Assembly: GCA_903889965.1 (NCBI GenBank)
Contig: CAISZM010000019.1
Coordinates: forward strand, 1-46,479
Direction of reading: 5' to 3'
From: an uncultured Elusimicrobia bacterium
Lineage (GTDB): Bacteria > Elusimicrobiota > Elusimicrobia > Elusimicrobiales > UBA9959
Length of the DNA stretch: 46,479 bases
The position numbers and the translations under genes are program-made. Below are positions 1 through 46,479 of this stretch, piece after piece. The notes below the pieces were generated by a model. The model worked only from the letters and a program-made list of their open reading frames with translations, ran no database searches and was not told the origin of the DNA. Position 1 is the first letter of the stretch. Every line of letters starts with the position of its first letter.

Positions 1-87
1 CTTAAATGCCGGTTTTTTTGTTTCTCCCGGTAAAATTCTGATCCCGGGACGGCTATCGCAATAAAAATAGCGGGAGTAGGAAAAACA

Positions 88-1017
88 ATGTTAAAAACGG
101 CGGCCAGAAGATTGTTGAATTTTTTGAGGCTGGTGCTGGGGGTCGAGCAGCTCAGTAAACAGCAGCAGCAGTTGTTGATCGCGTTGGGGAATTCATTAAA
201 GTACGCTTCCACAGATCCCGGCAAGGTCAAAGCGACAGTTACGTATAAACGCTGCGCCGAAATTGTTTCTCTTCTTTCCCCGATGGATGTAAAAGGGGGG
301 GAATATGCCCGGGTCGGAAGGGATGGCGATGGCGGTTATGTCATGTTATGCGATCCCCTGAGCGAGAAGGTCGATGCGGCCTATTCTTTCGGTATTGGGG
401 ATGACGTTTCGTGGTCGGACGCTATTGCCGGCCGCGGGATTGATGTTTTCATGTATGATCACACGATCAGCCGGTTGCCGAAGCGGCACCCGAAGTTCCA
501 TTTTTTTAAAACTGGCCTGGCCGGGCACAAAAAAGGACCCGCTCTGGCCACATTGGGAAAGCTAATTATCGAAAATGGCCATGCAATGTGCAAACGCTTG
601 ATCATGAAAATCGATATTGAAGGCGGTGAGTGGGACGCTTTTGACGAAATTTCGACAGAAGTAATAGGCCAGTTCTCACAACTGGTGGTGGAGTTTCACG
701 GTTTGTCTGTGGCCGTAGATGAGAAACGGTATCTGTTGATCGTGGAAGTGCTAAAAAAGATCAATCAGACACATCAGAGCATTCATGTGCATGCAAACGG
801 TTTGGGTATTCCCCTGTGGATCGGCGAGTTCGTCCTCCCCTCGACCCTTGAGGTGACGTATGTCCGGCGTTCCGACGTAAAAGACAGGCTTGTGGCAAAT
901 ACGCGGCAGTTCCCGACGGAGATCGATCAGCCGAGTCCCGCAAATCGGCATGATATCTATTTAGGAAGCTTCTCTTGCGAAGAGAGGGGTCAGCCGGATC
1001 TTACTGTTCCCCGATAG
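88..1017 (+). CDS. FkbM-like SAM-dependent methyltransferase
   Basis: 309 aa. It resembles class I methyltransferases of the FkbM/METTL24 type, which O-methylate sugars or other small acceptors in surface-glycan clusters. Visible family signatures are GRDGDGGYV (about residues 77-85), SFGIGDDVSW shortly after, and KIDIEGGEW (about 174-182), followed by QLVVEFHG. The acidic IDIEGGEW segment is the strand that usually follows the SAM-binding core. No signal peptide or membrane segment is present, so it is probably cytoplasmic. The ATG at 88 follows a GGAGTAGGA purine-rich ribosome-binding site. The family call is solid; the acceptor is unknown. It heads the polysaccharide genes in this window, and the cluster probably continues upstream of base 1. 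Confidence 0.75.
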   Translation: MLKTAARRLLNFLRLVLGVEQLSKQQQQLLIALGNSLKYASTDPGKVKATVTYKRCAEIVSLLSPMDVKGGEYARVGRDGDGGYVMLCDPLSEKVDAAYSFGIGDDVSWSDAIAGRGIDVFMYDHTISRLPKRHPKFHFFKTGLAGHKKGPALATLGKLIIENGHAMCKRLIMKIDIEGGEWDAFDEISTEVIGQFSQLVVEFHGLSVAVDEKRYLLIVEVLKKINQTHQSIHVHANGLGIPLWIGEFVLPSTLEVTYVRRSDVKDRLVANTRQFPTEIDQPSPANRHDIYLGSFSCEERGQPDLTVPR

Positions 1018-1041
1018 GCTGTGCCGGAGCCGGCTTTAAAA

Positions 1042-1260
1042 ATGCCGGACTTTAGTCCTCTAAAACGGGAGGAAAGCGTTAAGAAAATGTGCACGGAAGA
1101 ACAGATGGCTTAAGCGCCCAGGCAGGGCGGGTACGGCCCGGACGTCAGCGAACGGGACTTCTGCCGGAAGAAAAAATACGCAGAGATGGAAATAATGGAA
1201 ATAGTGAAAAATATAAACCCAGCCAGGTTTGGTTTTTCGGGGAAGGGCCATGGGTCCTAA
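1042..1260 (+). other. Possible interrupted small ORF
   Basis: The frame of the preceding methyltransferase stays open after its TAG stop, runs to a TAA at 1111-1113, then continues open to TAA 1258-1260. Inside it a strong GGGAGG Shine-Dalgarno precedes ATG 1087, giving only the 8-residue peptide MCTEEQMA before the TAA. If the TAA is ignored the product would be roughly 70 mostly charged residues and would overlap the start of the next gene. I recognise no family. It may be a broken small gene, a short upstream ORF, or chance. Nothing else is apparent in this 232-base gap. Confidence 0.2.
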
Positions 1261-2590
1261 AACCTGGCTGTTGCTAATCGCGACGGTCTGTGTATGCCTG
1301 TACGGCTTTTTTAAGGCCTTCAAGCAGCCGCTTTGGGGCGTGGTCATAGTGACCCTTTTCCCCAGTTTCATGTCTTTTTTCAGCCGTATACTTCCGCTGC
1401 CGATCCCTTATTCTTTGCTGGTGGACCTGTATTGTCTTGTTTTGTTGCCCGGGACCGTTATCGCCAGGCGCGACAAGTGGTCGGATAAAGCTATCACCAA
1501 GGTCCTTATCGTATACCTGGCATACCTTTTTGTGGAGGTATTCAATCCGGAGTCGGCGAGCCTGATCGGTTCCGCCTGGCAGTTCTTCCGTCTCCAGCTG
1601 GCTAGGTACATATTCTTCTTCATATGTTTAAGGGTTCTCGATAATATCACGAACGTGAAGATATTCCTGAAGGCGCTTTTTTTTGTGATCGTGCTGACCG
1701 GGTTCTATGCCTTAAAACAGAAATATTTAGGGTTCGCCGGCTTTGAGATGGGGGTGTTCTGGGGCGAACGCATGTCGACCAGCCGGGTCGCGTTTGCGAC
1801 CGGCAGCGGCATGCAGTTCTTGTACAGGGTGTTTTCGGTCTATGATAATCCGGCCGAATGCGGTTACATGCTGAGCTTGGGCGCGCTGATAGGCTTTGTG
1901 CTTTTCTTCGGAGCCAAAACGCGTAAAGAGAAAGCGCTGTATCTTTCGGGGAGCGCGGTCCTGTTATATGCCGTACAGTTCCCGGCCTCAAGAGCGGCCT
2001 TTATTTTCTGCGCGATGGGGATGTTCATCCTGTTCGCTTTCAGGAATATAAAGTATTCCGTGGTTTTGCTGGTGGCGCTGGGAGGCCTGTTCCTGGCGGT
2101 CCGGGGGTCCGATGATCCGATCGTGAAGTACAGCACCGAGTTCCTGAATCCGGGCGAATCCGCCTCTTACGCGGTCCGCGTTGAGAACCGGGCCATAATG
2201 GGGCACAAGCTGCAGTCCGTCCTGGGATACGGGATGGGGTCGGCCGGCACTACGGGGCAGGATTTTAACAGGTCGCACGGCATTGATCTCTGCACTATCC
2301 CCTGCCCCAGCGACAGTCTGTTGGTACTGCTGCTTTACGAGATCGGCATTGCCGGCACCGCCTTATTCGTTTTGCTTTTCGTCGTCGGGGCATATAAAAG
2401 TTTCCGCAGCTATACCAGTTCCTATAATGAAGACGTGAAAACTATAACGGCGTTCTGTATTGCGGTATTGATAAGCAGTTTTTCTTTCTGGTATTCGCAA
2501 AACACCTATATCCTGTATTTTTACTGCGCGCTTTTTGCCATAGTGGCGAATTTTAAGCATATCGAAGAGACCGCGCAGGAGGCCGGTTAA
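1250..2590 (+). CDS. O-antigen ligase/Wzy polymerase-like membrane protein
   Basis: 446 aa, almost entirely hydrophobic with about ten or more predicted membrane helices and one larger polar loop (about residues 285-365, containing RSHGIDLCTIPCPSD). This layout is that of O-antigen polymerase (Wzy) and WaaL ligases, inner-membrane proteins that polymerise or transfer undecaprenyl-linked glycans. The sequence family diverges quickly, so polymerase and ligase cannot be separated here. A TTG at 1229 is in frame, but ATG 1250 is preferred because GGGGAAGGG lies directly upstream. The C-terminal tail (AIVANF) reappears as a scar near 10.9 kb, which suggests a lost second copy. Confidence 0.75.
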   Translation: MGPKTWLLLIATVCVCLYGFFKAFKQPLWGVVIVTLFPSFMSFFSRILPLPIPYSLLVDLYCLVLLPGTVIARRDKWSDKAITKVLIVYLAYLFVEVFNPESASLIGSAWQFFRLQLARYIFFFICLRVLDNITNVKIFLKALFFVIVLTGFYALKQKYLGFAGFEMGVFWGERMSTSRVAFATGSGMQFLYRVFSVYDNPAECGYMLSLGALIGFVLFFGAKTRKEKALYLSGSAVLLYAVQFPASRAAFIFCAMGMFILFAFRNIKYSVVLLVALGGLFLAVRGSDDPIVKYSTEFLNPGESASYAVRVENRAIMGHKLQSVLGYGMGSAGTTGQDFNRSHGIDLCTIPCPSDSLLVLLLYEIGIAGTALFVLLFVVGAYKSFRSYTSSYNEDVKTITAFCIAVLISSFSFWYSQNTYILYFYCALFAIVANFKHIEETAQEAG

Positions 2591-2649
2591 AAAAACGTCT
2601 CGCCTGGGCAGACCCGGGGTCAGGATACGCAGTGGAAGGGATGGCCGCA

Positions 2650-3792
2650 ATGCTGAAGATAATTTTCTGGGTCTCGGTCGGGGTGATAGGCTATGCCTAT
2701 GTCGGATACCCCGTACTGATCTTCCTCCTCTCCTCATTGTTCAAAAAAGAAGTGCGCAAGGGCAGCGGTTATGCTCCCGGCATCAGCATTATTATCTGCG
2801 CCTTTAACGAGGAAAAAGTCATAAGGGAAAAGCTTGAGAATACGATCGGCCTGGACTACCCGCCGGACAAGAAGCAGATTGTGGTTGTGGCCGACGGTTC
2901 CACGGATAAAACAAGGACGATCTGCGAGGAATACGCCGGCAGGGTCACGCTGATGTGGGCGCCCGAAAGAAGAGGGAAGGTCCACGCGATGAACCGGGGC
3001 ATCGGGGCGGCGAAGGGGGAGATCATACTGTTTACCGACGCCAACAGCTTTCCCGGCAAAGCGGCCTTATCACTGGCCGCGCAATATTTCGCGGATCCGG
3101 AGGTCGGTGGCGTTTCGGGAGAGAAGCAGGTCATCAGCCGAAAGGGCGAAGGCGCCGACGGGGAAGGCCTGTACTGGAAGTACGAGTCTTTCCTGAAGAA
3201 ATGCGACAGCGCTTTTTATTCGCTGGTCGGTGCGCCAGGCGAGTTTTTCGCCGTCAGAAAGGAGCTGTACGAGGATCCCGGTCAGGACGCCTTGATAGAG
3301 GATTTTATCGTGTCCATGAGGGTGGCCATGAAAGGTTGCCGCATAGTCTATGCTCCTGAAATAGTCGCCACGGAGATGGGCGTTATGAGCAAACGCGACG
3401 AATTCGTAAGGCGCCGCCGGATCACCGCGGGGGGGGTGCAATCGGTATTGCGGCTTGCCGGGCTGTGGAATGTTGCGAAGTACGGAAGACTTTCCTTTTC
3501 ATATATCTCGCACAGGGTTTTGCGCTGGGTGGTTACTCCGTTCCTTTTCCCTCTTATGTTCGCCGTTTCAGCGGCGCTTTTGTTCATGAACCCCCACGGA
3601 TTTTACCTGCTGGCCTTCGCCGCGCAAATTATTTTTTACGGGCTGGCTTTGGCGGGTCTGCGGGAGGGCCGCCGGAACAGGCTCGTCGCCATGTGCTTTC
3701 AGGTTTGTTTTTTGAATTTTTCAGCGCTGGCCGGCTTTTACAGGTATATTACCGATACCCAGCCGATATTGTGGGAGAAAGCGGCGAGATAA
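2650..3792 (+). CDS. Membrane-anchored family 2 glycosyltransferase
   Basis: About 380 aa. An N-terminal membrane helix (about residues 3-25) is followed by a GT2 catalytic domain: SIIICAFNEE, the nucleotide-binding DGSTD, the metal-binding TDAN (DxD-like), the catalytic-base region EDF, and an RRRR stretch where processive GT2 enzymes carry QxxRW. Two to four helices at the C-terminus complete the cellulose-synthase-like layout. It should transfer a sugar from a nucleotide donor at the cytoplasmic face of the inner membrane. Possible starts are GTG 2632, ATG 2641 and ATG 2650; the last is preferred because GGAAGGG sits 9 bases upstream. The donor sugar cannot be inferred. Confidence 0.85.
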   Translation: MLKIIFWVSVGVIGYAYVGYPVLIFLLSSLFKKEVRKGSGYAPGISIIICAFNEEKVIREKLENTIGLDYPPDKKQIVVVADGSTDKTRTICEEYAGRVTLMWAPERRGKVHAMNRGIGAAKGEIILFTDANSFPGKAALSLAAQYFADPEVGGVSGEKQVISRKGEGADGEGLYWKYESFLKKCDSAFYSLVGAPGEFFAVRKELYEDPGQDALIEDFIVSMRVAMKGCRIVYAPEIVATEMGVMSKRDEFVRRRRITAGGVQSVLRLAGLWNVAKYGRLSFSYISHRVLRWVVTPFLFPLMFAVSAALLFMNPHGFYLLAFAAQIIFYGLALAGLREGRRNRLVAMCFQVCFLNFSALAGFYRYITDTQPILWEKAAR

Positions 3793-3812
3793 GCCGGTGC
3801 GCCGCGCGGGAC

Positions 3813-4376
3813 ATGAGAGGCTTAATGTTGAGCGGGAACGCGAGGTTGTTCGTTTATCGCATAACTAAATTCGTGCGCTCCAGGTGCAGGGGTATCTGGA
3901 TGAGGCTTAATTTCAGCAAAGTAGGAAAAAATCTTTCCATATTCAGGAGCGTCAGGGTCTTTAACTACGGGACAATAAACGCAGGCGATAACCTGAAGAT
4001 TTCCGGGGATTTCGCTTTGACTTTGCTCAAGTGCAATCCTGGCGGAGTCATCAGCATCGGGAACGATATTTTTATAAACGCCGGAACCAGGATCTACGCG
4101 GCGAAAAATGTCAGCATAGGGAACAATTGCCTGATAGGCCCGGAGGTGCTTGTTTCCGACACCGATTTCCACGGTAGAGGCCAGGGCAGTCCGGAAGCCC
4201 GGGAGGTCGTCCTGGGCGACAATGTCTGGATCGGGGCGCGGGTCATTATTCTGAAAGGCGTAAAGATCGGCGAAGGATGTATTATCGGGGCCGGATCCGT
4301 GGTCACCAAAGATATGCCGTCCAAAAGCCTGGTTGCCGGGAACCCGGCGGTAGTGAAAAAAACATTGAACGGATAA
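3813..4376 (+). CDS. Hexapeptide-repeat acyltransferase (WbbJ/LbetaH type)
   Basis: About 187 aa, the usual size for the family. It has hexapeptide turns typical of a left-handed beta helix (ISIGNDIFINAG, VSIGNNCLIGP, VVLGDNVWIGARV, VKIGEGCIIGAGSVV) and the standard tail VTKDMPSKSLVAGNPA. Such enzymes form trimers and O-acetylate sugars with acetyl-CoA. The acceptor histidine is probably in the DTDFH segment. ATG 3813 begins after the upstream GT2 gene ends; ATG 3825 is an alternative. The frame is open far into the upstream gene, but that extension does not look like this family. It probably decorates a sugar of the same polysaccharide. Confidence 0.85.
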   Translation: MRGLMLSGNARLFVYRITKFVRSRCRGIWMRLNFSKVGKNLSIFRSVRVFNYGTINAGDNLKISGDFALTLLKCNPGGVISIGNDIFINAGTRIYAAKNVSIGNNCLIGPEVLVSDTDFHGRGQGSPEAREVVLGDNVWIGARVIILKGVKIGEGCIIGAGSVVTKDMPSKSLVAGNPAVVKKTLNG

Positions 4377-4511
4377 GACCCGCGCGCTTATGATCGTACT
4401 TGGCTGAGGCAGAACACGATCCCGGGAGACAGGGTGCGAGAACAGCGGGACAGGATGCTTAGAAAAAGACGGGAATGGCCTATCGCCTTGGCATGGAGAA
4501 AAGATGAATAG
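4377..4511 (+). other. Open-frame remnant after acyltransferase stop
   Basis: Directly after the TAA of the acyltransferase the same frame stays open for about 44 codons to TAG 4509-4511. It reads as a plausible protein end (AYDRTWLRQNTIPGDRV, later EWPIALAWRKDE). There is no credible start with a ribosome-binding site, except ATG 4455 for an 18-residue peptide overlapping the next gene's start. It may be the surviving 3' end of a deleted gene, as at 10.9 kb, or chance. I cannot name a family. Confidence 0.2.
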
Positions 4512-6189
4512 ATTGCTGGGAAAAATCACCTGGGATGCTGCTAAGGGCTTGCCGCTCGAACAGGGGGCCGATCTTTTTAGGAACGGGGAACTTGAGCTGC
4601 GCGCGGAGCGGGTACACAGTTTCGATTTCGATCCCGACGCCTATTTCTACAATAAGGACAGCAGGATCCTTTGCGCGATGGTCGGTTATCTGAATAATAT
4701 CGATGAGATAAAGGGCAAATATAAATTCGAGAATAAAAACGACGTGGAAATAATCGAGAGACTGTTCAGGCTGAAAGGCAAGGCCATACCCGGGGAACTG
4801 GACGGTATCTTTTCAGTTTTTATCTACGATGAAAACGCGCAAAAGGCGTACCTGTTCCAGGATGAATACGGGTCAAGCCTTCCGGTCTACTACGCGAATT
4901 CGGGCAAAGGTTTAGTGTTCAGCACCAGCCTGAAGGCGATCCTGAAAAATATCGGGACGCCCAGGGAGCTGAATTTCGCCGCCGTTCAGGACCTGCTTTA
5001 TTTTAAGACGATGATCCCCAACGAGGCGACTTTGATCAGGGGGGTTTCTAAATTGCCGCCGAAGAGGATGCTCGAAGTGGACCTTAAAAGCGGCGTTGTC
5101 GGAACGGGGTCCTGGGCGAAGGACGCGGAGCAGGCGCCGCTAAGCAGGGCCAAGGCGCGCCTGATAGGGTCTATTGAGAACAACCTTTCCGGGATCTTTA
5201 AACATCTGGCCGTTGAGAAACTGGCTCTCACTTTAAGTTCGGGGTACGATTCTAATTTTATCCTTTATGCTTTAAGAAAGCTTACCTCTAAGAAAATAGC
5301 CGCGATAACTATCGGCGGGAAGGAGGCGAATGAGATCCCCGGGGCCACTCTGCTCGCAAGCGCGCATAAAGATGTGGCGCATAATCCGAAGGTCATAGAC
5401 AGCTCCATTATAAATTCCTTCCCGGATATCGTCTGGCGCACAGAGGGCTATGTCTTTGAGCAGGGATTGTTCCTGCAATATGAATTATCCCGGACCCTCG
5501 CGGAGAATAATATACAGTCCCTTTTCGTGGGCGAATGCGCCGACCAGGTGCTGAACACGTGCAGGTACTCCAAATATAAGCTGTTTAGAGAGGCGATCGC
5601 GGGCATGGTTAAACGGACCTTTCTGGGTAACCTGTACTATTGCTTCTTTAAAAGGAAAGTCGTGGGAATGCTGAGTATGGAGCCCATCTCCGGGATCAAA
5701 AAATTGGAACACAAGAGTCAGTATAATGTGGAATTCGATTATATCCTTAAGAAAAACGGGATAATGCTGAACAGCTTCGGAAGGCAGGGGCTGTATGTTT
5801 TTATAAACAAAGAAACCGCAGCGCTGTCAAAAGCTCTGGGCAAATTGAACGTGGGCAAGGGTTTCTATAAGGAAGAGTTAAAGAAGATCTTCCCCGAGGC
5901 GATCCGGTCCGGCATCGCAAAGGGGAAAATAGGCGGCAGTACGGACATACTTTACCTTTTCCACAGGGGGGAAAAGGAGATCGCGGAGATCCTGCGGTCC
6001 GGTTTCGTGAAAGGCCTTTTCAGCCAGGCTAAGATCCGTAAAATGCAAAACAACCCCGGGGATTATTGCATTCTTGTTTTCCGCATCGTTTATTTATATT
6101 TGTTCCGTGAACTGTTCATCAGCGGCAAATATGATCCGCTGTTCGATCAGGAGGGCATCTCCTTCCCGTTGGCCAGTTTTACGTCTTAG
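4504..6189 (+). CDS. Asparagine-synthase-like protein lacking the glutaminase cysteine
   Basis: 561 aa with AsnB architecture. An N-terminal class II amidotransferase-like domain (about 1-200, with GELDGIFSVFIYD and FSTSLKAIL) precedes a PP-loop synthetase domain (about 215-560). The PP-loop is SSGYDS (about residues 245-250; canonical SGGxDS), and a second synthetase motif reads GECADQVL (canonical GEGADE). True AsnB enzymes begin MCGI with Cys2 as glutaminase nucleophile. Here the N-terminus is MNRLLGKITWD, with no cysteine. GGAG five bases before ATG 4504 supports this start. Homologues occur in glycan and natural-product clusters, where they may amidate uronic acids or activate a carboxylate. 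It may use free ammonia or another nucleophile; the substrate is unknown. Confidence 0.75.
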   Translation: MNRLLGKITWDAAKGLPLEQGADLFRNGELELRAERVHSFDFDPDAYFYNKDSRILCAMVGYLNNIDEIKGKYKFENKNDVEIIERLFRLKGKAIPGELDGIFSVFIYDENAQKAYLFQDEYGSSLPVYYANSGKGLVFSTSLKAILKNIGTPRELNFAAVQDLLYFKTMIPNEATLIRGVSKLPPKRMLEVDLKSGVVGTGSWAKDAEQAPLSRAKARLIGSIENNLSGIFKHLAVEKLALTLSSGYDSNFILYALRKLTSKKIAAITIGGKEANEIPGATLLASAHKDVAHNPKVIDSSIINSFPDIVWRTEGYVFEQGLFLQYELSRTLAENNIQSLFVGECADQVLNTCRYSKYKLFREAIAGMVKRTFLGNLYYCFFKRKVVGMLSMEPISGIKKLEHKSQYNVEFDYILKKNGIMLNSFGRQGLYVFINKETAALSKALGKLNVGKGFYKEELKKIFPEAIRSGIAKGKIGGSTDILYLFHRGEKEIAEILRSGFVKGLFSQAKIRKMQNNPGDYCILVFRIVYLYLFRELFISGKYDPLFDQEGISFPLASFTS

Positions 6190-6240
6190 GGTGTTTTAGG
6201 AATAAATGAATGGCAGCTGTTGCTCCGGAGGCAGATAATA

Positions 6241-8583
6241 ATGATTGACGCGCGCGCCGCGGTCCTGATCCTGGCGAAAATATTTATATTTCTGCTCCAG
6301 GGCGTTTGTCTGTCAAGCGCCGCCGCGGTTATCTTTTTGGCCGTGAGCGCTGTTTTGTATTCCTTGAAAATAAAGAAAACCGGGGCGCGTGCCGGGTCGA
6401 TAAATGTTCCCTTTTCCATCGTGATCCCGGCGTACGCCGAGGGGGAGGTGCTGTTGGACTGTGTCGCGGCCTTGGAGAGGCAGAATTACCCCCGGGACAG
6501 GGTAAAAATATCGATCGTAGCCGATAAAGTAGACCCCGCGCTGATCGCCAGGCTCAGGAAGAGGGGCGTCGTCGTTTACACCGTGGATTTTGAAGTGAGC
6601 ACCAAGATCAGGGCGCTGAAATATTTTATTGAGCACAACGCCCCGCGAGCGGGAGAGTACGTGGTGGTGCTTGACGCTGACAATGTCTGCCACCCGGATT
6701 TCCTGAAAGAGATCGGTAAAGAGATAAACCGCGGTTTCAGGGTGATACAGGGTAAAAGGGTCGCTAAAAATCTGGACACCATCGTGGCCAGGCTGGATGC
6801 TATATCAGAATATAACAATAATTTCGTGTTCAGAAGATCGACGCTTCTCTTGAATACTTCCTGCCCGATCACCGGTTCCGGGTTCGCGATTGAGTACGGG
6901 CTGTTCAGTGCGCGTCTGCAGGAACTGCCAAGCGATATAATGGGTGGGTACGACAGGGTATTGCAGGTGAACCTGGTCCTGTATGGCGGGGAAGAGTCCC
7001 GTATAAAGTATTGTGAAGAGGCGGTCTGTTACGATGAGAAGACAAGGCGCGGAGGCTTTTTTTTGAAGCAAAGGGCCCGCTGGCTCGCGGCTTACCTGCA
7101 ATATGCGGGCAAATCCGTTATACTGCTGGAAAAAGCCCTGTCCGGATCCAACAAGGTCGCTTTTTTCATGGCCTTGTCTATTGGACTTCCGCCGTACAGC
7201 TGGATCTGCGGGCTGACTTTTTTATTATTTCTGGCGGCGGTAGTTTTCGGCGCCGTGTTCCTGCCGGCGCCGCTTTACCTGGGGCTCTTTATAATTTTGT
7301 GGGCTATCCCGTTATTCGCTTTATATGCCGAAAAAGTCGGGAAGAGGGTCTGGGTGACCTGTCTCCTTGGCGCCCCGTTGTTCGTATTATTGTTCGTCCG
7401 GGCAATGTTTCAATTAAAGTCGGCCTGCGGGCAATTCCTGCATACGCCGCACGGCGCGCCTCCCAGGGAAGAGCGCGTATGCGCGCGCGGGATATTGCAT
7501 ATAATCCGTCAGCTGGAATATGGAGGCGGGGAGCAGTATGTGAAAAACTTGGTCCTGGGGTTGGACAGGGAGAAATATATTCCTTATGTCATCGGGTACA
7601 GGGGCGGCACCGTGTTCCGGCAGCTGCGGGAACTTGGCGTAGCGTGCGAGATCATCAACCTGAACCCAATGGCCCTGCCGAGGATAATCCGTTATATCAG
7701 AAAGAAAAAAATAAGCATAGTCCATGGCCATGGGACAAAAGGCGCCTTGCTGGGAAGCCTGGCTGCCAGGGCCGCCGGGGTTCCTTTTATATATACCGAA
7801 CATGGCTGGTCTTTTCACGCGAAGCAGTTGTTTCTGCGCCACAAATTAGCGGTAATGGCCGAAAACGTCATATGCCTGCTCGCGGACAGGGTAATATGCG
7901 TCGCGGAGACCGAAGTATCCGGGATAAAGGCCTTGGTCGGCGTCGACCCGGGGAAAGTGCGGCTCATAGAAAATGGCATAGACACCAATGTCTTTGACCC
8001 GGGACGGTCCCGCAACGAAAGTGGTTCCGTAAAAGCCTGTGATAAACTGGTTATGGCGATGATAGGCCGCGTAACTATACAGAAAGACCCGGGTTGCTTC
8101 CTGGCGGTGGCTAAGATGTTTAAAAACGATCCCCGCTTTGAATTCTGGATGGTAGGGGACGGCGATCTTCTGGAAAAGATCAGGAGCGGGAAGGCCGCCG
8201 CGGGTCTGGACAATCTGCTGTTTTATCCTCCTACGGACGATACGGCCGGATTCCTTAATAAGATCGACTGCCTGGTCATGCCTTCGTTCTGGGAGGCCGC
8301 ACCCCTTATCCTGCTGGAAGCTATGGCGATGCGCAAGATCTGCATTGCCGCGGACGTGGGTCTTGCCCGTAAGGTCATAGAGGACGGAGAGACCGGTTTT
8401 TTAGTTCACAGGCTCTCCGGGGTTCCTTTGGCGGAGCAGATAGCTGTTAAAATACGGGAAATGGCCGCGGCCCCGGGGTTGCGTGAACGCATGGGTAATA
8501 AAGCCCATGATATAATTGTGAAGAACTATAGATTGGAAGGCGTGCTCGAAAAAATGAAAAAGGTGTATGAAGAGCTGGTTTGA
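6241..8583 (+). CDS. GT2-GT4 double-domain membrane glycosyltransferase, copy A
   Basis: 780 aa from ATG 6241 (CGGAGG ten bases upstream; TTG 6220 is an unlikely extension). An N-terminal helix (about 5-40) precedes a GT2 domain with SIVIPAYAEGEV, the metal site LDADN, QGKR, GSGFAIE and QRARW, the QxxRW motif of processive GT2 enzymes. About three membrane helices follow (about 310-392). From about residue 416 there is a complete GT4/GT-B domain: LEYGGGEQYVKNL, HGHGTKGALLG, YTEHGWSF, IGRVTIQKDP and the nucleotide-binding E-x7-E in FWEAAPLILLEAM. One chain could add two sugars in sequence at the membrane. In the GT2 base region it reads GGYD where copy B reads KGED. Copy B is at 11882-14209. 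Confidence 0.85.
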   Translation: MIDARAAVLILAKIFIFLLQGVCLSSAAAVIFLAVSAVLYSLKIKKTGARAGSINVPFSIVIPAYAEGEVLLDCVAALERQNYPRDRVKISIVADKVDPALIARLRKRGVVVYTVDFEVSTKIRALKYFIEHNAPRAGEYVVVLDADNVCHPDFLKEIGKEINRGFRVIQGKRVAKNLDTIVARLDAISEYNNNFVFRRSTLLLNTSCPITGSGFAIEYGLFSARLQELPSDIMGGYDRVLQVNLVLYGGEESRIKYCEEAVCYDEKTRRGGFFLKQRARWLAAYLQYAGKSVILLEKALSGSNKVAFFMALSIGLPPYSWICGLTFLLFLAAVVFGAVFLPAPLYLGLFIILWAIPLFALYAEKVGKRVWVTCLLGAPLFVLLFVRAMFQLKSACGQFLHTPHGAPPREERVCARGILHIIRQLEYGGGEQYVKNLVLGLDREKYIPYVIGYRGGTVFRQLRELGVACEIINLNPMALPRIIRYIRKKKISIVHGHGTKGALLGSLAARAAGVPFIYTEHGWSFHAKQLFLRHKLAVMAENVICLLADRVICVAETEVSGIKALVGVDPGKVRLIENGIDTNVFDPGRSRNESGSVKACDKLVMAMIGRVTIQKDPGCFLAVAKMFKNDPRFEFWMVGDGDLLEKIRSGKAAAGLDNLLFYPPTDDTAGFLNKIDCLVMPSFWEAAPLILLEAMAMRKICIAADVGLARKVIEDGETGFLVHRLSGVPLAEQIAVKIREMAAAPGLRERMGNKAHDIIVKNYRLEGVLEKMKKVYEELV

Positions 8584-8595
8584 ACCTCTCTAAAC

Positions 8596-8937
8596 ATGGC
8601 CATATTCAATCTGGACCAGGCTAAAGAGCATTTAAGAACAAAGCCAAGGTTTAAACGCTTTGTTCTCCGGCTGTTGATGCCCTGCAGGGAGGCGCGGCCG
8701 CGCAGGTGGGTGCGTGTATCCGGTTTGCCATTCGTCATTAAAACCGGCAGCCGCGTTGTCTTTGGAAAAGATATCCGGCGGGATATTCTTCCCCCGGTCG
8801 CGGGCAAGGAACTGGAAGTGAAAGCCGCCTTCGGCGGGGAGATCTCCGCGGGTGCCGATTACGGGACGATAGGAGTAAAATCCATAGAACCGTCCGAGAT
8901 AGATCCGGAAACGCTGAACAAGAAAGCGCAGCCGTAG
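8596..8937 (+). CDS. Truncated hexapeptide acyltransferase with unrelated tail
   Basis: 113 aa. Residues 1 to about 67 align with the N-terminus of the intact acyltransferase at 14222-14860 (MAIFN.., AKxxLxTKP, LLMP..EARPRxWVRV, GKDIRxDILP). The match ends abruptly near base 8790. The remaining roughly 45 residues (GKELEVKAAFGGEISAGADY and on to NKKAQP) have no hexapeptide repeats and match nothing I recognise. All catalytic repeats are missing, so it cannot be an active acetyltransferase. It starts 12 bases after copy A of the GT2-GT4 gene, exactly as the intact gene follows copy B. Best read as a recombination chimera, possibly still expressed. Confidence 0.6.
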   Translation: MAIFNLDQAKEHLRTKPRFKRFVLRLLMPCREARPRRWVRVSGLPFVIKTGSRVVFGKDIRRDILPPVAGKELEVKAAFGGEISAGADYGTIGVKSIEPSEIDPETLNKKAQP

Positions 8938-8974
8938 CAAAGAGCCGTGAAGGCGCTTTGGAAACTTTATAAAA

Positions 8975-9595
8975 ATGAAATTTCAAGTAGAGCCCGGTCA
9001 CTATTCTTGCGAAAACTATCTTTCGAAAGGGCGCTTCATCAGTTACTGGCATCAGATCAACGAGATAATGCGGCTGAAGCCCGGGTCTATCCTTGAAATA
9101 GGGATGGGGAACGGGTTGGTCAGGGATATTATCCTGAAGGCCGGATTTAAACTATCCACGCTGGACCTGGATGGGCGGCTCAAGCCCGATTACGTGGGGT
9201 CCGTCCTGAAGCTGCCTTTCGGGGACGCTTCTTTCGACCTGGTCGCGTGCTTTCAAACGCTAGAACACCTGCCGTACAAGGATTTCTCCGGGGCCATGGC
9301 TGAGATCCACCGGGTCAGCCGGGGCCGCGCGCTGATTTCTCTCCCGGACACTGCCAGGGTTTGTCAATTCAGGATCAAGATCCCCAAACTGCGGGAGATA
9401 AGTTTTTTAATACCATTCCCCAGGCTTAAGGACCCGGAGCACCGCTTTGACGGGTAGCATTATTGGGAGATAGGTAAGGCGGGCTATTCGCTCAACAGGG
9501 TCCGCGGGGATATCCGGAATTCCGGATTCCGTATAGAAAAAACATACAGGGTTTTCGAGTGCCCCTATCACAGATTCTTTATACTGCAGAAATAA
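8975..9595 (+). pseudogene. Class I SAM methyltransferase interrupted by an in-frame TAG
   Basis: The ORF to TAG 9455-9457 encodes 160 aa with SAM-binding LEIGMGNG (motif I), a downstream acidic LDLDG, and FQTLEHLPY, typical of Methyltransf_11 enzymes in glycan clusters. After the TAG the same frame continues to TAA 9593-9595 for 45 more codons. That stretch reads HYWEIGKAGYSL, then GFRIEKTYRVFECPYHRFFI, the expected C-terminus of this family. The stop sits where relatives commonly read HxFxGEHYWE, so one G-to-T change turning GAG into TAG explains it. Either the gene is a recent pseudogene, the protein is tolerated without its last 45 residues, or this is a sequencing error. Confidence 0.75.
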
Positions 9596-9629
9596 GGCGT
9601 GGTGAGCCGTTTAACAGGGCGGTATAATT

Positions 9630-10871
9630 ATGTTTGGCATAGGTCCGACTATGAATATCGCATATTTAAGCTGGTCCGAGTGGCTGACATGGCCGTTAAT
9701 ACAGGGGCAGGTGCTTGACGTCCTCGCCGGGGTCAGCCGTCTCACCGGAAGGCGGATCTATTTTGTTTCATTCCAGCCTCTCCAGGTCTTAATTGCGCAA
9801 AAAAAAGAATTATCAGCCCTGAGGGATAAGTTAAAAAATGAAGGAGTAGTTCTTGTGACAGTGCCTGTCGCGTACCGGACGAAATGGTGCGCGGCAAGTT
9901 GGTACCACTTGCCGCTCGTCGTGGCCCAGTCTTTCCCGTACCTTTTATTTTTTTCGATCAGACATAATATTTCGCTGTTCCATTGCCGGTCGTACGCCGT
10001 AACGCTGCCCGCCGTCCTGGTGCAAATGATGAGGGGTGTGAAGCTTATATTCGACCCGCGCTCCGATTTCCCCGAGGAGCATGTCGTGGCGGGTAACTGG
10101 TCGGCCGGCTCTTTCAGCTATTGGGCGTGGAAAGCTCTTGAGCGTGTTTACCTGAAGCGCGCGGACGCGGTAATCGCCGTTACCGATACGCACAAGGAGC
10201 ACCTGAGGGCCGTGTATGGGCCCGCGCGATTGCTTACGGTTTACAATAACGTAGACACGGACCGGTTCAAGCCGGACGAGGCCGTTCGGAAACGCCTAAG
10301 GCTCGGTTACAATATCGGGGAAAACGAGGTGCTGTTCTGTTACTGCGGCAGCCTGGGGGCGCATTGGAACGATCCGGAGATCTACGCTGGATATCTGATA
10401 CGGTGCAGGAGCCTCGCGGTGAAGCACCGGTTCCTGTTCATCACCCCGGATGTCGCCGCCCTTGCAAAAGTTATGGCGGAGCATGGTATAGAGGAGCGGG
10501 AATATCTGGCCGTCAGCGCCGATTTCCGGGATGTTCCGCATTTCCTTGCCATGGCCGACCTGGGCCTGGTCCTGATGGGCAGCCGCAGGGTAGTGGCTGG
10601 AGTTAAAACGGCGGAATACCTGGCCGCCGGGCTGCCGGTTATAACCAATGAGAAACTGGCGGGAGCCGTGGAGATAGTCGAAGGGAACGGCGTCGGGATG
10701 GTGGATCGCGGCGGGGCAGGCACTGAGGCGCTGCAACAATTCCTGAACGGGTACCCCGTGAACCGCGCAACCCTGGCGGCCAGGTGCCGCAAAACCGCCG
10801 AGAGCGTTTTTTCGAACAGGGCTGTTTGCGGCATGTACGCGAAACTTTATCGGGAACTGGTTGACATTTAA
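9630..10871 (+). CDS. GT4 family glycosyltransferase
   Basis: 413 aa (ATG 9651, MNIAYLSWSEW, is a plausible alternative start and gives the usual GT4 N-terminus). GT-B fold signs: an N-terminal Rossmann-type domain with LIFDPRSDFPEEHV and ADAVIAVTDTHKEHL, then YNNVDTDRFKPD, and a C-terminal donor domain with CYCGSLGAHW, VPHFLAMADLGLV, and the usual GT4 ending AEYLAAGLPVI. No signal peptide; some hydrophobic patches (about residues 85-105) suggest membrane association. It transfers a sugar from a nucleotide donor, probably retaining. Its stop at 10869-10871 is followed in the same frame by a fragment of other genes. Confidence 0.8.
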   Translation: MFGIGPTMNIAYLSWSEWLTWPLIQGQVLDVLAGVSRLTGRRIYFVSFQPLQVLIAQKKELSALRDKLKNEGVVLVTVPVAYRTKWCAASWYHLPLVVAQSFPYLLFFSIRHNISLFHCRSYAVTLPAVLVQMMRGVKLIFDPRSDFPEEHVVAGNWSAGSFSYWAWKALERVYLKRADAVIAVTDTHKEHLRAVYGPARLLTVYNNVDTDRFKPDEAVRKRLRLGYNIGENEVLFCYCGSLGAHWNDPEIYAGYLIRCRSLAVKHRFLFITPDVAALAKVMAEHGIEEREYLAVSADFRDVPHFLAMADLGLVLMGSRRVVAGVKTAEYLAAGLPVITNEKLAGAVEIVEGNGVGMVDRGGAGTEALQQFLNGYPVNRATLAARCRKTAESVFSNRAVCGMYAKLYRELVDI

Positions 10872-10880
10872 AGAGCCGGC

Positions 10881-10961
10881 CTTGAATTCCTACTGCTTGC
10901 TATAGTGGCTAATTTTAACAGGATAGCGGCCGGCAATCCCGCAATGGTAAAAAAAGTTCAA
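10881..10961 (+). other. Gene scar: fused tails of a Wzy gene and an acyltransferase gene
   Basis: Between the GT4 stop and the next gene the frame encodes LEFLLLAIVANFNRI followed by AAGNPAMVKK. The first part matches the C-terminal end of the Wzy-like protein encoded at 1250-2590 (AIVANFKHIEE); at DNA level ATAGTGGC, one differing base, then AATTTTAA is shared. The second part is the characteristic end of hexapeptide acyltransferases (compare VAGNPAVVKK encoded near 4330-4370). These tails appear to be remnants of deleted genes joined by recombination. A GTG at 10905 would attach them to the downstream GT2, but that enzyme needs no such extension. Confidence 0.5.
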
Positions 10962-11879
10962 ATGAATAGCCCGAAAGTGTCCATAATCATACTTAACTGG
11001 AACAAGCCTGAGGTAACCGGGCAGTGCCTGGACTCTTTGAGGAAGGCCTCTTACTCCAACCGCGAAATAATACTTGTAGATAACGGTTCCGCGGATAACT
11101 CCGTTGAATTCTTTGAGCGGAACTATCCGGAAGCGGCACTCATTAGGAACTCCGGGAACGAGGGCTTCGCCAGGGGGTGCAATATCGGCATCCGCAGCGC
11201 CGCGGGAGAGTATTTCCTGCTTTTGAACAACGACACCGAAGTCGCGCCGGATTTTCTGGATAAGCTTGTTCTGGCCATCGAGTCCGGTCCCCGCATTGCG
11301 GCGGTAGGGGCTCGGATCCTGTCATACGACCCGCCGCATTCGGTGCAATATGCGGGAGCGACGATTCCCGACAGGTTTACAGGAAGAACTCAAAGCACGC
11401 TTGTGTCCCCGCAGACGGATCCCGGTTCCGTACGGGAAACGGGTGCGGCGCATGGGGCGGCCATGCTTATTTCAAGAAAGGCGGCGGAGGATATCGGGCT
11501 GCTCTACGAAGGGTATTTTGCGTACTATGAAGAGGTTGACTGGTGCTGCCGGGCAAAAAGAAAAGGCTACAGGGTCCTTGTCGCCGGCGGCAGCGTGGTT
11601 CTTCACAAAGGGCTGGACATGGCGGCGATACCCTGGAAGATGTCCCCGTTCCAGATGAACCTTATGACCCGCAACAGGATAATATTCATGAGAAGGAATT
11701 TTGACCTGTTCTCTTTCGCGGTCTTCTGCGCATATTTCACGGCCTTCGTCATACCGTTAAAAGCGGCCGGGATGATGCTTTCGGGGAGGTGGGCGCTCCT
11801 GGCCCCGCTGCTCAGGGGCGCGGCCGAAGGTTATCTTATAAAAGACGTGGTTAAAGACTGTTACCTGGGGGACAGGTAG
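10962..11879 (+). CDS. Rhamnosyltransferase-like GT2 glycosyltransferase
   Basis: About 305 aa from ATG 10962. It is a GT2 of the WcaE/rhamnosyltransferase (GT2_RfbF-like) type: KVSIIILNWNKPEVTGQCL at the N-terminus, VDNGSADNSVEFF, GNEGFARGCNIG, the DxD-like LLNNDTEV, GAAMLISRKA, and the acceptor-side motif YEEVDWCCRAKRKGY. A hydrophobic C-terminal segment (about 240-285) may dock it to the inner membrane. GTG 10905 and ATG 10944 also lie in frame, but the sequence before 10962 looks like debris from other genes. Stop TAG at 11877-11879 lies 2 bases before the next gene, implying one transcript. Confidence 0.85.
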   Translation: MNSPKVSIIILNWNKPEVTGQCLDSLRKASYSNREIILVDNGSADNSVEFFERNYPEAALIRNSGNEGFARGCNIGIRSAAGEYFLLLNNDTEVAPDFLDKLVLAIESGPRIAAVGARILSYDPPHSVQYAGATIPDRFTGRTQSTLVSPQTDPGSVRETGAAHGAAMLISRKAAEDIGLLYEGYFAYYEEVDWCCRAKRKGYRVLVAGGSVVLHKGLDMAAIPWKMSPFQMNLMTRNRIIFMRRNFDLFSFAVFCAYFTAFVIPLKAAGMMLSGRWALLAPLLRGAAEGYLIKDVVKDCYLGDR

Positions 11880-11881
11880 GT

Positions 11882-14209
11882 ATGGACGGCGCGCATACGG
11901 CGCTCCTCGCGCTGGCGAAGATCGCCTCATTTTCCCTGCAGGGCGTTTGGCTGTCGAGCGTCCTGTCGATTTTCTTCCTGGCCGCGAGCGCCGCTCTGTA
12001 TTCCCCGAAAAAAAAGAGGCCTGGCGCTCCCCCCGCGCGGGGGGGGGAGACTTTCTTCTCCGTGGTGATTCCGGCATACGCAGAGGGGGAGGTTCTGCTG
12101 GACTGCGTCGCGTCCCTGGAGAGGCAGAATTATCCGCGCGAAAAAATAAGGATATCGGTGGTGGCCGACAAGGTCGCCCCAGCGCTGATCGGCAGGCTCC
12201 GGGACAGGAATGCCGCCGTGTACTGCGTGGATTTCAGGGAGAGCACGAAGATCAAGGCCCTGAAATATTTCATGGAACACGACGCGCCGGGCGGGGGTGA
12301 CTATGTCGTGGTGCTTGACGCGGATAATGTCTGCCATACGGATTTCCTGAGGGAGATAGATGTGGAGATAAAATCCGGTTTCCGGGTGATCCAGGGAAAA
12401 CGTATAGCGAAAAACCAGGACACGGTTGTCGCCAGGCTCGACGCCATAGCGGAATACAACGGCAATTTCCTGTTTAGGAGGTCCACGCTGTTCCTGCATA
12501 CTTCCTGCGCGCTCATAGGCTCGGGATACGCGATAGAGCGGGAGCTTTTCAGGGGCTGCCTGCTGGAACTCCCTGATGACGTGAAGGGAGAGGATAAGTC
12601 CCTGCAGGTGGGCCTTGGCCTGCGCGGCGGAGAATGGGCCCGGATAAAATATTGCGAGGAGGCCGTTTGCTACGACGAGAAAACAAGGATTCGCGCCTCA
12701 TTCCTGACGCAACGAGCGCGATGGCTTGCGGCCTATCTGCAGCATCTTCCGCAGGCGGCTTTTTTGCTGCGGCGCGCCGCGGCCGGATATGACGGACATG
12801 CCCTGTTCATGGGTTTATGCCAGGCTATCCCACCGTACAGCTGGATCTGCGGTTTGACCCTTTTATTGTTCGCGTCCGCCTGGATCTTTGGCGGCATGTT
12901 CCTGCCGGCAGGCCTTTACCTCGGTATACTGGCCGCCTTGTGGGCCGTCCCGATGTGCGCGATGCGCTTGGAAAAAGCCGGCAGAAAGATGTGGATCGAC
13001 TATTTCTTCTTCGCTCCCCTGTTCGTGTTGCTGTTTTTGCGGTCGACTTTTAATCTGAACCTCTCCCGCGGCCAATTTCTGCATACCCAGCACGGCGTTC
13101 CTTCGGCGGCGCGCGGCGTATTGCATATAATCCGGCAATTGGAATACGGCGGAGGCGAACAATACGTCAAGAACCTGGCCGTGAGGATGAACGGCGGGAG
13201 ATTTATTCCGCATGTAATCGGGTACAGAGGCGGCATCGTGTCCCGGCAGCTCGCAGAATACGGTATACCATGCGAGATCATCAACCTGAACCCGCTGGCG
13301 CTGCCGAGGATAATCCGTTATATCAGAACGAAAAAAATAAGTCTTGTCCACTGTCATGGGACAAAAGGTGCCCTGCTGGGCGGTCTTGCCGCCAAAGCCG
13401 CGGGCGTTCCTTTCATATACACGGAGCATGGTTGGTCTTTTCATGCGAAGCAGTCATTCCTGCGCCATAAATGCGCGGTTATGGCTGAAAACGTCATATG
13501 CCTGCTCGCGGACAGAGTAATATGCGTCGCGGGTGCCGAAGTGTCCGAGATGAAGGCTTTGGCTGGCATTGACCCGGGAAAGGTGCGGCTCATCGAAAAT
13601 GGCGTGGACACGGGGGCTTTTGACCCGGGAAGGTCCCGCGGCGAAAGCGCGCCTCACGGAACGCACGATAAACTGGTTGCTGCGATGATAGGCCGCGTAA
13701 CTATCCAAAAAGATCCGGGTTGCTTCCTGGCGGTGGCGAAGATGTTTAAAAACGATCCCCGCTTTGAATTCTGGATGGTAGGTGACGGCGATCTTCTGGA
13801 AAATGCAAGAAGAAAAAAGGACGAGGAGGGTTTAAATAATTTATCGTTTTATCCGCCTACGGACGACGCGGCGGGACTCCTCAGCAAAATAGATTGCCTG
13901 GTCATCCCCTCTTTCTGGGAGGCCGGCCCGCTGAGCCTCCTTGAAGGGATGGCCATGCGCAAGGTCTGCATTGCCGCGGACGTGGGTCTTGCCCGTAAGG
14001 TCATAGAGGACGGGAAAACCGGTTTTTTAGTTCACAGGCTCTCCGGGGTTCCTTTGGCGGAGCAGATAGCTGTTAAAATACGGGATTTAGCCGCCAGTCC
14101 AGCTTTGAGGGAGGGCATCGGAAGTAAGGCGCGTGATATAATGATAAAAGGCTACCGGATAGAGGGCGTTATAGAAAAAGTGCAGACGTTGTATGAAGAG
14201 TTGGTGTGA
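11882..14209 (+). CDS. GT2-GT4 double-domain membrane glycosyltransferase, copy B
   Basis: 775 aa, paralogue of the protein encoded at 6241-8583 with the same domain order: N-terminal helix, GT2 domain (VVIPAYAEGEV, LDADN, QGKRIAKNQD, KGED as base region, QRARW), three membrane helices, then GT4 from about residue 412 (LEYGGGEQYVKNL, HCHGTKGALLG, YTEHGWSF, IGRVTIQKDP, and E-x7-E in FWEAGPLSLLEGM). Similarity to copy A is uneven. The segment 13955-14085 differs from 8329-8459 at only 4 of 131 bases by hand alignment, while the 5' ends are much more diverged. It starts 2 bases after the preceding GT2 and is followed 12 bases later by an intact acyltransferase. Confidence 0.85.
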   Translation: MDGAHTALLALAKIASFSLQGVWLSSVLSIFFLAASAALYSPKKKRPGAPPARGGETFFSVVIPAYAEGEVLLDCVASLERQNYPREKIRISVVADKVAPALIGRLRDRNAAVYCVDFRESTKIKALKYFMEHDAPGGGDYVVVLDADNVCHTDFLREIDVEIKSGFRVIQGKRIAKNQDTVVARLDAIAEYNGNFLFRRSTLFLHTSCALIGSGYAIERELFRGCLLELPDDVKGEDKSLQVGLGLRGGEWARIKYCEEAVCYDEKTRIRASFLTQRARWLAAYLQHLPQAAFLLRRAAAGYDGHALFMGLCQAIPPYSWICGLTLLLFASAWIFGGMFLPAGLYLGILAALWAVPMCAMRLEKAGRKMWIDYFFFAPLFVLLFLRSTFNLNLSRGQFLHTQHGVPSAARGVLHIIRQLEYGGGEQYVKNLAVRMNGGRFIPHVIGYRGGIVSRQLAEYGIPCEIINLNPLALPRIIRYIRTKKISLVHCHGTKGALLGGLAAKAAGVPFIYTEHGWSFHAKQSFLRHKCAVMAENVICLLADRVICVAGAEVSEMKALAGIDPGKVRLIENGVDTGAFDPGRSRGESAPHGTHDKLVAAMIGRVTIQKDPGCFLAVAKMFKNDPRFEFWMVGDGDLLENARRKKDEEGLNNLSFYPPTDDAAGLLSKIDCLVIPSFWEAGPLSLLEGMAMRKVCIAADVGLARKVIEDGKTGFLVHRLSGVPLAEQIAVKIRDLAASPALREGIGSKARDIMIKGYRIEGVIEKVQTLYEELV

Positions 14210-14221
14210 GGCACGAAGGAC

Positions 14222-14860
14222 ATGGCTATATTCAACCGGGAACAGGCTAAAAGGTATTTAAAAACAAAGCCAAAACTCAAACAATTGATCCTCGCTTTGT
14301 TGATGCCGCGCGGGGAAGCGCGGCCGCGCTGGTGGGTGCGGGTATTCATCGTCCCGTTCGTGGTTAAAAAAGGCAGGCGGGTTATTCTTGGGAAGGATAT
14401 ACGCTGGGATATTCTGCCCTTTAACCGGGTCTCTGTCGGCATGGGGACAAAAATAGAGGACAGATGCGTTCTCAATAACGGTATGGGAGACATCTGTATC
14501 GGCAGCAGAACCCTTATCGGGATCTCGGACGTTATTATCGGGCCGGTGCAGATAGGCGACGATTGCATTCTGGCGCAGCATGTCGTTCTCTCGGGGCTGG
14601 ACCACGGGTACCGCGACCCGGACATCCCGCCCGTGAAGCAGCCTTGTTTGGCGGCCCCTATCGTCATAGAGGACGCGTGCTGGATAGGCGCTAACGCGGT
14701 GATTGCTAAAGGCGTGCGCCTGGGCCGGCACAGCGTAGTCGGTGCGGGCAGCGTGGTCACGCGGGATGTCCCCGCTTATTGCGTAGCCGCCGGAAATCCG
14801 GCCAAGATCATCAAACAATACGATCCCGCCAAGGAACAATGGATATCTCAAAACGCTTAA
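14222..14860 (+). CDS. Hexapeptide-repeat acyltransferase (maltose O-acetyltransferase-like)
   Basis: 212 aa. After an N-terminal segment of about 75 residues, left-handed beta-helix repeats are clear (ICIGSRTLIGI, VQIGDDCILAQHVVL, GLDHGY with the likely catalytic His, IVIEDACWIGANAVI, VRLGRHSVVGAGSVV), ending VAAGNPAKIIKQYD. The enzyme probably O-acetylates a sugar using acetyl-CoA in the cytoplasm. It follows GT2-GT4 copy B by 12 bases, and its 3' end overlaps the next gene by 22 bases, so the genes are probably translationally coupled. The truncated relative at 8596-8937 shares only the first roughly 67 residues. Confidence 0.88.
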   Translation: MAIFNREQAKRYLKTKPKLKQLILALLMPRGEARPRWWVRVFIVPFVVKKGRRVILGKDIRWDILPFNRVSVGMGTKIEDRCVLNNGMGDICIGSRTLIGISDVIIGPVQIGDDCILAQHVVLSGLDHGYRDPDIPPVKQPCLAAPIVIEDACWIGANAVIAKGVRLGRHSVVGAGSVVTRDVPAYCVAAGNPAKIIKQYDPAKEQWISQNA

Positions 14861-16287
14861 AAAGATCAGCGCTTGTGCGCATCGGTAATATTTTCCTTAC
14901 AATAATTTATATAGCAGGCGACCTTGCGGCTTTGGCTATGGGCTTCGTATTGGCGGTCCGGCTGTATCCCATGGTGTCACCGGCCGCGGTGACGGAGCCT
15001 TTTTGGGCCATGGTTACCCGGCACCTGATTAGCGGCCTTGTCTTGGCCGGGATATGGCTTGTGCTGCTCATTAAATCACTATATATTATCACCGACCCCA
15101 ACAGGGGGATATATGAGGAATTGAACGAGACTTGGGACAATTTGCTTTATTTTTTCGCAATCCTTTTTTTCTGCCTCCTGTTCACGGGAATACGCGGGAA
15201 GTGGATAATTCCCGGATCCCTGTTCTGTATATTTTTTCCGGCTTGTCTCGTGCTGACCAGAACTGTCGCGGGGCGCGTGCGAAATTTTATTTTTTTGAAT
15301 AAAATGCTGCAGCCGCGCGTCATTTTTGTCGGATCGCGGCATATCGCCAAATTGCTTATGAAGCGGCGCAATAAGCTGTCCGAGGGCTATTATTTCGATA
15401 TAGTCGGCATGGTAGATGACGAGACCAAAGGGGAGGGGCCTTTCCTGGATATAAAATATCTGGGCAAGGTGGAGGATCTTCCCGCTATCGTCTCTAAATA
15501 CCGGGTCGACGAGGTGATCATTGCCAATCCTGTTCTTGGGAGAAAAGAACTGTTTTCTGTTTTGGAGTACTGCGAGGGCGGCAGTATAAAAGTTTTCGTG
15601 GTAAGCAATGCCTTTGATGTGATAGTTTCCAAACAGGACCTGTTCGAGCTATCCGGGGTTTCGATAATCCGCGCCAACGAAAATAGCCAGGCTGTAATGT
15701 TCATGTCCGTTAAAAGGCTTTTTGATATCGCGGTTTCCTCGGCTCTATTGGTCGTCCTGGCCCCGATTTTTCCTTTTATAGCTTACCTGATCCGCCGGGA
15801 TTCCCCGGGACCCGGTATTTTTGTGCAGGAGCGCGTGGGGCCGGGCGGCCGTGTTTTTCGCATGTACAAGTTCAGGACTATGGGTATGAGCGCGGAGGAA
15901 GACCTTAAGAAGCTGATAGACCTGGATAATATGGAGAGCCCGGTTTTTAAGCTGAAAAACGATCCGCGCATTACCCGGCTGGGCAGATACCTGAGGAAAT
16001 TCAATCTGGACGAATTGCCTCAGTTGTTCAATGTGTTAAAAGGCGATATGAGCCTTGTCGGCCCCCGCCCCGAAGAGAAGCGGTTCGTCGAAAAATACAA
16101 TATCTGGGAAAGACGGCGTCTCAAGGCCAAGGGGGGGATAACCGGCCTGCAGCAGGTTTCCTGCCGCGGTTCGGTGGATCTGGAAGAAAGGATGTTTTAC
16201 GACCTTTTATATGTGCGAAAACAGTCCGCAATTCTGGACCTGTACATTCTGCTGCGCACGTTGTCCTGTCTCACTACGGGCAAATAG
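14839..16287 (+). CDS. Polyprenyl glycosylphosphotransferase (WbaP/WcaJ type)
   Basis: About 482 aa. It initiates polysaccharide assembly by moving a sugar-1-phosphate from UDP-sugar to undecaprenyl phosphate. Four N-terminal membrane helices (within about 10-145) precede a CoA-binding-like Rossmann domain (RVIFVGSRHIAKLL; VDEVIIANPVLGRKELF). The bacterial sugar transferase domain runs from about 285, with a membrane-dipping helix (KRLFDIAVSSALLVVLAP), RDSPGPGIFVQERVG, MYKFRTM, LDELPQLFNVLKGDMSLVG and PRPE. ATG 14839 is chosen because AAGGA lies just upstream and the longer frame from 14779 adds nothing family-like. Last gene of the glycan cluster, before a terminator. Donor sugar unknown. 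Confidence 0.9.
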   Translation: MDISKRLKRSALVRIGNIFLTIIYIAGDLAALAMGFVLAVRLYPMVSPAAVTEPFWAMVTRHLISGLVLAGIWLVLLIKSLYIITDPNRGIYEELNETWDNLLYFFAILFFCLLFTGIRGKWIIPGSLFCIFFPACLVLTRTVAGRVRNFIFLNKMLQPRVIFVGSRHIAKLLMKRRNKLSEGYYFDIVGMVDDETKGEGPFLDIKYLGKVEDLPAIVSKYRVDEVIIANPVLGRKELFSVLEYCEGGSIKVFVVSNAFDVIVSKQDLFELSGVSIIRANENSQAVMFMSVKRLFDIAVSSALLVVLAPIFPFIAYLIRRDSPGPGIFVQERVGPGGRVFRMYKFRTMGMSAEEDLKKLIDLDNMESPVFKLKNDPRITRLGRYLRKFNLDELPQLFNVLKGDMSLVGPRPEEKRFVEKYNIWERRRLKAKGGITGLQQVSCRGSVDLEERMFYDLLYVRKQSAILDLYILLRTLSCLTTGK

Positions 16288-16304
16288 CCGACCGGGTCCG
16301 GGCG

Positions 16305-16336
16305 TAAAAAAAGGGAAGCTCAAGCTTCCCTTTTTT
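16305..16336. terminator. Bidirectional intrinsic terminator
   Basis: An A-tract, a 7-bp stem GGGAAGC/GCTTCCC with a TCAA loop, and a T-tract. The flanking A and T runs make it work in both directions, and it lies between two convergent genes (the glycosylphosphotransferase and the RND pump). Confidence 0.9.
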
Positions 16337-16355
16337 ATTGCCGAAGCGTCAGTCC

Positions 16356-19300
16356 TCAGCCTTCGGCATTCCGCATGTATTTCTTCCTGAACCAGATCTC
16401 CAGATCGTCGAACAGCGTGTAGGTGACCGGGGTCATCAGCAGGGTAATCAGCAGCGAAAGCGTCTGGCCGCCTATTATGACCCAGGCCATCGCGCGCCGC
16501 GAGCCCGAGCCGGCGCCCGTGCCCAGCGCCGTGGGTATCATGCTGGCCACCAGGGTGAAGGTGGTCATCAGTATGGGGCGCAGCCGGGTCTTATTGGCCT
16601 CTATCGAGGCCGCGTGGCGCGCCATTCCCCTGGCCCGCAGGGTGTTGGTGTAGTCCACCTGCAGTATGGCGTTCTTCTTGACGATGCCGAACAGCATGAA
16701 GATGCCCATGATGCTGAAGAGCGTCATGCTCTGCCCCGCGGCGAACAGCGAGATGACCGCGAACGGCAGCGTCAGCGGCAGCGCAATTATAATGGCCACC
16801 GGGTAGACGAAGCTTTCGAACTGGCTAGCCAGGACTATGTAGATGAAGATGAAGGCCATCATGAAGGCTATAAGGAAGCCCTTTAACATGTTCCCGAGCT
16901 CCTTGGCCCGGCCGCTGGCCCCGCCGGTATATTCCGCGGGCGGGTTCTGCGCCTTGAAGGCGGCGTCCGCTTCCTTTATCAGGTTGCCCAGGGGCATGCC
17001 GTTGGTGTTGGCCTCTATGGTTATCTTGCGCTGGCGGTTGTAGCGCTCTATCTGCGTGGGGCCGAACCCTTCCACTACCCGCGCCACGCTGTCCAGGCGC
17101 ACCATGCGCCCTCCGTTCGCCGGCACTACCATCGCTTCTATCACGTCCTTCCTGTCGCGGAAGTTCTTGTCCGCGCGCACGCGCACCTGGTAAAGATCGT
17201 CGCCGTCCTTGTACTTGGTGATATCCTCTTCGCCGCCCACCAGCGTCCTGAGCGAGGTGGCTATGTCCTCTATCTTGACGCTGAGGTCGTGGGCGCGGTC
17301 GCGGTCTATCTCCACGCGGTACTCCGGCTTGGCGTAGGAAAAGCTGGTGTCCACGTCCACCACGCCCTTGAGCGAGCGGATATGGTCCGCTACCGCCGTG
17401 GCGTACACTTGCAGCTTGTCCAGGTCCGGCCCCGTGACTATATATTGCAGTTCCTTTTCGCCGCCGCCGCCGAAGCCGCCTATCGGCGCCACGGCGGTGC
17501 GGAGCCCGGTGTACTTGGACATCATCTGGCGCGAAGTCTCCATTATTTTCTTGAGCGGCGGCCTCTTGGAAAGGTCCACCAGCTCCACTGTAATGTAGCC
17601 TTCGTTCGAGGCTGAGGAACCGAAATGGGCGCCGGTGCCGGTGCCGATGGAGGACAGCGTGGTGACCACGTAAGGTATGGTCTTGGTCTCGGTTTCCACC
17701 TGCGAGAACAGCTGCTTCATCACGTCGAGACTGGTGCCCTCGGGGGCTTTTATCGTTATCTGGTACTGGCCGGTATCATCCTGCGGCATGAAGTCCTTGC
17801 CGATGAGCATGAACAGCGGGATCATCGACAGCATGATGCCTATGGAACTGAATACCATGGTTTTGCGGTGGGACAGCGCCCACTCGAGCAGCCTGATGTA
17901 GCGGCTGGAGAGGTATTCGTTGATATGGTCGGTGAAGCGCTGCAGCCTGGTTTTTTCGCTGCTTTTCACCTTCAGGAACAGCGAGCACAGCATGGGCGTG
18001 AGGGTCAGCGCCACGAAGGTGCTGATGGCTATGGCGAACGCTATGGTGAGGCCGTAGCTTTTAACGAAGCGCCCCACGATGCCGCCCATATAGGCGAGGG
18101 GGAGGAAGATGACAATAAGGGAGAGTGACATCGCAATGACGGCGAAGCCTATCTCGTCCGCGCCGCTTAGCGCCGCCTTCACCGGGGAGATCTTGTGCTC
18201 CTCCATGTGGCGGTAGATGTTCTCAAGCATGACTATGGCGTCGTCGATGACAAGGCCTACGGCGATGGTAAGGCCCAGCAGCGTCATGTTGTTAAGAGTA
18301 AAGCCGGCGTAGTCCATGAAGATGAACGTGGCTATCAGCGAGGTCGGTATGGCCAGCGCCGAGATGATGGTGGACCTGAAGTCCCCGATAAATAACAGCA
18401 CCATGAGGCCGGCGAGGAGCGCGCCCAGCATCAGGTGTTCCCTGACCGTGTCCACGGAGCTCTGTATGAACTCCGACTGGTCGCCGACTATCTTGGTTTC
18501 CACGCCCTGCGGGATTATCGACCGCACCGACTTCAGCCTCTCCCGGATGTTCTTTACAACTTCCACGGTGTTGGTGCCCGACTGCTTTTTTACCACCAGC
18601 GTGACGGCGGGTTTACCGTTAAGGAAGGAGGCGGTGCGCATATATTCGCCCGTGTCTTCCACGGTGGCTATATCCGAGATGTGTATGGGCGTGCCGTTCA
18701 CGCTGGTTATCACTATGGAATTAAAATCTTTCACTTCCTTGATGCGGCCGAGCGTGCGCAGCACGAATTCTTTGTCGGGTTGCTCCACCTTGCCGCCGGG
18801 TATCTCTATGTTCTGCTGGGTGATGGCGTCCTTCAGCTGCTTGGTGGAGATGTTCAGCGAGGCCATCTTCAGCGGGTTGACGACTATGTGTATTTCGCGC
18901 TCGCGGCCGCCCACCACGTCCACGGAGCCGACGCCGCTTACCGTCTCTATGTTCTCCTTGATCTTCTTCTTGGCGAACCGCGTCAGCTCCACCAGGTCCC
19001 GGTCCCCCGAAACCACGATATTGACCACGGCCACGGCGCCGATGTCGAACTTGGACACCACCGGCTGGTCCGTGCCCTGGGGCAGTTGGGCCAGCACGGA
19101 GTTTATCTTGTCGCGCACTTCCTGCGCGGCCACGTCGCCGTTCTTTTCCAGGATGAACTTTACCAGTACTACCGACTGGCCTTCGTAGCTCGTGGACGTG
19201 AGCTCGTCTATGCCGGAGATGGTGTTCACGGCTTCTTCTATGGGCTTGGTCACCGACGATTCTATCTCCTCGGGTCCGGCCCCGCGGAGCGTAGTCTGCA

Positions 19301-19439
19301 CCACCACGAAGGGGAATTCAACGTTGGGGAAGAGGTCCACACCCAGGCGGAGGTAAGAAAATACACCCAGTACTACCAGCGCCGCCACCATCATGGTGGT
19401 AAGTATCGGGCGCCTGACTGAAAGTTCGGTTATCTTCAT
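16356..19439 (-). CDS. RND efflux transporter permease (AcrB/MdtB family)
   Basis: 1027 aa, the normal length for HAE1-type RND pumps. The N-terminus SVRRPILTTMMV leads into TM1, followed by porter-domain sequence PxxEFPFVVVQTTLRGAGPEE. TM4 carries the proton-relay aspartates in GLVIDDAIVMLENI (about residues 395-408), then FLPLAYMGG and LTPMLC. The second half repeats the layout (FILASQFESFVYP-like segment, FGIVKKNAILQVDYTN, RLRPILMTT). It exports drugs or lipophilic compounds using proton motive force. Last gene of the leftward operon, 20 bases after the adaptor gene. The stop lies close to the shared bidirectional terminator. Confidence 0.95.
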   Translation of the reverse strand: MKITELSVRRPILTTMMVAALVVLGVFSYLRLGVDLFPNVEFPFVVVQTTLRGAGPEEIESSVTKPIEEAVNTISGIDELTSTSYEGQSVVLVKFILEKNGDVAAQEVRDKINSVLAQLPQGTDQPVVSKFDIGAVAVVNIVVSGDRDLVELTRFAKKKIKENIETVSGVGSVDVVGGREREIHIVVNPLKMASLNISTKQLKDAITQQNIEIPGGKVEQPDKEFVLRTLGRIKEVKDFNSIVITSVNGTPIHISDIATVEDTGEYMRTASFLNGKPAVTLVVKKQSGTNTVEVVKNIRERLKSVRSIIPQGVETKIVGDQSEFIQSSVDTVREHLMLGALLAGLMVLLFIGDFRSTIISALAIPTSLIATFIFMDYAGFTLNNMTLLGLTIAVGLVIDDAIVMLENIYRHMEEHKISPVKAALSGADEIGFAVIAMSLSLIVIFLPLAYMGGIVGRFVKSYGLTIAFAIAISTFVALTLTPMLCSLFLKVKSSEKTRLQRFTDHINEYLSSRYIRLLEWALSHRKTMVFSSIGIMLSMIPLFMLIGKDFMPQDDTGQYQITIKAPEGTSLDVMKQLFSQVETETKTIPYVVTTLSSIGTGTGAHFGSSASNEGYITVELVDLSKRPPLKKIMETSRQMMSKYTGLRTAVAPIGGFGGGGEKELQYIVTGPDLDKLQVYATAVADHIRSLKGVVDVDTSFSYAKPEYRVEIDRDRAHDLSVKIEDIATSLRTLVGGEEDITKYKDGDDLYQVRVRADKNFRDRKDVIEAMVVPANGGRMVRLDSVARVVEGFGPTQIERYNRQRKITIEANTNGMPLGNLIKEADAAFKAQNPPAEYTGGASGRAKELGNMLKGFLIAFMMAFIFIYIVLASQFESFVYPVAIIIALPLTLPFAVISLFAAGQSMTLFSIMGIFMLFGIVKKNAILQVDYTNTLRARGMARHAASIEANKTRLRPILMTTFTLVASMIPTALGTGAGSGSRRAMAWVIIGGQTLSLLITLLMTPVTYTLFDDLEIWFRKKYMRNAEG

Positions 19440-19459
19440 AGTATTGGTCCGGGGTGCCT

Positions 19460-20380
19460 TCAGTCCGCCGGGTTGACGTCCGGAGCCGGACCTTCCTGCG
19501 TCTTTATCTTGCTGCCGTCCTTAAGGCCGTAAAGCCCGAAGGTTATCAGTTCCTCGCCGGCGCGGAGGCCGCCGGAGATCTGCACGTAATCGCCGTTGGA
19601 GATGCCGATCTTTACGTTCCTGCGCGCCGCGGTTCCCTTAACGGGAACGAATACGAATGAGCCGCCGCTGTCGTTCAGCACGGCGGAAGCCGGCACGGCC
19701 ACCGCGCCTTCCCTGGCGCCCGTCACGAGCCGGACTTCGGAGAACATGCCCGACTTCAGCCTGCCGCTGGAGTTGTCCGTCAGTATCTCTATGGCCGAAC
19801 TGCGCGTTTTAGTATCTACCACGGGGCTCACGCGGTATACTTTGCCGCGGAACAGCGTGTCGGGGAAGGCGTCCACCTTTATGTAGGCGGCCTGGCCGTT
19901 GAAAACCCTGCCCACGTAGCGCTCCGGCACATCCACCACCACGCGCACCCGCCCCTGGCTGACGACCAGGGCTATCGGGGTCTGCGGGGTTACATTGGAG
20001 CCGGAATCCTGGTAGACGCGGCCGATCACGCCGGTGAGCGTGGACGGCACGGGGGCCGGCTCGTAGACCACACCAGGCTCGTCGCGCTCTATCAGCGCCA
20101 CGGGCTGGTCCTTGCTTACCGCGTCGCCTTCGGTAAGGAGGTTTTTCAGCAGCTTGCCCGAGACGCGCGGGTAAAGCACGGCTTCGTCCATGGCTTTCAC
20201 CGAGCCGACCAGTATCAGGTAGTCCTCTATGTTCTGTGTCCGGGCCTTTTCGGTCCTGACCACGAACCGGTCCTTCTCGAGGTTGTTGAAGGCGTCGAGT
20301 TCCTTGTTTTTGCACCCGGCCTGCATAAGCGCGGCCGCGGCGACCGTTAATACCAGTATTTTGTTCTTGATTTTATTCAT
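19460..20380 (-). CDS. RND periplasmic adaptor lipoprotein (membrane fusion protein)
   Basis: 306 aa. A signal sequence ends in a lipobox (ALMQAGC, Cys about residue 23), so the protein should be lipid-anchored. It then shows adaptor features: a first beta-barrel/lipoyl segment (VSGKLLKNLLTEGDAVSKDQ), a short hairpin region, the second lipoyl half (LTGVIGRVYQDSGSNVTPQTP), and a membrane-proximal domain (GAREGAVAVPASAVL, then FVPVKGTAARRNVKIG). The coiled-coil hairpin is very short compared with AcrA, which suggests a short-hairpin adaptor. It bridges the RND pump and TolC. It starts 21 bases after the TetR-TolC ORF and precedes the pump by 20. Confidence 0.9.
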   Translation of the reverse strand: MNKIKNKILVLTVAAAALMQAGCKNKELDAFNNLEKDRFVVRTEKARTQNIEDYLILVGSVKAMDEAVLYPRVSGKLLKNLLTEGDAVSKDQPVALIERDEPGVVYEPAPVPSTLTGVIGRVYQDSGSNVTPQTPIALVVSQGRVRVVVDVPERYVGRVFNGQAAYIKVDAFPDTLFRGKVYRVSPVVDTKTRSSAIEILTDNSSGRLKSGMFSEVRLVTGAREGAVAVPASAVLNDSGGSFVFVPVKGTAARRNVKIGISNGDYVQISGGLRAGEELITFGLYGLKDGSKIKTQEGPAPDVNPAD

Positions 20381-20401
20381 AGGTTTCTCTCAAATCCTTC
20401 C

Positions 20402-22288
20402 CTATTCCCCCAGGGTCCATTTCAGTTCCGCGTTGGTGCTGCAGACGTCGTGCTGGGCCTGGGTGTAAAGTGTCTGCGCCTTGTTCAGGGCCAGCGCGGC
20501 GTCATTGAGTTCCAGCTGCCCCGACAGCCCGTTCTTGAAGCGGATCTCGGTGGCCGAGAGGGCTTTATGGGCCTGCTCCACAGCCGTTGTCTGCGAGCGG
20601 AGGCGTTCGGAGGCCTCCTGCGCGCTGAGCCAGGCTTCTTTGACCTCTATCTTTATCCTGCGCTCCAGTTCCGCCAGGTTGGTGGCCGCTATGTCAGCCT
20701 GGAGTTTCGCCTGGCGCGTCCTTGAACTGACCGAGCCGCCGGCGAAAAGCGGCAGCGACAGCTTTATCCCGGCGGTGGTGCTCCAGCTCTGCTGGCCGGA
20801 GTCCGGGAAGCCGGAGTCGCTCTGGCCCTGGAATTCCCTAGCGGCGAAGGCGCTGAGGTAGGGGAAGTGGCCGGCGCGCTCAATAGTTATCATTTCCCTG
20901 TAAAGGTCGCGCTGGTATTTCATGTCGCGGTACTCGGGCCGGTTCGCCAGCGCCTCGGCGTAGCCGGAGACCGCGTCTGCGGGCCCGCCGGCCGCGCAAA
21001 CCAGATTATCGGAGAGGGCTATTTCCGCTTCCGGGTCCAGTCCCAGCAGGTTCTTAAGTTCCAGCAGGCCTTCCTCGTAGAGGTTCTGCGCCTGGGTAAG
21101 GGCCGGTTCGGTATTCGAAACCTCCACCTGCTCGCGCAGCACGGCCAGGTCGCTGGCGATTCCCTGCTTGTACTGGGCTTGTATGGTGTCGAGGTGCTGG
21201 CGCGCCAGGTCCAGCGATTCTTTTTGTATGCCGGTCATCGCGCGCGCGAGGAGTACCGAGTAGTAGATCTGTTTGACGGCCTTGGCCACGCCCTTCTGGG
21301 CAGTCCTCAACTGTTCGTCGCTGGCTTCGGAATAGATATTGGCCATCTTTATCCCGGTGTAAACCTTGCCGCCCGCCCAGAGGACCTGGTCCAGATTAAG
21401 CCCCGCGGTATATACGTTGTTGAGGCCGGTCTTGATCTTGGTCGCCCCCAGGAAAAAAGAGGGGGACTCTATATTGCGCGTGTATTTGGCGGTGGCGCTG
21501 ATCTGCGGGTAAACCGAACCCCAGTATTCGCTCACCCTTTCCTTATATATGCGGCGCGTTTCCTCGGCCGTTATTACGGTGGCGTTGTTGGCGAGCGCGG
21601 TGTTGATGGCTTCATCCACCGTAAGGTTAAGCCCCGCCGCGGACGCGCGGGCGGAGATCATGGCCGCCAGCAGCAGCGCGGCCGCCACAGCCTTCATGTG
21701 GCGCGCTCCGGAGCAGATAAGGCGCGCCAGCCGGCCGGGCAGGCCCTTGTCCAGGCTCGCCGCTCCGTTCTCCCGGGCCTCGATGATGAAATAGTCTATT
21801 ACCGCGCTCACCATGTGCAGGACGTTCTCCGCTCCCTGGCGGGGCAGCTTCTCTTTCCTGAGCATCGCGCGCAGCGCGCCGCGGTTGCGCTCCTTAAGTT
21901 CCCGGGCGAGAGAGTTCAGTATCCCCGCGGAGGGGGAGGCCATAAGCTTGAGGGCGCATTTAGGCATGTCCGGGTAGCGTTCTATAAAGTTGAGATGATC
22001 GGTAAAAAACTTTTCCAGTTTCTTTTCCAGCGTGAGTTCCGGGTCCGCTATCTGGTGAAGCAGTTCGTTGAAATGTTTCGTGCCCTCCACGAAGGCGGCT
22101 TTGATGAGCTCGTCCTTGTTCTTGAAGTAGTAATAGAGCACCGGCTTGGAGATCCTGAGCTTGGCGGATATCTCCCGCATCGAGACGCCGTCGGGACCTT
22201 TTTCCGCCATCATGGCCGAGGCCGTCTCCAGCACGCGTTGGCGGGTCTTGTCGCCTTTTGTGGCCTTCTGCTTTGTTTGATTTTTCAT
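20402..22288 (-). CDS. TetR repressor and TolC outer-membrane factor in one ORF
   Basis: 628 codons without a stop. Residues 1-197 form a complete TetR/AcrR repressor: a helix-turn-helix (MREISAKLRISKPVLYYYF), then a helical ligand domain. Residue 198 starts a signal peptide (MKAVAAALLLAAM... ASA), followed by a TolC/OEP protein: LTVDEAINTALANN, a long coiled-coil first repeat, and a second repeat ending in a short tail. Total TolC part is 431 aa, typical of the family. A good internal ribosome-binding site lies before codon 198. Either both proteins are made separately (TetR running into TolC where translation reads through), or this is a true fusion, which would be hard to secrete. First gene of the efflux operon. 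Confidence 0.88.
   Translation of the reverse strand: MKNQTKQKATKGDKTRQRVLETASAMMAEKGPDGVSMREISAKLRISKPVLYYYFKNKDELIKAAFVEGTKHFNELLHQIADPELTLEKKLEKFFTDHLNFIERYPDMPKCALKLMASPSAGILNSLARELKERNRGALRAMLRKEKLPRQGAENVLHMVSAVIDYFIIEARENGAASLDKGLPGRLARLICSGARHMKAVAAALLLAAMISARASAAGLNLTVDEAINTALANNATVITAEETRRIYKERVSEYWGSVYPQISATAKYTRNIESPSFFLGATKIKTGLNNVYTAGLNLDQVLWAGGKVYTGIKMANIYSEASDEQLRTAQKGVAKAVKQIYYSVLLARAMTGIQKESLDLARQHLDTIQAQYKQGIASDLAVLREQVEVSNTEPALTQAQNLYEEGLLELKNLLGLDPEAEIALSDNLVCAAGGPADAVSGYAEALANRPEYRDMKYQRDLYREMITIERAGHFPYLSAFAAREFQGQSDSGFPDSGQQSWSTTAGIKLSLPLFAGGSVSSRTRQAKLQADIAATNLAELERRIKIEVKEAWLSAQEASERLRSQTTAVEQAHKALSATEIRFKNGLSGQLELNDAALALNKAQTLYTQAQHDVCSTNAELKWTLGE
21697..21711 (-). 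promoter_or_regulatory. Internal ribosome-binding site and start for the TolC part
   Basis: On the minus strand CCGGAG precedes ATG (start base 21697) by 8 bases, and the codons after this ATG encode a standard Sec signal peptide. This supports separate initiation of the outer-membrane factor inside the continuous TetR-TolC ORF. If used, it gives a 431-aa TolC precursor ending at 20402. Confidence 0.6.
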
Positions 22289-22294
22289 AAAAAC

Positions 22295-22308
22295 TTACCT
22301 ACCGGTAA
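22295..22308. promoter_or_regulatory. Putative TetR operator
   Basis: TTACC, TACC, GGTAA: an inverted repeat whose core TACCGGTA is an 8-bp perfect palindrome. It lies just downstream of the promoter -10 box and covers the predicted transcription start, a classic position for autorepression by the TetR domain encoded immediately downstream (minus strand). Inference from position and symmetry. Confidence 0.6.
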
Positions 22309-22312
22309 ATAA

Positions 22313-22341
22313 ATTATAGCAGAGACCCGGCCCGCTGTCAA
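22313..22341 (-). promoter_or_regulatory. Consensus sigma-70 promoter of the efflux operon
   Basis: On the minus strand TTGACA (22341-22336) and TATAAT (22318-22313) are separated by exactly 17 bases: a perfect match to the sigma-70 consensus in both boxes. Predicted start near 22306, inside the palindrome 22295-22308, about 18 bases before the TetR ATG. So strong a promoter needs repression, which fits the operator. Confidence 0.85.
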
Positions 22342-22456
22342 TGTCCGCGCGCTCTCCTCCCGGGCCAAAGGGCCCAAATACGGGTAGGACCTTTTATTCC
22401 CGTTTTCTGGGCCCTATGCCCTTTCTGTTTTTCCCGAATGAATATAGAATAAATAC

Positions 22457-22560
22457 TGAGCCCTTGTAATTCCCCGAACAGGCGGGGAAGCATCCACCAG
22501 CTGGCCCTAACCAGCCGTAACCAGGGGAAACGGAAATCTTATTCCGTTTCCCTTTTTTTT
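22457..22560 (+). ncRNA. Structured leader with intrinsic terminator (attenuator or riboswitch candidate)
   Basis: Three hairpins in tandem. TTCCCCG/CGGGGAA (22470-22489, 6-base loop); GCTGG/CCAGC (22500-22515); and an 11-bp terminator stem GGGAAACGGAA/TTCCGTTTCCC (22525-22552) followed by eight Ts. The next ATG lies only 21 bases after the T-run, with its ribosome-binding site (GGAG) at 22566-22569. TTCCCC at 22470-22475 could pair instead with GGGGAA at 22524-22529, breaking the terminator stem, so a two-state switch is possible. A weak -10 (TAGAAT, 22445-22450) could start the RNA near 22457. It fits no riboswitch class I know by eye. A free-standing small RNA is the alternative. Confidence 0.5.
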
Positions 22561-22581
22561 GTTACGGAGAAAGCATAACGG

Positions 22582-23478
22582 ATGAAAATAAACCTGATAA
22601 TAGTTCTCGCGCTCGCCGCCTCCCAGGCGGGATGGGCCGCGGCGGAAGATCGGATCGAGGCGAACACCCGCCTCGCTTTAGGCAAGCCGTTCCTTGACCC
22701 GGTTTTCCAGGACTACATAGAGACCTCCGGGGGCTATCTTAACTCCAAGAACACGATGCAGGTCCGCACCGATTTCAGCGATTTTCGCGACGCCCCGTCC
22801 GCGCTGCCCGTCCGAACTCTTAAAAATCCGGTCCCTGCCGCAAAGCTTCCCCTGGCGCGCCCGGCCGCTCCGGCTCCCGCGGCCGAGACCGCGGGCGTGC
22901 CCCCCGGGCATTACAAGGTCACCTTCGCCGGTGAGGGCGGTCCCGTGGGTTCCTTCGTCTGGCCGCTTGGGTCCGGCCCGGGTAAATATGCCCGGGAATA
23001 CGTGTTCATGACCGTGACACCGGACAATCCGGATTATAGCGCGCTCCTCTCGAAGCTGGAGTCGGAAACCGGGTTCCGGTTCGTGGGAGAGAAGATCTTC
23101 TATTCGGGGAATTCAAGGACGCTTGTGATCCTGGGCTGGGTTCCGGCCGCCAACCGGGTCAAGGTAGCGGGTCTGAGCGGCGTGGCAAGGGTCGTGGTGG
23201 GAAGGCAGGGCACGGGAGTGCCGCTTAAAACCAAGGTCCGTTTTACGCTTAAGGTCCCGTACCAGAACCGCCCCGCGGTCTTTGTGCCAGGCTTCCTAAG
23301 GCGCCTTGCGGACCAGAGCGGCTTTTCGGCGGAAACCCTGTTCCGCCTGCCGCAGAATAGCCGGGATTCCAAGTTCAGCGTCTTTGACGTGACGGGCACG
23401 CTGCCGGTGGACATGATAGGCGAACTTTCCCGTTCACCTTTCGTCGGGTCCATAGAGTTCCGCGATTCTTCGCTGTAA
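22582..23478 (+). CDS. Exported protein of unknown function with two similar domains
   Basis: 298 aa with a Sec signal peptide (about 1-20, cut after a WAAAED-type site). Residues 75-105 form a Pro/Ala-rich linker. Two C-terminal segments (about 135-212 and 215-298) each begin with a beta strand (REYVFMTVTP; KVRFTLKVPY), continue with a helix ending in SGF or TGF, and finish with a strand carrying a hydrophobic end (ARVVVG; VGSIEF). That pattern suggests two ferredoxin-like domains, as in peptidase-inhibitor I9 or propeptide folds, but this is inference. I do not recognise the family. It lies after an intrinsic terminator-bearing leader and before its own terminator, so it is a single-gene unit. 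Confidence 0.8.
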   Translation: MKINLIIVLALAASQAGWAAAEDRIEANTRLALGKPFLDPVFQDYIETSGGYLNSKNTMQVRTDFSDFRDAPSALPVRTLKNPVPAAKLPLARPAAPAPAAETAGVPPGHYKVTFAGEGGPVGSFVWPLGSGPGKYAREYVFMTVTPDNPDYSALLSKLESETGFRFVGEKIFYSGNSRTLVILGWVPAANRVKVAGLSGVARVVVGRQGTGVPLKTKVRFTLKVPYQNRPAVFVPGFLRRLADQSGFSAETLFRLPQNSRDSKFSVFDVTGTLPVDMIGELSRSPFVGSIEFRDSSL

Positions 23479-23496
23479 AGGCGCGAGCCGCCTGTG

Positions 23497-23525
23497 CGGG
23501 CCACGATGACCGTGGCCCGTTTTTA
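23497..23525 (+). terminator. Intrinsic terminator
   Basis: A 9-bp GC-rich stem CGGGCCACG/CGTGGCCCG with a 5-base loop, followed by TTTTTATTT. It ends the unit of the exported protein encoded at 22582-23478. It also shows that in-frame start codons at 23494 and 23506 upstream of the FtsX-like gene are not real. Confidence 0.88.
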
Positions 23526-23571
23526 TTTATCCGTTTTTACGGACTCCCAAAAAGTTATAATTAATACCGAC

Positions 23572-24369
23572 ATGGAAGAACATAAAAACCCGCACGACAA
23601 ACACCACGTTTCTAAAATGCGGAAGGGATACCGCGTGGCCTTCCTGCTGGCCTTTTCCGCGGGCCTGCTGGCCGAAATGCTGCTTTTTATGCACGCGCAG
23701 ATGCGCGAGATAGCAGTGCTCCTGAAAGAGGATTTCCGCATCATAGTGGTGCGGGACGATAAATCGCCGCAAAGCGCGGAGTCCACCGGCGCGGCCCTGG
23801 CCGCCATAAAGGGCACCGCGCGCGCCGTTTTCATCAGCCGCGATGACCGGCTGGCCAGGCTGAAAACCGAGGAGGGGGAGCTGGTCGCTTCGGTGCTGCC
23901 CCCCGGCTCCAACCCGATGCCCGATACCTGGGAGATTTCGCTGGATGAAAGCGTGCTGGGCGACATGAACGCCTGGACCGGCGCCGCCTGGCTGCTGCCG
24001 GGAGTCGCTGACATAAAATATAAGCCGCTTGAGGCTTACGCTATAATGCATTCGCTTTTTTACGGGCACCTTATAAAGCTTACGCTCGCGCTCGCGCTGC
24101 TGGCTTTCATGCTGCTGACCGCCATGGTGCTTACCTACGGCCATACCCCCGCTTCGCTCGCAGCTTCCCTCTCGGCCGACAAAGGCTGGTTCCTGGCCGG
24201 AGCCGCAGGCGCGGCCATTTCGGCCGTGGCCGCTTACGCCGTGGCCTACCCGGTTAAATACCTGAGCCCGCTGTGGGTCTGGCCCAACCCGTTCTGGCAG
24301 GTGGGCGTTATCGTTTCCGGCGCCCTGCTCGGCTGGGTGCTCTTCCAATGGAAAAACGTCCGCTCCTGA
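23572..24369 (+). CDS. ftsX: FtsX-like cell-division permease
   Basis: About 265 aa. A cytoplasmic N-terminus rich in Lys/His precedes TM1 (about 20-41), an extracytoplasmic domain (about 45-155, with FRIIVVRDD and PDTWEISLDE resembling FtsX extracellular domains), then three C-terminal helices (about 160-185, 200-225, 235-258). With EnvC encoded next, overlapping by 22 bases, it fits the FtsEX-EnvC system that activates cell-wall amidases at the septum. No FtsE ATPase gene is adjacent. ATG 23572 is chosen because upstream in-frame starts fall in a terminator. A TATAAT at 23556-23561 lies so close that the mRNA may be nearly leaderless. Confidence 0.75.
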   Translation: MEEHKNPHDKHHVSKMRKGYRVAFLLAFSAGLLAEMLLFMHAQMREIAVLLKEDFRIIVVRDDKSPQSAESTGAALAAIKGTARAVFISRDDRLARLKTEEGELVASVLPPGSNPMPDTWEISLDESVLGDMNAWTGAAWLLPGVADIKYKPLEAYAIMHSLFYGHLIKLTLALALLAFMLLTAMVLTYGHTPASLAASLSADKGWFLAGAAGAAISAVAAYAVAYPVKYLSPLWVWPNPFWQVGVIVSGALLGWVLFQWKNVRS

Positions 24370-25505
24370 TATCCGCCCTTATGCTCCTGCTCGTGTTCGC
24401 GGCCCCGGCCGCGGCACAGTCCGGCGTCGACCTGAAAAAGAAGAACCTGGATGAAATAAACCGCCAGCTTGAGGATAAGAAAAAAGAGCTGGACCAGTAC
24501 CTGGCCGACGAGGAACGCATACTTTCCGAGATATCCGGGCTGAAAAAACAGGAAAAACAGACCGTTTCGCGCCGCCAGGAGCTGGAAGACCAGCTGGCCA
24601 GGTCGCGGTCCCGTTCCGGGGAGGCACGGGAGAAGTACGATTCGCTTGAAAAGGCCAAGAAAGACCTCTCCGGAGATATTTCCGGCGAACTGGTGATGTA
24701 TTCCCTGCAGAAGGACTTCTACTACCCTTATTACGGTTCGCGCGACATGTCGAAAGACATGCTTATGCGCGCCGCGATGCTCAACAAGAGGGCGCTGCTA
24801 ACCCGCATAAAAGGAGAAAGCGTCCGCGTCAACAAGGACATGGAACTGCTGCGCCAGAAGGGCCTCGAGCTGCGCTCCCGCCAGGAGCTGCTCAGCAGGC
24901 AAAGCACGGAGCAAAAGAGCCTGGTGAGGAGCAAGCAGGACGAACTGGAGCGCACGCGCGAGCAGCAGGCCAAGCTTTCGCGGGAACTGGCGAACCTGCA
25001 GAACGCGGCGCTAGGTCTAAACCGCCTCGTAAAAAAACTGCAGAAGCAGGCCCCTTACCGCGCGGAAGAGGGAGCCGTGGAACTGCCGGTGGCGAGGGGC
25101 TCGCTTGCCTGGCCGGCCCGCGGCAAAGTTATAAGCCACTTCGGGCGCGAGGAAGTGCCGGAGCTGAAGACCTGGATAGTCCGCGAGGGCATACGCATAG
25201 CCACGGAAAAGGACGCGCCCGTGACCGCCGCCCTTGACGGCAAGGTGATCTATACCGGGACTTTCATGACATACGGCAACGTTGTGATAGTGGACCATGA
25301 AAGAGGCTTTTTTACCATATACGGGCTTCTAAGCCGGGTTGACGCGGTAAAAGACCAGACCGTGTCGGTTTCGAGCGTGCTCGGCCTGGCCGGAGAGGAT
25401 ACCCAGGCGATGAGTTCCGGGAAAAAATCTCCCGGCAGCGCCGTATATTTCGAGATACGCAAGGGCGACAGGGCCATAGACCCCCTTAAGTGGCTCCCAA
25501 ATTAG
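24348..25505 (+). CDS. envC: EnvC-like murein hydrolase activator
   Basis: About 385 aa from ATG 24348: a signal peptide (to about residue 23, PAAAQS), a long antiparallel coiled coil (about 28-240), and a C-terminal LytM/M23 domain (about 260-385). In active M23 enzymes zinc is bound by HxxxD and HxH motifs. Here the corresponding segments read VREGIRI, IYGLLSR and VYFEIRKG, so the ligands are lost. This matches EnvC, which lacks hydrolase activity and instead activates periplasmic amidases under FtsEX control. It overlaps the ftsX-like gene by 22 bases, implying coupled translation. Confidence 0.85.
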   Translation: MEKRPLLISALMLLLVFAAPAAAQSGVDLKKKNLDEINRQLEDKKKELDQYLADEERILSEISGLKKQEKQTVSRRQELEDQLARSRSRSGEAREKYDSLEKAKKDLSGDISGELVMYSLQKDFYYPYYGSRDMSKDMLMRAAMLNKRALLTRIKGESVRVNKDMELLRQKGLELRSRQELLSRQSTEQKSLVRSKQDELERTREQQAKLSRELANLQNAALGLNRLVKKLQKQAPYRAEEGAVELPVARGSLAWPARGKVISHFGREEVPELKTWIVREGIRIATEKDAPVTAALDGKVIYTGTFMTYGNVVIVDHERGFFTIYGLLSRVDAVKDQTVSVSSVLGLAGEDTQAMSSGKKSPGSAVYFEIRKGDRAIDPLKWLPN

Positions 25506-25596
25506 TTATAATTCACTATTGACGGGCCGCCCGCTGTAAAGGTTTGGCGGTCGGCATATTTTTCGCTGTTTTACGCTGGTTCAAGGAGCGCTTTCA

Positions 25597-26874
25597 ATGA
25601 AGAAAATCAGGAAAATTACTCTGGTCACCCTCGCGGCCCTGGCTATCGGGGCGGCGTTCCCTTACGTCAATTTCGCCCTTGACCAGACATATCAGCAGCT
25701 CAAGGTCATGGTCGACGTGATGGAGCTGATAAAAGAAAGCTATGTGGACCCGATCGACACGCAGAAGCTGATCTACGGCGCCGCCAGGGGCATGGTGGCC
25801 GAGCTCGACGATTTTTCACAGTTCATGGAGCCGGACCTCTATGAAAGGGTCAAGAGCGACACGGAGGGAGAGTTCGGCGGCATAGGCATACGCGTCGATA
25901 TGCGGGACGGCTGGCTTACCGTGGTGACGCCCCTGCACGACACTCCGGCCTGGAAAGCGCAGGTGTTCCCGGGGGATAAGATCATAAAAATTGACGGCGA
26001 ATCCACCAAGGGCATGATCATAGACGAGGCCGTAAAGCGGCTGCGCGGCAAACCCGGCACCCAGGTGAGCATAACCACCACCCGCGAGCCCGAGGATAAG
26101 ACCGCCGAGTGGACGACCAAAGACATCACCATGACCCGCGAACTCATAAAGAGCGAGAACGTGAAGTGGCGCATGCTGGACCCGAAGACCGGTTACATAA
26201 AGCTGATAGAGTTCACCGGCCACGCCGATGAAAATTTCAAAAAGGCTATCGCGGAGCTTAAAGACCAGGGCATGGAGGCCCTGGTGCTGGACCTGCGTTA
26301 CAACCCGGGCGGCCTGCTTGCCTCCTCGGTGGAAATTTCCAGGCTGTTCCTGAACGACAACAAGATGATAGTTTTCACCAAAGGCCGCAAGGCGGAGAAC
26401 TACCAGGAGTTCCGCGCCAACGCCACGGCCCCCTACGGGGACCTGCCGATGGTGATACTGATCAACAGGTACTCCGCTTCGGCCAGCGAGATCGTGTCGG
26501 GCGCCATGCAGGATAATAAGCGCGCCGTTATAATGGGCGAGCGCTCTTTCGGCAAAGCCAGCGTGCAGCAGATGATCCCGCTGTCCGACAACTCTGCCCT
26601 GCGCCTTACCATAGCCAGGTATTACACCCCGAGCGGCAAGTCCATACAGCATGACGCCAAGAACGAGACCGGCGGCATAAGCCCGGATATAGAGGTCAAG
26701 GTGCCGCTGGAGACCGAAAAAAAATTACTGCAGCAGGCCGAGGAAATATTCTACCCCAACAAGGGCGATAAGGACGACAAAAAAAAGGACTCCATACGCG
26801 ACGAGGTCCTTGACCGCGCGGTTGAGCTCCTTAAAGCCAGGGACGTCCTGGGCAACCTGAAGCAGGGTAAGTAG
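25597..26874 (+). CDS. ctpA: CtpA-type C-terminal processing protease (S41)
   Basis: 425 aa. N-terminal signal or anchor helix (about 8-30), a PDZ domain (about 85-165, EFGGIGIRVDMRDG to GKPGTQVSIT), and an S41 serine protease domain. The catalytic Ser lies in YSASASEIVSGAM (about 292-304) and the Lys in FGKASVQ (Lys about 320). LDLRYNPGG is also typical. Acts in the periplasm, trimming C-termini of envelope proteins. Strong AAGGAG 8 bases before ATG 25597. The order ftsX-envC-ctp is a common conserved arrangement, and the protease may regulate peptidoglycan hydrolases. Confidence 0.95.
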   Translation: MKKIRKITLVTLAALAIGAAFPYVNFALDQTYQQLKVMVDVMELIKESYVDPIDTQKLIYGAARGMVAELDDFSQFMEPDLYERVKSDTEGEFGGIGIRVDMRDGWLTVVTPLHDTPAWKAQVFPGDKIIKIDGESTKGMIIDEAVKRLRGKPGTQVSITTTREPEDKTAEWTTKDITMTRELIKSENVKWRMLDPKTGYIKLIEFTGHADENFKKAIAELKDQGMEALVLDLRYNPGGLLASSVEISRLFLNDNKMIVFTKGRKAENYQEFRANATAPYGDLPMVILINRYSASASEIVSGAMQDNKRAVIMGERSFGKASVQQMIPLSDNSALRLTIARYYTPSGKSIQHDAKNETGGISPDIEVKVPLETEKKLLQQAEEIFYPNKGDKDDKKKDSIRDEVLDRAVELLKARDVLGNLKQGK

Positions 26875-26964
26875 GGGGTTGTAAACGGCAGCGGGCGGTC
26901 CGTGGCTGGGTTCGGGTCCGTGGACCGGGCCTGCCGCAGATCGCCGGCCGCCCGGCTGATCTAA

Positions 26965-28053
26965 ATGAAAATTCTGGCCTTTGAGACCACCTGCGACGAA
27001 ACCTCGGCCGCCGTGCTCGAGGGCGGCGTCCTGCGGTCCAATTCCGTGTTTTCACAGATACCTCTGCACCGCCGCTACGGCGGCGTCGTGCCCGAGCTGG
27101 CCAGCCGCGCCCACCTTGAAAAAATACCTTTCGTGCTCGGGTCCGCCCTTGCCGCCGCGGGTATTAAAACGCCGCTTAAAAAGGGCGGAATAGGGGCGGT
27201 GGCGTTCTCGCGCGGGCCAGGTCTTCCCGGGGCGCTGATGGTCGGGCGCGTCGCGGCTGAAGCCGCGTCCGAGCTTTCCGGGGCCCCGCTGATAGGCGTG
27301 AACCACCTAGAGGGACATCTGCTGGCCTGCGAGTTCTCAGGGGGGCGGACAGATCGAAGGCTTGAATTCCCGCTTCTGGCGCTTATAGTTTCAGGCGGCC
27401 ATACCGAAATCTGGCACGCCAGGGGCTACGGCGATTACCATGTACTCGGCCGCACGCGGGACGACGCCGCCGGCGAGGCCTTCGACAAGGTGGCAAAGCT
27501 CCTGGGGCTGCCCTACCCCGGCGGCCCGGCCGTGGAGAAAGAGGCCGCGGGCGCGCGCGGCAAGGGGCCCTTGTTCCCGAGGCCCTTCATGCCAGGCACC
27601 GCGGATTTTTCGTTCAGCGGGCTTAAGACGGCCGTCAGCTACCACCTTGCAGCCAGGCTAGGAGCGGATTTTTACCTTGCGGGCAAACGTCTGCCGGCGG
27701 CTGACAGGGCGCGCGTGTGCAGGGCTTTCCAGGACGCTGCGGTGGAGACCCTGGTTAAAAAAACCGCGGACGCCGCCCGCGCCCTGGGGCTTAAGCGTAT
27801 AGCCGTGGGGGGCGGCGTGTCCGCCAACGGGGCGCTGCGGGCCGCCTTCGCCGCGCTGAAGGGTTTCGAGGTCAGGTTCTCCGAGAAGGCTTACTGCTCG
27901 GATAACGCCGCCATGGTAGCCTTGTGCGCCTTGCGACGCCTGGAGTCCGCGGGTTTCTCCAACAGCCTTAAGGTGGCGCCGGAACTGGCAAACCCGGGCT
28001 GGAAGGCGGGCCGCCGGAAGGCCGGAGTAACGTCAGGCCGGAAGAAGTCCTGA
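26965..28053 (+). CDS. tsaD: tRNA N6-adenosine threonylcarbamoyltransferase TsaD
   Basis: 362 aa, normal family length. It transfers the threonylcarbamoyl group to A37 of tRNAs reading ANN codons, with TsaB and TsaE. ASKHA-fold markers: FETTCDETSAAV at the N-terminus, YGGVVPELASRAHLE, the metal-binding HLEGH (His 114 and His 118), SGGHTEIW, DDAAGEAFDKVAKLLGLPYP, FSFSGLKTAV, GGGVSANGALR and SDNAAMVA. ATG 26965 is the natural family start. Cytoplasmic. No obvious functional link to neighbours. Confidence 0.97.
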   Translation: MKILAFETTCDETSAAVLEGGVLRSNSVFSQIPLHRRYGGVVPELASRAHLEKIPFVLGSALAAAGIKTPLKKGGIGAVAFSRGPGLPGALMVGRVAAEAASELSGAPLIGVNHLEGHLLACEFSGGRTDRRLEFPLLALIVSGGHTEIWHARGYGDYHVLGRTRDDAAGEAFDKVAKLLGLPYPGGPAVEKEAAGARGKGPLFPRPFMPGTADFSFSGLKTAVSYHLAARLGADFYLAGKRLPAADRARVCRAFQDAAVETLVKKTADAARALGLKRIAVGGGVSANGALRAAFAALKGFEVRFSEKAYCSDNAAMVALCALRRLESAGFSNSLKVAPELANPGWKAGRRKAGVTSGRKKS

Positions 28054-28140
28054 GATTTTGGATAGGGTGGGAAGTCCGAATGCGCGGCTTTCCAGCCCCC
28101 GCGAGTTTAAGAGCGCGGCAGTTCAGCGGGGATATAACTG

Positions 28141-29319
28141 ATGATCATCTGGCTGCTTTCTGACTACGACCACAGGAAACACCTGGCCTTTAAGACCTTG
28201 CTGGCCAGGTTTTCTGCCGCATATCCTGATACCGCCGTGGAGTTTTCGGTCAAGAGCCGCGCTAGTCTTTGGGAAAGCCTTTTTACCCACTTGCGCGATC
28301 CAAAGCGCAACCCGATGCCGGACATAATAGAGATACCGCAGAACTGGACGGACCTTTTTTCCAGGCTTGGCCTGCTTGCGGAACTTTCCTCCAAGGTCGA
28401 GCCGCTCGCCCAGCGGCGCTATCCGGAATTCATACTTAAGGAACTCTGCCGCAACGAGGGCTCCGCCTTCTCTGCACCGTGGTGGCTGGAGTCGCCGGCC
28501 CTGTTCTACAGGCCGCAGGCGCTTAAGGGCGCGGTCTCCGACCCGGAAAAGGAGCTGGCTTCCTGGGAAGGGTTCCGCGCCGCTCTCGACAGCGTCGGGA
28601 AGAGCTCGAGGCGCTCCGGCCCGCGCGCCCTTTCCGTGCCCGGTTCCTCCGGTTCCGTTTCGGTGGCCGACGTGCTGCCGCGCGTCTGGGGCCGCAGGGG
28701 CGGGCTGTTCTCCGAAGATTTCAACAGGGCCACTTTTACGCACGAAGAGACGGCCGGCGGTATCGAGGACTGGCTGGAGCTGGCGGTGAGCGGCAAGGTG
28801 GAACTGTTCAGCGCGGACCGCTTCGAGAACGGGCCGCGCCCGGCCGAGGAGTCCGCCTTCATAATATCCTCGAGGAAGCTCGCGGGTTCCGGGCGTTCGG
28901 GGCTCCGTATGCTCCCCTATCCGGGCTACCCTTCCGGGGGGGGGCTTATGCTGGTTTATAACCTCGCGGTGTCGGCCTCCTCGCAGGATCCTTCGGGTTC
29001 CGCGGCCTTCGTGTCCTGGGCCATGGAGCCGCGCAATCTTTCTTTTTTTACGGAAAGTTTCGGCGTCTTTCCCTGCCTCAGATCTGTCTTCGAGGAACGG
29101 CTCAGGGATGAACGCGAATCCGACGCCTACCGCCATATTTTCGCCGCGCCCGAACTTAAGCCCAATATGATGGTCTATCCGACGGCGGAATTGCTGCTTG
29201 AAAGGGCGCTCTGGAACCTGTCCCTTAAAATAGCGCGCGGGGATTACGACAGGGAGGACCTGACCCGGGAACTTATAATGGCGCAGGGCGAGGCGGATTA
29301 TTTGCTGTCGCTGTACTAG
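28141..29319 (+). CDS. Solute-binding-protein-like protein without signal peptide
   Basis: 392 aa. The fold signs resemble ABC-transporter family 1 solute-binding proteins: a start strand IIWLLSDYDHRKH then helix FKTLLARFSAAYPDTAVEF, PDIIEIPQNWTDLF, SAPWWLESPALFYRP, and a late ATP-independent hinge region (GGGLMLVYNLAVSASSQDP, then AAFVSWAMEP). Typical members carry a signal peptide or lipobox. Here none is visible, and an in-frame TAA at 28135-28137 sits two codons before ATG 28141, so no longer start exists. It may act in the cytoplasm as a ligand sensor, or have lost export. No ABC permease genes adjoin. Confidence 0.6.
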   Translation: MIIWLLSDYDHRKHLAFKTLLARFSAAYPDTAVEFSVKSRASLWESLFTHLRDPKRNPMPDIIEIPQNWTDLFSRLGLLAELSSKVEPLAQRRYPEFILKELCRNEGSAFSAPWWLESPALFYRPQALKGAVSDPEKELASWEGFRAALDSVGKSSRRSGPRALSVPGSSGSVSVADVLPRVWGRRGGLFSEDFNRATFTHEETAGGIEDWLELAVSGKVELFSADRFENGPRPAEESAFIISSRKLAGSGRSGLRMLPYPGYPSGGGLMLVYNLAVSASSQDPSGSAAFVSWAMEPRNLSFFTESFGVFPCLRSVFEERLRDERESDAYRHIFAAPELKPNMMVYPTAELLLERALWNLSLKIARGDYDREDLTRELIMAQGEADYLLSLY

Positions 29320-29322
29320 GGG

Positions 29323-29364
29323 GATTGAAGATTGAAGATTCAAGATTGAAGATTGAAGATTGTC
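29323..29364. repeat. Heptamer tandem repeat (GATTGAA)
   Basis: Five to six head-to-tail copies of GATTGAA, with one GATTCAA unit in the middle and a degenerate last copy (GATTGTC). It fills the space between the solute-binding-like gene and the diguanylate cyclase gene. Units are contiguous, without spacers. Slippage could change copy number and so the distance to the next gene's start. Confidence 0.85.
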
Positions 29365-29390
29365 GGATTTAAGATTTGTTTTTTGCGACG

Positions 29391-30920
29391 ATGAAAAAGA
29401 ACGAAAAAATTTTTTACGGCGAGGCTCCCGGCCGGGTTTTTTACGAAGGCCGGGACGCGTTCCTGCGCGCGGCCCTCGAGTCCGTAGAGGAGCGTTTCGC
29501 GCTGGCCTGCGCCTCCTTCTACGAGTACGAAGAGGGCACCGGCCTGCTGCGCCTGCGCCAGTGCCACGCCTCCGGAGTTTCGTTCGAGGGTGAGGAGAAC
29601 CTCAAGCCCCAGCCCGGCTCGGCCGCGGCCAGGGCTCTTGAGACCATGCAGCCGGTGCGTTCAAGGACGTCCGGCGGCAATTTCCTCTATTCCCCTTTCC
29701 GGTTCGACTACAGCGATCCCGCTGGCGGAAGCAGCGTCGTGCCCTGCCTCGGGCTGGTGCGCATGGAACGCTCCCCGCGAGCGCGCAGGTTTTTGCCTTC
29801 CGAAGCGGCCGGGGCTGACGCCTACCTCAGGTCCTTCCTGCGCGACTACTACAAGGCTGAGTTCTTCTCCCTGCACCGAAAGTACGACAAGAACGTGGCC
29901 GCTATAACCGAGCTTACGGAGGTGTTCGCCACGGCGCTGCGCGTGCGCGACAGCTTCCGGCACATACTGTCCGGCATACAGACCTATTTCGGCTTCGACC
30001 GCGTGAGGCTTTACCTGATAGACGAGAAGAACCGCAAATTGAAGGGCGAGCTTTCCGCGGACATACGCGGCAAGATAAAAAGCATCGCGTACGAGGAGAT
30101 CCCGCTGGAGCCGGGCGCGCACCGCTTCGCGGATATCGTGCTGGGCCGAAGCTCGGGCGCCTTCATGGAGCGCTACAAGGACTGTGTGCTTTACATGCCG
30201 CTCGCGGTGCAGGGCGTCACGATAGGCCTGCTCATAGTCGACAACCTCCTCAGCCAGCAGCGCATCGAACCGCAGGAGCTGGCGATGCTGAGGTCCTTCG
30301 GCGGCCAGATCGCCCTCGCGGTAGACAACTCCCGCCTTTTCGACAAGGTGGAGGAACTCTCGCTTTACGACGAGCTTACCAAACTGCCGCTGCGGCGCTA
30401 CTTCAACCAGCGCTTCCAGGAAGAATTCTACCGCGCGGAGCGCTTCAAGCAGCCGCTCGCCCTTATCTGGGCCGATATCGACCACTTCAAGGAAGTGAAC
30501 GACACCTACGGCCATCAGATAGGGGACAAGGTGCTTAAAGAGGCCGGGCGCGTAATACTCTCCAATCTGCGCAAGATAGACTTCCCGTGCCGCTACGGCG
30601 GGGACGAGATAGTGATACTGCTGCCGCAGGCCACCGGGGCCGAGGCCCGGCGCCTGGCCCAGCGCCTGAGCCAGGAGCTGGCGGAGGTGCGCATAGCCGT
30701 GCCCTTCTCAAAGACCCGCGAACTCCGCGTGACGATGAGCATAGGCGTCTCCACTTTCCCGCAGGACGCCTCGAGCATGGACGCCCTGCTGGAGAAGGCG
30801 GACGACGCCCTTTACTGGGTGAAGTCTCACGGCCGCGGGCAAATAGCCGTCTATTCCGAAGTGGCCGCCGCAAAAGAGAAAGAAAAGGCCGGTTCCCCGC
30901 CTCCGGCCTCCCTCCCGTAA
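29391..30920 (+). CDS. GAF-domain diguanylate cyclase
   Basis: About 509 aa from ATG 29391 (TTG 29376 is an unlikely extension). The N-terminal part (about 10-150) looks like a degenerate GAF-type domain; a second GAF domain (about 185-330) has FGFDRVRLYLID, VLYMPLAVQGVTIGLLIVDN and LRSFGGQIALAVDNSRL. A GGDEF domain follows (about 335-490): YDELTKLPLRRYFN, DIDHFKEVNDTYGH, then GGDEI at about 403, with an RKID inhibitory I-site 5 residues before. It should make c-di-GMP from GTP with product inhibition. No membrane helices, so it is a cytoplasmic sensor of a small ligand. c-di-GMP often controls pili; the Tad locus lies 6 kb downstream. Confidence 0.9.
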   Translation: MKKNEKIFYGEAPGRVFYEGRDAFLRAALESVEERFALACASFYEYEEGTGLLRLRQCHASGVSFEGEENLKPQPGSAAARALETMQPVRSRTSGGNFLYSPFRFDYSDPAGGSSVVPCLGLVRMERSPRARRFLPSEAAGADAYLRSFLRDYYKAEFFSLHRKYDKNVAAITELTEVFATALRVRDSFRHILSGIQTYFGFDRVRLYLIDEKNRKLKGELSADIRGKIKSIAYEEIPLEPGAHRFADIVLGRSSGAFMERYKDCVLYMPLAVQGVTIGLLIVDNLLSQQRIEPQELAMLRSFGGQIALAVDNSRLFDKVEELSLYDELTKLPLRRYFNQRFQEEFYRAERFKQPLALIWADIDHFKEVNDTYGHQIGDKVLKEAGRVILSNLRKIDFPCRYGGDEIVILLPQATGAEARRLAQRLSQELAEVRIAVPFSKTRELRVTMSIGVSTFPQDASSMDALLEKADDALYWVKSHGRGQIAVYSEVAAAKEKEKAGSPPPASLP

Positions 30921-31023
30921 CCTTTTGTTCATAATTATTTCACCGCCGGTTAATACCCCTCCGCTATACTGTAAAAGCGGCAAGCTGCGTATTTAAGGGC
31001 TCTTTGAGCCGTTAGGTTTTTCT

Positions 31024-32541
31024 ATGGAAAGCAAGGACATGGACAGGCATATCGGCGAACTCTGGAAAAAAGCTGCGGGGACCTATTATGTCCCCGAGGC
31101 CGCGGTTCTGCCTGACGAGGTCCGCCAGTCCGGCATGGAAACGCTGCGCTTTCTCAGGGAAAAATTTTCGAAGGCCGAGGGGGAGTGGCGCGCGCTGATA
31201 GCCGCCAAGGACGCCCAGCTGCGCGACTTGTACGCGCAGCTCGAGGCGGCCGGAGCCCAGCTGGACGAAGCCCGGGAGGATTGCCGCGACGCGCGCGAAG
31301 AAGTGATCAACGAAGAGCTGGCCTCGGCGCTGCGCCTGGAGGGATCGGTCAAGGCCCTCGACGCCCAAAAGAAGAACCACAGGCGCGAGCTCGCCGCGGC
31401 GGAGGCTTCGCTGGAGCGCGCGGCTTCGGAGATAGCCGGGCTGCGCAAACGTGTGGATGTCCTCCGCCTGGAGCGCGACGAGGCCCTCGGGAACGCCGCG
31501 GCCGCCGAAGCCGTGAAGGCCGAGCTGGCCGCAGCGGCCCGCGGCAGGGACGATTTAGCGGCGAAGCTGGCGGTCTCCGCGGAGGAGCTGGAGAAGGTCC
31601 GGGCCGAACTGACAGGCGAGCGCGATAACCGGATTTCGGACCAGGCCAGGATCCAGGATCTTGAAGCGCGGCTGGAGGGCCTGGCTGCGGGGCAGCAAAG
31701 CGTTAAAGCCGGGAGCGAAGCCCCGGAGCCGAAGGCGCCGGAGGAAATGGAACGCGGGGCGGTACCTGCGGTAACTTGTGCTCCCGCGGCCGCGGTCAAA
31801 AAGACCGGCGGCGGATTTAGAAGGGCCGTGGTTCTGGGACTTGCCGGCCTGGTGTTCGCCGGCGGCGCGGCCTGGCAGTTCCACAGATGGCGGGCCGGGG
31901 CGCACTACACTCTCCTGGCCTCCGTACCTGTGAACCTCACAAGCCCATCCGGGCTCGCGGCCACGAAATACGGGGTCTGGCTTTCAGACCTTGCCGGGGG
32001 GCTGGAGTTGCGCGACGCGGGCGATCTGGCCGTGCGCCGCTCCCTGCCCGCCGCCGCGGGGGCCCTGAGCGCGGCCGACGGCGGCCTGTGGACGCTGGAC
32101 GCGGACCGTGTCAATTATACCAGGCGGGACTATAAAGACGGCAGTGCGCTTGAAACGCTCAAGGCGCCGGGCAACTCCCCGCAGGGAGCGGCCTGGGACG
32201 GCTATAGTCTTTGGGCCTTTGACTCCGGAACCGGCCTCATTTATAATTACCCGCGGGCCCCGAAAAGCGGTTCAGCCGCCTCTTACCGGCTTGAAGGCTT
32301 AAAGAGCCTTGTCTGCATGCAGTGGTACGGGGGGGCTTTATGGACTCTGGACTCAAAGAGCGCCCTGCGCCGCTACTCTTTTGAGGACGGGGCGTTCAGA
32401 GAGGTTTCAAGGCAGGCCTTTGGGGGCGGCCGGGCGGCGGCTTTCTGTATTGACGGCGACACCCTTTGGTCCGTGGAAAAAACCGGTCTCCCCGCGGGAG
32501 GGTTCGAGCTGAAGAAGTATTCGCTGGAATTATATAGTTAA
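31024..32541 (+). CDS. Coiled-coil, single-TM protein with propeller-like periplasmic domain
   Basis: 505 aa, family not recognised. Residues about 35-220 form a long Ala/Glu/Arg-rich coiled coil, followed by a Pro-rich linker. One membrane helix lies at about 268-284 (RRAVVLGLAGLVFAGGAAW), and the C-terminal 210 residues hold repeated strand-rich units marked by SGLAATKYGVWLSD, ADGGLWTLD, WDGYSLWAFD, YGGALWTLD and IDGDTLWSVE. This WxxD periodicity of about 40-45 residues suggests a beta propeller. By charge and order the coiled coil is cytoplasmic and the propeller periplasmic. It could relay an envelope signal inward. ATG 31039 is an alternative start. Confidence 0.75.
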   Translation: MESKDMDRHIGELWKKAAGTYYVPEAAVLPDEVRQSGMETLRFLREKFSKAEGEWRALIAAKDAQLRDLYAQLEAAGAQLDEAREDCRDAREEVINEELASALRLEGSVKALDAQKKNHRRELAAAEASLERAASEIAGLRKRVDVLRLERDEALGNAAAAEAVKAELAAAARGRDDLAAKLAVSAEELEKVRAELTGERDNRISDQARIQDLEARLEGLAAGQQSVKAGSEAPEPKAPEEMERGAVPAVTCAPAAAVKKTGGGFRRAVVLGLAGLVFAGGAAWQFHRWRAGAHYTLLASVPVNLTSPSGLAATKYGVWLSDLAGGLELRDAGDLAVRRSLPAAAGALSAADGGLWTLDADRVNYTRRDYKDGSALETLKAPGNSPQGAAWDGYSLWAFDSGTGLIYNYPRAPKSGSAASYRLEGLKSLVCMQWYGGALWTLDSKSALRRYSFEDGAFREVSRQAFGGGRAAAFCIDGDTLWSVEKTGLPAGGFELKKYSLELYS

Positions 32542-32578
32542 GCGCGCAATTCTTGTTTGTTGATTTTATTATGTAAAA

Positions 32579-32602
32579 ATGGCAAAATCTAAAAGTTGCC
32601 AT
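32579..32602. repeat. Inverted repeat upstream of FlgD-repeat gene
   Basis: ATGGCAA and TTGCCAT, 7 bp each, separated by 10 AT-rich bases. It lies in the 115-base gap before the FlgD-repeat protein gene. Could be a regulator-binding site or a weak hairpin. No clear -35/-10 pair was found beside it. Confidence 0.4.
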
Positions 32603-32656
32603 GCCTGTGCGCTGGCCGCCGTTTTTTTGGATTTTAAAGTTTCCGGAGAGAAGCTT

Positions 32657-35600
32657 ATGCGAAAAAAACTGTTTTCAATACTTGGCGCCTGGATTTTATT
32701 CGCCGGCCTGGCCGTTACGGCTTCCGCCCAGAACCTTTATCTTTCGAATATGGACGTGAGGTATAAGAACGGCGGCAACGGTTACTGTAATGACGTGGTC
32801 GGCTCGGACCCGGCCGTATCTTTTTTAACAGCGGGCGGGAATGTCTGGAATAACTCTTCGCTGATCGAGTTCGAAAGACCCCGCTCCGCGTATCCCGGGG
32901 CCTGCCTGGGTCTCTGCGCCACCATCTCCTGCGTCAATACCTCCACCGAAGCTTTCGGGGTGGACGAATTGACCTTTGAGGTCTTTAAATTCGCCGCCGG
33001 CGCCAACCCGCTGGACCAGGCCTCCACTCCGCCCATAAAGACCATCCCGATGCACGATATCGCTTCATGCCCCGGCAGCGCTTCGGGCGGGTCCATAGGA
33101 ACCTATTGCACCTCCTGGGACGGCTCCTATAACCTCAACGGCATGTTCGGCAAGACCAATGGCCAGTTCGGCTTCAGGGCAAAGGTGAAGACCAACCAGG
33201 TGAGCGCTACGGCAGGAAATATTTCCATAGAGCAGACCAGCGCCTTCCCCGGAACGAACCAGATACCCATACAGGTGAACGTGACGAATATACACTCGCT
33301 GCGCTCCACACCCACGGTGGTCGGGAGATTTACCGGCGTGGCGGCTCAGCCCTACAATATACTCTACAGGCTTTCCAAGGACGCCATTGTCAACATAAAC
33401 GTGTACGACGCCAATACGGCCGGGACCCTGCCGCTTGTGCGAACTATTATATCCGACACGCCGCGCATCGGCGAAGGCACACCGGACGGCACGCTGACCA
33501 ATGGCGATTACTGGGACGGGCGTGATGGCAATGGCGAACTTGTGCCCGGAGGCAACTACCTCGTGCGCATAGAGGCCCAGTCCAATGACGCCTGGCAGCC
33601 GCCCACCGACCTGGCCTTCCCGGCCACGATGCAGATGTCGCTGGACCCTCTGCAGATAACCGACGTGGCCATAAAGCCGCTCGGCGCCTCCGCTACCGAC
33701 ATGGCCACTATAAGCTACATGCTCACCGAGCCGGCTACCGTGTACGTAGAAATTTATACTCCGGGGACGCAGTTCGCTGACGTCAATGTTTCGCCGGTAT
33801 CTGTGGTGGCCGGGACCGGCTCCCTGCTGAAGCGCTTCAAAGAGGAGAAAGAATCGCGCAAGGCCGTTATCACCTACTGGGACGGGCGCGACGAGTCCGG
33901 AAGCCCGGTCTGCGACGGCAACTACGTTTACGCCGTTTACGCCGTACTGCCGGGCGCCTCCGGCGCAAGGATCTGGACGATGCGCACGAATATCGGCGTG
34001 GTGCCCGTTGCCCGGGGCCCGGTGCTGGCTTTCATGAGCCCCTCTTCCACGGTGGTCGGGTCCTCGCCTTCGGCGTCCGGGATAGACCCGTTCTATTTCA
34101 AATATACGCCAGTGCGCACCGCTTACGTCACACTGAATATAAAGAAGATGGACGGGCAAACGCTGGTGCGCAACGTGGTCAAGAATAAGCAGGCCTCCGC
34201 CAATTACGCCACCATGGAAACATGGGACGGCAAGGATGATAATGGCCTGTTCGTGGCCAGCGGGACCTACCTGTCCGAGCTTGTCACCACCGACCCGTTC
34301 GTGTGTTCGACCCTTAAAACATCCACCATGACGGTCCCGATAGACGTCAATATGTTCCGCGTGGTGGACGTTAAGACTTCGCCTCTGCTGGTCGGCAGTT
34401 CCAGCGACGTCGTAAGCGCCACTTTCACGCTTTCGAAGACGATGTTCGTGGAGTTCAACGTCTACCCCACCAACGTGGTCATCCCTCCCTCTCCCTGGCC
34501 TCCGACCGGGCTCGGCGTCCCTGTCTACAGCGTGCAGAGCCTGCTCTCGGGGCTCAAGATCACCACCGAATTCTGGGACGGGCGCGACGCCTACGGGCGC
34601 ATGCTGCCGGACGGGCACTACCCGTTCACGCTGGTGGCGCACAGCACCGGGACGGCGCAGGTAGTATACGCGAGCGACCCGGTTTACGGCTACGTGGATA
34701 TAGCGCGCGGCCAGATCATCTTCAACACTTTCGACGTTATCCCGAGCATACCGACGATGTATAACTCCTCGGACACGGTAAAGCTTCCCCCCTACGAGGT
34801 GGACTACGTGCTGAGCAGGCAGGCGCTGACGACCGTGGATATAATGACGCTGACGCTCCCCTCCACGGTGGTGGCGAACGTGGTCGCTAACCGCGTCTGC
34901 GACGGGGACACCATCTGCGCGGATTTCTGGGACGGCAAGGACAGCAACGGGAACTTCGTGACTGGCGGGGAATATAATGTCCGGGTGACGGCGCAGGACG
35001 TGTCGGCCCAGCTTACCACCAAGGCCACCGCGCAAATGACGATAGACGTGTATCCCCTGCGCATCTACGACGTGGCCATAACGCCGCTGACCGTCGACAA
35101 TCCGGCGGTGGTCAACTACCAGGTGTCGGAGACGATGAAGGTCGTTACTAAGATCTACAAGCCGGGGACCTGGTTCGACACGAACGGCGTAGCCTATCCT
35201 CCCGAGGCTACCAGCCTGGTGAAGCGCATGATAGGTGTGCGGCCGGCGCGCACCAACATCTCCGAGAACTGGGACGGCACCGACCTTACCCTGACAAGGG
35301 TCCCCGACGGGAATTATGTCTTCAAGGTGTACGGTTCCACCAACACGGGGGGCATCAGCTCGCTGACCGGCGATCTGTCCACCGGGACCGTCCTCGCCGA
35401 CGATATAATAACGGCCAATGTCCCGGTGACCAGGGGTACTTCCGCGGACCTGTGCGGGGATTTCTCCAAGGGGACTTTCTTTGCCCCCAACCCGTACGTG
35501 GGCACGAGCGGCTGGTTCCATATACCGGTCCTGAAGAACGGGCGGGTGACCCTCAAGGTTTATAACCTGGCCGCGGACCTTGTCTTTAAGAACGACTTCG

Positions 35601-35767
35601 GCCTGAAAGGTCAGGACGAGGATATCAAGTACACGTGGGCGAAGGTCAACTCGGCCGGCAAGGCGGTGGCGCCCGGAGTTTATTTCGCGGTGGTGCGGTT
35701 CGAGGGCTCGGAAGGAACGCGCGAAGTATGCCAGGTCGTGAAGAAAATACTGGTGCCTTCGAGGTGA
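32657..35767 (+). CDS. Large exported protein with six FlgD-like Ig repeats
   Basis: 1036 aa from ATG 32657 (GGAGAG upstream) with a signal peptide (to about residue 25, TASAQN). After an N-terminal region with several cysteines come six FlgD-type Ig repeats. Each has a WDGxDxxG core and a GxY strand: YWDGRDGNGE (about 285), YWDGRDESGS (407), TWDGKDDNGL (522), FWDGRDAYGR (639), FWDGKDSNGN (757), NWDGTDLTLT (871). Spacing is 114-122 residues. The C-terminal segment (FFAPNPYVG ... VAPGVYFAVVRF) resembles C-terminal domains of secreted surface proteins. Probably an outer-surface fibre or adhesin. It is followed 40 bases later by a PorV/PorQ-type protein, a frequent partner of exported FlgD-repeat proteins. 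Confidence 0.85.
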   Translation: MRKKLFSILGAWILFAGLAVTASAQNLYLSNMDVRYKNGGNGYCNDVVGSDPAVSFLTAGGNVWNNSSLIEFERPRSAYPGACLGLCATISCVNTSTEAFGVDELTFEVFKFAAGANPLDQASTPPIKTIPMHDIASCPGSASGGSIGTYCTSWDGSYNLNGMFGKTNGQFGFRAKVKTNQVSATAGNISIEQTSAFPGTNQIPIQVNVTNIHSLRSTPTVVGRFTGVAAQPYNILYRLSKDAIVNINVYDANTAGTLPLVRTIISDTPRIGEGTPDGTLTNGDYWDGRDGNGELVPGGNYLVRIEAQSNDAWQPPTDLAFPATMQMSLDPLQITDVAIKPLGASATDMATISYMLTEPATVYVEIYTPGTQFADVNVSPVSVVAGTGSLLKRFKEEKESRKAVITYWDGRDESGSPVCDGNYVYAVYAVLPGASGARIWTMRTNIGVVPVARGPVLAFMSPSSTVVGSSPSASGIDPFYFKYTPVRTAYVTLNIKKMDGQTLVRNVVKNKQASANYATMETWDGKDDNGLFVASGTYLSELVTTDPFVCSTLKTSTMTVPIDVNMFRVVDVKTSPLLVGSSSDVVSATFTLSKTMFVEFNVYPTNVVIPPSPWPPTGLGVPVYSVQSLLSGLKITTEFWDGRDAYGRMLPDGHYPFTLVAHSTGTAQVVYASDPVYGYVDIARGQIIFNTFDVIPSIPTMYNSSDTVKLPPYEVDYVLSRQALTTVDIMTLTLPSTVVANVVANRVCDGDTICADFWDGKDSNGNFVTGGEYNVRVTAQDVSAQLTTKATAQMTIDVYPLRIYDVAITPLTVDNPAVVNYQVSETMKVVTKIYKPGTWFDTNGVAYPPEATSLVKRMIGVRPARTNISENWDGTDLTLTRVPDGNYVFKVYGSTNTGGISSLTGDLSTGTVLADDIITANVPVTRGTSADLCGDFSKGTFFAPNPYVGTSGWFHIPVLKNGRVTLKVYNLAADLVFKNDFGLKGQDEDIKYTWAKVNSAGKAVAPGVYFAVVRFEGSEGTREVCQVVKKILVPSR

Positions 35768-35807
35768 TCGAAGGCGCCGGCCGTACCATGCTTACAGGCG
35801 GTGAGTT

Positions 35808-36782
35808 ATGAGAATTATGAAAAACCTGCTTTTTGCCGCGGCCGCCGCGCTTTTGTTGTACGGCGCCGCTTCCGCCGCCGACAATAACGTGGGTACCGAC
35901 GGGGCCGCTTTTCTGAAGATCCCCACCGGCAGCCCGCGCGCCCAGGCCCTGGGCAACAGCGGCGTTTCCATAGTGGAAGGCGGCGAGGCCATGGGGATAA
36001 ACCCCGCCGGTATAGCCTCGGCGCAGATGCGCGAAGGCTCGTATTCCTACCTGAGCTGGCTTGAGGGCTATTCCGGCCACTATATGTCCTATGTCCACCC
36101 GATAGGGCAGGTCGTGATCGGCGCCAACATGGCGTATTACGACATAAACGGCTTTGACGCTCGCGACTCGGAGGGCATCCCGCAGGACAGCGGCGGGGTG
36201 AAAGCGAACAACGGCTACGCTTCCCTGTCGCTGGCCAAGGGTTTTTTTCTTGAGCGGCTCCTTGTGGGCATCAGCGCCAAGGAAGTGATGGAGAGCATGT
36301 CCGTTGATAACAGCCACAGCAAGAAGTACAAGAACCTCGTTTTCGATATGGGCGCCATACTGAAGCTGGGCCGCAAGTTCTCCGTCGGCTGGGCCAACCT
36401 GAACGCGTCCGGGAAGTCGCACCAGGTGGTGAAAGCGCACCGTTTCGGCGGCGCCTATGCGTTCAACCCTTTCTTTACGCTGGTCCTGGAGGAGAAATCC
36501 TACTCCGACAGGAAGTGGAAACCCAGCGGCGGCGTGGAACTGAGCCTGCCCGAGGAGGTCCTCCAGGTCGGGCGCGTTGTGCTGCGGGTGGGCTGCGCCC
36601 CCAGCGACAATATGGGCAAGAATACGGCCGATAAGCTTTTCAGCGGTCTATCGGGTTTCTCTTTCGGCGTCGGAATATACAGCGCGCAGGCGCTTGGGTA
36701 CGGCATGGGCCTTGATTACACCATGGCGCCGTATGGCGCCCTGGGAAAGACAAGCCAGATGTCCCTGCGGTTCCAGTTTTAA
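35808..36782 (+). CDS. PorV/PorQ-family outer-membrane beta-barrel protein
   Basis: 324 aa with a signal peptide (to about residue 24, ASAADN). The mature N-terminus GTDGAAFLKIPTGSPRAQALGN, then the segment MGINPAGIA, is the signature of PorV/PorQ (UPF0164) proteins. Alternating amphipathic strands run to a C-terminal aromatic (MSLRFQF), which fits an outer-membrane beta barrel. In type IX secretion PorV shuttles cargo. No other type IX genes were seen here, so its role may be broader: presenting or anchoring the FlgD-repeat protein encoded just upstream. ATG 35817 is an alternative start. Confidence 0.85.
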   Translation: MRIMKNLLFAAAAALLLYGAASAADNNVGTDGAAFLKIPTGSPRAQALGNSGVSIVEGGEAMGINPAGIASAQMREGSYSYLSWLEGYSGHYMSYVHPIGQVVIGANMAYYDINGFDARDSEGIPQDSGGVKANNGYASLSLAKGFFLERLLVGISAKEVMESMSVDNSHSKKYKNLVFDMGAILKLGRKFSVGWANLNASGKSHQVVKAHRFGGAYAFNPFFTLVLEEKSYSDRKWKPSGGVELSLPEEVLQVGRVVLRVGCAPSDNMGKNTADKLFSGLSGFSFGVGIYSAQALGYGMGLDYTMAPYGALGKTSQMSLRFQF

Positions 36783-36805
36783 AAGCCGCGGGCTGAGGTT
36801 AACAG

Positions 36806-37024
36806 ATGCTTTTCGCCGGCAGAAAATCCGGCTCCGGCTTGCGGGCCGGGGCTAACGGCTTAAGGCGCCGCCCGGGCCAGACGGCGGTCGAGTACCTGCT
36901 TGTCACCGTGGCTCTGGTTGTGGCGTTCGCTCTGATGTACAGGGTGCTTTCGTACTCGGTCGCCAGGGAGTTTACCGGCGGCGGGCGGCTTATAACGACC
37001 ATGTATAAGGAATCGCCCTTTTAA
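36806..37024 (+). CDS. Class III prepilin-like protein (minor Flp-type pilin)
   Basis: 72 aa. A basic N-terminal segment ends in RRRPG, followed by QTAVEYLLVTVALVV. This is the Flp prepilin pattern: peptidase cleavage after Gly, Glu at +5, then one hydrophobic helix. The leader (about 28 residues) is longer than in most Flp pilins. The 39-residue mature part contains SVAREFTGGGRL. First gene of the Tad locus, 23 bases after the PorV gene. Probably a minor pilin or pseudopilin that is processed and inserted in the inner membrane. Confidence 0.75.
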   Translation: MLFAGRKSGSGLRAGANGLRRRPGQTAVEYLLVTVALVVAFALMYRVLSYSVAREFTGGGRLITTMYKESPF

Positions 37025-37082
37025 CGGCATACGTCATGAAGCCGGATGCCGATGGATCTGAGATCGTTTATGGAGGGATAAA

Positions 37083-37277
37083 ATGAACAAGCTGCTTAGA
37101 AAACGCAAAGGTCAGAATACAGTTGAATACCTGCTGATGCTTGCCGTAGTGGTGGGCGTGGTGCTCATCGCCGGCGTCGCCCTGAAGAGATATATGCCCC
37201 AGCTCTTCCAGGGGATCCAGCAGAAAATAGACGGAGCGGTCAACACGCTGGGCTCTTCTGCCGGCAATCCGGGATAA
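37083..37277 (+). CDS. flp: Flp-type major pilin
   Basis: 64 aa. Leader MNKLLRKRKG, cleavage after Gly10, mature QNTVEYLLMLAVVVGVVL with Glu at +5, a single hydrophobic helix and a short C-terminal tail ending in SSAGNPG. A strong GGAGGG ribosome-binding site lies 5 bases before ATG 37083, fitting high expression as the major subunit of the Tad pilus. No prepilin peptidase (TadV/CpaA) gene is in this window, so processing must come from elsewhere. Confidence 0.9.
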   Translation: MNKLLRKRKGQNTVEYLLMLAVVVGVVLIAGVALKRYMPQLFQGIQQKIDGAVNTLGSSAGNPG

Positions 37278-37349
37278 CTGAGCTTTAGCGGATAGCGTTC
37301 CGGGCAGGGGCGTTTTAAGCGCCCGGCCCAGGAGTACATAGTTCGGGCG

Positions 37350-37373
37350 TTTCCCGCGGCCGTCCGCGGGAAA
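37350..37373 (+). promoter_or_regulatory. Strong hairpin between pilin and assembly genes
   Basis: TTTCCCGCGG/CCGCGGGAAA, a 10-bp perfect stem with a 4-base loop and no T-tract. It lies between the pilin gene and the TadE-like gene; its last bases touch the latter's ribosome-binding site (AAAGG). It could protect the 3' end of the abundant pilin mRNA, block processing, or lower translation of the assembly genes. Confidence 0.6.
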
Positions 37374-37382
37374 GGCGGCTAT

Positions 37383-37910
37383 ATGCACAGTAAAGCCTTT
37401 ATCGCGGTGATCTCCGCCCGCCTAGCCGCGGGAGCCAGGAGCGTTAAAAGGGCCGGGCAGGTCACGGTCGAGCTGCTGCTGGTGCTGCCGCTGTTCATGC
37501 TGCTCCTGTTCTTTATAATGGAGATGGGCAATATCGGCTACCAGATAATACTTGCGCACCACTGCGCCTACGAGATGGCGCGCATAGGTTCGCTGGTGGC
37601 CGGGCCCAACGGTTCTGGTTCGGGCGGCGGGGCCGCGCTGGCGCAGATGAAGATGGATAACGTGATGGGGACGATGTTCAAGGCGACCGCCGGGAATACC
37701 GCCAAGGGCCAGTTCGTAACGAATAGTATCCCCGAAGACCCGCAGTCCCACCAGCCGAGCGTGGACTGGGAGGTGACGCTGAACTACAGGGTCAAGCTCG
37801 TTTTCCCGGGGTCAAGCTACGTGCTTTCGAATGTGCCGGGGGGGAAGAAGGAAAGGATTATTACCGTGACGGTGCGCATGCCGGTGGAACGGCCGTACAC
37901 CACATACTGA
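37383..37910 (+). CDS. tadE: TadE-like minor pilin
   Basis: 175 aa. The N-terminal leader ends at KRAG, followed by QVTVELLLVLPLFMLLLFFIMEMGNI, with Glu at +5. This is the class III prepilin pattern of TadE/TadF proteins. The roughly 130-residue soluble remainder is unusual only in a Gly/Ser-rich loop (GPNGSGSGGG). TadE proteins are minor pilins needed for assembly. The start codon lies 10 bases after a strong hairpin. Confidence 0.8.
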   Translation: MHSKAFIAVISARLAAGARSVKRAGQVTVELLLVLPLFMLLLFFIMEMGNIGYQIILAHHCAYEMARIGSLVAGPNGSGSGGGAALAQMKMDNVMGTMFKATAGNTAKGQFVTNSIPEDPQSHQPSVDWEVTLNYRVKLVFPGSSYVLSNVPGGKKERIITVTVRMPVERPYTTY

Positions 37911-37960
37911 TTTAACAAGGATTTAACGGGGAGTTAATAATTTAACGGGAGAATATATAT

Positions 37961-38716
37961 ATGGAAAAGAAAGGCATGCTCGTTCCGGTCGTGCTGGCGC
38001 TGGCCGCGTCGATCATCTACTGGTGGGTGCTCACCTCCAAGGAGAGGGCGCTGGGCGCCCAGCATGAGCACGCTGTAGTGCTGACGGCCAAGTATGACCT
38101 GCCGGCCCGCACCATAATGAACGTGGACCTGGTTGAAACCGTTGAAATGCCGCGCATGTACCTCGAGCAGGACGCCTACGAGGTAAAAAGCCAGTCGGAC
38201 ATAAAGCTGGTCACCAACCTCGTAACCGCCATACGCATTCCCAAGGGCAACCAGATCACCCAGTCCGCGCTTGTCTCCCTCAGCCCCGAAGCCGGCCTGA
38301 GCGTGAAGGTGCCTCCGGGTTACCGCGGCTGCGTGCTGCCCCTCGATAACGATCTTCTCCGCCTGATAAAGCCTGGCGACCGCGTGGACATCCTCGTCAC
38401 TTTTGACGCCGTTATGGGCGATAACCGCAAGGAAAAGGTTACCGCCACGATACTGCAGAACGTGCTGGTGCTTGGCGTCGGCGCCAACCTGGGCCAGGGT
38501 CTTTCCAGCATCCAGGCCAAGGCTAAGGCGGCTTCCGATGCGGCTGACCAGTCTTTCTCCGAGAAATCAGCGCTCAGCCTTGCCCTTAACCCGAACGAGG
38601 CCCAGTACCTCGCCCTCTCCCTGAAACAGGGAGACGTGGTGGTGGTCGTGCGCGGCCTGGGGGACGTGGAACTGCACCCGATGGAGATAGCTTCTTTCAA
38701 GCGGCTCATAAAATAG
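37961..38716 (+). CDS. cpaB: CpaB/RcpC pilus assembly protein
   Basis: 251 aa. One N-terminal membrane helix (about 6-25), a SAF domain (about 40-108: VLTAKYDLPARTIMNVDLVE to IPKGNQITQSAL), then the CpaB/RcpC domain with GCVLPLDNDLLRLIKPGDRV followed by DILVTFD. It sits in the periplasm and is thought to bind peptidoglycan or help the secretin. GGGAG lies before ATG 37961; the upstream 50 bases contain two copies of ATTTAACGGG. The stop is 9 bases before the secretin gene, as expected for cpaB-cpaC. Confidence 0.88.
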   Translation: MEKKGMLVPVVLALAASIIYWWVLTSKERALGAQHEHAVVLTAKYDLPARTIMNVDLVETVEMPRMYLEQDAYEVKSQSDIKLVTNLVTAIRIPKGNQITQSALVSLSPEAGLSVKVPPGYRGCVLPLDNDLLRLIKPGDRVDILVTFDAVMGDNRKEKVTATILQNVLVLGVGANLGQGLSSIQAKAKAASDAADQSFSEKSALSLALNPNEAQYLALSLKQGDVVVVVRGLGDVELHPMEIASFKRLIK

Positions 38717-38725
38717 GACACTATC

Positions 38726-39448
38726 ATGAAAAAAATTATTCTTGCCGTGTTGGCGCTGGGGCTTTCGGCCGCTGCGTCCGCGGAGGTCACTCAGATGGTG
38801 GCAGTGAGCGCCGACATCGTGGAAATAAGCGGTTCGCTTCAGAAGACGCGCGGCTTTTCCTGGAACCAGTTCTTCGATTTCACGGAAAAGTCCATACCGG
38901 GGATAATCACCCTTGGCGACTTCGAACGCAAGACCCAGCTTACGGCCTCCCTTAAGCTCCTGGAAACAGAGGGCAAGGCGCAGCTGCTTTCCAACCCCAA
39001 GGTTATCACCAAGAGCGGCACGCAGGCCAACTTCACCGTGGGCGGAGAGATCCCCGTGCCCTATTCCAATAACCAGGGCGTGGGCGCTGAATTCAAGAAA
39101 TACGGCGTGATCATGAACGTGCTGCCGGTGGTGCTGACCGATAAAAAGGACACCGTGGACGTGCAGATACAGCTGGAGGTTTCCAACCCCGACTACTCCA
39201 AACCTGTGGTGGCGTCCGGGACGACCATCCCCTCCATGGTAACCCGCCAGATACAGACCGAAGTGGAGCTTAAGAGCGGCGAAACCCTGGTCATCGGCGG
39301 TCTTAAGCAGAGCAAAAGAAGCGTCGCCCATAACCGCGTGCCGGTGCTGGGCGGCCTGCCGCTTATCGGCGCGCTTTTCAGCTCCACCGACATCGTGGAG
39401 GAGCAGAGCTCGCTCTTCCTGTTCATAACTTTCGACATTATCAAGTAA
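38726..39448 (+). CDS. Minimal CpaC/RcpA-type secretin
   Basis: 240 aa: signal peptide (to about residue 19, AASAEV), then directly a secretin core. Visible motifs are KAQLLSNPKVITKSGTQANF (secretin core), GGEIPVP, ELKSGETLVIGGL, and the C-terminal VPVLGGLPLIGALFSS, followed by LFLFITFDIIK. Usual Tad secretins are about 420-500 aa, with BON and N-domains first. These are absent, and the gene starts 9 bases after cpaB, so no frameshifted 5' part exists. It may form the outer-membrane gate with a second protein supplying the periplasmic ring. Confidence 0.85.
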   Translation: MKKIILAVLALGLSAAASAEVTQMVAVSADIVEISGSLQKTRGFSWNQFFDFTEKSIPGIITLGDFERKTQLTASLKLLETEGKAQLLSNPKVITKSGTQANFTVGGEIPVPYSNNQGVGAEFKKYGVIMNVLPVVLTDKKDTVDVQIQLEVSNPDYSKPVVASGTTIPSMVTRQIQTEVELKSGETLVIGGLKQSKRSVAHNRVPVLGGLPLIGALFSSTDIVEEQSSLFLFITFDIIK

Positions 39449-39502
39449 GAAGTTCGGTTCGCGGGGCAGCTGCCCCGCCAGACGGCGCGGCCGGCGGCTT
39501 AT

Positions 39503-41725
39503 ATGGAAAATCACAACCTTACCCCAAGGGTGATAACGTTCTCGGGTCCTAAAGAGGGCGTGGGCAAGACGTCCATTGTCATGAACCTGGCCCTGGCCTG
39601 GGCCAACTTCCAGAAGCGCAATGTCCTTATCCTGCCGCTTGACCCCATGTGCCGGTCCGAGCACGCGCAGCTCCTGGGCCTCAACCCGCCTTCTATGGCT
39701 GAGATCATCAGGACCCTGGGCCGCGAGTCAGTGGGCGCGCTTGGCGTGCTGCTGAAGGGCAAGATACCCATCTCCCAGTGGGGCGTAGGCGTGCTGCCGC
39801 TGAGCAAGCGCCGCTCCGACGTGGCCAAGATGTCGCCGGATATCATACTCCCCATGCTGTCGCGGCTGTCGCAGAATTTCGACATTTTTATCGATGTCGA
39901 CCCGTATTTCCCGATGCAGGTCTTCGCGTTCGACATCTCGGACCTGGTCTTCTGGGTGACCAATTCCAACGTCTCGTCGCTTAACGCCACGGCCGGGATG
40001 TTCCGCGAGATAAACGAATTGCACTTCCCGATGAGCAAATTCGAGATAGTGGCGAACCTCTACGACATGCCAGGCGCCGTAGATCCCAAGGAAGTGGAAA
40101 AATTCTTCAAGCAGATGGGCAAGGACATCCTGGCTTTCATGCCGTGGGAAGACGCCCTGCCCGCCTACGCGAACCAGAACAAGATACTGATCACGGAGCA
40201 GCCCAATACCCAGTGGGTGCGCATACTGCGCGTGCTGCTGGACCGTCTGGCCGTGCTCAAGCCGGCTGAAAAACAGTGGGTTTCCGGCATTGCCTCAACG
40301 GATTTTTCCAGCGGCTCGGACATGCTCTGGCGGCCCACGGAGAAGGATGACTCGGCGGCCGCGGCCGGCCCGGCTTCCGGAGCCGCCGGGCAGCAGCCTA
40401 ACGCCGTCCGCGTGGATGTGCCACCCTTCTGGGAGGAACTGAAGGTAAAAGTGCACCGCAACGTGGTGGCCGCGCTGGAAACCGAACGCGTTAAAATTTC
40501 CGACGACCCGGCCCTGAATAAGGAAACACGCCTGCGGGTGGACGGGATAATAAACGGGCTGCTGCAGAAAGAGACCGCGACTCCGCTCACCAGGGAACAG
40601 CGCGTGAAATTCATCAACGAGCTGCTCGACGAGATCCTGGGCCTGGGCCCGCTGGAAGAGCTGATGCGGGACCCGGCCGTCACCGAAATCATGGTGAACT
40701 CTTACGACAAGATCTATATAGAAAAGGCCGGCAAGCTGACGCTTACCAAATATAAGTTCAGGAACGACGAACAGATAATGCAGGTTATGAAGCGCATCGT
40801 GGCGCCGCTCGGCCGCCGCATAGACGAGTCTGTGCCCCTGGTGGACGCCCGCCTGAGGGACGGCTCCCGCATAAACGGCATTATACCGCCTCTTGCCATC
40901 TCGGGCCCCACGCTCACCATCCGCCGCTTTTCCGCCAAGCCTTTCACCGACACGGAATTGATAAAGAAGGGCAGTATCTCTCAGACCGCCGTGGATTTCC
41001 TGAGGGCCTGCGTGAAGCTGCGCAAAGATATCATCATCTCCGGGGGCACCGGCACCGGTAAAACCACTTTCCTGAACATGTTGTCCAGCTACATCCCCGA
41101 GGACGAGCGCATCGTGACCGTCGAGGATACCGCCGAACTTAAACTGCAGCAGGAGCACTGGGTGCGCCTGGAGAGCCGTCCTCCGAACATAGAGGGGAAG
41201 GGCGAGGTTAATATCCGCGACCTGGTCAAGAACTGCCTGCGTATGCGCCCGGACCGCATAGTGGTAGGCGAGGTCCGCGGTTCCGAGGCGCTGGACATGT
41301 TGCAGGCCATGAACACGGGCCATGAGGGCTCGCTGGCCACCATTCACGCCAATACTCCCCGCGACGCGCTGACCCGCATGGAGGCCATGTGCCTTATGGC
41401 CGGCGTGGACCTGCCCGTCTGGGCGCTGCGCGAAATGATCTCCTCCGCCGTGCACTTGGTGGTGCAGTTGACCCGTTTTTCGGACGGCACACGCAAGATA
41501 ACGGCCATAACGGAGATCACCGGCCGCGAGGAGAACCAGGTTCTGACGCACGATCTGTTCAAGTATCAGCAGACAGGCGTGGACGAGAACGGCAAGGTGG
41601 CCGGGTATTTCAGCGCCACCGGGGACCCGCCCAAGTTCTTCAAGGATTTCGAAACGCACGGCATGCACGTGCCGGTGGAAATGTTCTGGACGGAGGACCA
41701 GAAGCGCCAGCGCGCCGGGCGTTGA
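39503..41725 (+). CDS. Fused CpaE (MinD/ParA-like) and CpaF/TadA pilus ATPase
   Basis: 740 aa. Residues 1-270 form a CpaE/TadZ-type MinD-like ATPase: a deviant Walker [11 protein letters not shown] (14-23), IDVDPYFP, and [13 protein letters not shown]. An Ala/Gly/Pro-rich linker (about 281-310) connects to a full CpaF/TadA secretion ATPase: [20 protein letters not shown], Walker [12 protein letters not shown] (about 513-523), the Walker B region [14 protein letters not shown] (about 584), and [13 protein letters not shown]. CpaE localises the Tad machine, and CpaF is the hexameric motor for pilin assembly. They are normally two proteins. Here localisation and motor are covalently joined, with no stop or credible internal start seen in the linker. 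Confidence 0.92.
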
Positions 41726-41727
41726 TT

Positions 41728-43284
41728 ATGAAAAAACTCCTTATTTGTCTCTTGCTGGCCGTTTGCGCGTCCGCCCCCCTGTCGGCCGGTGTTTTCACAC
41801 AGGCCGAGATGGACGAGGTCTCCTGCGCCGCGGTGAAAATGCAGTTGTTCTATTATTACCTGCAGCCGGTAAAAGACGCCAGCGTGCTTAAACACACGGT
41901 CGATTGCAGGGGCGTAAAAGCTACCTTTAACATGCCCCAGTGGATAGGCGAGGCGGTGCCGGAAATGGCCGCGCGCAAGGTCTGGCGCGACCCTGAAGAG
42001 GGCGAACTTTCCGAGGCGGCTATCTGGCAGACCCCCGTTTCCATCCTTTACGAGTACCTCGAGCTTACCCGCAAAACTTTCCCGCCCGAGGCCGGAGGGG
42101 CCAGCATACAGCCCGGCCTCCTGGTCAAGGAATACGCCGACACGCGCATACGCTTCCAGATGTCCCTCGACAGGCTTTACAGGGCACGAACCTCGAAAAT
42201 GACCATGGGCGATTCGCTCAACGGCCGCGGCCGCACCATAATGGCGTCCTTCAACCTGATACTCAAGGAAATGGAGTCCGTCGCCGACGCCATCTCCAGC
42301 ACGGACTCCAGGGCCTATGCCGAGGCCGTTACCTCTTCCGCCATGCTCAGCCAGGACACCTTCCGGTCGCTTTTCAACGCCCATGCCAGGTACGAGAGTC
42401 CGAAGAACGAATCGCAGGCCGCCATCACCTTCTCCGCTGCGCTAGCCGTACTTGGCATGGTCCTAATCTTCCTTGCCGTGCGCCTCTTCTTCCTGATGAA
42501 CGATTCCAAGACCAACGCCATGATGGGGGACTACGCCAAAAAAGTAGAGGTATGGAGCGAGGCCTTCTCCCGCCAGTTCATAGCCATAAACGTGAAATAC
42601 CTGGTCATCGTGCCGGTGGCGGTGTTCGCCCTGATCGGCCTGGTGACCATGAACATCTACGCTTTCCTGTTCCTGTCACTGCTCGGCGTGGCCGTGGGAC
42701 TTCGCACGCCTAATTTCGTCCTGGAGTACATGAAGCAGCGGCGCGGCAAAAAAGTGGACACGCAGCTGATGGACGGCCTCATCCTGCTTTCCAACTGTCT
42801 CCGTTCCGGCCTGGACGTGGTGCAGGGCTTCGAAATGGTGTCCAAGGACCTGCTGCCCCCGATATCCGACGAGTTTTCCCTTGTGATAAAAAACTACCAG
42901 CTGGGTATGACCTTCGAAAAAGCCCTGGGCGTTATGGAAGAGCGCGTGGCCTCCAAGATGCTCGCGTACATGATACGGGCCATAGTGCTGCAGCGCCAGA
43001 TGGGCGGCAACCTGACCAAGGTCTTCGAGCGTATCGTTATAGACATCCGCGAAGAGTCCAAGCTCGAGGAAAAGACCAAGGCCATGACCGCGCAGCAGAA
43101 GATACAGTCCATAGTGGTGGGTATAATGCCGTGGATCATGCTGGGCGTAATGTTCATGTTCCAGCCCGACACGATGATAAAGTTCTACGGCACGCCGATA
43201 GGGTTCGGCGTCTTCATTTTCTGCGCCATCTGGATAGCTATAGGCATGAAAGTCGTTGCGAGCCTCGGCAAAATAAGGGTCTGA
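41728..43284 (+). CDS. tadB: TadB with large exported N-terminal extension
   Basis: 518 aa; TadB proteins usually have about 300-330. A signal peptide (about 1-20, APLSAG) precedes about 210 residues predicted to be periplasmic, with cysteines at 33 and 60. TM helices at about 231-256 and 291-326 follow, then a T2SSF/GspF domain (MDGLILLSNCLRSGLDVVQG, later QRQMGGNLTKVFERI), and C-terminal helices. ATG 41728 follows the CpaEF stop by 2 bases and starts a perfect signal peptide; the frame is open further upstream inside cpaF, but not plausibly. TadB is the inner-membrane platform protein of the Tad machine. The extra periplasmic domain is unrecognised and may contact the secretin or CpaB. Confidence 0.88.
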   Translation: MKKLLICLLLAVCASAPLSAGVFTQAEMDEVSCAAVKMQLFYYYLQPVKDASVLKHTVDCRGVKATFNMPQWIGEAVPEMAARKVWRDPEEGELSEAAIWQTPVSILYEYLELTRKTFPPEAGGASIQPGLLVKEYADTRIRFQMSLDRLYRARTSKMTMGDSLNGRGRTIMASFNLILKEMESVADAISSTDSRAYAEAVTSSAMLSQDTFRSLFNAHARYESPKNESQAAITFSAALAVLGMVLIFLAVRLFFLMNDSKTNAMMGDYAKKVEVWSEAFSRQFIAINVKYLVIVPVAVFALIGLVTMNIYAFLFLSLLGVAVGLRTPNFVLEYMKQRRGKKVDTQLMDGLILLSNCLRSGLDVVQGFEMVSKDLLPPISDEFSLVIKNYQLGMTFEKALGVMEERVASKMLAYMIRAIVLQRQMGGNLTKVFERIVIDIREESKLEEKTKAMTAQQKIQSIVVGIMPWIMLGVMFMFQPDTMIKFYGTPIGFGVFIFCAIWIAIGMKVVASLGKIRV

Positions 43285-43285
43285 T

Positions 43286-44197
43286 ATGAATATTCCGGAT
43301 ATGCAGGAGCAATTCGTAAAAGCCTTGATTTTTATACTTTCGCTGATCGGTTCGGCCGCGGTTTTCACCGCGGCGCAGCGCTTCTTTTCCCCGCGCTCGG
43401 AGGACCGCTCGCCCATAGGCGATATCAGCGACATGCAGGGGAAGGAAACTTCCTTTTTCGCGAAGCTCGACGGCAGCAAGAACTACTGGGACATTCTGGA
43501 CCTGACTTTCGCGCGCCGGCTTGGCATGGAGAAGAAGCTGGAAGAAACCTACATGCTGCTCGGCCGGCCGCCCGACACCAACCCGCTTAAGATGCTGCAT
43601 ATCAAGATGATAGCCGGCGCGGCGCTGCCGATCCTGGCTTTCGTCCTGACGCAGTCCGTTTTTTCCATCGTGCTGGCCCCCATGGGGTTCGTGCTGCCCG
43701 ACCTCGTCAGCTATTCCCGCCGCATACGCAGGCGCCAGGAAGACATCATCCACAACTTTCCCACCTTCGTCGACCTCGCGGCCCTTATGATAGAATCCGG
43801 GCTGGATTATATGACCGCTTTCGACCGTATAGTGAAGATAGCCCCGGTGAAGACGGGGCTGGAAAAAGAGGTGGAGAGCACCATAAACGAGGTCCAGATG
43901 GGCTACGCCCGGCGTGAAGCGCTGCGCCATCTTTCGATGCGCACCGGCCTGCAGGAGGTGCGCTCCTTCGTCGGACTTATCGTGCAGTCGGACGAGCTGG
44001 GCACGAGCCTCGTGGAACTGCTGCGCAATTATTCCACGGACATGCGCTTCCGCCGGCTGAACAGGGCCGAGAAGCTGGCCGCGCAAGCCTCCACCAAGAT
44101 GCTCATCCCGCTCTTTATTTTCATATTCCCCACGGTATTTATCCTGATGCTGTCGCCCATGGTGAACGACCTGATGACCGGCGGCATGCCGTTCTAG
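43286..44197 (+). CDS. tadC: TadC pilus platform protein
   Basis: 303 aa, usual length. An N-terminal membrane helix (about 10-30) precedes a linker, two central helices (about 110-145), and a T2SSF domain (about 150-300) with FPTFVDLAALMIESGLDYM, GYARREALRHLSMRTGL and VGLIVQSDELGTSL. The last helices run to about residue 297. It partners TadB in the inner-membrane platform. It starts 1 base after the tadB stop, a sign of translational coupling. Confidence 0.9.
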   Translation: MNIPDMQEQFVKALIFILSLIGSAAVFTAAQRFFSPRSEDRSPIGDISDMQGKETSFFAKLDGSKNYWDILDLTFARRLGMEKKLEETYMLLGRPPDTNPLKMLHIKMIAGAALPILAFVLTQSVFSIVLAPMGFVLPDLVSYSRRIRRRQEDIIHNFPTFVDLAALMIESGLDYMTAFDRIVKIAPVKTGLEKEVESTINEVQMGYARREALRHLSMRTGLQEVRSFVGLIVQSDELGTSLVELLRNYSTDMRFRRLNRAEKLAAQASTKMLIPLFIFIFPTVFILMLSPMVNDLMTGGMPF

Positions 44198-44224
44198 GCC
44201 GGGGCCGGCAAGGCGGAGTTCTTT

Positions 44225-45535
44225 ATGAAAAATATTATTTTATCGGCTTTATTCCTGGCGTCGCTCTGCGCCACGGCCTCGTCACAGACGGGCAGGGTCA
44301 AAAGCGAGGAGTCGCTTTTCCTGGACGTGCAGAAGATAGGCCTGGGCTCCTTGAGCGAGCTGGAGGAGAAAAAGAAGTTCTTTGAAACCGTCAAGCTGGA
44401 AAAAGCGAAGATACAGGGCAACATGCTGGATAATATATACGAAAGCGCTTTCGACTATTACCGCAACGGCAACTATGAGGACGCCAAGGACCTGGCGCTG
44501 AAGATCCTTTCCATAGACCCGAATTACCGCGACGCCCAGATGCTGATGGAGGCCTCCACCCAGCTGCGCGGCAGCGCCCGGCCGGTCATGAGCGAGAAGC
44601 TTATGATAGAGGACCGGTTCAAGATAGCCCTTTCTTACTACAACGAAGGCCGCATATCGGAGGCCTACAGTAAGATGGGGGAGGTCGTTAAGCTTTCCCC
44701 CAACAATATCAAGGCCAAGTATTGGCTGGCCAAGATGAAAGACGACATGAAGGATTATTATTCCCAGAAAGGCGCCGAGGCCTACAAGAACGGCAACCTC
44801 AAGGCGGCCCTGGATAATTTTTACAACGCCCTGCTTCTGAAACCCAGGGACCCCCGTACGATAGAGTGGGTGACCCGCCTGGAGGACGAGCTGCGCCAGC
44901 AGCGCGCCGACGACAAGCTGAAGGAGGCCCTCGAGTTCTACGCGCAGGGGCGCCTCACCGAGGCCTACCAGGGGCTGACCGTGGCTCTTGAGATACAGCC
45001 CGGAGACTCCAAGACGAACAAGCTTATGGCCGAGGTCAGGAGCGAGATAGAGAACGGCTTCATAGCCTCCGGCAAGAAGTTTTACGGCGTGCGCAAATAC
45101 ACCGAGGCCATAGGGGAATGGGACAAGGCCAAGCCCTACACCGCGAATATGGCCTACCTGAACACTCTTATTTCCCGCACACGCGAGCAGATGCGCCTGG
45201 AACTCGCGGACAAAAAGCGCCGCGCAGATGAGGCTTCACGCCGCGCGAAGTTGGAGGAGGAGCGCCGCGCCAAAGAGGAAGATGATCGCAAGAAGGCTGA
45301 AGCCGAAGCCAAGCTCAAGGGCGCGGAGGGCGTAGTGAAGACGCAGCAGGGGGTCAGCGAGGAGAACAAGCTGGCCGCCCAGCAGCACTACATCGAGGGT
45401 CTCAAATATTTCCAAAACTCCGACTACGACAAGGCCCGCGACGAGTGGACCATAACGAGGCAGCTCGACCCCAGCAATATAGACGCCGCCTCCGGCCTGA
45501 AGCGCATAGAGCAGATACGTTCCGGCGGGCAGTAG
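44225..45535 (+). CDS. Exported TPR protein (TadD-like)
   Basis: 436 aa with a signal peptide (to about residue 20, TASSQT). TPR-type helical pairs are clear: AFDYYRNGNYEDAKDLALKI, ALSYYNEGRISEAYSKMGEV, GAEAYKNGNLKAALDNFYNA, ALEFYAQGRLTEAYQGL and a final LKYFQNSDYDKARDEWTI. Before the last repeat lies a charged helical stretch (about 325-370, repeated ADEASRRAK and EERRAKEEDD patterns), probably a coiled coil. TadD lipoproteins with TPRs help the secretin of Tad systems. This one has no lipobox but has the same position. Last gene before the terminator. Confidence 0.85.
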   Translation: MKNIILSALFLASLCATASSQTGRVKSEESLFLDVQKIGLGSLSELEEKKKFFETVKLEKAKIQGNMLDNIYESAFDYYRNGNYEDAKDLALKILSIDPNYRDAQMLMEASTQLRGSARPVMSEKLMIEDRFKIALSYYNEGRISEAYSKMGEVVKLSPNNIKAKYWLAKMKDDMKDYYSQKGAEAYKNGNLKAALDNFYNALLLKPRDPRTIEWVTRLEDELRQQRADDKLKEALEFYAQGRLTEAYQGLTVALEIQPGDSKTNKLMAEVRSEIENGFIASGKKFYGVRKYTEAIGEWDKAKPYTANMAYLNTLISRTREQMRLELADKKRRADEASRRAKLEEERRAKEEDDRKKAEAEAKLKGAEGVVKTQQGVSEENKLAAQQHYIEGLKYFQNSDYDKARDEWTITRQLDPSNIDAASGLKRIEQIRSGGQ

Positions 45536-45555
45536 CGCCACGCCCGGCGAGCGCG

Positions 45556-45584
45556 GGGGAGGGGAACACCCCTCCCCTTTTTTT
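45556..45584 (+). terminator. Intrinsic terminator of the Tad locus
   Basis: A 9-bp stem GGGGAGGGG/CCCCTCCCC with an AACA loop and seven Ts. It ends the transcript containing the TPR gene. Confidence 0.92.
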
Positions 45585-45663
45585 GTCCGCGCGGCCGCGC
45601 AATATTTCGGAAACAGCCGTTTGCTAGAATCTAGTAAGGAAGTTAAGGTCTAAAGGCAATTAT

Positions 45664-46479
45664 ATGCGGCTTACGATGAGATGGCTTTTGTGGTTCGTCG
45701 GCATAGGCGTCTATGTGATGTTCCTGGGCGGGGTTTTTTATTACAACCTGTTCAAGTGGACGTTCGACGAGAAGCTTAAGCTGGATATTATAGAGACCGT
45801 GAAAGTGTACGCGCCCACGCTGCGCGTAGGGCTGCTGAACAGCCCCAAGGCTATCTCTTTCGAGGAATACGACATACTGCAGTCGCTCACCAAGGATGAG
45901 CGCATAACCTCGCTGCTTTACCTGAGCCGCCAGGGGACGGTGCGCTGGCACAAGGATGCCCGGTTCATCGGCGCGACCTGGGACGATTTCAAGGTGCAGC
46001 AGCCGCCGCTCACGGACGCCATCGCCCAGGCGTATCTTTCCAAGATGCCCAAAACCCGCCAGGTCAGCGGGGAACCTTTCTACGAGATAGCCATACCTTT
46101 TTCCATAAGGCAGGAGATTATCGGCATCATGGACCTTCTGGTTTCCAGGGCCGGAGCCGAGGTGCTTATAGGCGCGGCCATGCGCAAGTACGTATTCGGG
46201 GCTATAGGCGTGCTCTTCCTGCTGGGCCTGCCTCTCTACTTTTTCCTCTATCATTATGTTACCGCCCCGATGGAAGCGCTGCGCGACAGCGTGGAGGGAG
46301 TGTCGCTCAAGAACTTCGATCTCCGCTTCCCGGCCCGCGGGGATGAACTCGGGGACCTGGCGGCTTCGGTGACGCGCCTGATGGGAAAGATGAAAACGGA
46401 AATGGAAGGGGTATCCAAGAGGGACATCACCTACAGGGAGGCCGAGCAGCGCTGGTGGCGCTCGCTCCTGAACGTAATA
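45664..46479 (+). CDS. Membrane sensor with HAMP domain, truncated by window end
   Basis: 272 codons visible, no stop before the end of the window. TM1 lies at about 6-28. A periplasmic sensing domain of about 145 residues follows (IIETVKVYAPTLRVGLLNS, later LTKDERITSLLYLSRQGTV and VSGEPFYEIAIPFSIRQE), resembling single CACHE/PAS-like domains. TM2 is at about 176-198 and a HAMP domain at about 200-255 (VTAPMEALRDSV, RGDELGDLAASVTRLM). The missing C-terminus may be a histidine kinase, GGDEF or chemoreceptor output. A possible extended -10 (TGCTAGAAT, 45622-45630) lies 30 bases upstream. It sits after the Tad terminator and so is a separate unit. Confidence 0.8.
   Translation, partial: MRLTMRWLLWFVGIGVYVMFLGGVFYYNLFKWTFDEKLKLDIIETVKVYAPTLRVGLLNSPKAISFEEYDILQSLTKDERITSLLYLSRQGTVRWHKDARFIGATWDDFKVQQPPLTDAIAQAYLSKMPKTRQVSGEPFYEIAIPFSIRQEIIGIMDLLVSRAGAEVLIGAAMRKYVFGAIGVLFLLGLPLYFFLYHYVTAPMEALRDSVEGVSLKNFDLRFPARGDELGDLAASVTRLMGKMKTEMEGVSKRDITYREAEQRWWRSLLNVI

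Follow-up and report, generated by a model that had tools for sequence, protein, structure and literature searches.

TetR-type repressors whose gene lies beside the pump genes under their control are known from AcrR of acrAB and MtrR of mtrCDE, and the locus described here shares with these systems this neighbourhood, an operator at the promoter (here a predicted one) and the involvement of a TolC-type factor. Whereas repressor and outer-membrane factor are generally known as separate proteins in the AcrR and MtrR systems, they form one polypeptide here. Within the Elusimicrobiota, the sister family f2 (L039-L053) encodes homologous TetR and TolC proteins in the same order and behind the same operator. 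In f2, however, a stop codon follows tetR, and tolC has its own start codon and Shine-Dalgarno sequence.

The layout of a cytoplasmic N-terminal DNA-binding domain, a hydrophobic segment and a C-terminal part on the periplasmic side is further shared with regulators of the ToxR/CadC type. Unlike those, the fusion has a TetR DNA-binding fold, a C-terminus that represents an outer-membrane channel and a segment that looks cleavable; the winged-helix OmpR-type domain of the ToxR/CadC regulators is missing, and TetR_N is the sole DNA-binding family matched in a Pfam scan of the fusion. A literature search of partial coverage for fused TetR-TolC proteins, or for TetR proteins tethered to a membrane, returned nothing relevant.

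The DNA analysed, referred to as the window, is the whole stretch of 46,479 nucleotides from an uncultured Elusimicrobia bacterium (assembly GCA_903889965.1, contig CAISZM010000019.1).

Results and Discussion

The original prediction of a single uninterrupted TetR-TolC reading frame is borne out, as the frame at 20402-22288 comprises 628 aa without an internal stop, matches both TetR_N and OEP in Pfam and encodes, in this order, a full TetR repressor, a TolC signal peptide and a full TolC. Its parts are:

20402..22288, minus strand: TetR-TolC fusion ORF, 628 codons (628 aa), stop-free throughout
21698..22288, minus strand: TetR repressor part, residues 1-197 (Pfam TetR_N, AlphaFold model, Foldseek, pN/pS)
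about 22094-22231, minus strand: HTH of the TetR part, residues 20-65 (Pfam TetR_N)
21638..21697, minus strand: putative internal signal peptide MKAVAAALLLAAMISARASA, residues 198-217, including the non-conserved ATG 21697
20402..21637, minus strand: mature outer-membrane factor of the TolC family, residues 218-628 and the stop codon (Pfam OEP, Foldseek)

The TetR_N match (PF00440, residues 20-65) has an E value of 3e-14 and 52.8 bits against a cut-off of 24, and the OEP match (PF02321) covers the C-terminal 400 residues in two stretches with an E value of 7e-59 and 199 bits. In the AlphaFold model, for which 22 homologues served as input, two full folds are connected by a low-confidence helix (198-215), with the ligand/dimerisation helices of the TetR part running to residue 196 and the TolC protomer beginning at 220. 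Foldseek aligned the TetR part to whole TetR structures with TM values of 0.72-0.80 and the TolC part to whole TolC with about 0.8. Neither half is truncated. The TetR part hence combines an HTH above the curated cut-off with the all-helical ligand/dimerisation domain of its family (Pfam, AlphaFold, Foldseek), and the TolC part has the two OEP repeats; an N-terminal signal peptide, as expected for the primary product of a tolC gene, is absent, and the signal-like segment is internal (198-217 of 628). Selection on the sequence is visible on both halves, with uncorrected pN/pS values of 0.22 (HTH), 0.44 (TetR core) and 0.41-0.46 (TolC). Purifying selection acts on the repressor half, which, judged by its sequence, is functional.

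A database check for TetR-TolC proteins, which had been suggested with the original prediction, returned the same stop-free fusion from 47 genomes of Elusimicrobiota, with 48 sequences that share about 37-74% identity with the window's protein, and the possibility raised at the time that tetR and tolC are separate in all relatives does not hold, given these 47 genomes. The genus accounts for 30 of them and the rest of the family for 15, while two other families of the class are represented by a single genome each; the 45 fused genomes of one family carry nine genus labels, and the fusion is absent from G008 and G023, which also belong to the genus. In named records, the matched entries are MAGs of Elusimicrobia, and it could be objected that named homologues which are all metagenome-assembled leave room for a sequencing or assembly artefact. 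However, 47 separate assemblies agree, and because the same stop-free frame recurs in 47 genomes the junction is not a product of chance or misassembly; the artefact explanation was rejected and deserves practically no credence.

Of the fused sequences, 46 cluster in a single block of the TolC tree, two further fused rows (L092, L093) sit at an unresolved fork, and the distribution of fused and separate genes needs three changes of state, compared with about 23 for shuffled labels. The block contains a single separate member, L077 (genome G080), in which tetR and tolC are split, with an ATGA overlap and a new start that precedes a new signal peptide. Since it is the lone separate member among fused sequences, L077 is most simply read as a secondary split of the fusion. 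Two partial losses were also found. In a second, paralogous copy in G003 (L056), about 120 residues of the TetR core are deleted in frame and TolC is still fused; in L098 (G106:C64), just the C-terminal end of TetR is left in frame before TolC, the operator is absent and a different TetR gene lies upstream. Both losses preserve the frame and would agree with a translation of TolC through TetR.

One could argue that such a history requires no function at all, namely that a stop codon between neighbouring genes was lost near-neutrally and that the product is subject to unspecific proteolysis, the linkage having no regulatory role. The separate genes behind the same operator in f2 and the at least one reversal in L077 would fit with this explanation, but it has to account for the fusion being kept in 47 genomes, AT-rich ones included, with one clear reversal, and for a second, probably independent TetR-TolC fusion in G121 and G028. 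We consider it improbable. The second fusion is found in open frames of 641-649 residues (L112 and L055, respectively, from G121 and G028), of which the former is located as follows:

L112 1551-3434, minus strand: second TetR-TolC chain, TetR_N and OEP both above cut-off

The closest TolC matches of this chain are stand-alone proteins (42-44% identity), whereas its identity to the main fusion is 25-29%, which suggests an independent origin. Some further candidates were dismissed. The long TolC frames L101-L104, L114 and L120 of other class members, which had been considered as fusions by their length, were rejected as their in-frame upstream part is unlike TetR, and L054/L118, where TetR has a stop near the junction, were set aside as a representation of the ancestral state, given that their TolC is distant and that L054 is missing a close adaptor.

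With regard to how TolC is translated, the original prediction had pointed to CCGGAG 8 bases before an in-frame ATG at 21697 (residue 198), which is confirmed in the window sequence, and had considered initiation at both sites. Dual initiation in a broader sense would mean that the first ATG gives rise to the fusion (or TetR), whereas most TolC is made from lineage-specific internal starts in the end of tetR. The window's own ATG, with its well-spaced GGAG and an anti-Shine-Dalgarno energy of -5.8, is the kind of start that such a scheme needs, but it is not shared: codon 198 is ATG in 10 of the 48 fused sequences and encodes Leu (six codons), Ala, Val, Ile, Phe or Thr in the others. The most frequent codon at this position, with 13 homologues, is CTG, which is a rare but possible bacterial start codon. 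Eleven of the 48 sequences, including that of the nearest relative L079 (74% identical), have no ATG, GTG or TTG at residues 176-205 at all. Taking the best internal start of each sequence, the median energy is -3.3, while random windows come to -2.7 and the starts of 22 stand-alone tolC genes to -6.25, so that the overall strength is near random; a fair Shine-Dalgarno sequence (-6 or better) does precede an internal start in 9/48 homologues, against about 8% of random windows, but the positions differ. The 48 homologues have no internal Shine-Dalgarno sequence in common. A search for an internal promoter before tolC found none. Synonymous constraint is likewise absent at codons 190-198 (pS 0.55 vs an ORF mean of 0.53), with the proviso that a weak constraint could escape detection at a pS as high as about 0.5. 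The often conserved M159 and M168 in a TetR helix could start TolC with a long leader. At the junction (21668-21736), an IRES model of Rfam gave a match that was disregarded, its 19.5 bits being far below the gathering score of 40.

Consequently, a conserved start at ATG 21697 was rejected and initiation at this site is unsupported as a general mechanism, though the window's own organism may use it; dual initiation from lineage-specific starts is, in our view, rather unlikely. The comparison of the homologues strongly implies that, in general, TolC is made only by translation through tetR, i.e., that repressor and channel are co-synthesised.

The junction itself looks like a cleavable signal peptide. 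In 47 of the 48 homologues, no other 12-mer of the protein is as hydrophobic; K/R stand before it, and an A-x-A-type site is present in 43 of the 48, whereby these calls come from a simple hydrophobicity and A-x-A scan and not from a trained predictor. In the window, a probable signal peptidase I cut follows A217 (A-S-A/A-G; MKAVAAALLLAAMISARASA/AG), from which we infer cleavage. The original prediction had, as its other option, a repressor tethered to the exported protein. For a fusion that stays whole, the uncleaved membrane segment would anchor TetR to TolC and channel assembly would gate the repressor, a topology (N-in/C-out) that is known from ToxR/CadC-type regulators and with which the predicted helix 198-215, right after the C-terminal helix of TetR, would be compatible. 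Permanent tethering is nevertheless very unlikely, because what lies between TetR and TolC is of the cleavable signal-peptide type, with a short hydrophobic core and the A-x-A-type site in the said 43/48 homologues. In addition, the few residues between the segment and TolC are too short to span the periplasm, and the N-terminus of TolC is near the outer membrane in solved structures.

The fusion is the first gene of an operon in which it is followed by a HlyD-like adaptor and an AcrB-like RND transporter, and a promoter and a predicted operator precede it:

19460..20380, minus strand: periplasmic adaptor (HlyD/CusB-like), second operon gene (Pfam HlyD_D23)
16356..19439, minus strand: AcrB-type RND transporter, third operon gene (Pfam ACR_tran)
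22313..22341, minus strand: promoter TTGACA-17 nt-TATAAT with extended TG, 12/12 consensus match
22294..22309, minus strand: predicted operator TTTACCGGTAGGTAAG, after the -10 element and ahead of the start codon, conserved upstream of nearly all homologues
22296-22307, minus strand: operator core TACCGGTAGGTA, part of TTTACCGGTAGGTAAG

Every fused homologue examined has the adaptor after the fusion, and every one but a single case, where the contig ends first, has the RND gene next; adaptor and AcrB-type transporter thus adjoin the fusion in a conserved order, as in an RND efflux operon. A comparable -35/-10 pair was repeatedly found upstream of homologues. In nearly all homologues, whether the genes are fused or separate, the predicted near-palindromic operator TTACCGGTAGGTAA or a close variant of it is situated after the -10 box and before the start. 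The exact 12-mer occurs at 1-3 sites per genome in 34/41 genomes, compared with 0-1 for a reversed-pattern control, and G008 and G023, the genus members that have no fusion gene, have zero sites. In the window's genome the 12-mer is present twice, the second site being located upstream of another tolC that is followed by macA-like and ABC genes. Three further genomes (G003, G004 and G017) carry a site at the same tolC-macA-macB position, giving four in total, and one extra site, on contig 14 of G017, is not upstream of this operon. The second site argues that the repressor probably acts in trans as well, on a second efflux operon.

Three additional observations concern neighbouring regulatory elements. 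Upstream of tolC-macA-macB in L165, L166 and L167, a second palindrome such as TTGACCAGCCGGTCAG extends over the -35 region beside the TACCGGTAGGTA site, which suggests a target of a second repressor. In L084, L085 and L086 (genus g13), the fusion is closely preceded by a stand-alone TetR gene, and the operator separates the two genes. Lastly, the window contains a 2dG-II purine riboswitch aptamer at 22459-22529 on the plus strand (Rfam RF03165, 72.4 bits, above gathering), after which a terminator-like hairpin (22523-22554) and a gene for 298 aa without a Pfam match (22582-23478) follow; the protein of this gene may be under the control of a 2'-deoxyguanosine-type riboswitch.

From our point of view, the most plausible reading, and one that we hold to be somewhat better than an even bet, is that of one precursor, composed of TetR, an internal TolC signal and TolC, which is split at the signal peptide by signal peptidase I. 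A single TetR-signal-TolC chain would be made from one start codon and from a promoter that contains the protein's own operator. The TetR part would fold in the cytoplasm and the internal signal would direct the C-terminal part through Sec, giving the precursor an N-in/C-out topology, whereupon signal peptidase I would cleave at the A-x-A site and TolC, once freed, would assemble in the outer membrane. TetR would remain cytoplasmic, with a tail of about 20 additional hydrophobic residues that keeps it at the inner membrane for a short time at least. Its binding site would be TTACCGGTAGGTAA, in the promoter of its own gene and, in some species, also at the second efflux operon. With such a layout, repressor and channel would be produced at a fixed 1:1 ratio, and the release or position of the repressor would be tied to channel export; probably, equal numbers of both are made, and they come apart only on export of the channel. 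Export via Sec from an internal signal, cleavage, the hydrophobic tail, repression and the 1:1 ratio are all steps that we infer from sequence, and so is the reason why the coupling is kept. The linkage may serve regulation, for instance if TetR is retained at the membrane until export has been completed. A point against the precursor model is that secreted proteins do not usually carry a large folded domain in front of a cleavable signal peptide. One could further speculate that export and cleavage by signal peptidase set where and when the repressor is active, and that a failure of secretion or channel assembly would hence feed back on pump transcription; this extension is possible, though we regard it as doubtful.

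Conclusion

Overall, the locus represents an evolutionarily kept chain that unites a cytoplasmic transcription factor with an exported outer-membrane protein, and automatic annotation may label genes of this kind as TolC alone or TetR alone. If the chain is processed as proposed, signal peptidase would yield two proteins with opposite destinations and a fixed ratio from one precursor, and the status of secretion may be coupled to gene control. If, in addition, the reading of a feedback from export holds true, a transcription factor would be processed by the secretion machinery from the precursor of its own target.
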